From the NCBI GenBank assembly GCA_016213365.1, contig JACRAP010000016.1:1-54356 (forward strand): a stretch of 54,356 nucleotides of DNA, read 5' to 3'. Positions 1-54,356 of the stretch are shown in pieces (within the stretch, counting starts at the first letter, position 1; each line of letters begins with the position of its first letter). This DNA comes from Candidatus Berkelbacteria bacterium (GTDB lineage Bacteria; Patescibacteriota; UBA1384; 2-12-FULL-50-11). A program made the translations under genes and the position numbers. The notes under the pieces were generated by a model, which searched no databases, had not been told where the DNA came from, and saw only the letters and a list, made by a program, of their open reading frames with translations.

Positions 1-1
1 T

Positions 2-1393
2 GCGGATAAATCGGTTGAAGAAAGTCGGGAGCGAATCCGCTCGGCGTTAAAGTTCAACAACTTTAATTTTCCGTTAAGTAGAATTACCGTAAACTTATCG
101 CCGTCTAATATTAAAAAAACTGGCATTCACTTTGATCTGCCGATCGCACTGGCAATCCTTACCTCCAACGAACAGTTGAAACTAACAGATCGTGCCAGTA
201 AAACAGTTTTTATCGGCGGCTTATCGCTCGACGGCGAATTACAGCCGGTACCGGGGGTGTTAGTAATGGTTGACTGGGCAAAAAGTAACGGCATAACAGA
301 AATTGTAATTCCAAAAAATAATTTAGCGGAGGCGTCGTTAATTAGTGGAGTTAATATATATGCGTTAAAAAACTTTAGCGAAGTAATGGAATATATAGAA
401 GCTGAATCAATAAGTCCGTCGTTAATCGAGCGAAAATACGAACAAGAAAACTACGACGAAGATTGGTTGCAAATAAAATCACAACAATTAGCGAAACGTT
501 CGGCGGTAATCGCGGCAACTGGAGGGCACAATTTACTTTTAAGCGGTCCGCCGGGTGCCGGAAAGTCGTTAATTGCAAAGGGGTTAAGGGCGCTGTTGCC
601 ACAATTAACGGAAGCTGAATTAATTGAAGTTGTAAAAATTCACAGCATAAGCTCGCTACTAAAACAATCAATTACCATTAACACCGCTCCCCCGTTTCGA
701 TCACCGCATCATACCGCCAGTTATGCGTCTATTATTGGCGGTGGGGCGCAAGCAAAACCTGGCGAAATATCACTAGCACACCGAGGGGTTTTACTTTTAG
801 ACGAACTTCCGGAATTTTCTCGGCAAGTTTTGGAAACGCTACGTCAGCCGCTAGAAGACGGGACGGTTAACGTCTCGCGAATGGCAGTAAATTCCCAGTA
901 CCCGTGTAATTTTATATTGGTTGCAACGATGAACCCCTGTCCGTGTGGGTGGCTGGGAAGCGATCAAAAAGAGTGCGTTTGTACAATAAATCAAATTAAT
1001 TTGTATTCAAAGAGAATTAGTGGCCCACTGCTGGATCGAATAGATTTATGCGTTAGGGTTAACGCGTTAAAAATTGCCGAATTAGGCGTTGAAGCTCGAG
1101 AGAATAATTTAAGCGAAATTAAAGCGTTAATTATTAAAGCCAGAGAGCGACAGCTTAAAAGAAATAACGGTAAGTTGAATGCGCATCTGTCAGCCAGCGA
1201 AATTAAAAAACTCTGTCGACTAGACGATAATGCGCAAAAATTTATCGAAAAAGCGAGCGAGAAAATCGTTTTAACTGGTAGAACTTACAGTAAAATTATT
1301 AAAACTGCTCGAACGATCGCCGATTTGAATAATTGCCAGCAGATTACGATTAAAGAGATTTCAGAAGCGCTCCAATACAGATTTATCGATTAG
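2..1393 (+). CDS. comM: Mg-chelatase-like AAA+ ATPase ComM/YifB family, 5' truncated by window edge
   Basis: Frame is open to the window start (ADKSVEESRERIRSALKFNNFNFPLSRITVNLSPSNIKKTGIHFDLPIALAIL...), so the track start at 176 is internal. Walker A SGPPGAGKSLIAKGL, PFRSPHHTAS and MNPCPCG motifs. Confidence 0.93.
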   Translation, partial: ADKSVEESRERIRSALKFNNFNFPLSRITVNLSPSNIKKTGIHFDLPIALAILTSNEQLKLTDRASKTVFIGGLSLDGELQPVPGVLVMVDWAKSNGITEIVIPKNNLAEASLISGVNIYALKNFSEVMEYIEAESISPSLIERKYEQENYDEDWLQIKSQQLAKRSAVIAATGGHNLLLSGPPGAGKSLIAKGLRALLPQLTEAELIEVVKIHSISSLLKQSITINTAPPFRSPHHTASYASIIGGGAQAKPGEISLAHRGVLLLDELPEFSRQVLETLRQPLEDGTVNVSRMAVNSQYPCNFILVATMNPCPCGWLGSDQKECVCTINQINLYSKRISGPLLDRIDLCVRVNALKIAELGVEARENNLSEIKALIIKARERQLKRNNGKLNAHLSASEIKKLCRLDDNAQKFIEKASEKIVLTGRTYSKIIKTARTIADLNNCQQITIKEISEALQYRFID

Positions 1394-1665
1394 CCAAGGC
1401 GTAGGTAGTTATAAATTTTATCACCAAATTGTTCTAAATATGGAAAACGGCTGTCGATTGTTATAGCTAGCACAAATAATAATGCAATTACGGCGATGTG
1501 CATTACCGTTGATTTTAATTCCTTACCGACGTGTTGTTGCGTTTTGATAGTTTGTGGTTGCTCGGATTTTGTTTCGGACTTTTTAGGGGATTCGGTAAAT
1601 GAAATAGATGCCCTGCCTTGCAACAGCTCGTTTTTAAGTTGTTTTTTGTTTAATATCTGTGCCAT
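1390..1665 (-). CDS. hypothetical small single-TM protein
   Basis: 91 aa ORF with hydrophobic helix (MHIAVIALLFVLAITI), convergent to comM. Confidence 0.6.
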   Translation of the reverse strand: MAQILNKKQLKNELLQGRASISFTESPKKSETKSEQPQTIKTQQHVGKELKSTVMHIAVIALLFVLAITIDSRFPYLEQFGDKIYNYLRLG

Positions 1666-1735
1666 TTCAAGGCAATATTATGTTAATTTTATTCTTTACA
1701 CAAGATAGAGTTAAAGATAAAATATAGTTTGTTTT

Positions 1736-1807
1736 GCGGCGGTAGTTCAGTGGTAGAACGCTTCCTTGCCAAGGAAGAGGTCGCCGGTTCGAACCCGGTT
1801 CGCCGCT
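1736..1807 (+). tRNA. tRNA-Gly(GCC)
   Basis: Acceptor gcggcgg/tcgccgc; anticodon loop ttGCCaa; T-arm gccggTTCGAACccggt. Confidence 0.95.
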
Positions 1808-1816
1808 CAAAAAAAA

Positions 1817-1847
1817 TGGGACGCTAGGGTATTTCCCTAAGCGTCCC
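1817..1847 (-). terminator. intrinsic terminator of the minus-strand gene at 1837-2205
   Basis: Minus strand: GGGACGCTTAGGGA AATA CCCTAGCGTCCC followed by ATTTTTTTT. The stem overlaps the stop codon. Confidence 0.8.
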
Positions 1848-2205
1848 CCAACATGAGACGGAGATTAGTGCAGATTTGGTGGTCTGCTAAAACGCGTACG
1901 AGCCGATCGATGCCGGTGTAGTGCGATCGAAACCGCATGTGGCGATCAGAGACTTTTGCGTCCCGTTTCACGCCCCACTTACCATCTTTATATCCCAAAA
2001 TGATCGTTAGTCTTGATGGCTTATTTCGCGCATCAAGATCCTTCAACTCCTCTGGAATTCGAACAAAGACAGAGATTCCGTCCCTATTCATTAAGGTGGT
2101 AATTCCGTCGATCTCAAGATCTGCAATTTTCTGAGAAAGCTCCCAGTGTAGTTTCTCAACACCCGGAACCGGCAATCTTCCCTCCACAACTCCCTGTACA
2201 ATCAA
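1837..2205 (-). CDS. hypothetical protein (122 aa), TTG start
   Basis: AAGGAGG-aaacc-TTG upstream; ORF ends inside its terminator hairpin; codon usage differs from neighbours. Confidence 0.65.
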   Translation of the reverse strand: MIVQGVVEGRLPVPGVEKLHWELSQKIADLEIDGITTLMNRDGISVFVRIPEELKDLDARNKPSRLTIILGYKDGKWGVKRDAKVSDRHMRFRSHYTGIDRLVRVLADHQICTNLRLMLGDA

Positions 2206-2328
2206 GGTTTCCTCCTTGCCAATGAGACACTGCCCTCATCGACCAAGCGCTAATATTACCTTAAACCCGGAAAAAAGCAAGGTCAAGACCCTCGTTTTTT
2301 ATTACTTTTACAGGTAGAATATAACAGT

Positions 2329-2399
2329 GGCCACGTGACCGAGCGGCTAGGTAGCGGTCTGCAAAACCGCGTAGACCGGTTCAACTCCGGTCGTGGCCT
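2329..2399 (+). tRNA. tRNA-Cys(GCA)
   Basis: Acceptor ggccacg/cgtggcc; anticodon loop ctGCAaa; T-loop TTCAACT. Confidence 0.93.
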
Positions 2400-2407
2400 C
2401 GATAAAA

Positions 2408-2436
2408 TTGACCAAATTCCCTAAAAGAGGTAGAAT
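2408..2436 (+). promoter_or_regulatory. sigma70-type promoter of secG
   Basis: TTGACC - 17 nt - TAGAAT, then 9 nt to the secG ATG at 2446. Confidence 0.7.
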
Positions 2437-2445
2437 TTTTGCTAC

Positions 2446-2661
2446 ATGACAGCCATATTACAAGTTAGCCAGGTTGTATCGGCAGTATTAATTATTATTT
2501 CTATCCTGCTTCAGCACAGAGGTACTGGTATTGGTGGTGCCTTTGGCGGCGAAGATATGTCTTATCGCAGTCGTAGGGGAATAGAGTCGTTGCTTTTTAA
2601 ATCCACAATTTTATTTGTGGCAGTATTTTTGGTTGTTTCGATCGCCCAATTATTTGTTTAA
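2446..2661 (+). CDS. secG: Preprotein translocase subunit SecG
   Basis: 71 aa, two TM helices, SILLQHRGTGIGGAFGG motif typical of SecG. Confidence 0.9.
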   Translation: MTAILQVSQVVSAVLIIISILLQHRGTGIGGAFGGEDMSYRSRRGIESLLFKSTILFVAVFLVVSIAQLFV

Positions 2662-3951
2662 ATGTCATTTTCTAGTTTTTTGCGACAATTTGCACGTGGG
2701 ATTAATAAGCACGAAAAAGGATTACTAGCGCTACTCTCGGTAGTAATTGTAATTAGCGGTACTTTTTGGCTACGCGAGTTTTCAACCAGTGAAAGCAATA
2801 ATCCGTCCGTTGGTGGCACTTATATCGAAGGAATTGTCGGTAGCTCAACCGACGTAGAAACCATCGCCGCTCGAATAACTAAAGTCGGCTTATTTAAGTT
2901 TAATCGAGATGGTGAACTGGAGAATGTTTTAGTTGAGTCTTGGAACGTCAATCAAAACAAAACCCAATACACGTTCAAATTAAAGAGTGAGGTAGACGTC
3001 CAGGAAATTAAAACCGACATCGATGCTAATTACGAAGTGTTTGGGCAGATCGAATCGGAGGTTAAAGACTCGACGCTAATATTAAACTCAACCGACCCAA
3101 GCCCAAATATTCCCTTAATTCTCGCTCAACCGCTATTCGACTACGGCGCGTACAAATTAAATAAAACCACCGACTCAACTACAATTTTAACCAGAAATAA
3201 TCGCTCTGGGGCGCTCGGCGCATTTATTAATAAAATAATTATTCACAACTATCAGTCCAAAGAAGAGCTTCAGCTTGCGATTGATCGAAAAAAAGTTGAC
3301 GGCACCAGTAATAACTTGGAATTAAATTATCCGCCAAATTTCATAAAAAAAGAGATCGCACTACCGCAGTATTACGCCCTAGTATTTAACGTTAATAAAG
3401 CGCCGTTTAAGAGCTTGGATTATCGCCGCCAAGCATTCACTAATAGCTTTTCTAAAAAAATTCCGTTTACCTTAACCGTTACCGATCAAGTTAACCAAAT
3501 TGAATTAGCCGAACAGTTGATAAAAGACTGGGCCAAAGCGGGGGTAAACGTAAAACTAAATAAACAAAGTATTGAAGATATTCAAACCAGTATCGCTCCT
3601 TCGCGAAATTTCGAGGCAATGATAACTGGGATTAGTTATGGCTACGAGCTGGATCCGTATTATCTATGGCATTCCTCGCAAGTACTTCCGCCCGGTAACA
3701 ATTTTTCTGGCATAAATAACACCGATATTAATATCAGAATTGAAAAAATTAGAAATACTTATAACGTTATTAGTCGCTACGCTCAAATTGACGAATTACA
3801 TAAACAACTCGGTGGTTTGGGGGTTTTGAAAATTTTGGATCGCAGTAAGGAAATATTTGCCGTATCGGACGCCATTAGATTTGTTCCACCAACAGTTGCG
3901 GTGTCGCCGATCGACCATTGGTACGCGCTAAGTGAGTGGTCTGTTAAGTAA
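2662..3951 (+). CDS. ABC transporter substrate-binding protein, peptide family 5 (DppA/OppA-like)
   Basis: N-terminal TM anchor; GGTYIEGIVGSSTDVE..., FSKKIPFTLTVTDQVNQIELAEQLIKDWAKAGVNVKL typical of SBP_bac_5. Confidence 0.75.
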   Translation: MSFSSFLRQFARGINKHEKGLLALLSVVIVISGTFWLREFSTSESNNPSVGGTYIEGIVGSSTDVETIAARITKVGLFKFNRDGELENVLVESWNVNQNKTQYTFKLKSEVDVQEIKTDIDANYEVFGQIESEVKDSTLILNSTDPSPNIPLILAQPLFDYGAYKLNKTTDSTTILTRNNRSGALGAFINKIIIHNYQSKEELQLAIDRKKVDGTSNNLELNYPPNFIKKEIALPQYYALVFNVNKAPFKSLDYRRQAFTNSFSKKIPFTLTVTDQVNQIELAEQLIKDWAKAGVNVKLNKQSIEDIQTSIAPSRNFEAMITGISYGYELDPYYLWHSSQVLPPGNNFSGINNTDINIRIEKIRNTYNVISRYAQIDELHKQLGGLGVLKILDRSKEIFAVSDAIRFVPPTVAVSPIDHWYALSEWSVK

Positions 3952-3975
3952 GATCGTGGTAAAATTAACAGAGTC

Positions 3976-4058
3976 GCCGGGATGGTGAAACGGTAGACAC
4001 GCTGGCTTCAGGTGTCAGTGAGCGCAAGCTCGTGTGGGTTCAACTCCCACTTCCGGCA
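3976..4058 (+). tRNA. tRNA-Leu(CAG)
   Basis: Acceptor gccggga/ttccggc; long variable arm tgagcgcaagctcg; loop ttCAGgt. Confidence 0.92.
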
Positions 4059-4120
4059 CTTCGACTCACTGCGTTCGCTCAGTGTAAACACAAGGTGAAG
4101 AGCTAGTAAGATAAATTTAT

Positions 4121-4204
4121 GCGCGAGTGGTGAAACTGGTATACACGCAGCCTTGAGGTGGCTGTGGGAGCAATCCCGTGGAGGTTCAAGTCCTCTCTCG
4201 CGCA
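4121..4204 (+). tRNA. tRNA-Leu(GAG)
   Basis: Acceptor gcgcgag/ctcgcgc; anticodon stem cagcc/ggctg with loop ttGAGgt; variable arm tgggagcaatcccg. Confidence 0.93.
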
Positions 4205-4381
4205 CTAATTTAGACCCCAAATTGGGGTCTAAATTAGTGCCTGAAATAAGTTGAACCGATTGCCGATAGGCAACTGGTTCAACTGCGAGTTTGCCACAGG
4301 CAAACGAGAAGTCGAGTCCGTATGGACGAGAAATCCGAATTCGCGCACTAATTAACGAGAAATCCGAACTCGCGTACTAAT
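4198..4381 (+). repeat. tRNA-Leu(GAG) tail copies plus hairpin chain
   Basis: tcgcgcactaatt at 4198-4210 and 4341-4353, variant tcgcgtactaat at 4370-4381; hairpins 4203-4239, 4250-4283, 4289-4305, 4316-4327; acgagaaatccgaa repeated at 4326 and 4355. Confidence 0.85.
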
Positions 4382-4419
4382 CCTTGCACTATTTACATCT
4401 ACTCTATTAAATCAATACA

Positions 4420-5742
4420 ATGCCTATGGTTATGAAAAAACTCATCCCCAAGCAATTAATATTGTTTTATCATTATTTAACAGCTTTACTTGCCGCATTT
4501 TACTATCGGTTCCCCTCAAAAAAAATGATCGTAATCGGTGTAACCGGCACCAAAGGCAAAACCTCAACCATTAACTTTATCTGGTCGTGCTTAACTAGCG
4601 CTGGCAATAAAGTTGGAATAATCAGCACCGCCAATATCAGAATCGGCCACAAAGAAGTACTGAACAAATACCATATGACGATGCCAGGGCGTTTTACAAT
4701 CCAAAAACTAATGAAGCAAATGCTTAACGAGGGCTGTAAATTTTGTATCGTTGAAACAACATCCGAGGGAATAAAACAATTCCGTCATATCGGTATTTAT
4801 TACGATATCGCTGTATTTACAAATTTAACGCCGGAGCATTTAGATTCGCACGGCGGAAGTTTTGAAAAGTATAAACAAACGAAAGCTAAAATGTTTAGCG
4901 CCCTTTCAAAACACCGAAAAATTATCGATGGAAAATTAGTTGAGAAAGTTATCGTCGCCAACGCCGACGACGAGCACGCAAAATACTATTTAAAATTTTC
5001 TTCCGATAAAAAAATCACTTTTTCCCTTAGCGAATCTACTGCGGATGTTGTTGCTAAAAATATAAACGAAACAAAAGATGAAGTTGCTTTTGAGGTTGGT
5101 GATAGTAAATTCAAAATCAAAATACTCGGTAAATTTAATGTATATAACGCCCTTCCGGCGATTATTATTGCACGATTATTTAACGCAAAGGATAAACAAA
5201 TTGAGAATGGCTTAAAAGAACTTACTAAGATTCCGGGACGAATGGAGTTTATTGATAACGATCGAGATTTTTCGGTAATTGTTGATTACGCGCACGAGAA
5301 AGTAAGTTTAACAAACGTACTTGAAGTTGCAAAAAACTTAAAAAAACCAAATTCAAAAATTATTTTATTACTTGGCGCCGAAGGCGGTGGCAGGGACAAA
5401 AGTAAGCGACCGATTATGGGCGAGATCGCTGCTAAAAACGCGGATGTTGTAATTGTTTCCAACGTCGATCCGTACGACGATAAGGCACAACAAATAATTG
5501 AAGATATCGCAGTTTCAGCAGAAAAATTCGGCAAAGTTAGAGATAAAGACATATTTACGATCGAAGATCGACGTTCTGGTATCAATAAAGCATTAAGTTT
5601 AGCAAAATCAGGCGATATAGTTTTAATTACCGGCAAAGGCGCTGAACAATCACTGGTAATAGGTGGCAAAAAAATCCAGTGGGACGATCGTACGGTAACC
5701 AGAGAAGAGCTTGAAAAACTAAGCAAAGCTCGACATTCTTAA
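4420..5742 (+). CDS. murE: MurE-like Mur ligase (UDP-N-acetylmuramyl peptide synthetase)
   Basis: GVTGTKGKTSTINFIW ATP-binding motif, FTNLTPEHLDSHG, VDYAHEKVSLTNVL, LLLGAEGGGRDKSKRPIMGEIA. Confidence 0.85.
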   Translation: MPMVMKKLIPKQLILFYHYLTALLAAFYYRFPSKKMIVIGVTGTKGKTSTINFIWSCLTSAGNKVGIISTANIRIGHKEVLNKYHMTMPGRFTIQKLMKQMLNEGCKFCIVETTSEGIKQFRHIGIYYDIAVFTNLTPEHLDSHGGSFEKYKQTKAKMFSALSKHRKIIDGKLVEKVIVANADDEHAKYYLKFSSDKKITFSLSESTADVVAKNINETKDEVAFEVGDSKFKIKILGKFNVYNALPAIIIARLFNAKDKQIENGLKELTKIPGRMEFIDNDRDFSVIVDYAHEKVSLTNVLEVAKNLKKPNSKIILLLGAEGGGRDKSKRPIMGEIAAKNADVVIVSNVDPYDDKAQQIIEDIAVSAEKFGKVRDKDIFTIEDRRSGINKALSLAKSGDIVLITGKGAEQSLVIGGKKIQWDDRTVTREELEKLSKARHS

Positions 5743-5768
5743 TATTCCTCTGATACACTTCTAATAGG

Positions 5769-6530
5769 ATGAACCGAGGTAAAAGAATAGTAATTTTCAG
5801 TTTGCTTGTCTTGGTAACTATTGGAATTCTGGTTTTTCTTTTAGGACCAGGACTTTTTGCTAGCGTTGCCTATCCCCTGCCAGAGAAATATAAAGGTTCG
5901 ATCGCTAAATGGACCAAAGAATACTGCACCGGAATTAGTGATTCGGCACACTTGTTGTCTGGTTTAATTATGGCCGAGAGCGGTTGGCGCGAGGGCGCTG
6001 CTTCTTACGCTGGGGCAATTGGAATGACGCAATTTATCCCCTCAACTGCTGTTGCCGTAGCCGGTCGGCTTGGTATTTCGCCGTTTACGCCAAGTGATTT
6101 AACTAGAGATTCAGATCTTTCTATTAGATTTGGTGCTTATTATATCTGTACTCGAATTAAAGATTACGGCGGAAACGTTAAGCTGGGCTTAATTGCCTAT
6201 AACGGCGGCGGCGGGGCGGTAAATGCGTACCTAGCTGGCACACCCGTAAGTGGTACTGTTGGCTACGCCGATAAGGTTATGCGTCTACAAAGAGCTTACA
6301 AAAGCATCTACGGCGATTGGTGGCGCGATCCCAAGTACGGCGGCGAGCCGATCAATCCAAACGAGCCGTTCGACGTTTTTCCTAAAACCGAAACTTCAGT
6401 AGTTGGAAGCATTTCGATTATTGACTTTTGGCAGGGGTTATTATCTAATGACGATGCGCCCGAAACGGCCGCAACAGAAGAACCGATTAATATTTTCAAT
6501 TTTTGGAAGATATTTATTCCAGGGCAGTAA
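5769..6530 (+). CDS. Lytic transglycosylase (SLT domain), membrane anchored
   Basis: N-terminal TM; GLIMAESGWREGAASYAGAIGMTQFIPSTA and LIAYNGGGGAVNAYL. Confidence 0.88.
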   Translation: MNRGKRIVIFSLLVLVTIGILVFLLGPGLFASVAYPLPEKYKGSIAKWTKEYCTGISDSAHLLSGLIMAESGWREGAASYAGAIGMTQFIPSTAVAVAGRLGISPFTPSDLTRDSDLSIRFGAYYICTRIKDYGGNVKLGLIAYNGGGGAVNAYLAGTPVSGTVGYADKVMRLQRAYKSIYGDWWRDPKYGGEPINPNEPFDVFPKTETSVVGSISIIDFWQGLLSNDDAPETAATEEPINIFNFWKIFIPGQ

Positions 6531-6532
6531 TT

Positions 6533-8260
6533 ATGGAAATTATAGAGTTACGAAGGAGATTTTTAGAATTTTTTGAGCAAAAGGGCTACCAAAAGGTCGG
6601 GCCGTCTTCTTTAATACCTCAAAACGACGCTTCGGTATTATTTACAACGGCGGGAATGCAACAATTTAAAGACTTTTATTCTAGTCCAGATTTATCGCCG
6701 TCGCCGAAACTGACAACGGTTCAGCCGGTTATTAGAACCAGCGACATTTCTGAAGTTGGAGACGACACGCACTTAACCAGTTTTGAGATGCTGGGCAATT
6801 TTCGCTTTGGCGAGAAAGATTCGTTTGAAATGAAAAAAATCGCCATAACTGAGGCGTGGGAGTTTATTAATAACACTTTGGGCGTACCGGCAAGTAGGGT
6901 ATACGCGACAGTATTTAAAGATGATGGCTGGGGAGTAAGTGACGACGAAGAGTCTGAAAAAATTTGGAGAGAATTAGGGGTTGAAGTTAAAAAGGCAGGT
7001 AAGGAAGACAATTTTTGGGGGCCAACTGGCGAGGAAGGTCCGTGCGGTCCGACCACCGAAATATATATTGACGGCGTAGAGGTATGGAATTTAGTTTTTA
7101 ATCAGTATTATAAAAAGGTTACTACAGCTGAAACTGCAGGAATAGCCGGTTCAACGGAGGCGGGAGAATATGTAGCGTTAACTCAACAAGGCCTCGATAC
7201 CGGCTCCGGTTTGGAACGCTTAGCCGCAACACTACAAGGCAAAAAATCGGTTTGGGAGATCGAGCCGTTTGCAACTTGGGTGCACTACACCGATCCGACG
7301 ATGCCGCGCCAAAGTCGGATAATTATCGATCACTTACGGGCGATTATTTTCATTGTGAGTGCTGGTATACTACCTGGCAACAAAGGCCGAGAGTATATTT
7401 TACGACGTTTAATTCGTAAAGCGGTTTTCTTAGTCGATCAACTGTCGGTTAGTTTTGCTTGGGACGACGCGATCAAACATATGTCTGCTTATTATCGTGA
7501 TTTTTACCAAATATGCGACGACGAAGAGACGCTGGATGTGATTTTTAACGAAAAAGCCCAGTTCGAGAAAAATATTATTAAAGCCAAGCATTATTTAGAA
7601 AAATGGTTACAACAAAACGTCAGCCCTAGTAGCGAAGAAATAACTAAACTTGCCTTTTATATGTACGAATCGTTTGGTTTTCCAAAAGAATTAGTGATCG
7701 AGCACTTAAGTTCGCTTAGCTACACAGTCGATAACGAATATTTTAGTAATTTATTTTTAGAGCACCAAAAAATTTCCAGATCAGGAATGGAAGGTCAGTT
7801 TAAAGGCGGCTTGGTTGATCATAGCGAGCAAACGATTAAACATCATACCGCTCATCACCTACTACTTGCGGCCTTACGGCAAGTATTGGGAAAAAATGTT
7901 GTCCAAAAAGGATCAAACGTTAGTAGCGAGCGACTGCGAATCGATTTTAATTTCGATCGAAAACTTACCGAGGAAGAACTAAAAGAAATCGAAGAAATTG
8001 TTAACCAAAAAATTAAGGAAGATTTACCGGTAGAGCACAAAGAAATGCCTAAAGAAGAAGCGCTCTCGCTTGGTGCGCAAGCCGAATTCGGCGCAAAATA
8101 CGGCGACGTAGTTTCGGTATACTCGATCGGTGATTTTTCGCTGGAACTTTGCGGCGGACCGCATGTAGACAGAACCGGCCAGTTAGGCCGGTTCGAAATC
8201 CTGAAGGAAGAGGCGTCCAGTCAGGGTGTACGTAGAATAAAAGCAAAATTATATAATTAA
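6533..8260 (+). CDS. alaS: Alanyl-tRNA synthetase, short form
   Basis: Class II motif FTTAGMQQFKDFY; editing-domain HTAHHLLLAALR and CGGPHVDRTGQLG; no C-Ala extension. Track start 6503 overlaps the upstream gene; ATG at 6533 preferred. Confidence 0.92.
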   Translation: MEIIELRRRFLEFFEQKGYQKVGPSSLIPQNDASVLFTTAGMQQFKDFYSSPDLSPSPKLTTVQPVIRTSDISEVGDDTHLTSFEMLGNFRFGEKDSFEMKKIAITEAWEFINNTLGVPASRVYATVFKDDGWGVSDDEESEKIWRELGVEVKKAGKEDNFWGPTGEEGPCGPTTEIYIDGVEVWNLVFNQYYKKVTTAETAGIAGSTEAGEYVALTQQGLDTGSGLERLAATLQGKKSVWEIEPFATWVHYTDPTMPRQSRIIIDHLRAIIFIVSAGILPGNKGREYILRRLIRKAVFLVDQLSVSFAWDDAIKHMSAYYRDFYQICDDEETLDVIFNEKAQFEKNIIKAKHYLEKWLQQNVSPSSEEITKLAFYMYESFGFPKELVIEHLSSLSYTVDNEYFSNLFLEHQKISRSGMEGQFKGGLVDHSEQTIKHHTAHHLLLAALRQVLGKNVVQKGSNVSSERLRIDFNFDRKLTEEELKEIEEIVNQKIKEDLPVEHKEMPKEEALSLGAQAEFGAKYGDVVSVYSIGDFSLELCGGPHVDRTGQLGRFEILKEEASSQGVRRIKAKLYN

Positions 8261-8301
8261 CATTGTTTAAACCTGATTTAACTGCTATCTTTTAAAGGAC
8301 A

Positions 8302-9546
8302 ATGAAACTTTTTGGAGGGAAAAAACGTTCCAGTAATTGGGCTATCTCACTCGATATCGGTACCGAATTTGTAAAAGCGTTAATTTTTGAAGTTATTGGA
8401 GGCGTTGGCTACGTTCGCGGCGTTGGTCGAGCCAGACAGCGTTTAAGCGATATGGCTGGCGGTGGCGTAACCGATATTCACGGCGTCGCCCAAAACTGCG
8501 AAACAGCGATCGAACAAGCACTGCAACAATCAAAATTTTTACCGACAAAGGTGATCGTTGGTATCGCCGGTGAGCTTGTAAAAGGTACCACCAACTCAAT
8601 TAAAGTTACTCGTAGTGCCCCAACAACTCAAATTCAAATCACAGAATTACAAGATATCGTCAATAAAGTTCAGGCCGAATCTTTCAAGCGCGCTCGCGCC
8701 GAACTTGCCGCTGAAACAGGGCAAGAATTAATTGACGTTGAATTGGTTAACGCGGCGATTGTGTCTGTTACAATCGACGGCTATAAAGTTTCAAACCCCC
8801 TAAGTTATCAGGGTAAAGAATTATCGGTTGGTGTATACAATTCTTTTGCGCCGATCGTTCAGCTGGGCGCGATCGAAACCGTTGTTCGCGAACTGGGTTT
8901 AGAGTTAATCGCCGTTACTGCCGAGCCGTACGCGGTGGCGCGTTGTTTAAACGAAGAGTCAACAGATTTTGCGGCGATATTTATTGATATTGGCGGCGGC
9001 ACCACAGACGTGGCGGTTGTGCGTAACGGTGGGGTTGAAGGAACGAAAATGTTCGCTCTTGGCGGTCGGGCATTTACGAAAAGAATTTCACTTGCTCTAG
9101 GCGAGTCTTTTGCCGAAGCCGAAAAATCCAAATTATCTTACTCAGCCGGAACGCTTGAAGCAGAGAAAGCCCAACTGGTTAAACACGCTTTAGCATCAGA
9201 TACAAAGGTTTGGCTCTCGGCGCTACAAATTTCTTTAGAAGATTTCGGCGCAACAGATTTATTGCCATCAAAAATACTACTTTGCGGCGGCGGTAGTAAC
9301 CTACCAGAAATAATGCAAATATTAAGAACGAGCGAGTGGGCAAAAGAATTACCGTTTGCCAAAACCCCAGAAGTTCAATTTATTAAGCCCAGCGATGTCG
9401 CTTCAATGCGCGACGAAACCGGTATGCTTAAAAATATAGACGAGGTTACACCGCTTGCGCTTGCAAATGTGGCCTTAGACTTATTGGGTAATTCGGGTAT
9501 CCTAGAAACAGTTATGCGTAAAGCGATCGAAGGAATAAAGAAATAA
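8302..9546 (+). CDS. FtsA/PilM-like actin-fold ATPase
   Basis: SLDIGTEFVKALIFEV, AAIFIDIGGGTTDVAVV, ILLCGGGSNLPEIM. Confidence 0.82.
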   Translation: MKLFGGKKRSSNWAISLDIGTEFVKALIFEVIGGVGYVRGVGRARQRLSDMAGGGVTDIHGVAQNCETAIEQALQQSKFLPTKVIVGIAGELVKGTTNSIKVTRSAPTTQIQITELQDIVNKVQAESFKRARAELAAETGQELIDVELVNAAIVSVTIDGYKVSNPLSYQGKELSVGVYNSFAPIVQLGAIETVVRELGLELIAVTAEPYAVARCLNEESTDFAAIFIDIGGGTTDVAVVRNGGVEGTKMFALGGRAFTKRISLALGESFAEAEKSKLSYSAGTLEAEKAQLVKHALASDTKVWLSALQISLEDFGATDLLPSKILLCGGGSNLPEIMQILRTSEWAKELPFAKTPEVQFIKPSDVASMRDETGMLKNIDEVTPLALANVALDLLGNSGILETVMRKAIEGIKK

Positions 9547-11267
9547 TGAAACCAATTTATCTTGCACCAGACGACGAGATTACGTCGGTGGTTGAAAAAA
9601 TTACTGCTCTTTCCGATCAGAAACTTGCCCTGGTTGCCCCAAAAAATAGCAACATTTTTCAAAGTTTAATTAATCTTAAATTACTCAAAAAAGAGGCGAC
9701 ACGGCTTGATAAAGAAATCGTAATTATAACTACTAGTAAAGTTGGTCAGAAATTAGCCGAGCAAGTTGGTATAAAATCGTATTCAAATATTTCATCGGTT
9801 GGAATTAGCGACATTGGGCGAAGCGAGCGTTTAGAAGAAAAAATAGAAAGCGAAGTTTTACCCGATGGCACAAAAATTCATCAGTATAACCCCAGTGAAA
9901 CAGTCGAAAAAAACGATGAAGTAATAAGCGAAACCACTGCTCCCCAAGAGCAAAAAAACGATGATGATGAAGAAGAAGGGGAGGAGGAGAGCGTAATTAA
10001 TAAGAAAGCAACGCTAATTCCAGAATTTCCACCGATCAAAATCGCTACCCCGATTGAAAAGAGTCCAGCAGACGAATTACCAGCAATTAGCGGAGCTGGA
10101 TTTAGTACTCGAACCGAATTTAATTTACCTTGGCGATCGTTAATCGGCGCAATACTTATACTTTTTATCGCTTTTATAGCGCTGTTTGTTTTTCTACCTA
10201 AAGCATATATTTCGGCTACTTTTCCTTCAACAAAAGTTGATACTAAAGTCGCCTTAAATGTATTAACTGAAGGGGTTGTAGGAGAAAACGATATTGAAGG
10301 AGTTAATTTATCGGCCAGTAAATCGGCTACAAAGACCATCAAAGCTACGGGCAAAAAAGACATCGGCACTAAAGCCACTGGCAGTATAACGATAACGAAT
10401 AAATATAAAGACGGCTCCGGTGTCGGTAAAGACCAATCGTTTAGTGCACTAACCAAAGTAACCGACACTAAAACCGGCAAAGTTTTTACTCTAAATAATG
10501 CCGTTACAATCGGTCGAGTTACGTATGATCCAAATAACGGTCAACCAATCTATCAGTCCAAAACAGTAGGCGTAACGGCCATTGAGCCGGGTGAATCCTA
10601 TAACATTTCAACGAGTACTTTTAATATTACCGGAGCACTTAGCGGCGTTACCGCCCAAAGCACTACTTCCTTTAAGGGCGGTTTAACTAAACAAGTAACG
10701 GTATTATCGCAAAGCGATATCGACAACGTCCAAAAAGAACTGAAAGAAAAAACCAATACCGAAATTCTCGTGGAGTTAAAAACTAAAGCTGAAAATAAAC
10801 AATTTATTAACAGCGCGGTTAGTTATCAGGTCATAAAAGAATCGGTCGATAAAAAAGTTGGCGATCAAACAGATGAAGCGACCGCGACATATGAAGTGAC
10901 AGCTTCAGTAATAGCGTTTGATCAAGAAACGTTAAAACAAAAAGTTGTTACAGCGCTTTCAAAAGACATTAAGCAAAACGAAGAGCTGGTTTTAAACGAT
11001 AAGACTTTTGAGAATATAAAATCCACCAACGATCCGGCAAAAAAATCGGTTAAATTAGAGTTGCAGGCCTCGGGCAATTTAACGATAAGAATTGAAAAAG
11101 ACAAAATGGCAAAAGCAATTACCAACAAAACTTCAGATCAAATTTCGCAAATATTAAAAGACAGTTATTCGGCAACTGACGTAAAAGTTGATATCAGTCC
11201 GAGTTGGTGGTTCAAACGTTCACCGATGTTTAGTTGGGCGATTAAAATTGAGCCGGTATTCAAATGA
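9546..11267 (+). CDS. Membrane protein with baseplate J-like extracytoplasmic region
   Basis: Cytoplasmic N-terminus, one TM (LIGAILILFIAFIALFVFLP), long beta-rich region; family assignment by resemblance only. Confidence 0.6.
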   Translation: MKPIYLAPDDEITSVVEKITALSDQKLALVAPKNSNIFQSLINLKLLKKEATRLDKEIVIITTSKVGQKLAEQVGIKSYSNISSVGISDIGRSERLEEKIESEVLPDGTKIHQYNPSETVEKNDEVISETTAPQEQKNDDDEEEGEEESVINKKATLIPEFPPIKIATPIEKSPADELPAISGAGFSTRTEFNLPWRSLIGAILILFIAFIALFVFLPKAYISATFPSTKVDTKVALNVLTEGVVGENDIEGVNLSASKSATKTIKATGKKDIGTKATGSITITNKYKDGSGVGKDQSFSALTKVTDTKTGKVFTLNNAVTIGRVTYDPNNGQPIYQSKTVGVTAIEPGESYNISTSTFNITGALSGVTAQSTTSFKGGLTKQVTVLSQSDIDNVQKELKEKTNTEILVELKTKAENKQFINSAVSYQVIKESVDKKVGDQTDEATATYEVTASVIAFDQETLKQKVVTALSKDIKQNEELVLNDKTFENIKSTNDPAKKSVKLELQASGNLTIRIEKDKMAKAITNKTSDQISQILKDSYSATDVKVDISPSWWFKRSPMFSWAIKIEPVFK

Positions 11268-11692
11268 GATTATTAGGACTTGACGTTGGTAGTAAGAAAA
11301 TTGGTGTAGCAGTGGGTGAAACGATTGGAAACGAGTTAACTACGATAATTGCGCCAAAAGACGATAACTTCTACAGCTCAAGCGGTTATAATTACGCAGA
11401 GCAAGAAATTTCTAAAATATTACGGGAGGAAGAGGCGCAAGCAATCGTTGTTGGTTTACCAGTGAACGAACAAGGACATCATACCGAGGAATCTGCAAAA
11501 ATTGAAAAATTTGCTGAAAAATTGAAATCACAGTTAAAAATCGATATTTATTTCGTCGACGAAACCTTAACAAGTTTCATGGCCGATGAAATGTTAGAAT
11601 CGCAAGGGATCGATCCGCAAGAACGAAAACAACGGGTTCATCAGCTAGCGGCAGAGTTAATTTTGGAACAATACCTAGAGGATGCAAGGTAG
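11264..11692 (+). CDS. ruvX: Putative pre-16S rRNA nuclease/Holliday junction resolvase RuvX (YqgF)
   Basis: LLGLDVGSKKIGVAVGE, AIVVGLPVNEQG, VDETLTSFMAD. Confidence 0.9.
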   Translation: MRLLGLDVGSKKIGVAVGETIGNELTTIIAPKDDNFYSSSGYNYAEQEISKILREEEAQAIVVGLPVNEQGHHTEESAKIEKFAEKLKSQLKIDIYFVDETLTSFMADEMLESQGIDPQERKQRVHQLAAELILEQYLEDAR

Positions 11693-12596
11693 AAAGATTT
11701 TTGTTCGTATTTTTATCGTATTTTTTCTAATTACAACTATTTTTATTGTTTATTTTTATACACTCTTACAGAGCGCGACAACCAAATCTGTCTCTAAGGC
11801 CTTTGAAGTTAAGGAAGGTGATAGTACGGCTGTAATTGCCAGTAAATTACAACAAAAAGGTTTAATAAAAAGTGCGTTTGCCTTTAGGGTATATAAGCAA
11901 ATTTCTGGCTCTATTTTAGTGCCGGGTGTTTATGTAATCGATTCATCCGAAAATGTTTCGAGTATTTTGAACACGATCGCTAAAGGAAAAAGTAGCGTAA
12001 TAAAAGTTACTCTACTTGAAGGATGGCGCGCAAAGGATATTGAAGAGTATATGGTGAACGAAAAGGGGCTAAGCCAATTTATCGGGTTTACTAAAAAAGC
12101 TGAAAAATACGAAGGGTATCTGTATCCAGACACTTACGAAATTTTATTAATTATTACGCCCGATGAGTTCATTAAGTTACTGCGCGATACGTTTGTAACT
12201 AAAACGAAATCCTTAAACCCAACGAGCGATCAAGTAATTTTAGCGTCAATTATCGAGCGCGAAGCGGCGAGCGACAGCGAACGAGCAGATATTGCTGGAG
12301 TGTACACTAACAGACTTAAAATAGGTATGCGACTTGAGGCCGATCCAACGATTCAGTACGCCAAGGGAAACTGGCAGGCGGTAACATTAGCAGAGTACCG
12401 ATCAGTAATATCACCGTATAATACTTATTTAAACGACGGCTTACCGCCAACGCCGATCGCCAACCCTAGCGTTAAAAGTATCGAAGCGGCGATTAATCCA
12501 GCAAAACACAACTATTATTTTTTCTTTCACGCAAACGGTAATATCTATTTCTCAAAAACCCTAAGTGAGCATAAGGAAAAACTAAAAAGTCTTTAG
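11682..12596 (+). CDS. mltG: Endolytic transglycosylase MltG
   Basis: EGWRAKDIEEYM, EGYLYPDTYEI, LASIIEREAASDSERADIAGVYTNRLKIGMRLEADPTIQYA, NPAKHNYYFFFHANGNIYFSKTLSEH. Confidence 0.93.
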   Translation: MQGRKIFVRIFIVFFLITTIFIVYFYTLLQSATTKSVSKAFEVKEGDSTAVIASKLQQKGLIKSAFAFRVYKQISGSILVPGVYVIDSSENVSSILNTIAKGKSSVIKVTLLEGWRAKDIEEYMVNEKGLSQFIGFTKKAEKYEGYLYPDTYEILLIITPDEFIKLLRDTFVTKTKSLNPTSDQVILASIIEREAASDSERADIAGVYTNRLKIGMRLEADPTIQYAKGNWQAVTLAEYRSVISPYNTYLNDGLPPTPIANPSVKSIEAAINPAKHNYYFFFHANGNIYFSKTLSEHKEKLKSL

Positions 12597-12598
12597 AA

Positions 12599-12627
12599 TT
12601 GACCGCAACCAATATTACTTCTAGAAT
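12599..12627 (+). promoter_or_regulatory. sigma70-type promoter of mreB
   Basis: TTGACC - 17 nt - TAGAAT, 9 nt before the ATG at 12637; same geometry as secG. Confidence 0.7.
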
Positions 12628-12636
12628 ACAAACACG

Positions 12637-13680
12637 ATGCTAAACAGGTTTTTTGGTGCGTTTTCACAAGATATTGGAATAGATTTAGGGACCGCCAATA
12701 CGTTAGTTTACGCTCGCGGCAGGGGTGTAGTTATTAACGAACCGTCCGTAGTAGCAATTAACCAAAGAACCCGACAAGTGCTGGCAATCGGCCAAGAGGC
12801 ACAGATAATGGTTGGTAAAACCCCGGGGCATATTGTTGCTAAACGTCCGTTAGTTGACGGAGTGGTTTCCGACTTTGAGATTACAGAGCAGATGCTCCGA
12901 CATTTTATTGATCGAGTTCATAAAGAACGTTTTTCTTTTTTACCAAGACCAAGAGTATTAGTTGGGATTCCCTACGGCGTTACTGAAGTTGAGCGTCGTG
13001 CGGCAGAGGAAGCAACAATCAACGCCGGCGCGCGTCAGGCGTTTTTAATCGAAGAACCGGTTGCGGCGGCGATCGGAGCCAGACTACCGATTCAAGAAGC
13101 GACCGGTAGTATGATAGTAGATATCGGCGGTGGCACAACGGAGGTGGCAGTAATCTCGATGGGCGGGATAGTTGCATCGCGATCGATCAGAATTGCAGGC
13201 GACGAGATGAACGAAGACATTATTAATTTCGCTCGCGATAATTTTAATATGTTGCTCGGAGAACGTACCGCTGAAAAAATAAAAATCGAAGTCGGTTCCG
13301 CCTTCCCTATGAAAGATAAAATCGAACGGCCGATGCGCGGAAGAGATTTAGTAACCGGTTTACCAAGAGAAGTGATAGTCAACGACGAACAAGTTCGTCG
13401 GGCACTTGGAAAATCGATTAACACTATCGTCGAGGCGGTAAAAGTAACCCTGGAAGAAACACCACCGGAATTGGTCGCTGATATTATGGAGCGGGGAATT
13501 GTTTTGGCTGGCGGCGGTGCCCTATTAAGACATCTGGATTTATTAATCTCGCAATCAACCCAGACAAAAGTTTTTATCGCCGACGATCCGCTTACCTGCG
13601 TTGCCAGAGGTACTGGGGTGGTGCTGGAAGATTTGGAAACGCTTGAATCGGTATTGTTAAGTAGTGCGCTTAGGGGATGA
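12637..13680 (+). CDS. mreB: Rod shape-determining protein MreB
   Basis: IGIDLGTANTLVYARGRGVVINEPSVVAI and MIVDIGGGTTEVAVISMGG. Confidence 0.97.
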   Translation: MLNRFFGAFSQDIGIDLGTANTLVYARGRGVVINEPSVVAINQRTRQVLAIGQEAQIMVGKTPGHIVAKRPLVDGVVSDFEITEQMLRHFIDRVHKERFSFLPRPRVLVGIPYGVTEVERRAAEEATINAGARQAFLIEEPVAAAIGARLPIQEATGSMIVDIGGGTTEVAVISMGGIVASRSIRIAGDEMNEDIINFARDNFNMLLGERTAEKIKIEVGSAFPMKDKIERPMRGRDLVTGLPREVIVNDEQVRRALGKSINTIVEAVKVTLEETPPELVADIMERGIVLAGGGALLRHLDLLISQSTQTKVFIADDPLTCVARGTGVVLEDLETLESVLLSSALRG

Positions 13681-14459
13681 GACGAAAGAATACACGATTA
13701 ATAATTATAGTACTGGTGATATTGGCAATTATATTAATCCAATTACCATTTTTTTCTACTTTTAGAGACAAGATAAGAATTGTAATCAGCACGCCTGCTC
13801 GAATAATTAACAGCTCATTTCAATCAGTTAAAAGTAATATAAAAACTATCAGTAATATCGACACGATCGTTAAAGAAAATTCTGAATTACGAGAACAGTT
13901 ATTATTTACTAACGCTAGAATTGCAGAGCTTCAAACTGTTTTACAGGAAAACATCCGATTAAGAGAAGATCTGAAGTTTAGCCAATCTAGGCCGGAGATA
14001 AACTTAGTGCCAGCAAAGATTGTAAATTTCTCACCAAGCGGTGCGTATCAAGCAATTACGATAGGTTTAGGTAGCGAAGACGGTATTAAAGAAGGTCAGG
14101 CGGTAATTTCACAAGGGTTTTTAATCGGTAAAGTAAAAAATGTCTCAGTAAAAACGGCTGAAGTTTGGCTACTTACTAATCGAAACGTTATAACCCCCGT
14201 TAGGTTAACAAATAGTCAGACTACGGGACTATTAAAGGGGGGAATACGTGGTTTGGTAGTTGATAATATCCCTGTTGATACTAAAGTTGCAAAAGGCGAG
14301 TTAGTTGTAACGTCATCACTTGAGGGGCTTTATCCGGAAGGGATAGCGATCGGCGAAGTAATAGATATTATTCACAGAGAAGAAGAAATTTTTATCACCT
14401 TAAGGATTAGCACCCCAATAAATATTAGTTCAATAACATATGTTTTTATAGTTAAATAA
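13677..14459 (+). CDS. mreC: Rod shape-determining protein MreC
   Basis: N-terminal TM, coiled coil, AITIGLGSEDGIKEGQAVIS and TGLLKGGIRGLVVDNI. Confidence 0.92.
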   Translation: MRRKNTRLIIIVLVILAIILIQLPFFSTFRDKIRIVISTPARIINSSFQSVKSNIKTISNIDTIVKENSELREQLLFTNARIAELQTVLQENIRLREDLKFSQSRPEINLVPAKIVNFSPSGAYQAITIGLGSEDGIKEGQAVISQGFLIGKVKNVSVKTAEVWLLTNRNVITPVRLTNSQTTGLLKGGIRGLVVDNIPVDTKVAKGELVVTSSLEGLYPEGIAIGEVIDIIHREEEIFITLRISTPINISSITYVFIVK

Positions 14460-14941
14460 TGCGCTATTTCGTATTAATTATCCTGGCACTTTTAGAAACA
14501 ATTATTCTTTTTGGATTTATCGGATCGAATTTTGCGCTTAGTGGGATTAGTATTGAGCTCGCAGTTATTACAACGTGGTTGATCTCTTGGCTATATAATT
14601 TTAGGACAGGTATTTTTTGGGCGGTTACTATGGGGGCGTTATTAGATATTATCGGTTTCGGCTTTTTTGGGGTTAATTTAATAAAACTACTGCTGGTGGT
14701 GGGAATAATATTTTTCTTGAAGGGCAAATACCTTTCAGTGTCATCGTTACTTCACTCCTTTATTTCGATTCTTCTTAGTTGCGTTATCGCAGTTTTATTG
14801 GATCAGATAGTTATTGGTAATGTTAATTTTTATACTCTAGGTTTTAGTAGTTTATACAGTTCCGTCGTTGGATTTTTAATATATTATTTCTTGGCCGTAA
14901 GGTTTAAATTCTTCCAAAGATGGGCGGGAAATAGAATCTAA
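14459..14941 (+). CDS. mreD: Rod shape-determining protein MreD-like
   Basis: 160 aa multi-TM protein between mreC and PBP2. Confidence 0.75.
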   Translation: MRYFVLIILALLETIILFGFIGSNFALSGISIELAVITTWLISWLYNFRTGIFWAVTMGALLDIIGFGFFGVNLIKLLLVVGIIFFLKGKYLSVSSLLHSFISILLSCVIAVLLDQIVIGNVNFYTLGFSSLYSSVVGFLIYYFLAVRFKFFQRWAGNRI

Positions 14942-16902
14942 TGTTTAATTTTTTTAAAAAGTTCTCAAAGCGAATCAACAACTCGGAAACGGGTATTTTC
15001 GATCCGTATATACCGATTAAATTGAATAAAAAAATTGACCAATTAGAAGTTGAATGGGTTGAGCCAAGCTTTTCAGAAGAGCATTTTTCAGACATTAAGC
15101 CGCATAAAGAGAGACATATCCCCCTAAAAACTTTAAGCGTTATCTTTGCCTTAGTACTGATCAGCAGATTATTAACCCTGCAAATTACTCACGGACAAGA
15201 GTATCAAGCAAAATCAGAGAACAATCGGCTCAAAGCAGTTAAAATCGTCCCGCCTCGTGGTTTAATTTACGACTCAAGCGGACAGTCGTTAGTCAAAAAT
15301 ACTCCAAGCTATTCAGTAATCGTTCAACCCCAAGAGTTGCCAAAAGACGAAGGAGCTAGAAACGAGCTATTACTTAAACTCTCTAAAATTATTAATGTTT
15401 CGCATCAGGAATTAATCAATACCGTTAACGAGGCACGTAAGAATAAACATAGCGAAACAGTTGTTGCCGAAGGGATAGATCGTGAAAAGTCTATGGCGCT
15501 CGAACTTAAATTAAATAATTTTAGCGGCGTTAGTTTAGAAAAATCCCCAATTCGTCTGTATAGTGATTTGCCAAGTTTGGGACACATCACCGGCTATATC
15601 GGTAAAGTTACAAAAGAAGAGAAGGACGAAGACAACTCGCTACTTTCAACGGGTTATATCGGTAAATACGGTATTGAAAAGATTTACGACCAAATATTAA
15701 GAGGTAAAACCGGTATTGAAACAATAGAAATTGATTCGTTCGGTAGAGCATTACGTTCGGTTGGCAATGTTCCGGCAATTCCCGGTGAATCAATTTATCT
15801 TTCGCTTGACTCCTCGTTGCAACGCCAAACCGCTTTGGCGTTAGCAGAGGCGATAAAAAAAATGGAAGCAACAAGCGGCGCCGCAGTCGCACTTGACCCA
15901 AGTAACGGCGAGGTACTGGCAATGGTAAGTTTTCCTTATTACGATATTAACTTATTTTCGCCAAATAATCGTTCAAAGAATTTACAAAAAGTGTTAACCG
16001 ATCCGCTTGCGCCGTTAGTTAATCGAGCGATTTCGGGGCAGTACCCGTCTGGGTCAACGATAAAACCGTTTGTCGCGGCTGCAGCGCTTGAAGAAAAAGT
16101 TATCACAGAAACAACCCGAGTAGACACTTCTGCGGGAAAGATCTCGGTTGGCCCGTGGACGTTCTCGGACTGGAAACGACACGGCGTTGTGGATGTAAGA
16201 CAGGCGATCGCAGAAAGTAATAATATTTTCTTTTACACCCTTGGTGGCGGATACGGGGATATTAAAGGACTTGGGGCCCGAAAATTAACCGATTACTTAC
16301 AAAACTTCGGCTTGGGCAAAATAACTGGTGTTGATTTAACCGGTGAAGCGAAGGGAAACATTCCTACCCCAGAATGGAAGAAGAGAGTATTTAACGAATC
16401 TTGGTACGTAGGCGATACGTATAATACATCGATTGGTCAGGGCGGGTTACTCTTAACGCCGCTACAATTAGCGGTAAGCACTTCATCGTTTGCAAACGGG
16501 GGTAATATCTATAAACCGCACTTTTTAAGAAAATACGTCTCATCGTCTGGGAAGATTTCTGAATATAAACCAGAGATCATAAACTCAAATGTCGTATCAA
16601 AGCATTTTACCCAAGTCGTAAGAGAGGGGATGCGTCGGGTGGTTACGGGCGGTTCAGCAACTCGTACCTTTGGCAATTTTAAAATTGAGGTAGCCGCTAA
16701 AACTGGTACCGCCCAGTTTTCTGCCTCAAAGAAAAATACCCACTCTTGGATTACTGCTTTTGCCCCGTACGACAATCCAAAAATTATCGTAGCGGTGATT
16801 GTAGAGGGTGGAGGCACTGGTTTTACAGCGGCCGCTCCGGTTGCAAAAAACATGCTTGAAAATTTCTTCAAACTCCCAATAACCCCAATAATTCCGCAGT
16901 AA
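14941..16902 (+). CDS. mrdA: Penicillin-binding protein 2 (transpeptidase)
   Basis: PPRGLIYDSSGQSLVKNTPSYSV, SGQYPSGSTIKPF (SxxK), KTGTAQF. Confidence 0.93.
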   Translation: MFNFFKKFSKRINNSETGIFDPYIPIKLNKKIDQLEVEWVEPSFSEEHFSDIKPHKERHIPLKTLSVIFALVLISRLLTLQITHGQEYQAKSENNRLKAVKIVPPRGLIYDSSGQSLVKNTPSYSVIVQPQELPKDEGARNELLLKLSKIINVSHQELINTVNEARKNKHSETVVAEGIDREKSMALELKLNNFSGVSLEKSPIRLYSDLPSLGHITGYIGKVTKEEKDEDNSLLSTGYIGKYGIEKIYDQILRGKTGIETIEIDSFGRALRSVGNVPAIPGESIYLSLDSSLQRQTALALAEAIKKMEATSGAAVALDPSNGEVLAMVSFPYYDINLFSPNNRSKNLQKVLTDPLAPLVNRAISGQYPSGSTIKPFVAAAALEEKVITETTRVDTSAGKISVGPWTFSDWKRHGVVDVRQAIAESNNIFFYTLGGGYGDIKGLGARKLTDYLQNFGLGKITGVDLTGEAKGNIPTPEWKKRVFNESWYVGDTYNTSIGQGGLLLTPLQLAVSTSSFANGGNIYKPHFLRKYVSSSGKISEYKPEIINSNVVSKHFTQVVREGMRRVVTGGSATRTFGNFKIEVAAKTGTAQFSASKKNTHSWITAFAPYDNPKIIVAVIVEGGGTGFTAAAPVAKNMLENFFKLPITPIIPQ

Positions 16903-17001
16903 TTGTTATAACTTATAATTTTCTACAACTAATTACCTTAATTACTGTAAATATAGACAGGGAAATTTGACACAATTTGTAAGATTATATAAAAAGAAAC
17001 T

Positions 17002-18147
17002 ATGCCACCATATTTAGCGCAAGAGCTTTACGATCAAATAAAAAGGGTAATTAATAAATCGATTGCGATCGTCGGTCCGTACGGCGAACCGATTCTTCAG
17101 AAAAACGACTTTAATAATATAGTTAATTTTCAAACTAAAACCGTTAGTCGCGAGCACGATTCCCACGAAGTGATCGGCAACGACCAGTTAAGGGCAATTT
17201 CGTTATACGACGAGCGTAAGTTATTAGGATTTGTAATTGTAGAAGCAAGGGCAGAAGATATTCAAACAATTCAAATTATATCGAGTTTGGCTGGCCTAAT
17301 AGTACAGCAGTTTTTATCGATGCATAAACCCAAGCCAGACACCGTTGATTTATTACTTACAAGATTAATTTTTAGAAGTAATACCCTTGAAGACGGCGAA
17401 TTAGACGAACAGATGGCGGCGCTTGGGTATAGATTGGACGTTCAGCGCGTAGCGGTGGTATTAGAATTAAGCGGTTTTTGGCAGAATTACTTACATTCTT
17501 TAGGTCACGACAAACAAAACTTAATCGCTGCCAAGAAACGCGATATCGAGTTAAGTTTAGTTAGTTTCTTTAGCCGTAACCAAGATAATATCATCGGTTA
17601 TATCGGTAACGATCGCTTTTTAGTGTTAAAAGACCTATCCAGCGCTGATTTCAATAAATTCTTCAGCTTGCTTAAAAGTAGTTTTAACGAAATCACCGCC
17701 TCGCTTAAAAATGTAAATATTAAACAGATAACCGTTGGTGTGGGAACGCCGTCGCACTCAAGCATCGATTTAATCAGCTCTGCCTCTGAAGCAATTCAAG
17801 CACTTGAGATCGGTAAAAAACTCTTTGGGAGTGATAAGGTTTATCGTAACGAAGCGCTCGGGGTATTACCGATGCTAACCTCAACTAATTTAGCCCAGAA
17901 AAAACACCTTGCCGAAGGGCTTGTCGCACCAATTATTACCGATATTGAACTGTTAACAACCCTGGAATCGTTTTTGGAGCACAATCTAAATCTTACGAAT
18001 ACTTCTGAAGCGCTAAAGGTTCACCGCAATACGGTAATTTATCGTCTCGATAAAATTAAAGAGTTAATCAACAAAGACCCGCGAAAATTCGACGAAGCGA
18101 TGGAACTGAAACTCGCAATGATGTTTCAAAAAATCTTGAGCGATTAA
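17002..18147 (+). CDS. CdaR/PucR-type transcriptional regulator with C-terminal HTH
   Basis: Sugar-diacid-recognition-like N-terminus; C-terminal LEHNLNLTNTSEALKVHRNTVIYRLDKIKEL (HTH_30). Confidence 0.8.
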   Translation: MPPYLAQELYDQIKRVINKSIAIVGPYGEPILQKNDFNNIVNFQTKTVSREHDSHEVIGNDQLRAISLYDERKLLGFVIVEARAEDIQTIQIISSLAGLIVQQFLSMHKPKPDTVDLLLTRLIFRSNTLEDGELDEQMAALGYRLDVQRVAVVLELSGFWQNYLHSLGHDKQNLIAAKKRDIELSLVSFFSRNQDNIIGYIGNDRFLVLKDLSSADFNKFFSLLKSSFNEITASLKNVNIKQITVGVGTPSHSSIDLISSASEAIQALEIGKKLFGSDKVYRNEALGVLPMLTSTNLAQKKHLAEGLVAPIITDIELLTTLESFLEHNLNLTNTSEALKVHRNTVIYRLDKIKELINKDPRKFDEAMELKLAMMFQKILSD

Positions 18148-18524
18148 TTATCGTCGAGTGCTTTTTGGATTATCTCAACCATCTCGTCTGGGGTGTGATA
18201 GGATTTTACTAAATAATCGATCGCACCGAGCGATAGGGCTAGTCGTTTGTCTTTATCGGTGTCTTCGCTACCCAAATTAGTTAGCACTATTACGGGTATG
18301 TCTTTGGTTCTTGAGCTAGATTTTAACTTTTTTAACACTTCAAACCCATTTATGCCGGGCAGGAGGATATCGAGCAAAATTAAATCCGGTGCGTGGTTAG
18401 CAAGTTTTAGCGCTTCGTGACCGTTTTGGGCTACTTGGAGCTGAAAATTGGCGTTAGAAAATGCCTCTTGATATAGATCGATTAATATTTGTTCGTCTTC
18501 AACTAATAATACTTTCTTGCTCAT
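18144..18524 (-). CDS. Single-domain (REC-only) response regulator
   Basis: KVLLVEDEQILIDLYQ, PDLILLDILLPGINGFEVL, IPVIVLTNLG; 126 aa, no output domain; SD aaaggagtgaa. Confidence 0.9.
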   Translation of the reverse strand: MSKKVLLVEDEQILIDLYQEAFSNANFQLQVAQNGHEALKLANHAPDLILLDILLPGINGFEVLKKLKSSSRTKDIPVIVLTNLGSEDTDKDKRLALSLGAIDYLVKSYHTPDEMVEIIQKALDDN

Positions 18525-20113
18525 TTCACTCCTTTTACCATAATTACTCTTTTAATAATAGGGAAGGTTAATTGGAAGGTGGTACCTTGGTTAATTTTAC
18601 TTTTTACTTTAATCGTTCCGCCTTGCTTTTCAACAAAATTTTTCACAATAAATAGTCCCAAACCGGCGCCGGTTTCGCTAGTTCTTCTGCCGTTTTCACC
18701 GCGATGAAATTTAGTGAAAGCATTAGCGATATCTTTACTGCTCATACCGATTCCCTGATCCGTTATAGTAATGGAGGCCTTGTCTGGCTTTTCGTAAACC
18801 GAATTTACTTGGATTACTCCCTTGACGCTGTATTTAATTGCGTTGTCGATAAGATTTGTTAACACTTGAAGTAATCTAAGCTTGTCCGCGGCGATAATAA
18901 GCTGCTCGTTTGGTTCGTTATACCGAATAAAAATCCCCTTTTTTTCGGCTTTACTTTTTAACTGACTAATCGCGCTATTTATAATTTCGCAAAGATTAAT
19001 CGGTCGCAAGGAAAAACTGATTCGATTTTCCTCAACGTGAATTACTTGAAGTAAATCTTCAGCTAATTTAACTAAGCGATCGCTGGCAAACTCAGCATTT
19101 TTTAAATATTTGGCTTGAGTTTCGGTTAGCTCCCCCTTGTTAAGTAACGATAAATAGCCCTTTACAGCTGTAATAGGCGTTCTTAACTCGTGGGTGGCGA
19201 TTGAAATAAACTCGTTTTTTCTGTTCTCTAATTCTTTATTTTTTGAGATATCTCTAACTAGAATAATTACTTGTGTAATTCTTCCTTCACTGTCTCGCAG
19301 TAGTGAACCGGAAAAACTAACCCATTTTGGTTGATTGTTTTTTGTTCTAATCTCTAAGTCTCGGTAAAAAACATTTTTCAATTTGTCTGATTCGTAGTCT
19401 TTAATTATTTCTTTTAGCCAGTTACTATCGCTACTCTTAAAACAGCTTGAGTAATTTTTTCCGTAGGTTTCTTTTGGCGTAAATCCCGTTAAACGCTGAA
19501 GCGGTCGGTTCCATGTAATTATGTTTAAATCCTTGTCTAAGATCATCAAACCCTCGCTTAGGTGGTGTGTAATTGTGGCAAAACGTTCGGTTTCGCTGGC
19601 AAGCGAGGTCGAAAGTTTTTGATTAGCTTCGTATAGTCGGACTATTCTATTGAATAAATGTAAGAATCTTAGCTCGTGTCGCTGCGGCGCATCGTTTCCA
19701 AAGAGCGCAATAGTAATATCTTTTAAAAACGGTATTAGCGTTATGTATTTTACCGTGTCGCTGTTTTTCAACCTTTCCACCGTAACTGTTGGTCTGCGTT
19801 TTATTCGGCTAGTTACATCGCTACTACGAGGGATTTTGGCTTGGCTACGACTAAAGGAATTTTCAACTAAAATCAGTTCGCTGTCCTTGTGAATATAGGC
19901 GGCGTATTTGGACGTATTTACAGAAGTGCAGAGCTCGCTACAAAATAAAGCCAGTTGTCTATTCGGATCTTGGGCGTACTTAATCAATAGAACTAGTAGT
20001 TCCTGCTGCCTTAATAATTCTATCCCGTCGTGACTCGGTATTACCCCAAGTCTGTTTAACCATTGCTCCCAAACGCTGGCGCTGATGGTGCTTGTGGGTT
20101 TATTTTTTGTCAT
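18521..20113 (-). CDS. Soluble PAS sensor histidine kinase
   Basis: PAS (EGLMILDKDLNIITWNRPLQRLTGF), HisKA (FISIATHELRTPITAVKGYL), HATPase (NLIDNAIKYS, GAGLGLFIVK); no TM. Confidence 0.92.
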   Translation of the reverse strand: MTKNKPTSTISASVWEQWLNRLGVIPSHDGIELLRQQELLVLLIKYAQDPNRQLALFCSELCTSVNTSKYAAYIHKDSELILVENSFSRSQAKIPRSSDVTSRIKRRPTVTVERLKNSDTVKYITLIPFLKDITIALFGNDAPQRHELRFLHLFNRIVRLYEANQKLSTSLASETERFATITHHLSEGLMILDKDLNIITWNRPLQRLTGFTPKETYGKNYSSCFKSSDSNWLKEIIKDYESDKLKNVFYRDLEIRTKNNQPKWVSFSGSLLRDSEGRITQVIILVRDISKNKELENRKNEFISIATHELRTPITAVKGYLSLLNKGELTETQAKYLKNAEFASDRLVKLAEDLLQVIHVEENRISFSLRPINLCEIINSAISQLKSKAEKKGIFIRYNEPNEQLIIAADKLRLLQVLTNLIDNAIKYSVKGVIQVNSVYEKPDKASITITDQGIGMSSKDIANAFTKFHRGENGRRTSETGAGLGLFIVKNFVEKQGGTIKVKSKINQGTTFQLTFPIIKRVIMVKGVK

Positions 20114-20352
20114 TAGGTTAATAGTACTACTTTCCGAAGCAATAATTTGAGGATTCTTTGCTGTATTTTCTACTTTTTTAGTTATATTTTTTGTTAATTC
20201 CTACAAATTTCTGCCAACTAGTGCTTCTACTCTTGACAATTTCGGCGGTGTTGTTAAAATTTCTTTAGTCTTTTGTTTAATACCACAACAGCTATTAATT
20301 AACACCGATCAACAAAAGTCAACCAAACAAAAGTAACAATTTAAGGAGAACT

Positions 20353-20811
20353 ATGAAGAAACAAATTCTTATGACCGGCGAAGGTTTGGAAAAATTACAA
20401 GTTGAGCTAAAAGAGCTTACCGAAGTTAAGCGTCCTGAAATTGTCAATCGTATTAAGGTTGCAAAAGCGCTCGGGGATTTAAGCGAAAATGCAGAGTATA
20501 CATCCGCTAAAGAAGAGCAGTCTTTTGTTGAGGGTAGAATTCAAGAGCTAGAAGAGCTCTTAAAACACGCTAAAGTTGTTGAGGGTAATAATTCCGATTC
20601 TATCGGCATCGGTTCGTATATCGATTTCGAAGTTGATGGCGACAAAGATTCGTTCGAGCTAGTTGGTTCAACCGAATCCGATCCCGACAACGGCAAAATT
20701 TCCATCGACTCCCCAGTTGGACAAGCGCTACTTGGTCACAGGGTTGGCGACGTAGTTTCGGTTCAGACCCCAGACGGCGCAATTTCCTACAAAATTCTTG
20801 CCGTTAAGTAA
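20353..20811 (+). CDS. greA: Transcription elongation factor GreA
   Basis: LMTGEGLEKLQVELKELTEVKRPEIVNRIKVAKALGDLSENAEYTSAKEEQSFVEGRI; SD aaggag. Confidence 0.97.
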   Translation: MKKQILMTGEGLEKLQVELKELTEVKRPEIVNRIKVAKALGDLSENAEYTSAKEEQSFVEGRIQELEELLKHAKVVEGNNSDSIGIGSYIDFEVDGDKDSFELVGSTESDPDNGKISIDSPVGQALLGHRVGDVVSVQTPDGAISYKILAVK

Positions 20812-20851
20812 CCGCTGGCAATAACTGGTCTCAATCTGGTACACTACCAGC

Positions 20852-22048
20852 ATGATTGACGTCGAATTATTGCGTAAAAATCCGCAGGACTTTCAAGAAA
20901 GTTTAAAAAATCGCTTTATAAAAACCGATTATATCGAGCAGTTTCTAGGTGTGGATAAGAAGTGGCGAGAAATTATTACGCTCACTGATCAACTTCGCGC
21001 ACAAAAAAAAGATTTAAGTACCGATTTTAATACCGCCCAAACCAACCAAGAAAAAATTAAAAATATCAGCGCGCAAATCTCTACAAAAGAGAAAGAACTG
21101 GCGAATCTTGAAAAACAGCGCAAAGAATTTCTCTCAAGAATACCCAATTTATTAAGTAAGGACGTTCCGATCGGCGAAGGCGAAACTGCAAATACTGTAA
21201 TTAAAAAAATCGGTGAAGATCGGCAAGTTGAAGGAATCTCTCACGATCAACTTATGACCAAACTTGGTTGGTTAAACACCGAGGCGGCGGCGAACACTAC
21301 TGGAGCGAGGTTCCGTTACTTACTTTCCGAGGCGGCTTCAACACACTTAAAACTTGTCAGTAAAGCCCAGCAATTCGCGATCAATAAGGGATTTGTTCCT
21401 GTTATTACGCCAGTGATGGCAAAATCGAATTTGCTCGAAGCCGGCGGATTCTTCCCAGACGGCGAAGAAGACACCTTCAAAGTCGACGAGGATTTATATC
21501 TATCTGGGACATCGGAATATTTGCTAGTCGGGCTGTACGCAGGTAAAACCTTGAAGGCCGAGGACTTGCCAATTAGACTGGTTGGCTTTTCAACGTGTTT
21601 TCGTAAAGAAGCGGGTTCGTACGGCAAAGACACGAAAGGAATGTTTAGAGTTCACCAATTTGATAAGGTTGAGATGGTATCAATCTGTAAAAAAGAAGAC
21701 TCTGAAAAAGAGCATCAGTTCTTATTGTCGATGCAGGAAGAGTTTGTCAGCTCGCTCAATTTACCGTTTCAAGTAGTGTTGATCGGTAGCGGCGACACCG
21801 AAAAGAAAGCGATCAAACGTTACGACATCGAAACTTGGTTTCCCGGACAGAACAAACATCGCGAAACGCACTCGGTCAGTAACTGCACCGATTATCAATC
21901 AAGAAGTTTGGGTATAAAGGTTAAAAAGGTTGATGCAACTGAATTTGCCCACACCTTAAATGGAACGCTTTATACCGAACGAACTTTACTTGCATTAATT
22001 GAAAATAATCAAACGCCAGACGGAAAAGTAAACCTACCAAATGATTAA
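20852..22048 (+). CDS. serS: Seryl-tRNA synthetase
   Basis: N-terminal coiled coil; TSEYLLVGLYAG, FRKEAGSYGKDTKGMFRVHQFDKVE, HTLNGTLYTERTLLALIENNQ. Confidence 0.95.
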   Translation: MIDVELLRKNPQDFQESLKNRFIKTDYIEQFLGVDKKWREIITLTDQLRAQKKDLSTDFNTAQTNQEKIKNISAQISTKEKELANLEKQRKEFLSRIPNLLSKDVPIGEGETANTVIKKIGEDRQVEGISHDQLMTKLGWLNTEAAANTTGARFRYLLSEAASTHLKLVSKAQQFAINKGFVPVITPVMAKSNLLEAGGFFPDGEEDTFKVDEDLYLSGTSEYLLVGLYAGKTLKAEDLPIRLVGFSTCFRKEAGSYGKDTKGMFRVHQFDKVEMVSICKKEDSEKEHQFLLSMQEEFVSSLNLPFQVVLIGSGDTEKKAIKRYDIETWFPGQNKHRETHSVSNCTDYQSRSLGIKVKKVDATEFAHTLNGTLYTERTLLALIENNQTPDGKVNLPND

Positions 22049-24608
22049 AATTCTTTCAAAATTTTTTGGCGACTTAAACACTAAAGAAGTTAATAAATAT
22101 TCGGGTAAGGTTGAGCAAATTAACGCCGAGGAAGCTGGGCTTGAAAAACTCACCGATAAACAACTGACCGAAAAATCAAATAATTTAAAGCAAAAAGTTA
22201 GAGCCGAAGTTGAGCAGATTATTCAAAAAACGACTGATCGCGCTGCCGATCCGGAAGATTTGAAAAAACTTAGAAAAAAATTACTCAACGAATTATTGGA
22301 AAATTTTATTGTTGAGGCGTTTGCGCTGGTTCGCGAGGCGTCTAAACGCTCAATTGGACTAAGACATTTCGATGTACAGTTAATCGGAGGAATGGTTTTG
22401 CACGACGGTAAAATCGCCGAAATGCAAACCGGAGAAGGAAAGACTTTGGTTGCTAGCTTGCCGCTCTATTTAAACGCACTAACCGGGCTTGGCGTGCATT
22501 TAGTGACTGTTAACGATTACCTTGCTCGCAGAGATGCTGGCTGGATGGCGCCGATATTTCATTTACTCGGCTTAGAAGTGGGCGTAATCGGTCCGCAGTT
22601 TTCGCTACTTTACGATCCTAAATTTAGTTCAGACGAAGAAGACGAACGTTTAAAGAATCTTAAACCAGTTGATCGTAAACTCGCCTATCAAGCAGATATT
22701 ACTTACTGCACCAATAACGAACTCGGGTTTGATTACTTGCGCGACAATATGGCAAATTCAGTTGAGCAATTAGTTCAAAAAGAATTGCACTTTGCGATCG
22801 TCGACGAAGTCGACTCGATTTTAATCGACGAGGCGCGCACGCCGTTAATAATCTCGAGTTTTTCCAGCGAAGCCGCCGAAGCGTACGTGCGGTTTGCCAA
22901 AATTGTCCCGAAACTAAAAAACGAAGAAGATTTCAAAGTCGACGAAAAAGCCAGGTCGATCTCGCTTACCGATGCTGGTATCGCTAAATTAGAATCTCTA
23001 ATCGGTGTCGACAATTTGTACTCTACCCAAAATACAAATTTAGTTCACTACGTCGACACCGCACTTAAAGCATTCGTTTTATACAAAAAAAATAAAGACT
23101 ACGTCGTAAAAGACGGCGAGGTAGTAATTGTCGACGAATTTACTGGTAGAATGCTCGCTGGACGACGCTACTCCGAAGGGTTACACCAGGCATTAGAAGC
23201 TAAAGAAGGCGTTAACGTTCAGCAGGAATCGATTACGCTAGCAACAATTACTTTCCAAAACTATTTCCGACTTTATACAAAACTTTCCGGTATGACCGGT
23301 ACGGCCGTTACCGAGGCGGAAGAGTTTTCAAAAATTTATCATTTGGAAGTTGTAAGTATTCCAACCAACAGACAGTCTGCGCGTCGCGACTTACAAGACT
23401 TAATTTACAAAAACGAGGACGCAAAATTTAAGGCAATCGCCGAGAAGATCTCGGAACTTCAACAGCTTGGCCAGCCGGTTTTGGTGGGAACGGTATCGAT
23501 CGCAAAATCAGAAAAACTCTCAAAATTTTTAAAGGCAAAAAATATTAAACACTCGGTATTAAATGCTAAGCAACATCAAAAAGAGGGTTTGGTTGTAGCG
23601 CAGGCCGGTAAGATTGGTTCGGTGACGGTGGCAACGAATATGGCCGGTCGCGGCGTAGACATTGTACTTGGTGGTGCTCCACCTTCAACAAAAACTGATT
23701 TAAAAGACTGGGAGAAAGAACACCAGAAAGTATTGGAACTAGGCGGATTGTATGTAATTGGAACCGAGCGTCACGAATCGCGTCGAATCGACAATCAGTT
23801 GCGCGGTCGTTCTGGTCGTCAGGGCGATCCGGGCGTGAGTCAGTTCTACATTTCTACCGACGACGATCTAATGCGCATTTTCGGTGGAGACAGAATGAAA
23901 AACTTAATGGAACGGCTTAATGTTCCAGACGATGTGAGTATAAATAACCCACTTCTATCTCGCGCGATCGAACAAGCCCAAAGCCGAGTTGAGGGGCATA
24001 ACTTTGATATTCGAAAACAGTTAGTTGAATACGACGACGTAACCAATAAACAACGCTCAGCGATCTATCGAAGACGTCAACAAGTATTAAGTTCCCGTTC
24101 GTTGTCTGATTTTAAATTATTACTCTCAGAGATTGAGTCGTTATTTAACGATGAGCAACTCGCTGAATTTAAAAAACGAATTAAGGGCGTTCCAGAAGAA
24201 ATTGTTCACGACGTTTTGAAAGCGGTGAGTTTACGTTCGATCGATGTACTTTGGGTCGAGCATCTTAAAAATCTTGAGAATTTGCGCGAAAGTATTGGTT
24301 TAAGGGGTTACAGCCAAAAAGACCCGATTGTAGAGTACAAGCAAGAGGCGTACCGACTTTACAGCGAACTGGAGCAGACGATAAACGAGCAAATTATAGA
24401 CATGCTTCTTAGAGTTGAAATTAAGTTAGAGCACGATCAACCTCAAAAACAACCGGTTTCAACCAATAAAGATGAGAGTGTACAATTATCGGCACAAAAG
24501 ATCGGCCGAAACGATCCGTGTCCGTGCGGCGCCATCGATCCCAAAACCGGCAAGGTTTACAAGTATAAAAAGTGCGGGTTGATTAACGCACCGCATCATC
24601 AGTCTTAA
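22041..24608 (+). CDS. secA: Protein translocase ATPase SecA
   Basis: MQTGEGKTLVASLPLYLNAL, VDEVDSILIDEARTPLIIS, TNMAGRGVDIVLGG, C-terminal Cys motif GRNDPCPCG. Confidence 0.97.
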   Translation: MIKILSKFFGDLNTKEVNKYSGKVEQINAEEAGLEKLTDKQLTEKSNNLKQKVRAEVEQIIQKTTDRAADPEDLKKLRKKLLNELLENFIVEAFALVREASKRSIGLRHFDVQLIGGMVLHDGKIAEMQTGEGKTLVASLPLYLNALTGLGVHLVTVNDYLARRDAGWMAPIFHLLGLEVGVIGPQFSLLYDPKFSSDEEDERLKNLKPVDRKLAYQADITYCTNNELGFDYLRDNMANSVEQLVQKELHFAIVDEVDSILIDEARTPLIISSFSSEAAEAYVRFAKIVPKLKNEEDFKVDEKARSISLTDAGIAKLESLIGVDNLYSTQNTNLVHYVDTALKAFVLYKKNKDYVVKDGEVVIVDEFTGRMLAGRRYSEGLHQALEAKEGVNVQQESITLATITFQNYFRLYTKLSGMTGTAVTEAEEFSKIYHLEVVSIPTNRQSARRDLQDLIYKNEDAKFKAIAEKISELQQLGQPVLVGTVSIAKSEKLSKFLKAKNIKHSVLNAKQHQKEGLVVAQAGKIGSVTVATNMAGRGVDIVLGGAPPSTKTDLKDWEKEHQKVLELGGLYVIGTERHESRRIDNQLRGRSGRQGDPGVSQFYISTDDDLMRIFGGDRMKNLMERLNVPDDVSINNPLLSRAIEQAQSRVEGHNFDIRKQLVEYDDVTNKQRSAIYRRRQQVLSSRSLSDFKLLLSEIESLFNDEQLAEFKKRIKGVPEEIVHDVLKAVSLRSIDVLWVEHLKNLENLRESIGLRGYSQKDPIVEYKQEAYRLYSELEQTINEQIIDMLLRVEIKLEHDQPQKQPVSTNKDESVQLSAQKIGRNDPCPCGAIDPKTGKVYKYKKCGLINAPHHQS

Positions 24609-25360
24609 TGAATTTATGGAGGGGGGATCCGGAGCTAGTATTGCCGTACGAAGAGGGGCAGATAAATAAGTCCGTCGAACGAGCGATCGATAAAATTAGT
24701 TACACCCAAACTGAAATCGAAAAATCTGATCTAGCTATATTTATCGCCCAAGCCAAACTTCGTCATATCCCGTTTTCTAATGGCGTCGCCTCGCGCGACG
24801 CGCTTGAGTACTGCAAAATTGCGGCTAAATCGAGCGATTACATAAAAGACAGTATTTTAATCTCAGCACAAGTCTACATATTAACCGGTGAAAAATCTCT
24901 TGCTCGAAAAAAAATCGAAGAATTTGCGCCTTTTATTGAAACTAAAGAATTAGCAGCGCCGTTTATAAGTGTATTTGCCCAGTTTTCGATTTTTTCTGGT
25001 GATTTTCTATCAGCACAAAATTATCTATCCTCAGCCGAAGAACATTTTGTCAGGTTTAACGACGATACGTTATTACACCAAGAGATAATATTTTACCAAG
25101 CCGTAAACGCCTATCTTTCGGGCGAATTACATACAGCCGAGGAGCTAATCGAGTTAGTTGAGTCGTATTTTCGATCGGACTTTGGCGGTGTTAGTTATAA
25201 TTATTTATTAACCAGAGCTTTATTATTAAAATTATTACTTATTGATACAAATAAAAATAAACTTCAAAAAGAAATTACGGATTTACTCCGGCATCAAGAT
25301 AAAGAAGTGGCGATAGCGCTTGAGGCGTTTATCCAAGAGTTGATGGTACTTAAACAATAA
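24608..25360 (+). CDS. hypothetical TPR-like helical protein
   Basis: Start overlaps secA stop (taATG); helical repeats. Confidence 0.65.
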   Translation: MNLWRGDPELVLPYEEGQINKSVERAIDKISYTQTEIEKSDLAIFIAQAKLRHIPFSNGVASRDALEYCKIAAKSSDYIKDSILISAQVYILTGEKSLARKKIEEFAPFIETKELAAPFISVFAQFSIFSGDFLSAQNYLSSAEEHFVRFNDDTLLHQEIIFYQAVNAYLSGELHTAEELIELVESYFRSDFGGVSYNYLLTRALLLKLLLIDTNKNKLQKEITDLLRHQDKEVAIALEAFIQELMVLKQ

Positions 25361-25374
25361 TTTATTCTAATTTT

Positions 25375-26694
25375 ATGGGTTCACCAAAAAGAGTAATTAA
25401 GGAAGTGGTAATTGATGCCGAAGTAGTTATCGGTGAAATAAAAAATAATTCCGAAGTAAAAAAAGTTAAAAAATACTGGCGAATGCTTGGCCCGGGCCTT
25501 ACCACCGGCGCAGCCGACGACGACCCGTCCGGTGTTGCCACCTACTCGCAAGCCGGCGCCCAATACGGCTTTGGTTTGTTATGGCTTTCTATTTTTACTT
25601 TTCCGTTAATGGCCGTAGTACAGGAAATGTGCGCCCGAATCGGAATCGTTACGGGCAAGGGGCTTGCAACCAACATTAAGGAACATTTTCCAAAATGGTT
25701 TTTATTTGGTTCAACGATACTGTTATTTGCCGCAAATAGTTTTAATATCGGTGCCGATTTGGGGGCGATGGCAAAATCAACTCAACTAATATTTCCCACG
25801 CTGAATTTTGCGATCTTAATAATATTATTTACAGGTGTCTCGCTAATTCTTCAGATTTTTTTATCTTACGATCATTACGCTCGTATCTTGAAATGGCTGG
25901 CTTTGGTGTTGTTGTCGTATATCGTTGCAACTCTTATGATCCCGAACTTAAATTGGCAAGAAATATTGAGCGGTGCAGTTATCCCAAAATTTAGTTTTAA
26001 CGAACAATCGATTCTTTTAATCGCCGCCGTACTTGGAACAACAATCTCGCCGTATTTATTCTTCTGGCAAACGTCGCAAGAAGTTGAAGAGGCAAAAGTG
26101 AAAACACAAGTCGATAGAAATGCGCTAAAAAGAATGCGAATTGATGTTTGGTCTGGAATGCTTCTATCTAACGTTGTAATGTTTTTTATTATCGCCGCAT
26201 GCGGAGCGACGCTTTACGTAAACGGAATTACCAATATTAGCACGCTCGAACAGGCCGCGCTGGCGCTAAAACCGTTTGCCGGTAATGGTGCGATAACAAT
26301 TTTTACTATTGGAATAATTGGAACAGGACTATTAGCGATACCAGTTTTAGCTGGATCGGCCTCTTACGCAATCGCAGAGACCTTTGGTTGGAGGGAGGGC
26401 TTAAATAAGAGCTTAAAACAAGCTAGAGCTTTTTATGGAGTAATTATTATCTCGATGCTACTTGGATTATCGCTTAATTTTATCGGGCTAGATCCGGTAA
26501 AAACCTTAATATACAGCGCTCTTGCAAACGGAATAATCGCCCCGCCGATATTACTAGCGATACTACTATTATCAAGTAATAAAAAAATTATGGGCGAACA
26601 CGCAAGTAGTAACGGCTCTAAAATCGTAGGGGTACTTATTGTAATAATCATGACACTCGCTAGCGCCTATTCAGTTATCAAGATTTTTAGTTAG
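25375..26694 (+). CDS. NRAMP-family divalent metal transporter
   Basis: LGPGLTTGAADDDPSGVATYSQAGAQYGFGLLW; about 11 TM helices. Confidence 0.9.
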   Translation: MGSPKRVIKEVVIDAEVVIGEIKNNSEVKKVKKYWRMLGPGLTTGAADDDPSGVATYSQAGAQYGFGLLWLSIFTFPLMAVVQEMCARIGIVTGKGLATNIKEHFPKWFLFGSTILLFAANSFNIGADLGAMAKSTQLIFPTLNFAILIILFTGVSLILQIFLSYDHYARILKWLALVLLSYIVATLMIPNLNWQEILSGAVIPKFSFNEQSILLIAAVLGTTISPYLFFWQTSQEVEEAKVKTQVDRNALKRMRIDVWSGMLLSNVVMFFIIAACGATLYVNGITNISTLEQAALALKPFAGNGAITIFTIGIIGTGLLAIPVLAGSASYAIAETFGWREGLNKSLKQARAFYGVIIISMLLGLSLNFIGLDPVKTLIYSALANGIIAPPILLAILLLSSNKKIMGEHASSNGSKIVGVLIVIIMTLASAYSVIKIFS

Positions 26695-26740
26695 CGCTAT
26701 TTATTTACGCTCGTTCTACTGGTATGCTTAATGACAGTAA

Positions 26741-27490
26741 ATGAATGAAGTTCTTAAGATCGGAAGTAGCCCAAGCGTTAAACCACCAGTTGATCAGGTA
26801 AAAAAACCTCCGCTGATAGATTTTCAAAACGTATCAAAACAGTATCCCAGAAAAGTTGCCCTCAAAGACGTTGATCTGAAAATTTCAGAAGGGGAGTTTG
26901 TTTGTTTGGTTGGCCAAAGCGGCGCCGGCAAAACTACCATAATTAAACTCTTAACCAAACTAGAAAAGCCGTCACGCGGTAAAATTTATGTCGCTAACAG
27001 AAGTTTAAGCGATCTTCGAAGTGGCGAGGTGCCGCTCTACCGGCGAAAAATAGGTGTTGTTTTTCAGGATTTTAAATTACTTCCCCAAAAAACAGTATGG
27101 GAAAATATCGCTTTTGCGCTTGAAGTTTGCGCTTTTAGCGACAAAGAAATTAATCGTCGCACCGAGAAAGTGCTCGAATTAGTTAACTTAATTAAGCGTA
27201 AAGATAATTACCCAAACGAATTATCGGGCGGAGAGCGTCAACGCTGTGCGATCGCACGCGCTTTGGTGCATTCACCTAAAATATTAATCGCCGATGAGCC
27301 AACCGGTAACCTTGATCCGATCAACGCGTGGGAGATTATCGATTTGCTTTACAGAATCAATCAGCGCGGCACCACAGTGATATTAGCTACCCATAACAAG
27401 CAAATTGTCGACAGAATTCAAAAACGCGTTATTTTAATGAAGGCCGGTCAAATTGTCAGCGATCAAGCTGGGGGTAAATATGTCATCTAA
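26741..27490 (+). CDS. ftsE: Cell division ATP-binding protein FtsE
   Basis: VGQSGAGKTTIIKLL, ELSGGERQRCAIARALVHSPKILIADEPTGNLDP. Confidence 0.92.
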   Translation: MNEVLKIGSSPSVKPPVDQVKKPPLIDFQNVSKQYPRKVALKDVDLKISEGEFVCLVGQSGAGKTTIIKLLTKLEKPSRGKIYVANRSLSDLRSGEVPLYRRKIGVVFQDFKLLPQKTVWENIAFALEVCAFSDKEINRRTEKVLELVNLIKRKDNYPNELSGGERQRCAIARALVHSPKILIADEPTGNLDPINAWEIIDLLYRINQRGTTVILATHNKQIVDRIQKRVILMKAGQIVSDQAGGKYVI

Positions 27491-28427
27491 GTCTAAAACT
27501 TTCTGGAGAGTTGCGAAACTTGGTCATCAAAATTTCTGGCGCAATCGATGGTTAACGCTTGGGGCAACGCTGTTAATGACGTTAACCTTAACTATGATCA
27601 GCGTTTCGTTATTAATGACTTTTATTTTACGCGACACCGCCGAATCGATTCGTTCAAAAATTGATATCACGATATATTTTAGAAACGACGCCATCAAAGA
27701 CGAGCAAATCCAACAACTCGCCGAAAAAATAAAGCAAGTTAATGGTGTAATTGCGGTTGATTTTATTGATAAATCGGAAGCGTTGGCAATTTTTAAACGC
27801 TTACCGATTAACGATAATATTAAGTCCCCCATCGACGAGAAAAATAATCCCCTACCTAGAAGTGTGTTAGTAGACACGCAAAATCCAGACGACATTCAGG
27901 CGGTTGTAAATAACATCGATTCGATCGATTCCAACGATTACATCTGCTCCGAATGTGTTTCGTACGATCAAAATAAAGAGAAGGTTGATAAAGTAATCTC
28001 TGCAACTCAATTTGTTCAGCTAATTGGAATAGGTCTAAGTGTATTTTTTGGAGTAATTGCTATTTTTAATGTTTATAACATTATTAAAATCACAATTACT
28101 GCTAGAAGTGATGAGATCGAGATAATGCGCGTTGTCGGTGCGTCAAATATGTTTGTTCGGGGACCGTTTATTGTTGAAGGGATTTTATACGGCCTAATAG
28201 GCACAATCTTTACTACCTCGTTTTTGCTTTTAATGGCAAAACTAAGTTTTGGTGGGGGCAGTACAACGAATAGCTCGGGGTTTTCGATCTCAAATTTACT
28301 AGGAATTGATATTTACACCTATCTAGTTACCCATATTTGGCAGTTAGTGGCAGTACAGTTTTTAGCAGGTTCTGTTCTGGGGGTAGTAGTAAGTTTAATC
28401 TCGATTAGAAAGTTTCTTAAATCATAA
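27480..28427 (+). CDS. ftsX: Cell division permease FtsX
   Basis: FWRNRWLTLGATLLMTLTLTMISVSLLM, IYFRNDAIKDEQI, EIMRVVGASNMFVRGPFIVEG. ATG at 27480 preferred over track start 27453. Confidence 0.92.
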   Translation: MSSKSKTFWRVAKLGHQNFWRNRWLTLGATLLMTLTLTMISVSLLMTFILRDTAESIRSKIDITIYFRNDAIKDEQIQQLAEKIKQVNGVIAVDFIDKSEALAIFKRLPINDNIKSPIDEKNNPLPRSVLVDTQNPDDIQAVVNNIDSIDSNDYICSECVSYDQNKEKVDKVISATQFVQLIGIGLSVFFGVIAIFNVYNIIKITITARSDEIEIMRVVGASNMFVRGPFIVEGILYGLIGTIFTTSFLLLMAKLSFGGGSTTNSSGFSISNLLGIDIYTYLVTHIWQLVAVQFLAGSVLGVVVSLISIRKFLKS

Positions 28428-28465
28428 TTGACACAAGTGCATTTGTTTGTAATATATAATTACTA

Positions 28466-29638
28466 ATGAAAGAGGGGCAAATAATTAACAACACAAAAAA
28501 AGTACTTGTATTACTCGGTGTAGTAGTATTTCTATTACCATCGTTCTCTGAGGCCGCAACATTGAGCGAACTTTTAAGACGACAACGCGAATTGCAACGA
28601 CAATCAGAATTAAATAAACAAAAACTAGATCAAACCCGTCGAGAGGCAAGAAGTTTAAGCGAAGCGATCGGCGACATCGAATCTGATATCAACTACACCC
28701 AAAACAGAATAAATAATACCGGAGAGCGAATTAGTGCGACAAATCAAATAATCGACGAACTCTCAAAAGATATAAAACTTAAGGAAGCCGATATTAGCGT
28801 TTTAACCAAGCAAAATAATAACGCTTACGTCTTACTTTACGAACTCTCGCAAACTAGTACGATCGAACAAGTCTTAACCGGTAACTCGATTAACGACGTA
28901 TTATCACAGGCGCAGTTTATCCAATCGATCCAAACAGACTTGCAAGCCGATATTTTAGAAGTAAATCGGCTTAAAGACGAGCTATCGAAGCAAAAATCGG
29001 AGGCAGAAAGTCAAAAGACAAACCTAAGCGAACTTAATTCTGATTTAAAACAAAGTCAAAGTTCGTTACTTGGACAGCGAACCCAGAAAACCTATCTTTT
29101 ATCGGTAACTAAAAATAACGAAGCGACGTATCAAAACCTAATTAATAAAATAAAACAAGAAGCCGATTTTATTTCAGAAGAGATTTATCAAAAGCGTCAA
29201 AGTTTAGGTGATAGTTTGCCGGGAGTGGATACGTATCCATATAAAAACTATAAACCCAATACACCCGATCCGTGGGGGTTCTTAATGAGACAGTGCACAT
29301 CTTACCCAGCTTACAGAGTGGATGGACTGTGGTACAGAAACCCGTTACCGCCAGGTGTACCAAGGGGTCACGCGATGTATTGGCCGGCGATGGCGCGTTA
29401 CCGTGGCGTACCGACCGGTAGCGTTCCAAGAAAGGGCGCATTCATCGTTTGGGGCGAGCCGGGCAAATACGTAAATTATAATTACATTAGTTCGCTGGGG
29501 CATGTTGCGTTTGTAGAGCGAGTCCACTCAAGAACCGATATCGAAGTATCCGACTACAACTGGAAAAAATACGCGTACTCCTACAGAAGAATTAATCCAA
29601 CCAAATTCGGTAGCCCTACATACATCTATATAAAGTAA
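28466..29638 (+). CDS. Coiled-coil CHAP-domain peptidoglycan hydrolase (PcsB-like architecture)
   Basis: Signal peptide, long coiled coil, C-terminal CHAP (RQCTSYPAYRV...GHVAFVERV), directly after ftsEX. Confidence 0.85.
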   Translation: MKEGQIINNTKKVLVLLGVVVFLLPSFSEAATLSELLRRQRELQRQSELNKQKLDQTRREARSLSEAIGDIESDINYTQNRINNTGERISATNQIIDELSKDIKLKEADISVLTKQNNNAYVLLYELSQTSTIEQVLTGNSINDVLSQAQFIQSIQTDLQADILEVNRLKDELSKQKSEAESQKTNLSELNSDLKQSQSSLLGQRTQKTYLLSVTKNNEATYQNLINKIKQEADFISEEIYQKRQSLGDSLPGVDTYPYKNYKPNTPDPWGFLMRQCTSYPAYRVDGLWYRNPLPPGVPRGHAMYWPAMARYRGVPTGSVPRKGAFIVWGEPGKYVNYNYISSLGHVAFVERVHSRTDIEVSDYNWKKYAYSYRRINPTKFGSPTYIYIK

Positions 29639-29700
29639 TAAACATTAAATAGTACCTAAAAGGTATTGATTAATTACCAAAATTTCCAGATATTGAACTT

Positions 29701-29892
29701 ATGGATAGTAATTTTTTCATCTATCTGGGTTACGGAATATTTCTATTAATTGTGCTTGTAATTAATTTGTTATATTTTTTCCAAGTATTTAAATACCGGC
29801 TTCCAGGCGATGCTTCGTTATCAGTTCTAACGCTTCATATAATTTTACTGTTATTAGTTTTATTTAGCGGAAGTTATTTTTTTAGAACATAA
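29701..29892 (+). CDS. hypothetical small membrane protein
   Basis: 63 aa, two TM helices, abuts the next gene. Confidence 0.6.
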   Translation: MDSNFFIYLGYGIFLLIVLVINLLYFFQVFKYRLPGDASLSVLTLHIILLLLVLFSGSYFFRT

Positions 29893-30495
29893 ATGTCGCA
29901 TTTAATCGATACAGAAATTAACAGTCACGACCCCGCCTTTTTATATTTGAATTTGCATACAAACGAAGAGATAAAACTTGTTGTTCGCCACCACTGGGCA
30001 GGGTTTTTGGGAACTTTGCTGTTGGTGGTTGGAATGGGTTTATTTCCGTTGTTTATTTTATTTGCAGTAAACCTTACTTTTAAAGATTCTATCGACCAAT
30101 ATATGCCGATAATTTCCGTTGCAATCACTGGTTTTTATTTATTTTTACTGACGTTTTTATTTGGCGCGTGGATTAACTATTACTACGATATTATTTTTAT
30201 TACTAACGAGCGAATCGTTAACGTAGCGCAAGAAGGGTTACTTAGTCGTAAAACTTCAGAGCTTAACTTAAGGCAAGTAGAAAATGTTACGGCGGAAGTA
30301 GAGGGTTTTCTACAAACCGCATTAAATTACGGAATATTGGTTATTGAAACGGCAGGCGAGGGAACTACCGGCAATATCGATAAACCTGGGATAAAGGGCT
30401 TTTTTACGGTGACTGACGTACCGGACCCAAACCGCCTTGCTCGGGTTATCTTGGAGTTTCACCGCAATGTTGTTTCCTCAACGGACAATAACTAG
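29893..30495 (+). CDS. Membrane-associated bacterial PH-domain protein
   Basis: Two TM helices then DIIFITNERIVNVAQEGLLSRKTSELNLRQVENVTAEVEG. Confidence 0.75.
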   Translation: MSHLIDTEINSHDPAFLYLNLHTNEEIKLVVRHHWAGFLGTLLLVVGMGLFPLFILFAVNLTFKDSIDQYMPIISVAITGFYLFLLTFLFGAWINYYYDIIFITNERIVNVAQEGLLSRKTSELNLRQVENVTAEVEGFLQTALNYGILVIETAGEGTTGNIDKPGIKGFFTVTDVPDPNRLARVILEFHRNVVSSTDNN

Positions 30496-32497
30496 TTTAT
30501 CCTTGATTTTGTCTCTGTTTTTCCCGTTGTCTGTTTACGCGCAAGAATTTATAAAATCAAATGAAGCATTAAGCTATAAATCCGATCAACAAATTTATAA
30601 ATTTGATAATAGTAATTTGCCGTGGAGAATGGTTAGCCCGCTTGAAGGCGAACTTGTCGGCGATGCGATTAGCATCGGCACAAACATTTTTCAAGTAAGC
30701 AAAATCGATTCTAAATATTACCTGTATAATATTGAGCGAGCGATAAAACCGCAGTTAATAAGTCAATTTAAAGCTACCGATTTGATAGAAATTACAAAGC
30801 AGGAAGAACTGATTATCGTTCAAGTAAATTTTAATAACTCTAAGAAAATTTATCGGATCAATAGCGCTGTCGAGGTACGCGAAATCGCTCAAATCCCAAT
30901 CGAACAAACGGCGATATTTTTCGATGAAACCAGAAATATCCTAGTTACAAAAGATGAAACAAAAGTTTATTTAAATAATGTCGGACAAGACTGTCCCCAA
31001 GCAGTAAATATCGTAATAAAATTGCCAATCACAATTTGTCAAAATAACACCATTAAAATTTACGAAAACAGACAATTTAAAAATATTGAATATGTTAGCA
31101 ACTATAAGTATTCAGATAATTTATTATGGGTAGATTTATTAAATAAAAATAAATTAATAATAAGTAAAGACGCGATAATAGAGCTTACAATAAATAGCGA
31201 CCAACAAATAAATCAAAATAATATCGATATTATTGGCAATAGAATTTTTGTAAAAAGTAACGGTTATTGGGAGCTAGACTTTAAAAACAATAAATTGATC
31301 AGTATTAGTCAAGCCCCAGCGGAGGTTATGGCTGTTGGAAATGATGTTATTTTAATAAGCCAAGAAAAATATTTATTTAGTCGTAAAACTGGTGAGTACA
31401 GTGCGTTTAAAGTACTTACAAATTTTAATCGTGCAAATTATTTTGGGAAAATGATCGTATTATTTCAACACGATGGCTCTACTATACAAGCGCTGAATCC
31501 AGACACGCTTGAAGTAAGCGCATCGACCGGCTCTTGGGCTAAAAGCAGTAAAATCAAATCGATAAGTTCGTTTGGCGGTCTATATTTTCTTAGTTTATTG
31601 AACTCGTCGTTAAAACCGAATTTATATAAATCCGAAAACCTACTTAGCTGGACTAGAATTACACTGCCAACAAAAATAACCAATAGTTTACCGATCGCGC
31701 AAATTCGCGAGCTTGAAGCGGGACAACTGGTTGAGTTTTGGGGGACGGTAACTACTGTACCAGGAGAGATTTCATCAGAGATTAACTATCTCCAAGACGA
31801 GTCGGGGGGAATCCAACTATTTCTTAATTCCGACAACGGCCCACCTATTGATATCAGGAACAATCTCGTTCAAGTCTACGGCGAAATAAGCTCAAGTGTT
31901 GTTAAGCGGGTAATTTTGGATTCCAGGGAGGGGTTAAGAATTCTCGGGTCTTCAACAATTAAACCAATCAAATTAAGTCTAGCCGAAGCAATAAATCGGC
32001 CGGGTGTACTTTCAAACATTGAAGCTGAAGTTAAATCTACCGACGAAAAATTTATGACGCTTTACTCGGAAATAAAACTCAATTTCGCTAAATTAAAGAA
32101 TAAGTACTCAGGGGGCGATAAAATAAATTTAAACGTAATTAGTGATTACAATAGTTACACTAAAAAATATGAGCTTTGGAAGATCGGAGAAGCTGAAAAA
32201 ATAATAAAACCACCCAAGCCAAGCGTTACCGCCACTACTACTCAAAAACAAATAGAAAACGAAGTAAAAAAAACAAAAGCTACAACTCCAACTCCAAAAC
32301 AAATAACCACCGTAACGACCGTAACTAAAATTAGCCGCACCCCAAATCCAAACAACGAGCCACAACAACTTACAATTATCGGTTCCGCCACTACAAATGA
32401 AAAAGAGAATTATTTTTATGCCCTGTTTGGATTTTTAATTGGGTTGCTATCGGTTAGCTCAAAACTTAATCTATCTAAAGGACCGCAAATTAGCTAA
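30467..32497 (+). CDS. Secreted/anchored protein: beta-propeller-like N-terminus, OB-fold-like domain, C-terminal TM
   Basis: Signal peptide; QIRELEAGQLVEFWGTVTTVPGEI...YLQDESGGIQLFL resembles an OB fold; Thr/Pro-rich linker; C-terminal hydrophobic helix. ATG 30467 preferred. Confidence 0.65.
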   Translation: MLFPQRTITSLSLILSLFFPLSVYAQEFIKSNEALSYKSDQQIYKFDNSNLPWRMVSPLEGELVGDAISIGTNIFQVSKIDSKYYLYNIERAIKPQLISQFKATDLIEITKQEELIIVQVNFNNSKKIYRINSAVEVREIAQIPIEQTAIFFDETRNILVTKDETKVYLNNVGQDCPQAVNIVIKLPITICQNNTIKIYENRQFKNIEYVSNYKYSDNLLWVDLLNKNKLIISKDAIIELTINSDQQINQNNIDIIGNRIFVKSNGYWELDFKNNKLISISQAPAEVMAVGNDVILISQEKYLFSRKTGEYSAFKVLTNFNRANYFGKMIVLFQHDGSTIQALNPDTLEVSASTGSWAKSSKIKSISSFGGLYFLSLLNSSLKPNLYKSENLLSWTRITLPTKITNSLPIAQIRELEAGQLVEFWGTVTTVPGEISSEINYLQDESGGIQLFLNSDNGPPIDIRNNLVQVYGEISSSVVKRVILDSREGLRILGSSTIKPIKLSLAEAINRPGVLSNIEAEVKSTDEKFMTLYSEIKLNFAKLKNKYSGGDKINLNVISDYNSYTKKYELWKIGEAEKIIKPPKPSVTATTTQKQIENEVKKTKATTPTPKQITTVTTVTKISRTPNPNNEPQQLTIIGSATTNEKENYFYALFGFLIGLLSVSSKLNLSKGPQIS

Positions 32498-32507
32498 AAT
32501 TAATAAA

Positions 32508-32801
32508 ATGCTATTTAATCAGAACGCTTTGGCTAAAGTAATTATCGGTAACAAACTCCTATCTGTTTGGACGCTACTATTACTATCTCTAGTTATACTA
32601 CTTGCTTACGCTCGCAACAGTTACTTTGAAAGGGCGATTTTTAATTCGCTTTTAAGTTTGTTTGTAGTTAATTCGGTGATATTTTTTTCTACCTATAAAA
32701 ACAATAAGCAGATTGCGCTAGCAATATTGTTATTTATTATGTTGCTCGAGTTGTCATTTATCGGCTTATTTTTTGTCTCCGAGTATAGCTATGTCTACTA
32801 A
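32508..32801 (+). CDS. hypothetical membrane protein
   Basis: Multi-TM; ATG 32508 avoids most of the overlap with the upstream gene. Confidence 0.6.
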   Translation: MLFNQNALAKVIIGNKLLSVWTLLLLSLVILLAYARNSYFERAIFNSLLSLFVVNSVIFFSTYKNNKQIALAILLFIMLLELSFIGLFFVSEYSYVY

Positions 32802-34311
32802 GAAAATCTTAACCAGACTCTGGAGTTTTTTACCTGGATTTATGGCGTGGGGAACTATTCTTGGATTACTTTTGTTAAGCTTTACTGCGCCAAATACAGT
32901 TTTAATTTTAGTATTAATTTACGCAATCTATTGGTTAGTAAAAGTGTTTATTATAACGGGGCACTTAGTAGTTGGGACCGTTAAGTACAACCAAGACATT
33001 CGAAAAAATTGGCACGAACAGTTAAAAAAAGATTTTCCAGGTAAGTTTGAGAATTATTACCACCTAGCAATTGTGCCAACTTACAAAGAAGATATTACGA
33101 TTTTACGTCATACACTTAGTGCTATTGCAAACAGTAGTTACAACTTAGAAAAAATACTTGTTGCGGTTGCCTTTGAAGAACGGGATAAAGAAAACGCAAA
33201 AGTTTTCGCAAAGATTTTGTCGCACGAATTCGGTAATATTTTTGGCCAACTATTTATAACCTTCCATCCTTCGGATATCGCTGGCGAAGTTAGGGGTAAG
33301 GGTCCAAATATTACTTACTGTGCTCGGGAAATCACCAAAGAAATATTAAAAAATCATCTTGCCCAAGACGTTATAGTTACCACCCTAGACGCCGACAACA
33401 GGGTTGATAAAAATTATTTCGCGAACCTTACGTGGAACTACTGCAATACACCCGACCCCCTGCACAAAAGTTTCCAACCGATCCCGATGTTTTTCAATAA
33501 TATTTGGAAAGTACCATTACCGGTTAAAATAACGGCGCTGGGGTCGTCATTTTGGCAGATAATCCAAGCGATGCGACCGCACTACGCCCGTAATTTTTCT
33601 GCGCACGCCCAATCGCTGGAGGCACTTATTGCTACGGACTATTGGTCGGTTACCACGGTGGTAGAGGACGGCCATCAGTACTGGCGAACGTACTTTCGAT
33701 TTCACGGCAATCACCACGTTGTGCCGATGTTTGTGCCGGTATATATGGACGCAGTACAAGGCGAGGATCTGTACGATACTTTCCGCGAGCAATACTTACA
33801 ACGTCGTAGGTGGTTTTGGGGGGTGTCTGATATTCCTTATGTGTTTGAGCATAGCTTCGGAAATTCTAAAATCCCGTTTTTGTATAAATGGTTACAATTC
33901 TTTCGCTTAGTCGAGGCGCATTATTCGTTAAGTACGCAGTCATTTATTTTACTTATTGGCTGGTTACCGCTGTTTTTGTATCCAAGCTTTGAAAATACAG
34001 TTTTGGGTTACAATTTCCCGATTGTTTATAGAACGTTTTTAACCGCCGCATGGATCGGGCTTATTGCCAATATGTCGGTAGCATCAATGTTAGTGCCGCC
34101 AAGACCCGGCAATAAAGGTGTTTACGCTTTAACTTTACTAAAGGAATGGGTACTCGCCCCGATTATGCTTTCAGTTTCTGCGGTGTTATTTTCTGCGTTA
34201 CCGGCGCTGGATTCCCAAACCAGACTAATGTTAAATAAGCCCTTTACAGTATTTAATGTAACTAAAAAAGCTGCGGTCCAAGAGGGAGTCGAGCGTCATT
34301 CTTTGGCTTAG
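32791..34311 (+). CDS. Membrane glycosyltransferase family 2 (cellulose-synthase-like)
   Basis: VTTLDADNRVD, VVEDGHQYW, EQYLQRRRWFWG (QxxRW-type), multiple TM helices. Confidence 0.82.
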   Translation: MSTKKILTRLWSFLPGFMAWGTILGLLLLSFTAPNTVLILVLIYAIYWLVKVFIITGHLVVGTVKYNQDIRKNWHEQLKKDFPGKFENYYHLAIVPTYKEDITILRHTLSAIANSSYNLEKILVAVAFEERDKENAKVFAKILSHEFGNIFGQLFITFHPSDIAGEVRGKGPNITYCAREITKEILKNHLAQDVIVTTLDADNRVDKNYFANLTWNYCNTPDPLHKSFQPIPMFFNNIWKVPLPVKITALGSSFWQIIQAMRPHYARNFSAHAQSLEALIATDYWSVTTVVEDGHQYWRTYFRFHGNHHVVPMFVPVYMDAVQGEDLYDTFREQYLQRRRWFWGVSDIPYVFEHSFGNSKIPFLYKWLQFFRLVEAHYSLSTQSFILLIGWLPLFLYPSFENTVLGYNFPIVYRTFLTAAWIGLIANMSVASMLVPPRPGNKGVYALTLLKEWVLAPIMLSVSAVLFSALPALDSQTRLMLNKPFTVFNVTKKAAVQEGVERHSLA

Positions 34312-35405
34312 TTTTTAAAAGTAGTTAATCTGTTTAGAATATAATTCCAGCCAAATACTAATACAACCGCGATTAATTTTGCGATATTGTAATGCCATTT
34401 TGCTAGATCTACTAAAAGATAAACGATTAGAAAGTTTATCGCTAAACCAACTACTGCTATTGTCATAAAGTTAGCTAATTTATTAAGTGATAATTTTGTT
34501 CCAAAGGAAAAGTAACTGTTTAAAATGTAGTTATTTATTGCGCCAACTATAAATCCGATTGTTACTGCCACATATAAATTAAAATCTAGTACTGCATAAA
34601 AAAGATTTAATACCATAAAATCAAGTGTTGTGCCGATCGCACCCACAAAAGCAAACCGAAGCACTAATTCAGGTTCGGATCGACTCACCTTTGAGTATTT
34701 ACCGCTCATTGAGTTTCTTTTAATCCTAAAAAGCTCTATTAAAGTTTTATGAAGAGCGTTTCGAGATTGAATCGTAGATTGATCGTCGTTTTTCCAAGTA
34801 ATTCCAACCTGTTTTACCGGTAAGTTCAATTCCTTGGCGATACGCAGGAGTTCCATATCAAACCCCCAACCAAAAACGGTTTGTTTTGAAAATATCTCGT
34901 TAGCGGCGTCGCGTCTAAACATTTTAAAACCGCACTGAGTGTCTTTAAACCCTGGTAAAATTAGTGCTTGTATTAATAAATTACTAACTCGCGAAATAAT
35001 TATTCGAGGCGTAGGTTGTTTTTTGATGATATTACTACCCGATATGTAACGCGAACCAATTATTACCGGATAGACGTCGGTAAACGGTTCCAGTTTATTC
35101 ATTTCTTCAATTGGGGTGGAGTTATCGGCGTCGGTATATAACACCCAATCGTTTTTAGATTCTTTTACTCCAAAATTTATCGCATAACCCTTACCCCTGT
35201 TTTTACCGTAACTAATTACCTTACAATTCTTGATACTCAATTTTTCAACAGTTTCTATGGTTTTATCTTTACTGCCGTCGTCAACAACAATTATCTCGTA
35301 ACTCAATTTCTTCTCTTTAAGAAATTGGTCAATTTTAATTAAGGTTTTTGTAATTCTTTTTTCTTCGTTATACGCCGGTACGATTACGGAAACACTTTTA
35401 ATCAT
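34308..35405 (-). CDS. DPM1-like glycosyltransferase 2 fused to GtrA-like membrane domain
   Basis: VSVIVPAYNEEKRITKTL, EIIVVDDGSKDKT, C-terminal 4-TM GtrA-like region (FAFVGAIGTTLDFMVLN). Confidence 0.88.
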   Translation of the reverse strand: MIKSVSVIVPAYNEEKRITKTLIKIDQFLKEKKLSYEIIVVDDGSKDKTIETVEKLSIKNCKVISYGKNRGKGYAINFGVKESKNDWVLYTDADNSTPIEEMNKLEPFTDVYPVIIGSRYISGSNIIKKQPTPRIIISRVSNLLIQALILPGFKDTQCGFKMFRRDAANEIFSKQTVFGWGFDMELLRIAKELNLPVKQVGITWKNDDQSTIQSRNALHKTLIELFRIKRNSMSGKYSKVSRSEPELVLRFAFVGAIGTTLDFMVLNLFYAVLDFNLYVAVTIGFIVGAINNYILNSYFSFGTKLSLNKLANFMTIAVVGLAINFLIVYLLVDLAKWHYNIAKLIAVVLVFGWNYILNRLTTFKN

Positions 35406-37083
35406 TTGTTTTACACACGAAAACAGCGTTTGAAATTATTTTGTTATCGCACGACGGAAATTGAAACTTATATCTTGTTGCGTAAATTGAAGCGCTAATA
35501 ATTACAGTATCCGATGTGCTTGGTTTGGTGCTTTCCAAAACTCTATAATCACCCAGGTAATAATCGAGGCCGTCCTTACCGAGCCAGCCGTAATCTATTA
35601 CAGGCGAAATGATGTTATTTTTTTGAATATAGTTTTTTATTCGCTTCAAGTCTTGCCCCCAGTCTAAATTTGAATCAGTTGCTATTTTGTAACCATTCCT
35701 TGCTCCGCCAGCTAATTCGTTAAAATATCCTAAATAAGTTGGGTATCCTATGATATAAATTCCCAAAGCCCAAATGCTCAATATCAATATAGGGGTTTTG
35801 TAATTTTTTATTTGAAGTATTCCCCAGGTGGAAAGTAGTATAAATAACGGCATTGTTGGCAAAATATGGCGGATACCGAGGTTGGCTTTTGAAATCATCG
35901 CAAATCCTAAAAATCCAATTCCAAAGATTGCTAGCGTCCAAATTAATAGCTTCTTTTCTTTTTTAATTATCGCCCAAAGGCCGATCGTAAAAGCAATCAA
36001 AAACGGTAGCGGCGACTTAACAAAAAATAGCAGTGGGAAATAATACCACCAACCGGTGTTGGAAACTTTACCGAGTAAATAACTGCTGTGTCCGCCGCCA
36101 GTATGGTTTAGTACTAATATCACACCTTTAATATAATTTAACGGCAATGTTACAAGGAGTGGTCGAACATTAGTGTAGATTTTATCTAACGTTTCATTTT
36201 TCTCTACATTAACTCTTTCGGGGCTGCTGTTAATAATTTCTTGCGTAATTGAGGTTGATCTAGGGGCAATATCGTCGTTAAAACCAAATCCCGCCCAAAT
36301 CACCGCCCAAATTACTACGGCTGTGATTAGTAATTTTGGTAGCATTTTCAACGATTTTTTTCTGGTTTTGTCGTAAGCGATTAAAAATATTAAACAACCA
36401 ATTATTATTGGGATCAGAATAATCGCCGTGTGTTTACTTAGTAATGCAAGCCCAAGCGCCAAACCAAAAATTATCGAGTTTAGGGCCGTTGGTTTTGTTA
36501 CAAATTTATAAGCAGTGATTACCGTGAGTAAGTAACTAAGCGCTAAAATCATATCCGTTGTAATTAAGTGTCCGTGGCCGTTAACGGTTGGATTGGTGGT
36601 AAATAGTGTGGTAGCTAGTAGCGCTCCCCAAACTCCAAAGATTTTTTTTGAAAATAGAAGCAGGGTAAGCGCAAGTAGCGCTGTAATTATAACTGTTGGG
36701 ATTCTTCCCCAAAAAATTAGTTGATCGGGATTGTTTTGGGAGGTATACATAAATTTGTCGCCCAGTACTCTATTCTCCGCCCAAGAATCGTAAAAAGTAT
36801 TATCACTTTTTTGCCAAAGCGTATCGTAATCCTTGGGTAGATTTGGAGTTATAAATAAAAGCGGGATCGCCGACAATGTTTTTAATAGCGGTGGGTGTTC
36901 GGGGTTGAATCTGTAATCGCGTTCAATTAAATATGTGTAGCCCGCAAATAAGTGGATGGCTTCGTCGGTTGTTGGTGAGTCGTCGCGAGCGAGTTTTAGT
37001 TGCACAGCAAATTGAATAAATATCAGTAATAAACAACAGGATAAAATTAGTTTTGGGGAGATTTTTTTTACTAAAAAAACCAT
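35398..37083 (-). CDS. PMT/ArnT-type membrane glycosyltransferase
   Basis: Multi-TM GT-C protein with DDSPTTDEAIHLFAGYTYL near N-terminus and NPEHPPLLK. Confidence 0.78.
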   Translation of the reverse strand: MVFLVKKISPKLILSCCLLLIFIQFAVQLKLARDDSPTTDEAIHLFAGYTYLIERDYRFNPEHPPLLKTLSAIPLLFITPNLPKDYDTLWQKSDNTFYDSWAENRVLGDKFMYTSQNNPDQLIFWGRIPTVIITALLALTLLLFSKKIFGVWGALLATTLFTTNPTVNGHGHLITTDMILALSYLLTVITAYKFVTKPTALNSIIFGLALGLALLSKHTAIILIPIIIGCLIFLIAYDKTRKKSLKMLPKLLITAVVIWAVIWAGFGFNDDIAPRSTSITQEIINSSPERVNVEKNETLDKIYTNVRPLLVTLPLNYIKGVILVLNHTGGGHSSYLLGKVSNTGWWYYFPLLFFVKSPLPFLIAFTIGLWAIIKKEKKLLIWTLAIFGIGFLGFAMISKANLGIRHILPTMPLFILLSTWGILQIKNYKTPILILSIWALGIYIIGYPTYLGYFNELAGGARNGYKIATDSNLDWGQDLKRIKNYIQKNNIISPVIDYGWLGKDGLDYYLGDYRVLESTKPSTSDTVIISASIYATRYKFQFPSCDNKIISNAVFVCKTND

Positions 37084-37089
37084 CGCCCT

Positions 37090-37695
37090 TTAATTATTTT
37101 TGCCGCTTAATAATTTGTAGTTATGGCTGCAAAGTGAATCGTTAACTTGATCGCAAAGCGAAATATCATCTAAGGCATAACCCCAACTACTTAATGTACT
37201 ACTTTCTTGTGTAACATTAGTATTTACGTTATTTATTCGCTCAACTAACGCCATTAACATGTATTCAGATTTTGGCGAAAGGGAAGGGGCGTTTTTTACA
37301 AAATATAGATATTCGCCTTTGTGGGCAGAAGCAGTGGCGAGCGAAGTACAATCATTACCGCTTTGATTTAACTTACTAAGGGGATCTCTTGGGAAATTCT
37401 GTATAAACGATGGCCATATACCACGATAATTATTTACGCAATTAAATGTTCCTGGCGCCAGTTGATATTCCGCCAATGTAATTTGGTTCGAACCACTATA
37501 AAATGCAGGGAAAGATTTTATGTCTAAGTAATAAAGTTCGATTGCGCTTTTTATATTATTCAAATCACTTATTCGTTGTTGGTCGCGAGTACGCTTTAAG
37601 GCAACGCTGTACGCATAGCCACTAATACCAATTAAAATAGAAAAAACCATAATTACAGTTAGTACTTCAATTATAGTAAATCCCCCACGTCTCAT
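37090..37695 (-). CDS. Type IV prepilin-like/pseudopilin
   Basis: MRRGGFTIIEVLTVIMVFSILIGI N-methylation motif. Confidence 0.88.
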   Translation of the reverse strand: MRRGGFTIIEVLTVIMVFSILIGISGYAYSVALKRTRDQQRISDLNNIKSAIELYYLDIKSFPAFYSGSNQITLAEYQLAPGTFNCVNNYRGIWPSFIQNFPRDPLSKLNQSGNDCTSLATASAHKGEYLYFVKNAPSLSPKSEYMLMALVERINNVNTNVTQESSTLSSWGYALDDISLCDQVNDSLCSHNYKLLSGKNN

Positions 37696-37730
37696 ATTCT
37701 TACTATTGCAAACTATTATTCTTTTCTCAA

Positions 37731-38375
37731 CTAGTAGCCGATAAAATCTTCAGTTTTAATTTTAGATTCCTCAATTTTTAAGTTTTCAAGCATCAGTAAA
37801 ACACCGCTTATGAAAGCGCTACTTCCGCAAATATAAAATTCCTTGTCTCTGTACGGCGCTAAGTCGTTAGTATTTATCCTGCGATTAATAAATTTTGATT
37901 TTTCTTTTGTAATAAATATTTTGCCGTATTTCTTTATCTCTTCTAAATACGGCGCAGAATCATTAGTACTAAAACTAAATAATCCAGCTTTTGGTATAGA
38001 AGTTTGTGTGCGAATAATGCTTAATATCGGCGCTACACCAACACCGCCGGCGATAAAGACACTTTTTGCCACATCTTTACAGGTGAATTTTCCTTTTGGC
38101 TGTGTAATTGATAGCTCATCACCCTCTTTTAAGTTTTTTAAATTATTCTTAAATGCCGTTATACCCTGCTTAAATAAAAATTTTATAGTTGGGTCGTTTG
38201 GGGATGATAATATAGACAGCGATCTGGTATCCCCCATATTATCGGAAAGTTTAGGGTTGATTATCTGCAAATCTACGTATTGCCCAGCAATAAAATCAAA
38301 ACCAAGTGGCTTAGTAATCTCTAACTCAAAAATTTCTTGAGCAATATTTATCAATTTAACGGTGCGGCAACGCAT
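37731..38375 (-). CDS. Ferredoxin-NADP reductase-like flavoprotein
   Basis: FIAGQYVDLQI, TRSLSILSSPND, VFIAGGVGVAPILSIIR, FYICGSSAFISGVLLML. Confidence 0.82.
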   Translation of the reverse strand: MRCRTVKLINIAQEIFELEITKPLGFDFIAGQYVDLQIINPKLSDNMGDTRSLSILSSPNDPTIKFLFKQGITAFKNNLKNLKEGDELSITQPKGKFTCKDVAKSVFIAGGVGVAPILSIIRTQTSIPKAGLFSFSTNDSAPYLEEIKKYGKIFITKEKSKFINRRINTNDLAPYRDKEFYICGSSAFISGVLLMLENLKIEESKIKTEDFIGY

Positions 38376-38380
38376 TGTGG

Positions 38381-38454
38381 CGGTCCCAACCGGATTCGAA
38401 CCGGTGATTTTCTGGATGAAAACCAGATGTCCTAGGCCTCTAGACGATGGGACC
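38381..38454 (-). tRNA. tRNA-Glu(TTC)
   Basis: Minus strand ggtccca.../tgggacc acceptor, anticodon loop ttTTCat, T-arm ccggTTCGAATccgg. Confidence 0.93.
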
Positions 38455-38532
38455 AGTTAGTAAATTTTACCCTTTTTTGGCTAATTTATAAAGACTGTTG
38501 ACAATAATATCTATTTCGCACATGCTGAATAT

Positions 38533-39327
38533 ATGAAAAATATTTCTATTGGGAACAAGGTTATTTTTAAGTCCATTTTACTTTCAGCGTTAATTGCAGT
38601 AGCGGTATTTTCAATAAGCAGTGGAAAAAAATTATTACCACAATCTGCAAGTGCTCAAACCTCTACACAGGCCTATACCAGTACCTGGAAAGCACAAGAA
38701 TTAATAGTTGCAAGACTAAAATCGGTTGGCACTGATAGTTCTAAAGCAGAATGTGAAGCTAAAAATCAAAGTTATGGAGCTTTCCCAAATCCAGATAACT
38801 CCGAAGCCGTAATAGGTATTGCTTCGTGGGAAGTAAAGGGCTCGGTTGATGGCGGTCAAGCATTTAAAGAAAAGTGGACTGTACCAAGTACCATGCCTCA
38901 ATATTACGGATATACTCCAGGGGTTTGGACTCCAGTTAAAGTAGGGGGTTTAATAATTGGGTACCTTTGTACTGGTGGTAGTCAGATAAAGGTTGTGCCA
39001 CAAGAATATAACACCGATTGGGTTTATGGATACTTAAACAACAACAGCTTAATTAGATCGGCAATTGAATTTAGAAAAGAACCAGTTGGTGGAACATTTA
39101 CTAACTCACACGTAGATCCGGACAGGGTTTCAAGTTTTGGGCTAGGTACTTCTTGTCAGGATACAAACAGGTGTATATTTTCAACTGGGTCTTACGGGTT
39201 TAACACTTGGCACGAGTTTGAGGAAGCTGGCAACGGAAAAATACTTAATGCAGGGATTTTAATGCCGTTGAAATGGGTCGTTACAGGAACGCTTTGCGAA
39301 AGCAAGACTGATGCGTCTTGTAATTAG
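38533..39327 (+). CDS. hypothetical secreted protein
   Basis: N-terminal signal/TM; no recognised domain. Confidence 0.65.
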   Translation: MKNISIGNKVIFKSILLSALIAVAVFSISSGKKLLPQSASAQTSTQAYTSTWKAQELIVARLKSVGTDSSKAECEAKNQSYGAFPNPDNSEAVIGIASWEVKGSVDGGQAFKEKWTVPSTMPQYYGYTPGVWTPVKVGGLIIGYLCTGGSQIKVVPQEYNTDWVYGYLNNNSLIRSAIEFRKEPVGGTFTNSHVDPDRVSSFGLGTSCQDTNRCIFSTGSYGFNTWHEFEEAGNGKILNAGILMPLKWVVTGTLCESKTDASCN

Positions 39328-39580
39328 TAAAAATAAGTTAAACTTATTTGATAGTATAATAAACACTATCTTAATTATTGCGTTAATTTTTTTAGTAATT
39401 TATTTTACTGATAATAATAACTTGGTTTTACCCAAATCATCCATGACAGAACGTGAACTAGCGATTGCAAAAGCTAAACAAGAGGGTAAAAAAACTTATC
39501 AATACCACAGTAGCTTTATACCGGGAATTGGGGTTGTTGATGCAGACAATATTCGTAAACAATTTAATTCAAATAAATGA
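39311..39580 (+). CDS. hypothetical single-TM protein
   Basis: Overlaps both neighbours by a few nt. Confidence 0.55.
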   Translation: MRLVISKNKLNLFDSIINTILIIALIFLVIYFTDNNNLVLPKSSMTERELAIAKAKQEGKKTYQYHSSFIPGIGVVDADNIRKQFNSNK

Positions 39581-40374
39581 ATAAACTAAACTCCCTAACA
39601 AGTAAAATAATTTACGGCTTAATAATTTTTACTGTTATTACATCTTCAATAATTCTAATAATTAATTCAAAATACGACGCCGCGGGAGGGGTTACTGCCT
39701 GTAGTAAATTTGACCCCGCATTTCCTAACAAAGTAAACGAACAGGGTGCCTCAATATTTTACGGTGCACGCGATGCGTTTATCGCTCAAAAACCCCAACT
39801 TTCTGCCGTAGCAGATAATGCTGTCGATTATGCCAGGTCTCGTCCGGCATACGTGAAATTATTAAACGAATGGCTTAACGGCAATCAAACAGACGACCAA
39901 GCTAGTAAAATTTACGCCGCTTATAAGGCGGGGATCGATGAGTATTTTGGGCTTGATACAATCAAAACTAAAATTGATGTAATCCTTGAAGCTCCGCGAG
40001 CAATCGCAAAATCCAAAACTGATGCTTTTAGTTATGCAGGGCTTGATAATTATTGCGGCGAAGGAACTTTCTCGTCTACAGATTCACAATTAGACTATCG
40101 ACAAAACTGGCAACTGGTAACAGATAGACCTGTTGGAGCAAACTTTAAGGCATCTATCGATGTAACGGCGCTAGTAATCGGCTCAAACCAAGGATATTAC
40201 GACAGTATCAATTCCACTTTCGGCAGTTTCGCAACTAAAATATCGGAACTCGGTAATTGGTATAACGACAGACTAACCTTCAAAAACGGCGATAAAATAA
40301 TTTTGCGCGCCACTATCTCAATTAAAGGGATTAAAGATTTCGGCGCAAGTTATAAAATCAAATTTAATCTGTAA
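39577..40374 (+). CDS. hypothetical secreted protein
   Basis: N-terminal TM, 265 aa, overlaps upstream stop. Confidence 0.65.
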   Translation: MNKLNSLTSKIIYGLIIFTVITSSIILIINSKYDAAGGVTACSKFDPAFPNKVNEQGASIFYGARDAFIAQKPQLSAVADNAVDYARSRPAYVKLLNEWLNGNQTDDQASKIYAAYKAGIDEYFGLDTIKTKIDVILEAPRAIAKSKTDAFSYAGLDNYCGEGTFSSTDSQLDYRQNWQLVTDRPVGANFKASIDVTALVIGSNQGYYDSINSTFGSFATKISELGNWYNDRLTFKNGDKIILRATISIKGIKDFGASYKIKFNL

Positions 40375-40392
40375 TTACGGTATAATTGCTAT

Positions 40393-41244
40393 ATGTTACG
40401 CATAATTTTATGGGGCTTGGCCCTGATTTTATTAACATTAAATATTTTAATTTTTTCTGGTGTAATGCCGCTAGACAATATTCAGGTAGTTGAAGAAAAA
40501 ACTAATACCAAGCTCGCCGAACCGTATAACCAAACCCCAGAGGCAACAGAAAGTAAAAACGCCCAATTTTTTGTACCGATTTTAATGTATCACTATATTA
40601 AAGACTACAATAACCCAAGCGATCCGCTGGGTGTACAGTTAAGTGTTTCGCCAGCAACGCTTGAAAAGCAATTTGAGTTAATAAAAATACTCGGTTACCA
40701 ACCGATAACGCTTCAAGATTTTGCCGCAAAAAAATATACTAATAATTCAATCATACTTACTTTCGACGACGGTTATATCGACCATTACACCAACGCCCTG
40801 CCGCTACTTCAGAAATACAATTACAGGGCTTCGTTTTTTATCGTTAGCTCGTTTGTGGGGCGATCTGGCTATATGAACGCTAATCAAATTCAAGAGCTGG
40901 TTGATGCGGGAATGGAAGTGGGTGGCCACTCGATTAGTCATAAAAACCTAGCTAGTTTGAGTTTTGAAGATGCAATTTATGACATTAGTACCAGTATCCG
41001 TAATCGGGAATTAGTTTTTGCTTATCCATCTGGAAAATACTCCGAGCAGACACTTGATATCGTTAGTTCGCTTGGTATCGTCGCTTCTGTTACTACAAAC
41101 CTGGGTGTTGCAACCGAAAAAAGCAACTTGCAAGAGTTACCGCGAATTCGAGTTAAGGAATACACAGACTTAACTAAGCGCATTAACGAAGAAATCGCTA
41201 TAGCCAAAAGCACACTCAAACCTTCCCAGAGAAGTAAAGATTAG
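40393..41244 (+). CDS. Polysaccharide deacetylase family protein
   Basis: VPILMYHYI, SIILTFDDGYIDHYTNALPLL, GGHSISHKNL, FAYPSGKY. Confidence 0.9.
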   Translation: MLRIILWGLALILLTLNILIFSGVMPLDNIQVVEEKTNTKLAEPYNQTPEATESKNAQFFVPILMYHYIKDYNNPSDPLGVQLSVSPATLEKQFELIKILGYQPITLQDFAAKKYTNNSIILTFDDGYIDHYTNALPLLQKYNYRASFFIVSSFVGRSGYMNANQIQELVDAGMEVGGHSISHKNLASLSFEDAIYDISTSIRNRELVFAYPSGKYSEQTLDIVSSLGIVASVTTNLGVATEKSNLQELPRIRVKEYTDLTKRINEEIAIAKSTLKPSQRSKD

Positions 41245-41261
41245 GTAGAATTACCCTAGTA

Positions 41262-41300
41262 GCGCTCGTAGCTTTTCGCCGGCTGGCGAAGGTAGAGCAC
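41262..41300 (+). repeat. tRNA-Val 5' fragment interrupted by a hairpin
   Basis: gcgctcgtagct + tttcgccggctggcgaa + ggtagagcac; compare tRNA-Val gcgctcgtagct-cagc-ggtagagcac at 41307-41332. Confidence 0.85.
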
Positions 41301-41306
41301 TATCTT

Positions 41307-41378
41307 GCGCTCGTAGCTCAGCGGTAGAGCACTTCCTTGACGTGGAAGGGGTCTTCAGTTCGATCCTGAACGGGCGCA
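41307..41378 (+). tRNA. tRNA-Val(GAC)
   Basis: Acceptor gcgctcg/cgggcgc; anticodon stem cttcc/ggaag with loop ttGACgt; T-loop TTCGATC. Confidence 0.94.
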
Positions 41379-41485
41379 CATGAAAGGAGAAATAAGGATC
41401 GAACAGTTCGATATCGAGCGAAGCATTGCTAAGCGAGATATCCCAGCAAAGATTTTGCTGGGATCCTGAACGGGCGCACATGAAA
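41362..41485 (+). repeat. 24-bp direct repeat of the tRNA-Val 3' end flanking a hairpin-rich spacer
   Basis: gatcctgaacgggcgcacatgaaa at 41362-41385 and 41462-41485 (period 100 nt); hairpins 41398-41412 and 41440-41464. Confidence 0.9.
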
Positions 41486-42052
41486 AACACAACCATAATT
41501 ATCGGTGTAATTATATTAATAATCGGTGGGTTCTTATTGTTCCCTAAAAATAATAGCGAAGGAGAAAAAAGAAATATGTCAGATCCAACAACGTTCGAAA
41601 AAATATCGGCAACTTCAGCGGTAATAAAAACCGAAAAAGGCAACATTGCGATTGAACTTTACCCACAAGACGCACCAAAAACCGTAACCAATTTTGCAAC
41701 GCTCGCAAAAAACGGCTACTACAACACTTTAACTTTTCACCGTGTTGAGGCCGGATTTGTAATTCAGGGCGGCGACCCTAACGGCAACGGAACCGGTGGT
41801 GTATCTGTTTACGGCAACAAATTTGAAGACGAACTCGACCCAAAAACCGAATCCTATAAAAACGGTTACAAAGAAGGCGTAGTTGCGATGGCCAACGCCG
41901 GCCCAAATACTAACGGCAGTCAATTCTTTATAATGCTTGCCGACAATCCGCTTCAAAACGCTTATACGATTTTCGGAAAAGTAATTAGCGGAATAGATGT
42001 TGTAAAAAAGATTGAAGTTGGCGATAAGATATTAACGATCGAAGTTAAATAA
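41480..42052 (+). CDS. Peptidyl-prolyl cis-trans isomerase, cyclophilin type, TM anchored
   Basis: GNIAIELYPQDAPKTVTNFATLAKNGYYNTLTFHRVEAGFVIQGGDPNGNGTGG. ATG 41480 preferred over track start 41426, which lies in the repeat. Confidence 0.92.
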   Translation: MKNTTIIIGVIILIIGGFLLFPKNNSEGEKRNMSDPTTFEKISATSAVIKTEKGNIAIELYPQDAPKTVTNFATLAKNGYYNTLTFHRVEAGFVIQGGDPNGNGTGGVSVYGNKFEDELDPKTESYKNGYKEGVVAMANAGPNTNGSQFFIMLADNPLQNAYTIFGKVISGIDVVKKIEVGDKILTIEVK

Positions 42053-42070
42053 TTACTACTAGAAACTACT

Positions 42071-42099
42071 AGAAAAGGAGCAAGTTTTGCTCCTTTTCT
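42071..42099. terminator. bidirectional intrinsic terminator between convergent genes
   Basis: agaaaaggagcaa gtt ttgctccttttct, 13-bp perfect arms. Confidence 0.8.
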
Positions 42100-42125
42100 G
42101 CTATCACTATATATTTTGCGCGTAA

Positions 42126-42821
42126 TTACTTCTTTTTCACGGCAATTTTGGTAGTTTTTGGTTTTGCCGGCTCAACTTTTGGCGCAACGATTGTTAGCGT
42201 ACCGTTTTCGAGTTTGGCCTCAACTTTTTCTTCCACAATCGGCGAAGCAAAACGGATCGAACGGCTAAATTCGCTGTGTTGCCATTCTCTACGAACGGCG
42301 CTTTTGCCGTCTTTTCGCTCTTCGTGTTTCTTATTTCCAGACACGGTTAAAGTATCTTCGGTCATCTCGATCGTTAAATCTTCGTCGGAGTAACCTGGCA
42401 CTTGAAACTCGATTTCGTACTCTTTCTCATTCTCGTGAATATTCATCGCTCCAACGGTTGTACCAAGCGCTCGCGTCCAATCGCCGCGACCAAAGGTTCG
42501 CTCAACCATATCGTTCATCTCTTCCTGCATTCGATCGATCGCCTGAAACGGGCTCCATGGTGTTAGCTGCATGTTCTGCTCACCTCCTTTCTCGATATTA
42601 TTGTTTTCTAATCGTGTTATTTTAATCCCCTCCACTAATTGCTCGATTGGGCAGTTAAAAAATTCCATCAACGCCAATAATACCGGTGAACTTGGCAGAT
42701 ACTCGCCGCGTTCTAGCGAGATAATCGATTGGCGCGATAAATTCAGGGCTTGTGCCAACTCTTCTTGGCTTAAATCGCTGGCAGTCCGTAATTCGCGCAA
42801 CAGTAATCGAATTTTTGTCAT
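42126..42821 (-). CDS. HTH (XRE/Cro) domain in frame with Hsp20/alpha-crystallin domain
   Basis: LRELRTASDLSQEELAQALNLSRQSIISLERGEYLPS then YEIEFQVPGYSDEDLTIEMTEDTLTVSGNKKHE. Nested SD and ATG at 42572 could give Hsp20 alone (148 aa). Confidence 0.88.
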   Translation of the reverse strand: MTKIRLLLRELRTASDLSQEELAQALNLSRQSIISLERGEYLPSSPVLLALMEFFNCPIEQLVEGIKITRLENNNIEKGGEQNMQLTPWSPFQAIDRMQEEMNDMVERTFGRGDWTRALGTTVGAMNIHENEKEYEIEFQVPGYSDEDLTIEMTEDTLTVSGNKKHEERKDGKSAVRREWQHSEFSRSIRFASPIVEEKVEAKLENGTLTIVAPKVEPAKPKTTKIAVKKK

Positions 42822-42934
42822 TTTATTCTTTAAATGTAAAGCTAACTTTACATAATGTCAATATAGATCTGAAACACTCAACCGTAAAAACTTGTGCGGT
42901 AGACAGAAACAAATAATTACAGCATTCTATATAT

Positions 42935-44140
42935 ATGAAGAAACACTGGATCTGGATTATTATCGGCGTAGTTGTTGCCTTAATAATAACTTTAATAATC
43001 TTAAACCGAAAAAGTGACAGCGTTGAAACACCTAAGGGAACAAACACTACGCAATCACCTTCAACAACAATTTCTAGTGCAGTGCAAGCAGGAAAGCTGT
43101 TATCCAATAATAAATGCACCGGTGAAGGTGCTGGGGTATTAACTCAGCTGCCGATGAAACAAAGCGATTACGCTATGATTTTACCGTATGGGCTAATGGT
43201 AGGGGGACATGTAACGCCGATCGATCACCAGTATTTCTCGCCAACAGTTTTTAACTCACCGCGCGACACTTACCCAGTTTACGCAATGGCAGACTCGGTA
43301 ATTACCGATATTCAGCCCCGCACTAACGATCGTGGTACCGAATACCGTTTTGTTTTTACGATGAGTTGTACTTTTTTCTATTATTACGATTTAGTAACAA
43401 GTCTAGCTCCAGACATTAAAGCTGCTTACGAAAAAAAGAATTTAAACTATAAAGTTAAAGCCGGACAATTAGTTGGTAGAATTGGAGGGCAAACGCTAGA
43501 TTTTGCGGTTTGGGATACCACAAAGCCATTGAAAAATTTTATTAATCCAAGCAGTTACTCGGGCGAGGCGTGGAAAATTTACACCGCCGATCCGCTCGAT
43601 TATTATTCTTCGGAAGTCAAGAAAAATGCGCTTGCAAAATATATTCGAACTATCAAACCAGTTTCCGGCAGAATAGATTACGACATCGACGGCAAAATAA
43701 TCGGTAACTGGTTTATAAAAGATTCGGACGGTTACACCGGTACGGGAGAAAATCAAAACGAGTATTGGGGTGGACATTTAGCGATCGCTCCAGAATATAT
43801 TGATAATTCAGCTACGATAATTTCTTTTGGGAGTTGGAATTCGGGCGACGCTAAGCAATTTGCGGTAAAAAATCCTCTTGATCCAGCCAAAATCGGAGTT
43901 GCAGACGGAATTGTTCGCTACGAAATTTATGGTTATTACTTTGTAAAAAAAGACGGTTCGCGCTGGGATAATATGACGCATACCTTTGATCCGAAACTGA
44001 AAATTAGCAATCAGGAATTTGGTGGGTGTGTTTTATTGCAACTAATAGAGACTCGAAAATTGAAGGTTGAACAATTCCCCAAAAAAAAGTGTACAGAAAA
44101 GTTGGTATTTACAAGCGCTTCAAAGATATACACGAGATAA
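42935..44140 (+). CDS. Membrane-anchored protein with degenerate M23/biotinyl-like hybrid fold
   Basis: N-terminal TM; YPVYAMADSVITDIQPRTND..., KVKAGQLVGRIGGQTLDFAVWD. Confidence 0.55.
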   Translation: MKKHWIWIIIGVVVALIITLIILNRKSDSVETPKGTNTTQSPSTTISSAVQAGKLLSNNKCTGEGAGVLTQLPMKQSDYAMILPYGLMVGGHVTPIDHQYFSPTVFNSPRDTYPVYAMADSVITDIQPRTNDRGTEYRFVFTMSCTFFYYYDLVTSLAPDIKAAYEKKNLNYKVKAGQLVGRIGGQTLDFAVWDTTKPLKNFINPSSYSGEAWKIYTADPLDYYSSEVKKNALAKYIRTIKPVSGRIDYDIDGKIIGNWFIKDSDGYTGTGENQNEYWGGHLAIAPEYIDNSATIISFGSWNSGDAKQFAVKNPLDPAKIGVADGIVRYEIYGYYFVKKDGSRWDNMTHTFDPKLKISNQEFGGCVLLQLIETRKLKVEQFPKKKCTEKLVFTSASKIYTR

Positions 44141-44195
44141 ATTTTAATTATTAGCAGTAATAACTATTTTTCTCTATTTGTGTTATATCGTAGTA

Positions 44196-44585
44196 ATGGC
44201 AAAGTTTGAGGGAAAGGAAAAGTTGGTTCGGGACAGGATTCCTGAGCTGATAAAAGCGCGTGGAGGTCGGTGTAAGTTTAGAATTGCAGACGAGAACGAA
44301 GCCGAAGGGCTACTACTACACAAGCTTAACGAAGAGCTTGTGGAATTGGCGGATGCGAAAACAGACGAGGATCGTAAGGCAGAGATGGGGGATGTGCTTG
44401 ATGTTGTGGATGAGCTTGCGTTAAGGGGGTTGGTGAATTCCAGCGAAATAGGCAAAGCGATACGGCTTGTTGCGCAAATATCGCTGCGATATGGAATAGA
44501 TACTGCAGAGATTGACAAGGTTAGGGCGAAAAAGACACAAACCAACGGCGGTTTTAAGAAGCTTGTCGTTCTAACAGCGTGGTAG
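44196..44585 (+). CDS. MazG-like nucleotide pyrophosphohydrolase
   Basis: EKLVRDRIPELIKARGGRC, LHKLNEELVELADAKTDEDRKAEMGDVLDVVDEL. ATG 44196 preferred. Confidence 0.8.
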   Translation: MAKFEGKEKLVRDRIPELIKARGGRCKFRIADENEAEGLLLHKLNEELVELADAKTDEDRKAEMGDVLDVVDELALRGLVNSSEIGKAIRLVAQISLRYGIDTAEIDKVRAKKTQTNGGFKKLVVLTAW

Positions 44586-44620
44586 AGCCCAAGTGAGGAT
44601 GAATAGTCGCTATTTCAGCC

Positions 44621-44638
44621 GCGGCCCGCAAGGGCCGC
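44621..44638 (+). terminator. possible terminator hairpin downstream of the MazG-like gene
   Basis: gcggccc-gcaa-gggccgc followed by a short T-rich stretch attctttcatt. Confidence 0.5.
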
Positions 44639-44746
44639 ATTCTTTCATTATCATCTTGGTAGGAATTAGTACCGATTTGGTATAGATTTACGCATTGCCA
44701 AAATTTATATATGTTAAATAAATAAGTTAATTAAACAGGAGGCATA

Positions 44747-44908
44747 ATGAGTATAGTAGAAGAGTCAGAATTTAAGGGTAACGCTATGATTGTGTTAAAA
44801 AACGACGAAGAAGATAAGTATCCGTTTCAGTTCGGCGTTAAAAAAGCTAAGCTAATTTTAGAAAATATAGAAGCGATTAAGTCTTTCGTAGATAAAAACG
44901 ACAAGTAA
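44747..44908 (+). CDS. small hypothetical protein (53 aa), absent from the ORF track
   Basis: SD acaggagg, ATG 44747: MSIVEESEFKGNAMIVLKNDEEDKYPFQFGVKKAKLILENIEAIKSFVDKNDK*. Confidence 0.75.
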   Translation: MSIVEESEFKGNAMIVLKNDEEDKYPFQFGVKKAKLILENIEAIKSFVDKNDK

Positions 44909-44909
44909 T

Positions 44910-44963
44910 TTACTCGAATCGCAGGGCTTCAACCGGATTTTTACGGGCGGCCCGCATTGCGAT
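44910..44963 (-). pseudogene. C-terminal remnant of a MacB/LolC-type ABC permease
   Basis: Minus-strand translation IAMRAARKNPVEALRFE* preceded directly by an in-frame stop; matches the family C-terminus (xxRAARxxPxEALRxE). Confidence 0.65.
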
Positions 44964-44984
44964 TTAAGCTCTAGCGTTACAACG

Positions 44985-46922
44985 CTATCTTACCTTAACT
45001 GTAACCGTAGCTGAAGTACCGACGTTGAGCGCTATATCATATGCTTTTGCTGATAACGAGTAGTTCGAGCCCGATAATTTTGCAACATTAAAATTAAACT
45101 GGTAAGGGCTTGTTGTTGAACTTGCTTGAATAACGCCGTTAACGTAAAACTCTACCCTTCCAACAGCAACATTATCAGTGGCAGAAACTAATACTTTTGC
45201 GTTACCTTTTAATGTTTCGCCCGATTTTGGTGAGATAATTGAGACTTGTGGTGCGATCGTGTCTGTATTGGTTTGGTTGGCTACGTTAACAGATATATTA
45301 CTACTTGTTCCGATATTGCCCGAAGTATCGTAAGCAACGGTTTTTAGGATGTGAAATCCGTTGGTGTATTTTGTAGTATCCCAATTCACCTGAAACGGCG
45401 AAAGCTGATCGATCGCAATGGAAGTATTATCAACGTAAAACACAACTCGAGCAATTGCCACGTTATCTGTTGAGTTTGCAACTATTTGAACACTTTCAGA
45501 AACAGTTGATCCGTTTGCTGGGGAAGTAATTGTAGTCGTAGGTGCAGTTGTATCGCTTAGTATATCGCTTGGGTTAAATAGTTTTATTATTGTAGGTTCG
45601 TCGCCAACTTTAATCGTATGAATATTAGCAGAGCTTAAAGAAAATTGGATACTCGGGCTGATCAACGGCCTGAACACCTCGGCGTTAAACGATTTTGTGA
45701 GATTTATTGTTACGTCTTGAGGGGTATAGCCATTTCTGGAATCGACTTCGTTCCAAAGCACTAAATAATAACTGCCGTCGCGTTTTTGCAGTAAGGTTTG
45801 GTGCAAAGTTGATGGCCCGGTAATGGTCATATCAAGCGGCGTTGTTGAGAAATAAGTTCCTGGGTCGGAAAGGATTTTGTTGATATTTGTAATTCCCGTA
45901 AAAGCCGGTTTATTTGTACCGTCGGTGTTCACAAGCCCCCAGTAATAGCTAAGTTGATTTGGAGTAAACTCCGGCCAAACGTTGAATTCGTATAAATAAG
46001 TACGCTTTACGCCGCGATTAAATGTCTCAAATAACCTTCTGGTTAGATATTTTCCGCCGACCTCGTCGGTTAAAATTCGTGCTTTTAAATACGGGTCGGT
46101 TACTATCGATAGGTCTTTTGTTGTCGCTACGCCAGTTTCGGTGATGATAACTGGTTTGCTTGGATAGGGTTTAGTGAATTCGGCGATATCCGAATCCAAA
46201 TTGCATAAATTTGACATATTGGGAGTAGTTACCGACTCCCAATAATCGTGGCAGTACCAGTGAATATTGGCGTAATCAACGTAGTTTTCGATCGGTCCGG
46301 CGCTGTTCAGCTTATCTGCAGAGCCGTAGGCAATAATTGTTGGCGACAAAACACTTATACTTGTCGTTTGAGTATCGCCTTTCATTTTTAAGTAAAAATC
46401 TCGGGTGTACTCGTAAAGCCAAGTCGTCCAAGAGTCAGGCGGTTGGTTCCCGCCCCAAACGAGTTTAGGGTGATTGTATTCGTTCGGTCCCTCAACCGAA
46501 GTAATATTTATGCCCCGATTTAAATGATCTTTAATTTGCGAGTGCGTAGTATTGATATCCGGAAGATGATTTTCAGAATTTGTTACTAAGTTCGGGGCAA
46601 GATTTAGTTTTATCCCTTGATTTGACATTTTTATCATCGCTAGCTTTAGATATTCGTACGGTGCGATGTGCTCCCGGACATGACGGATACCAGATTCCTT
46701 AAGTTTAGGTAAAAGTATCGTGTCGACACTATTAACATGGAAGCTATTATCCAAGTGAACATTTACGCCGATCGAGTCAACAAAACTATCCGCCATCCTT
46801 GGCTGGTATGTAATTATTTCTGTTGCGGCCTGAAATCGACTAAAGTAGTAAAGTATTGCCAGTAATATCCCAATTACCACCCCACCGGCTACTAAATTTC
46901 GTAAATTTTGTTTACTGTGCAT
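44985..46922 (-). CDS. Clan GH-A-like glycoside hydrolase with two C-terminal Ig-like domains, membrane anchored
   Basis: SVEGPNEYN (acid/base) and PVIITETGVA (nucleophile); two repeats of APxxxIxSPxxGxTxxxxxxVxAxxTDNVAxxRVxFYVxxxxI. Confidence 0.75.
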   Translation of the reverse strand: MHSKQNLRNLVAGGVVIGILLAILYYFSRFQAATEIITYQPRMADSFVDSIGVNVHLDNSFHVNSVDTILLPKLKESGIRHVREHIAPYEYLKLAMIKMSNQGIKLNLAPNLVTNSENHLPDINTTHSQIKDHLNRGINITSVEGPNEYNHPKLVWGGNQPPDSWTTWLYEYTRDFYLKMKGDTQTTSISVLSPTIIAYGSADKLNSAGPIENYVDYANIHWYCHDYWESVTTPNMSNLCNLDSDIAEFTKPYPSKPVIITETGVATTKDLSIVTDPYLKARILTDEVGGKYLTRRLFETFNRGVKRTYLYEFNVWPEFTPNQLSYYWGLVNTDGTNKPAFTGITNINKILSDPGTYFSTTPLDMTITGPSTLHQTLLQKRDGSYYLVLWNEVDSRNGYTPQDVTINLTKSFNAEVFRPLISPSIQFSLSSANIHTIKVGDEPTIIKLFNPSDILSDTTAPTTTITSPANGSTVSESVQIVANSTDNVAIARVVFYVDNTSIAIDQLSPFQVNWDTTKYTNGFHILKTVAYDTSGNIGTSSNISVNVANQTNTDTIAPQVSIISPKSGETLKGNAKVLVSATDNVAVGRVEFYVNGVIQASSTTSPYQFNFNVAKLSGSNYSLSAKAYDIALNVGTSATVTVKVR

Positions 46923-46951
46923 TAATATAATACTAACACAGTTACTAACAA

Positions 46952-46980
46952 TTGACTTTTACTAAATTTTATGGTATAAA
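46952..46980 (+). promoter_or_regulatory. sigma70-type promoter of tmRNA
   Basis: TTGACT - 17 nt - TATAAA, 9 nt before the tmRNA 5' end. Confidence 0.8.
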
Positions 46981-46989
46981 TCGGTCATT

Positions 46990-47373
46990 GGGCCTGTTAT
47001 GGCTTCGACGGGAACGTTTACAACTAAATTGGCAAGCGGACGTATCTGCCTTAGAGTACACCAAATACGTGCAAACGCATTTGAAAATGCAAAAGCTCGC
47101 GTAGCAAACTTGTTTGCTGCTCCTGCATTTGCGCCAGCAGTAGCTTAACAGCTCACTGCCGTCTTGTTGCTTGACTCCTACTGGAGTAGCAAGGCGTCAT
47201 ATTAGTAGGATAGGAGTTCGGCCCAATTCGACCAAATTCCAAAATTAAGAATTTGCCTCGGTGTGTGTTTTGTTTGTTTTAAGCCCACCGAATAAGATTT
47301 AAACAACCTACGCTTGTAGAAGATTTAGTTCGTTCGTTTTCGGACAGCGGTTCGACTCCGCTCAGGTCCACCA
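46990..47373 (+). ncRNA. ssrA: transfer-messenger RNA (tmRNA)
   Basis: gggcctgttATGGCTTCGACGGGAAC 5' end, GGTTCGACTCCGCTCAGGTCCACCA 3' end; tag frame 47071-47148 ANAFENAKARVANLFAAPAFAPAVA*. Confidence 0.95.
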
Positions 47374-47376
47374 AAA

Positions 47377-49617
47377 TTATATCCTGCTTCTTTTAAGTAA
47401 TAACGAATTCAATACAACTGAAATAGAGCTGGCTGCCATTGCGGCAGAGGCGAATATTGGACTTAATAGAATTCCCCAAACTGGAAACAAAACTCCAGCG
47501 GCCACGGGAATCAATAACGTGTTATAGCCAAAAGCCCAAATCAAGTTCATTTTTATTGTCCGCATTGTTTGGCGGCTTAAACGGATAGCGGTGGCAAGAC
47601 TGCGCAAATCCTTGTTAATTAGGGTGATATCGGCGGCTTCGATAGCTACGTCGGTTCCCGATCCCATCGCAATGCCGTTATCAGCCGCGGCCAGCGCTGG
47701 CGCGTCGTTAATGCCGTCGCCGACCATGGCGACGTGCAAACCCCGCTGTTGAAGTTTGCGAATTTCGGCTTCTTTATCTTGTGGCAACACTTCCGCTAAC
47801 ACATCACCTGGTTCAATTCCCGCTTCTTTGGCAATAGCTTGGGCGACTCGCTGATTATCGCCCGTAATCATAAATACACGCAGACCCAAGGAACGTAGCT
47901 CTTTAACAGCATCTTTGGAAGTGGGACGGATCGTATCCGCCACCGCGACGATACCAGTTGCCGTATTATTAATACCCACAAGCATAGCCGTTTTACCTTC
48001 TGTTTCTAATCTTTCCATTTCCTTCTCCTGTTCATTGGAGAGTGCGATACCTGTTTGTATGAATAGTTTTCGGTTGCCAATTACAATTGTTTCTTGGCCT
48101 ACTTTTGCTCGAACACCGTGGCCGGAAATTGCCTCGAAATCAGTAGCTTTAAGTAGCTCAATCTTTTTGTCGTTAGTACCGTTAACTATTGCAGTTGCCA
48201 GCGAGTGTTCGGATAAACTTTCGACACCAGCGGTTTTGGCTAGAAGCTCTTTTTCAGTTCCGAGCCATGTTACCACATCAGTTAAAAGCGGTTCGCCGTT
48301 GGTTAGCGTTCCGGTCTTATCAAAAACAATCGCGTTAACTTTATAGGCGGTTTCGAGCGACTCGGCATTTTTTATTAAGATGCCCTTTTCAGCTCCCCGT
48401 CCAGTTCCAACCATAATTGCCGTTGGTGTTGCTAAACCCATCGCGCACGGACAAGCGATAATTAATACTGTCACCATAGTTAGGAGCGAATAGGTTAGTT
48501 GTGGGGCGGGGCCAAAAACGTACCAAACTACAAAGGTTGCGATCGCAATCATAATAACAATCGGTACAAAATACGACGAAATTAAATCTACTAACCGCTG
48601 AATAGGAGCTTTGGATCCTTGTGCTTCTTCAACAAGTTTAATAATTTGCGCCAACATCGTTTCTGAACCGACTTTTTCAGCTACGAATGTAAAACTACCG
48701 GTCTTGTTGATAGTTGCGCCGATCACAGTGTCGCCGACTTTTTTTGTGACAGGGATAGATTCACCGGTCACCATCGATTCATCAACGCTAGAAGTCCCTT
48801 CGATTAACTTGCCGTCGACAGGGATTTTCTCGCCAGGTCGAACTAGTATTTTATCGCCGTGAATAACCTGTTCTATCGGCAAATCTAACTCCTTGCCGCC
48901 ACGGATTACACGAGCAGTTTTTGCCTGCAGGTTCATCAGTTTTTTAATTGCCTGACTCGTGCGCTTTTTAGCCACTGCTTCCAGGTATCTTCCCAATAGA
49001 ATTAAGGTGATAACAATAACTGAAACATCAAAGTACGGCATAGTTTCGACGCCAAGCGCCCCCAAGGATCCCGGGAAGAAGGCAATAAACGCCGAATAGA
49101 GGTAGGCGACACTGGTTCCCAAGGCAATCAAGGTATCCATATTGGCGTTGCGATGAATCAGGGATTTCCAGGTGCTGGTGTAAAATTGCCAACCGGCCCA
49201 GAACTGAATCGGTGTGGCTAACAGTAGTTGAAAATAAAAGTTTTTAATAATCGCTGGCGCAAAATCAATTAATCCCGGGAGCGTTCCCCACATTACAATT
49301 AGCCCAACGATAGCCCCGGCAATGATTTTTGGTTTGAGGAGTTTTAATTCTCTTTCGCGCATCATTTCTTGGTGGTCGTGGTGCATGTCAGCGGCTTTAA
49401 CGGCTTTATAACCAGTCCGATTGACCGCTTCTTCTAAATCGGCTCTTTTAGAGATGTTTTGATCATAGGTAACAACTGCCTTACCAGTCGCTAAATTGAC
49501 GTTCGCTTCTTGGACACCCGGTACTTTATTAAGAGAGCGCTCGATCATGTGAACACAACTGGCGCAGTGCATACCGTCGATATCTATCACTTCCTTTTTA
49601 GTTTCAATTTGACGCAT
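47377..49617 (-). CDS. copA: Copper-translocating P1B-type ATPase
   Basis: HMA motif GMHCASC, CPC ([19 protein letters not shown]), [25 protein letters not shown]. Confidence 0.95.
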
Positions 49618-49730
49618 TAATGATGGTGCTCCTCGTTATTATTTCGGTCTTTTTTGCCTAAGAAAAACCAATAAGTTAAGAAAATTAACAATAATCCTAC
49701 TGCGATAACAATTATTTTGTCGCTAGACAT
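49617..49730 (-). CDS. 37-aa single-TM protein with His-rich C-terminus, absent from the ORF track
   Basis: [37 protein letters not shown], overlaps both copA start and HMA-gene stop. Confidence 0.7.
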
Positions 49731-49938
49731 ATGGAACCGCCTTATATCCACTAATATTCTCTATCGCTTCGATTAATTCTTCAGAATTGATTTTACTTTC
49801 ATCAAATTCAATTGTGGCCGTTTTACGTATCGGGTCTACTTTAATATTATTTACAAATTCAATTTCATCTTCTATTTCTTCGAGCAACATCACACAACTA
49901 CTGCAATGAATTTCTGGGATGTAATATTTAGCAACCAT
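49723..49938 (-). CDS. Heavy-metal-associated (HMA) domain protein
   Basis: 71 aa, YYIPEIHCSSCVMLLEEIE (CxxC). Confidence 0.85.
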   Translation of the reverse strand: MVAKYYIPEIHCSSCVMLLEEIEDEIEFVNNIKVDPIRKTATIEFDESKINSEELIEAIENISGYKAVPYV

Positions 49939-50975
49939 TATTTAAAAACAATCCTTCCTGTGTACATGCCCATCGAACAACTAAATCTTAACGTTCCAGT
50001 TTGGGCCGGAATTTCTATTGACTCAGTACCGTCTTGTGGCAAAATTAATTGAATTCCCAGTTCGGGAATTGTAAAGGCGCGACTACAGCTATACACGTTA
50101 TTAGATTTTAACTTTATTGTTGTGGGCGTATTTGCTTTTGCCTCGATATTATTTGGTGAGTAACCGTAATCTAGAACATCTATCTCAATTATTTGCCCTT
50201 TTTGGGCGGGAGTAGTCTTGGTAATTTTTGGGGTTTCTTTATTTTTATTGTTTAAATAGCTTTGTTTGGCGTTAGCAAATGAAACAGGGGAACCCATTAA
50301 ATTTAACGAAGATTCAAGCGAGATTAATCCAAATATAAGAATAATAAGCGCAATTATGCGCACAAATTGTTTATGTAAATTTTCGCCGAGTTTTGTTGTA
50401 AAATATGCCAAGATAAAAAATACTGGACTGGCGCCAAGAGTGAACGCAAACATTATTAACGCTCCGTAGAGTGGATTGGCAGTGCCAATTGCAAGTAGCA
50501 TCATTGCTTGGGTTATTCCGCAGGGGATTAATACTGTTAATCCCCCTAAAAATACAGGGGTAATATAATCACGTTTTGAATTCTTGCTGAATTGACGGAT
50601 AAATTTCCGGATAAACTTTGGGGGTTGAAGATAAAAAATATTGAAGATCGGATGGACATTTAACATTCGTAGGCCTGTTCCGATCATAAAAACAGCAATT
50701 ACTAACAAAAGGATCGCCCGGGCGATCGGACCAAGCTGTAGCATCGTTCCAAACCAACCAAGTAATAATCCTAGTAATGTATAAACAAATATTTTTGCAA
50801 TTAAAAATAAAGAGATCGCGAAAATCGACTCGTTATTTTTATTAAAATTATCTTGTTGCTGGGAGTCGGTTGCTTCTTTTGCGATTACATTTGCCAGTAA
50901 TCCGCCCTGTACTGCTAAACAACTCAACCCGCCCGTGGTTAAACCAGTTAAAAATATCAGCCAAATATTTGGCAT
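49938..50975 (-). CDS. TauE/SafE-like membrane protein fused to cupredoxin-like domain
   Basis: Six or so TM helices (GLTTGGLSCLAVQGGLLA); C-terminal IDVLDYGYSPNNIEAKANTPTTIKLKSNNVYSCSRAFTIPELGIQ...LRFSCSMGMYTGRIVFK. Confidence 0.82.
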   Translation of the reverse strand: MPNIWLIFLTGLTTGGLSCLAVQGGLLANVIAKEATDSQQQDNFNKNNESIFAISLFLIAKIFVYTLLGLLLGWFGTMLQLGPIARAILLLVIAVFMIGTGLRMLNVHPIFNIFYLQPPKFIRKFIRQFSKNSKRDYITPVFLGGLTVLIPCGITQAMMLLAIGTANPLYGALIMFAFTLGASPVFFILAYFTTKLGENLHKQFVRIIALIILIFGLISLESSLNLMGSPVSFANAKQSYLNNKNKETPKITKTTPAQKGQIIEIDVLDYGYSPNNIEAKANTPTTIKLKSNNVYSCSRAFTIPELGIQLILPQDGTESIEIPAQTGTLRFSCSMGMYTGRIVFK

Positions 50976-51304
50976 TACTGACTCCTACTTTCGGATAATT
51001 CCTTGATTAAGTTCTGGGTAAATTGATTTTTCTCAAGCGAATAGTAAACAGTTTGAGCTTGTTTATTTGAGCTTAAAATATTTACGGCTTTTAATTTTTT
51101 TAACTGTCTTGAGGCGGCAGAAACCGATAATCCAACTAACGAGGCGATCTCACTTACGGACAATTCGGGGTGATTTCTAAAAAGATAGCAAATCTTCATT
51201 GCACTTGGGTCGCCGATGGTGCCGTGTCGCTCGGCGCAAGCACTAACAGCTTCGTTATTAGCCAGTTCTGATCTTATTTTTTGGTAATCTTTATTTGCAC
51301 CCAT
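50975..51304 (-). CDS. ArsR-family HTH transcriptional regulator
   Basis: IGDPSAMKICYLFRNHPELSVSEIASLVGLSVSAASRQLKKLKAVNIL. ATG 51304 preferred over track start 51340. Confidence 0.85.
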   Translation of the reverse strand: MGANKDYQKIRSELANNEAVSACAERHGTIGDPSAMKICYLFRNHPELSVSEIASLVGLSVSAASRQLKKLKAVNILSSNKQAQTVYYSLEKNQFTQNLIKELSESRSQ

Positions 51305-51306
51305 AT

Positions 51307-51333
51307 GCAAATAATATACAAATTCGTATTTGC
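51307..51333. promoter_or_regulatory. candidate ArsR operator
   Basis: Inverted repeat gcaaata...tatttgc immediately upstream of the arsR-like ATG. Confidence 0.55.
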
Positions 51334-51392
51334 GTGTCAAGGAAAATACAAATAATTACAAAAATTAACGAAAAAAAGGGTATAATACAGCC

Positions 51393-52343
51393 ATGGAAAC
51401 AATACTAAAAAATAAATTGATCGCAGTAATTATAGTGCTACTACTAATGACAATGGCTGGGTGCGTAATTTGGTATGGCACTAAAAATGCAAGTAATACC
51501 GATAATCAACAAAACAATAATCAAAAAACAAATAACACTCCAACTCCTACGCCTGACGACCCAACCAAGCCAACAAACAACACCACAACTGTAAAAATTT
51601 ATTTTAGCAAAACCGGCGACACCGATTGCTCTAAAGTTTACGCCATTAACCGCACAATTCCAAAGACTACCATGATCGGAACCGCCGCCCTAAATCAACT
51701 TTTTAAGGGGCCAACTGATACCGAAAAAACTAACGGCTATACTTCTTTATTTAGTTCTAAAACAGCCAATATTTTAAACTCACTTCAAGTTACAAACGGC
51801 GTCGCTTATGTAAATTTGAAAGATATCCGAACCCTTATTCCAAGCGCTTCAAGTAGCTGTGGTAGTGCTCAATTTATCGCCGAAGTTGAAAGTACTTTAG
51901 AGCAATTTAATACCGTTAAAAAGGTGGTAAATGCGATCGATAGCGATGTTGAAAAGTTTTACGAGTGGGTTCAAATTGGTTGCCAGATTAGTAACAATTT
52001 GTGCGAAAATGCACCACTAAAAACCAACTTAGTTAAAGTAACTTCGCCTAGAAGTAGCGCAAAGATTTCAAGCCCTGTTAGTATTACCGGCGAGGCGCGC
52101 GGTAGCTGGTTTTTCGAAGCAAGTTTTCCGATTAAAATAGTTGACGAGCAAGGTAAAGTAATCGGTAGCGGTATTGCAACTGCAACTAGCGACTGGATGA
52201 CATCGAACTTCGTGCCGTTTACTGCTAATATCAGCTTTACAGCTCCAGCTACAACTTATGGCGCGATTATCCTGGAGAGGGATAATCCTTCAGGCCTTGC
52301 GATTAATGACGATAGTGTGAGGGTGTTTGTTAGATTTAAATAA
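51393..52343 (+). CDS. GerMN plus Gmad2 (Ig-like) domain lipoprotein/anchored protein
   Basis: VKIYFSKTGDTDCSKVYAINR...ALNQLFKGPTDTEK; C-terminal SPVSITGEARGSWFFEASFPIKIVDEQGKVIGSG. Confidence 0.8.
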   Translation: METILKNKLIAVIIVLLLMTMAGCVIWYGTKNASNTDNQQNNNQKTNNTPTPTPDDPTKPTNNTTTVKIYFSKTGDTDCSKVYAINRTIPKTTMIGTAALNQLFKGPTDTEKTNGYTSLFSSKTANILNSLQVTNGVAYVNLKDIRTLIPSASSSCGSAQFIAEVESTLEQFNTVKKVVNAIDSDVEKFYEWVQIGCQISNNLCENAPLKTNLVKVTSPRSSAKISSPVSITGEARGSWFFEASFPIKIVDEQGKVIGSGIATATSDWMTSNFVPFTANISFTAPATTYGAIILERDNPSGLAINDDSVRVFVRFK

Positions 52344-52537
52344 TTTGCGCCCCGGGAGGGAATACTCACTACGTTCGTTTCCCTCCCGGCAATCAAAAAA
52401 CGCACGGACAAGCCGTACGTTTTTCAATTTGCGCCCCGGGAGGGAATAACCTCACCTTGTTCGGTTTTCCCTCCCTCTAGGGCAACAAAAAACGTGTGAT
52501 CAAGTCACACGTTTTCCGTTGCGCCCCGGGAGGGAAT
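52342..52537 (-). repeat. tandem tRNA-Arg tail copies with hairpins
   Basis: ttgcgccccgggagggaat at 52345-52363, 52429-52447 and in the tRNA at 52519-52537; hairpins 52396-52424 and 52489-52515, each with a T-run on the minus strand. Confidence 0.9.
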
Positions 52538-52595
52538 CGAACCCCCGACCTTGACGTTAGAACCGTCTTGCTCTAATCCGCTGAGCTACCGGGGC
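52522..52595 (-). tRNA. tRNA-Arg(TCT)
   Basis: Minus strand gccccgg...ccggggc acceptor; loop gtTCTaa; T-arm cgggggTTCGATTccctc. Confidence 0.92.
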
Positions 52596-52636
52596 AATAT
52601 ACAGGGCGTGTTTCTAATAAAGTACGTAGTGCGCTC

Positions 52637-52750
52637 GGCTCTTATTTGTGCCCTGTTTATTATGGCACAAACAGAGCCTTCCGTTCGGCAGTTGCTGGCC
52701 GTCCACCGGACGCCCAGCTGATGCTGCCTCATGCTGAGCTACCGGGGCAA
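52637..52750 (-). repeat. tRNA-Arg 5'-end copy and compound hairpins upstream of the tRNA
   Basis: gctgagctaccggggcaa at 52733-52750 repeats 52580-52597 exactly; compound hairpins 52637-52678 and 52687-52728. Confidence 0.85.
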
Positions 52751-52779
52751 AATTATTGACGCAACTACCGTATTTTACC

Positions 52780-53385
52780 TTAATTACGCTTAAATTTTAA
52801 TCTTTTTATAAAATAACCGCCTCCCGGGGGGAGGCGGTATCGAAGAGGGGATTGGGACTTAGGCACGTACATCACCACATCTTCCAACATCCACTTACCA
52901 ACTCTTTTCATGTAAATGTACCAGACCAGCTTTGTCGCCCTGATCGGTTCTGGAGCACCTACCTTTAGGTTAGCTTCCGAGTCAGAAGGAAAACTGAAGG
53001 TCCACACCACGATTTCATCTTTAACTCTTTCAAGTGCTCTGATGATTTCCTGGGGTGGCTTGTCGGGTTCATTCCCGAAAGCAGAATACCGATTCATTTT
53101 CTGGTCGATGGATTCAAGCGAGAATTTTTTGTTCCTCGCTCTCTCCTCCATAGTTAGCTGGATCGTTCGAATCGCTTTTGCGAATGTTAAAATTCGCATT
53201 TCTCGTTCAAATTCACCACCCACAATGGGCATGATCTTGGTGAAGAGCCCTTCCTCCCTCACCGTCTCAAACCCACCCTTTCGAGCGGCCTCGACGAAGC
53301 TTTTGGCTGCGTCGAACTTGGTTGGGGGCGTGCTCGTTTGCATCGAGCAAGCCAATAACAACGATAATGTGCATCCGGTGAACAA
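52780..53385 (-). CDS. hypothetical lipoprotein-like protein, TTG start
   Basis: SD AAGGAGGTGA then TTG; lipobox-like LLLAC; atypical codon usage. Confidence 0.65.
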   Translation of the reverse strand: MFTGCTLSLLLACSMQTSTPPTKFDAAKSFVEAARKGGFETVREEGLFTKIMPIVGGEFEREMRILTFAKAIRTIQLTMEERARNKKFSLESIDQKMNRYSAFGNEPDKPPQEIIRALERVKDEIVVWTFSFPSDSEANLKVGAPEPIRATKLVWYIYMKRVGKWMLEDVVMYVPKSQSPLRYRLPPGGGYFIKRLKFKRN

Positions 53386-53440
53386 ATCTCACCTCCTTGT
53401 AACAAAAAATTATACGCCTAATATGGCCAATTTCAAGTAA

Positions 53441-53926
53441 CTATCGACCCAAAAAATATCCAACAAGTACTGATAAAATAATAACCCCACCACCAACTAA
53501 GGTAATTTTTACAGCGCTTAGAATCGGGTTTTTCTTAACGTATCTACCCTTGTAAATACCAACCAAAAAGAGCGCTAGTAGCGAAAAAGTAATTGAAAAA
53601 TAAAAAGCTATTTTCGGCTCAACGATAAATATATAAGGCAATAACGGAATTAACCCCATCGTTAAATACGAAATAAACATCACGCCAGCATCTTTGGACT
53701 GATTGTCTTTTTGGTTTTGTTGAGAAATCTCGTTACTAGTTTCTTCAGATAAATATACGCCTGCGGCCATCGACAATGCCTCAACTAAAATTAGTATTAA
53801 TCCGCTAACAATAATACTTTTATTACTTAACCCTGCAAAACTAATACCAGAAAGTAGCCCCACAGTAGAAACTAAGCTATCTTCCGAACCAAAAATAAAA
53901 TTTCTGATAAATCCTCTGCGTTGCAT
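53441..53926 (-). CDS. VIT1/CCC1-family membrane protein
   Basis: FGSEDSLVSTVGLLSGISFAG and LVEALSMAAGVYLSEETSNE. Confidence 0.85.
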   Translation of the reverse strand: MQRRGFIRNFIFGSEDSLVSTVGLLSGISFAGLSNKSIIVSGLILILVEALSMAAGVYLSEETSNEISQQNQKDNQSKDAGVMFISYLTMGLIPLLPYIFIVEPKIAFYFSITFSLLALFLVGIYKGRYVKKNPILSAVKITLVGGGVIILSVLVGYFLGR

Positions 53927-53995
53927 AAGTACAGTTTACACCATTAGGAAAGCCCACGATTATAATCGATTCACCGAATTTCAAATGGAATTAGA

Positions 53996-54355
53996 TTATT
54001 TCTTATAAACAAAACCGCGCAAAGCCCAGAAGTTATTAGGAACAGATCTAGAACTTACGATATATCTACCGACGTAGTTCATTTCCATAACTGTGAAAGA
54101 GTTTGCCCCAACAGCAGATACGTAAGCAATGTGACCGTAGTAGGATTCTCTAGTAACCATAACCGCTCCAACTCTTGGTGTGCTACCAGTTGGAATTCCG
54201 CGCGAACGGGCGCTGTTTAAGTAATCGCGAGCGTTACCCATGCCGTTTGGTAAATCGGGTCTACGATAATTTACGTACCAAGTACACCAACCAGGCAAGC
54301 CACCGTTATAAGTACCGTACATTTTTCCAAGATTTGTATACCCACCCGAGCTATA
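53996..54355 (-). CDS. CHAP-domain hydrolase, 5' end beyond window
   Basis: GWCTWYVNYRRPDLPNGMGNARDYL...GHIAYVSAV; frame open to window edge. Confidence 0.85.
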   Translation of the reverse strand, partial: YSSGGYTNLGKMYGTYNGGLPGWCTWYVNYRRPDLPNGMGNARDYLNSARSRGIPTGSTPRVGAVMVTRESYYGHIAYVSAVGANSFTVMEMNYVGRYIVSSRSVPNNFWALRGFVYKK

Positions 54356-54356
54356 A

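Follow-up and report, generated by a model that had tools for sequence, protein, structure and literature searches.

A probable heat-shock repressor with a built-in small heat-shock protein in a Patescibacteriota class devoid of HrcA

Results

Architecture of the fusion locus

The analyzed window, a stretch of 54,356 nucleotides from the 560-kb genome of a Candidatus Berkelbacteria bacterium (G000), carries on its minus strand a gene in which an XRE-type helix-turn-helix (HTH) domain is joined to an Hsp20 domain (Table 1). A preliminary description of this DNA had proposed such a fusion, and it proved to be real, as the 231-residue frame spans both Pfam domains and is free of stop codons between the HTH and Hsp20 parts. 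Both matches lie well above the curated cut-offs (HTH_3, E = 3e-14, 53.1 bits against 23; HSP20, E = 3e-19, 69.3 bits against 20.8), placing the protein in the XRE/Cro-type HTH_3 family and, by its alpha-crystallin domain, among the Hsp20 proteins. The latter assignment agrees with the top Foldseek matches, which are small heat-shock proteins (sHsps), with the presence of an N-terminal arm (residues 85-124), and with a C-terminal tail of the I-x-I/V type, which reads KIAV when aligned with its relatives. The HrcA domain PF01628 gave no match on the fusion protein, which places the protein outside the HrcA family. The AlphaFold model (pLDDT 72, pTM 0.38) displays two folded domains connected by a poorly ordered junction, and is uninformative on how the two domains are placed relative to each other.

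Table 1. Coordinates of the features at the fusion locus (positions refer to the window)
Feature	Position	Strand	Remarks
HTH-Hsp20 fusion ORF	42126-42821	minus	231 aa, ATG at 42821; long product, the proposed repressor
XRE/Cro-type HTH domain (HTH_3)	42636-42800	minus	Pfam, residues 8-62
HSP20 / alpha-crystallin domain	42138-42440	minus	Pfam, residues 128-228
Internal Shine-Dalgarno AAAGGAGGTGA	42580-42590	minus	within linker codons K-G-G-E
Nested ORF	42126-42572	minus	internal ATG 42572-42570; 148 aa, complete small heat-shock protein
Operator palindrome TGTAAAG-TTAG-CTTTACA	42835-42852		upstream of the fusion
-35 element TTGACA	42856-42861	minus	read in the sequence; matches the class consensus
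-10 element TACATT	42833-42838	minus	spaced 17 bp from the -35; overlaps the palindrome end by its first four bases

Distribution among relatives

Protein and profile searches of 55 genomes from the class of the window, ranging from 0.5 to 1.3 Mb, detected the fusion or a shortened form of it in 43, while none was found in a sample of 262 genomes that represent other classes of the phylum. Outside the class, three profile matches were strong, and these are stand-alone Hsp20 proteins with no HTH match in the stretches examined. A lineage-specific accident is ruled out by the 43 carriers, and so is a sequencing error hiding a stop between the domains, which the preliminary description had raised, since the fused frame is open in the orthologues throughout the class. 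The same description had called for a survey of split versus fused forms; among the relatives examined, hsp20 is either fused or stands alone without an HTH, and no split pair of HTH and hsp20 genes was detected. A scan of genome contigs with the single fusion protein as query returned only free HTH proteins and no fusions.

The fusions are deeply diverged, with about 35% identity, and their linkers vary in both sequence and length, with the Shine-Dalgarno (SD) and ATG kept. In two genomes, the alpha-crystallin domain is damaged and the HTH intact (G028, locus L197, 144 aa; G011, locus L190, 154 aa), an apparent decay of the chaperone part. Judging by these two forms, the alpha-crystallin domain appears to be dispensable in some lineages, and sensing may differ between lineages. 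By eye, the gene following the fusion in G010 and G011 (L184, L190) codes for a small protein with a cysteine pair that resembles McsA, as though the fusion stood where CtsR does in ctsR-mcsA operons.

A conserved internal start within the linker

The linker of the fusion was previously noted to contain an SD sequence followed by an in-frame ATG. Both were confirmed on the minus strand, where the junction reads AAAGGAGGTGAGCAGAACATG. The 148-residue nested product aligns, over its residues 5-145, with positions 6-146 of the 147 in the NCBIfam model Hsp18_Clos, which describes stand-alone sHsps. As this match runs from end to end, the internal ATG lies where a normal sHsp begins.

Comparison across the class offers a greater level of detail about this site. 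A junction ATG is present in 32 of the 33 fusions whose Hsp20 N-terminal arm is retained, and in 30 of these full-length forms the internal SD reaches an anti-SD energy of -8 kcal/mol or below; the exceptions are G027, which lacks the junction Met, and G023 and G036, which have weak SDs. The median anti-SD energy is -13.1 kcal/mol for the junction ATGs versus -2.9 kcal/mol for 89 other in-frame Met codons, only 5.6% of which reach -8 kcal/mol (P = 6e-14; all P values in this work treat related genomes as independent and are indicative only). Synonymous-codon shuffles of the same genes yield a mean of -8.1 against the observed -12.0 (P = 9e-9), indicating that codon choice, beyond the amino acids alone, favors the internal SD. 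An SD-like site remains in just one of the eight forms devoid of the N-terminal arm (P = 4e-5). Such joint retention of the arm and the internal start fits upkeep for a free chaperone, and a conserved in-frame SD start at the domain boundary is what a nested gene would display. Of the earlier proposal that the locus also yields a free 148-residue Hsp20, the conserved start stands; the two products and their ratio we infer.

The origin of the site may be visible in the linker itself, as GGAGGTGAGCAGAACATG of the window resembles GGAGGTGAGTAAAACATG, which precedes a stand-alone hsp20 gene of another class (G074), and the linker could plausibly be a retained hsp20 ribosome-binding site. This resemblance, together with the persistence of short forms without an internal start in several genomes, would also suit a locus that produces the repressor only, the fusion being the real product and the internal SD and ATG an unused relic of the fused gene. 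We consider this improbable, because a relic would hardly be kept across fusions of such low identity despite the change of linker, nor beat its synonymous alternatives, nor disappear in step with the N-terminal arm. Moreover, G018 and G030 show the fusion as their only hsp20 match, so that free Hsp20 in these genomes would need the internal start.

Operator, promoter and start of the long product

The perfect palindrome TGTAAAG-N4-CTTTACA occurs in exactly six copies in the genome of the window, preceding the fusion, groES-groEL, dnaK, dnaJ, clpP and a gene for a clpC-like ATPase; the same pattern read backward, used as a control, has no copy there. Perfect sites are present in 47 of the 55 class genomes, against a single control site in one of the 55, and in 3 of the 262 genomes outside the class. 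We take these three as chance matches, as they are single sites and the readable ones precede unrelated genes. The two sites in G024, located within or beside unrelated genes, are likewise attributed to chance.

Alignment of the sites to their genes gave the class promoter consensus TTGACA-N17-TACAnT. The palindrome starts 3 nt past the -35 element and ends in the -10 element, thereby filling the promoter spacer, which is how a repressor site is laid out. A putative palindromic operator that overlaps the gene's own promoter is also what is expected of an XRE repressor, and the autoregulation suggested in the preliminary description is strongly indicated by this arrangement. The CIRCE element, TTAGCACTC-N9-GAGTGCTAA, was not found at the promoter of the fusion, which has TGTAAAG-N4-CTTTACA instead and in this respect, too, differs from HrcA-controlled genes. 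For the short or degenerate fusions of G044 and G028, no operator was seen at the fusion itself.

With the transcription start taken 7 nt after the -10 element, transcription in the window is predicted to begin around 42826, so that only 5 nt, without an SD, would precede the ATG. The predicted leader does not exceed 5 nt in 20 of 39 loci, and ten loci have none; exceptions exist, with some long starts, such as that of G039, displaying longer leaders and modest SDs. In 30 of the 31 loci compared, the SD of the internal site is stronger than that of the long start. The simplest reading of these sequences would be that the repressor is translated from a weak leaderless start and the chaperone from a strong one with an SD. 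In five genomes (L036, L106, L108, L148, L152) clpP begins exactly 8 nt past the palindrome, which predicts a leaderless mRNA for this gene as well.

Putative regulon

The distinct operator sites of the class concentrate at a few genes. By BLAST against a small seed set, 114 of 124 sites were assigned, with the fusion itself (34), dnaK (31) and groES/groEL (20) leading, followed by clpP (9), dnaJ (8), clpC (6, as assigned by BLAST), an ABC transporter (4) and grpE (2); ten sites fall outside the seed set. One of the six sites assigned to clpC, in G044, precedes a gene that reads as ftsH. Sites at chaperone operons are what the functional class of chaperone-titrated heat-shock repressors would predict.

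The gene for the ABC transporter ATPase would be an unexpected member of the regulon. It is preceded by a perfect operator in G002, G006, G007 and G047 (L142, L151, L156, L162), and in the genome of the window by an operator with one mismatch (C6:42713; L039 1501-1518). Three of the ten unassigned sites (L110, L138, L158), all from the family of the window (f1), precede a metallophosphatase-like gene, whose product in this family begins with M(D)GKVLVISDxHLT.

Linking the fusion to the operator

Within the genome of the window, the fusion is the sole HTH_3 match detected. Operator sites with at most one mismatch are present in all 43 genomes with the fusion gene or a remnant of it, and are absent, even at one mismatch, from 6 of the 12 genomes without the gene (Fisher P = 3e-5, indicative as above), operator and fusion thus being lost together. 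Fusion, operator (at most one mismatch) and HrcA are all missing in G008, G012, G014, G026, G031 and G034. Operators without a detected fusion gene were found in five genomes, four of which (G033, G049, G052, G053) are just 71-86% complete; the fifth, G001, is a single contig of 95% completeness with a clpP site only. The last of the twelve genomes without the gene is G024, with its chance-like sites.

Two further observations bear on the identity of the binding protein. In family f12, the fusion and a chaperone gene, dnaK in G018 and groES in G030, carry the same operator variant, TGTCAAG-N4-CTTTACA. In addition, the palindrome recurs near the genes of free-standing XRE homologues from Arthrobacter, Clostridium ihumii and other Clostridia, which had been chosen by HTH similarity alone: their 206 kb contain 4 perfect, 7 one-mismatch and 12 two-mismatch sites, versus none for the control. 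In Arthrobacter (L043-L045, around position 2549), the palindrome lies upstream of a gene for a short predicted membrane protein, which is followed by the XRE gene.

HrcA was not detected in any of the 55 class genomes, as opposed to 231 of the 262 genomes outside the class, and an HrcA hidden in the class is ruled out by the lack of any PF01628 match in the 55. Outside the class, CIRCE precedes the hsp20 of G092 (L246), a genome with HrcA; this seems to be the state that the class of the window has lost.

These patterns suggest that the fusion binds the operator. The five genomes with sites and no detected gene might hint that the palindrome belongs to another regulator, the fusion being merely one member of the regulon with its HTH acting elsewhere. 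Such an arrangement is very improbable, given the single HTH_3 match in the genome of the window (in a search that covered HTH_3), the co-occurrence and co-loss of gene and operator, the matching variant in f12, the same palindrome beside the XRE homologues of other phyla, and the lack of HrcA in the class.

Discussion

The domain fusion, the conserved internal start, the operators in the promoters, the regulon, the co-loss and the absence of HrcA are all observed in the sequences. The operator, the control of chaperone and protease genes and the loss of HrcA, which did not figure in the preliminary description, make the fusion more than a curiosity, namely a probable global regulator of the heat-shock response. 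We estimate at roughly three in four the probability that the product of the locus is a heat-shock repressor containing its own chaperone, with free Hsp20 made from the same mRNA, and that this system stands in for HrcA/CIRCE. Direct DNA binding by the fusion, and sensing of stress or substrate by titration, we infer, the latter, as in the chaperone-titrated autoregulation of the preliminary description, from the known behavior of sHsp domains.

In the mechanism that we propose, the long product would dimerize, most naturally by its alpha-crystallin domain, would bind TGTAAAG-N4-CTTTACA by way of the HTH, and would block its own promoter together with those of groES-groEL, dnaK/grpE, dnaJ, clpP and clpC; in some lineages, repression would extend to ftsH and a few other genes. 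The leaderless or near-leaderless start without an SD would probably keep the long product sparse, and initiation at the strong internal SD would produce free Hsp20, probably in excess. Upon stress, unfolded protein would engage the Hsp20 part and draw the repressor from the DNA into sHsp-substrate assemblies, leading to derepression of the entire gene set. Once the fresh supply of free Hsp20 has cleared the substrates together with the other chaperones, the repressor would be freed and the genes shut again.

Other ways of sensing deserve consideration. The HTH or the oligomer might leave the DNA with rising temperature, the Hsp20 part serving mainly for dimerization. HrcA of Campylobacter jejuni is reported to be such an intrinsic protein thermosensor (PMC8533110), and G011 and G028, with their degenerate alpha-crystallin parts, retain both the HTH and the regulon. 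In most genomes the sHsp is complete, with arm and tail, which exceeds the needs of a dimerizer; this point is not decisive, as the nested chaperone may be the reason why the arm persists. We regard a thermosensor as possible, if unlikely. Alternatively, free Hsp20 could act as a co-repressor that mixes with the fusion and stabilizes it, or loads it on the DNA, until substrates titrate Hsp20 away. Fusion and free Hsp20 would share their dimer or oligomer interfaces and originate from the same mRNA, and chaperone feedback is known to modulate the DNA binding of HspR and HrcA (PMC6032397). The sequence does not separate this scheme from one in which the fusion itself binds the substrates, and we consider co-repression rather unlikely.

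On balance, we lean toward the view that the fusion founds a new family of global heat-shock regulators, namely a one-component repressor that uses an sHsp chaperone as its sensing domain and has replaced HrcA throughout the class, with the regulator (from a weak leaderless start) and free chaperone (from a strong internal SD) encoded in one frame as a self-contained feedback thermostat. How chaperones are controlled in small-genome bacteria without HrcA is a question whose answer was not found in the open-access papers searched, and the present sequences allow the regulator to be read together with its probable DNA code and regulon. Chaperone titration would take its most direct form in a repressor with a chaperone physically attached, the nested start suggests a way of keeping regulator and free chaperone in proportion, and the architecture as a whole hints at a compact device for sensing unfolded protein. 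The open-access papers searched yielded no description of an Hsp20-HTH fusion regulator or a chaperone-fused heat-shock repressor, and nothing relevant on the palindrome with XRE proteins or on heat-shock control in candidate phyla.

Comparison with known systems

Like HrcA with CIRCE, the proposed repressor would act on groES-groEL and on operons of the dnaK type by means of an inverted repeat in the promoter, with its output tied to the state of the chaperones. In contrast to HrcA, which has no chaperone domain and is absent from the class, the fusion uses another domain and another operator. HspR with HAIR, where DnaK is the co-repressor, and CtsR with McsA are likewise dedicated repressors of chaperone and protease genes that receive input from protein quality control. 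HspR is of the MerR type and CtsR has a fold of its own, and neither is fused to a chaperone.

The HTH itself belongs to the same subfamily as free-standing XRE repressors of about 70 residues from Arthrobacter and Clostridia and solved structures of the CylR2 type (1utx). The Arthrobacter and Clostridia proteins even share the palindrome near their genes. However, they have no chaperone domain, and no link to heat-shock genes was seen for them. IbpA of E. coli, in turn, is an sHsp that exerts feedback control on its own expression at the mRNA (PMC10474464); it resembles the fusion in being both sHsp and self-regulator, and differs in acting on mRNA translation without an HTH.

Long and short products from one frame by an internal start are known for Cas11b (PMC11899642) and VirF30/VirF21 (PMC5101355). 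The fusion would share this arrangement, with the difference that its short product would be a free chaperone and at the same time the sensing part of the regulator. In VirF, the short form arises from a leaderless mRNA, whereas for the fusion it is the long form that is predicted to be leaderless. The system would work like HrcA/CIRCE or HspR, yet it belongs to neither family, and there is a serious chance that it represents a new family of regulators.
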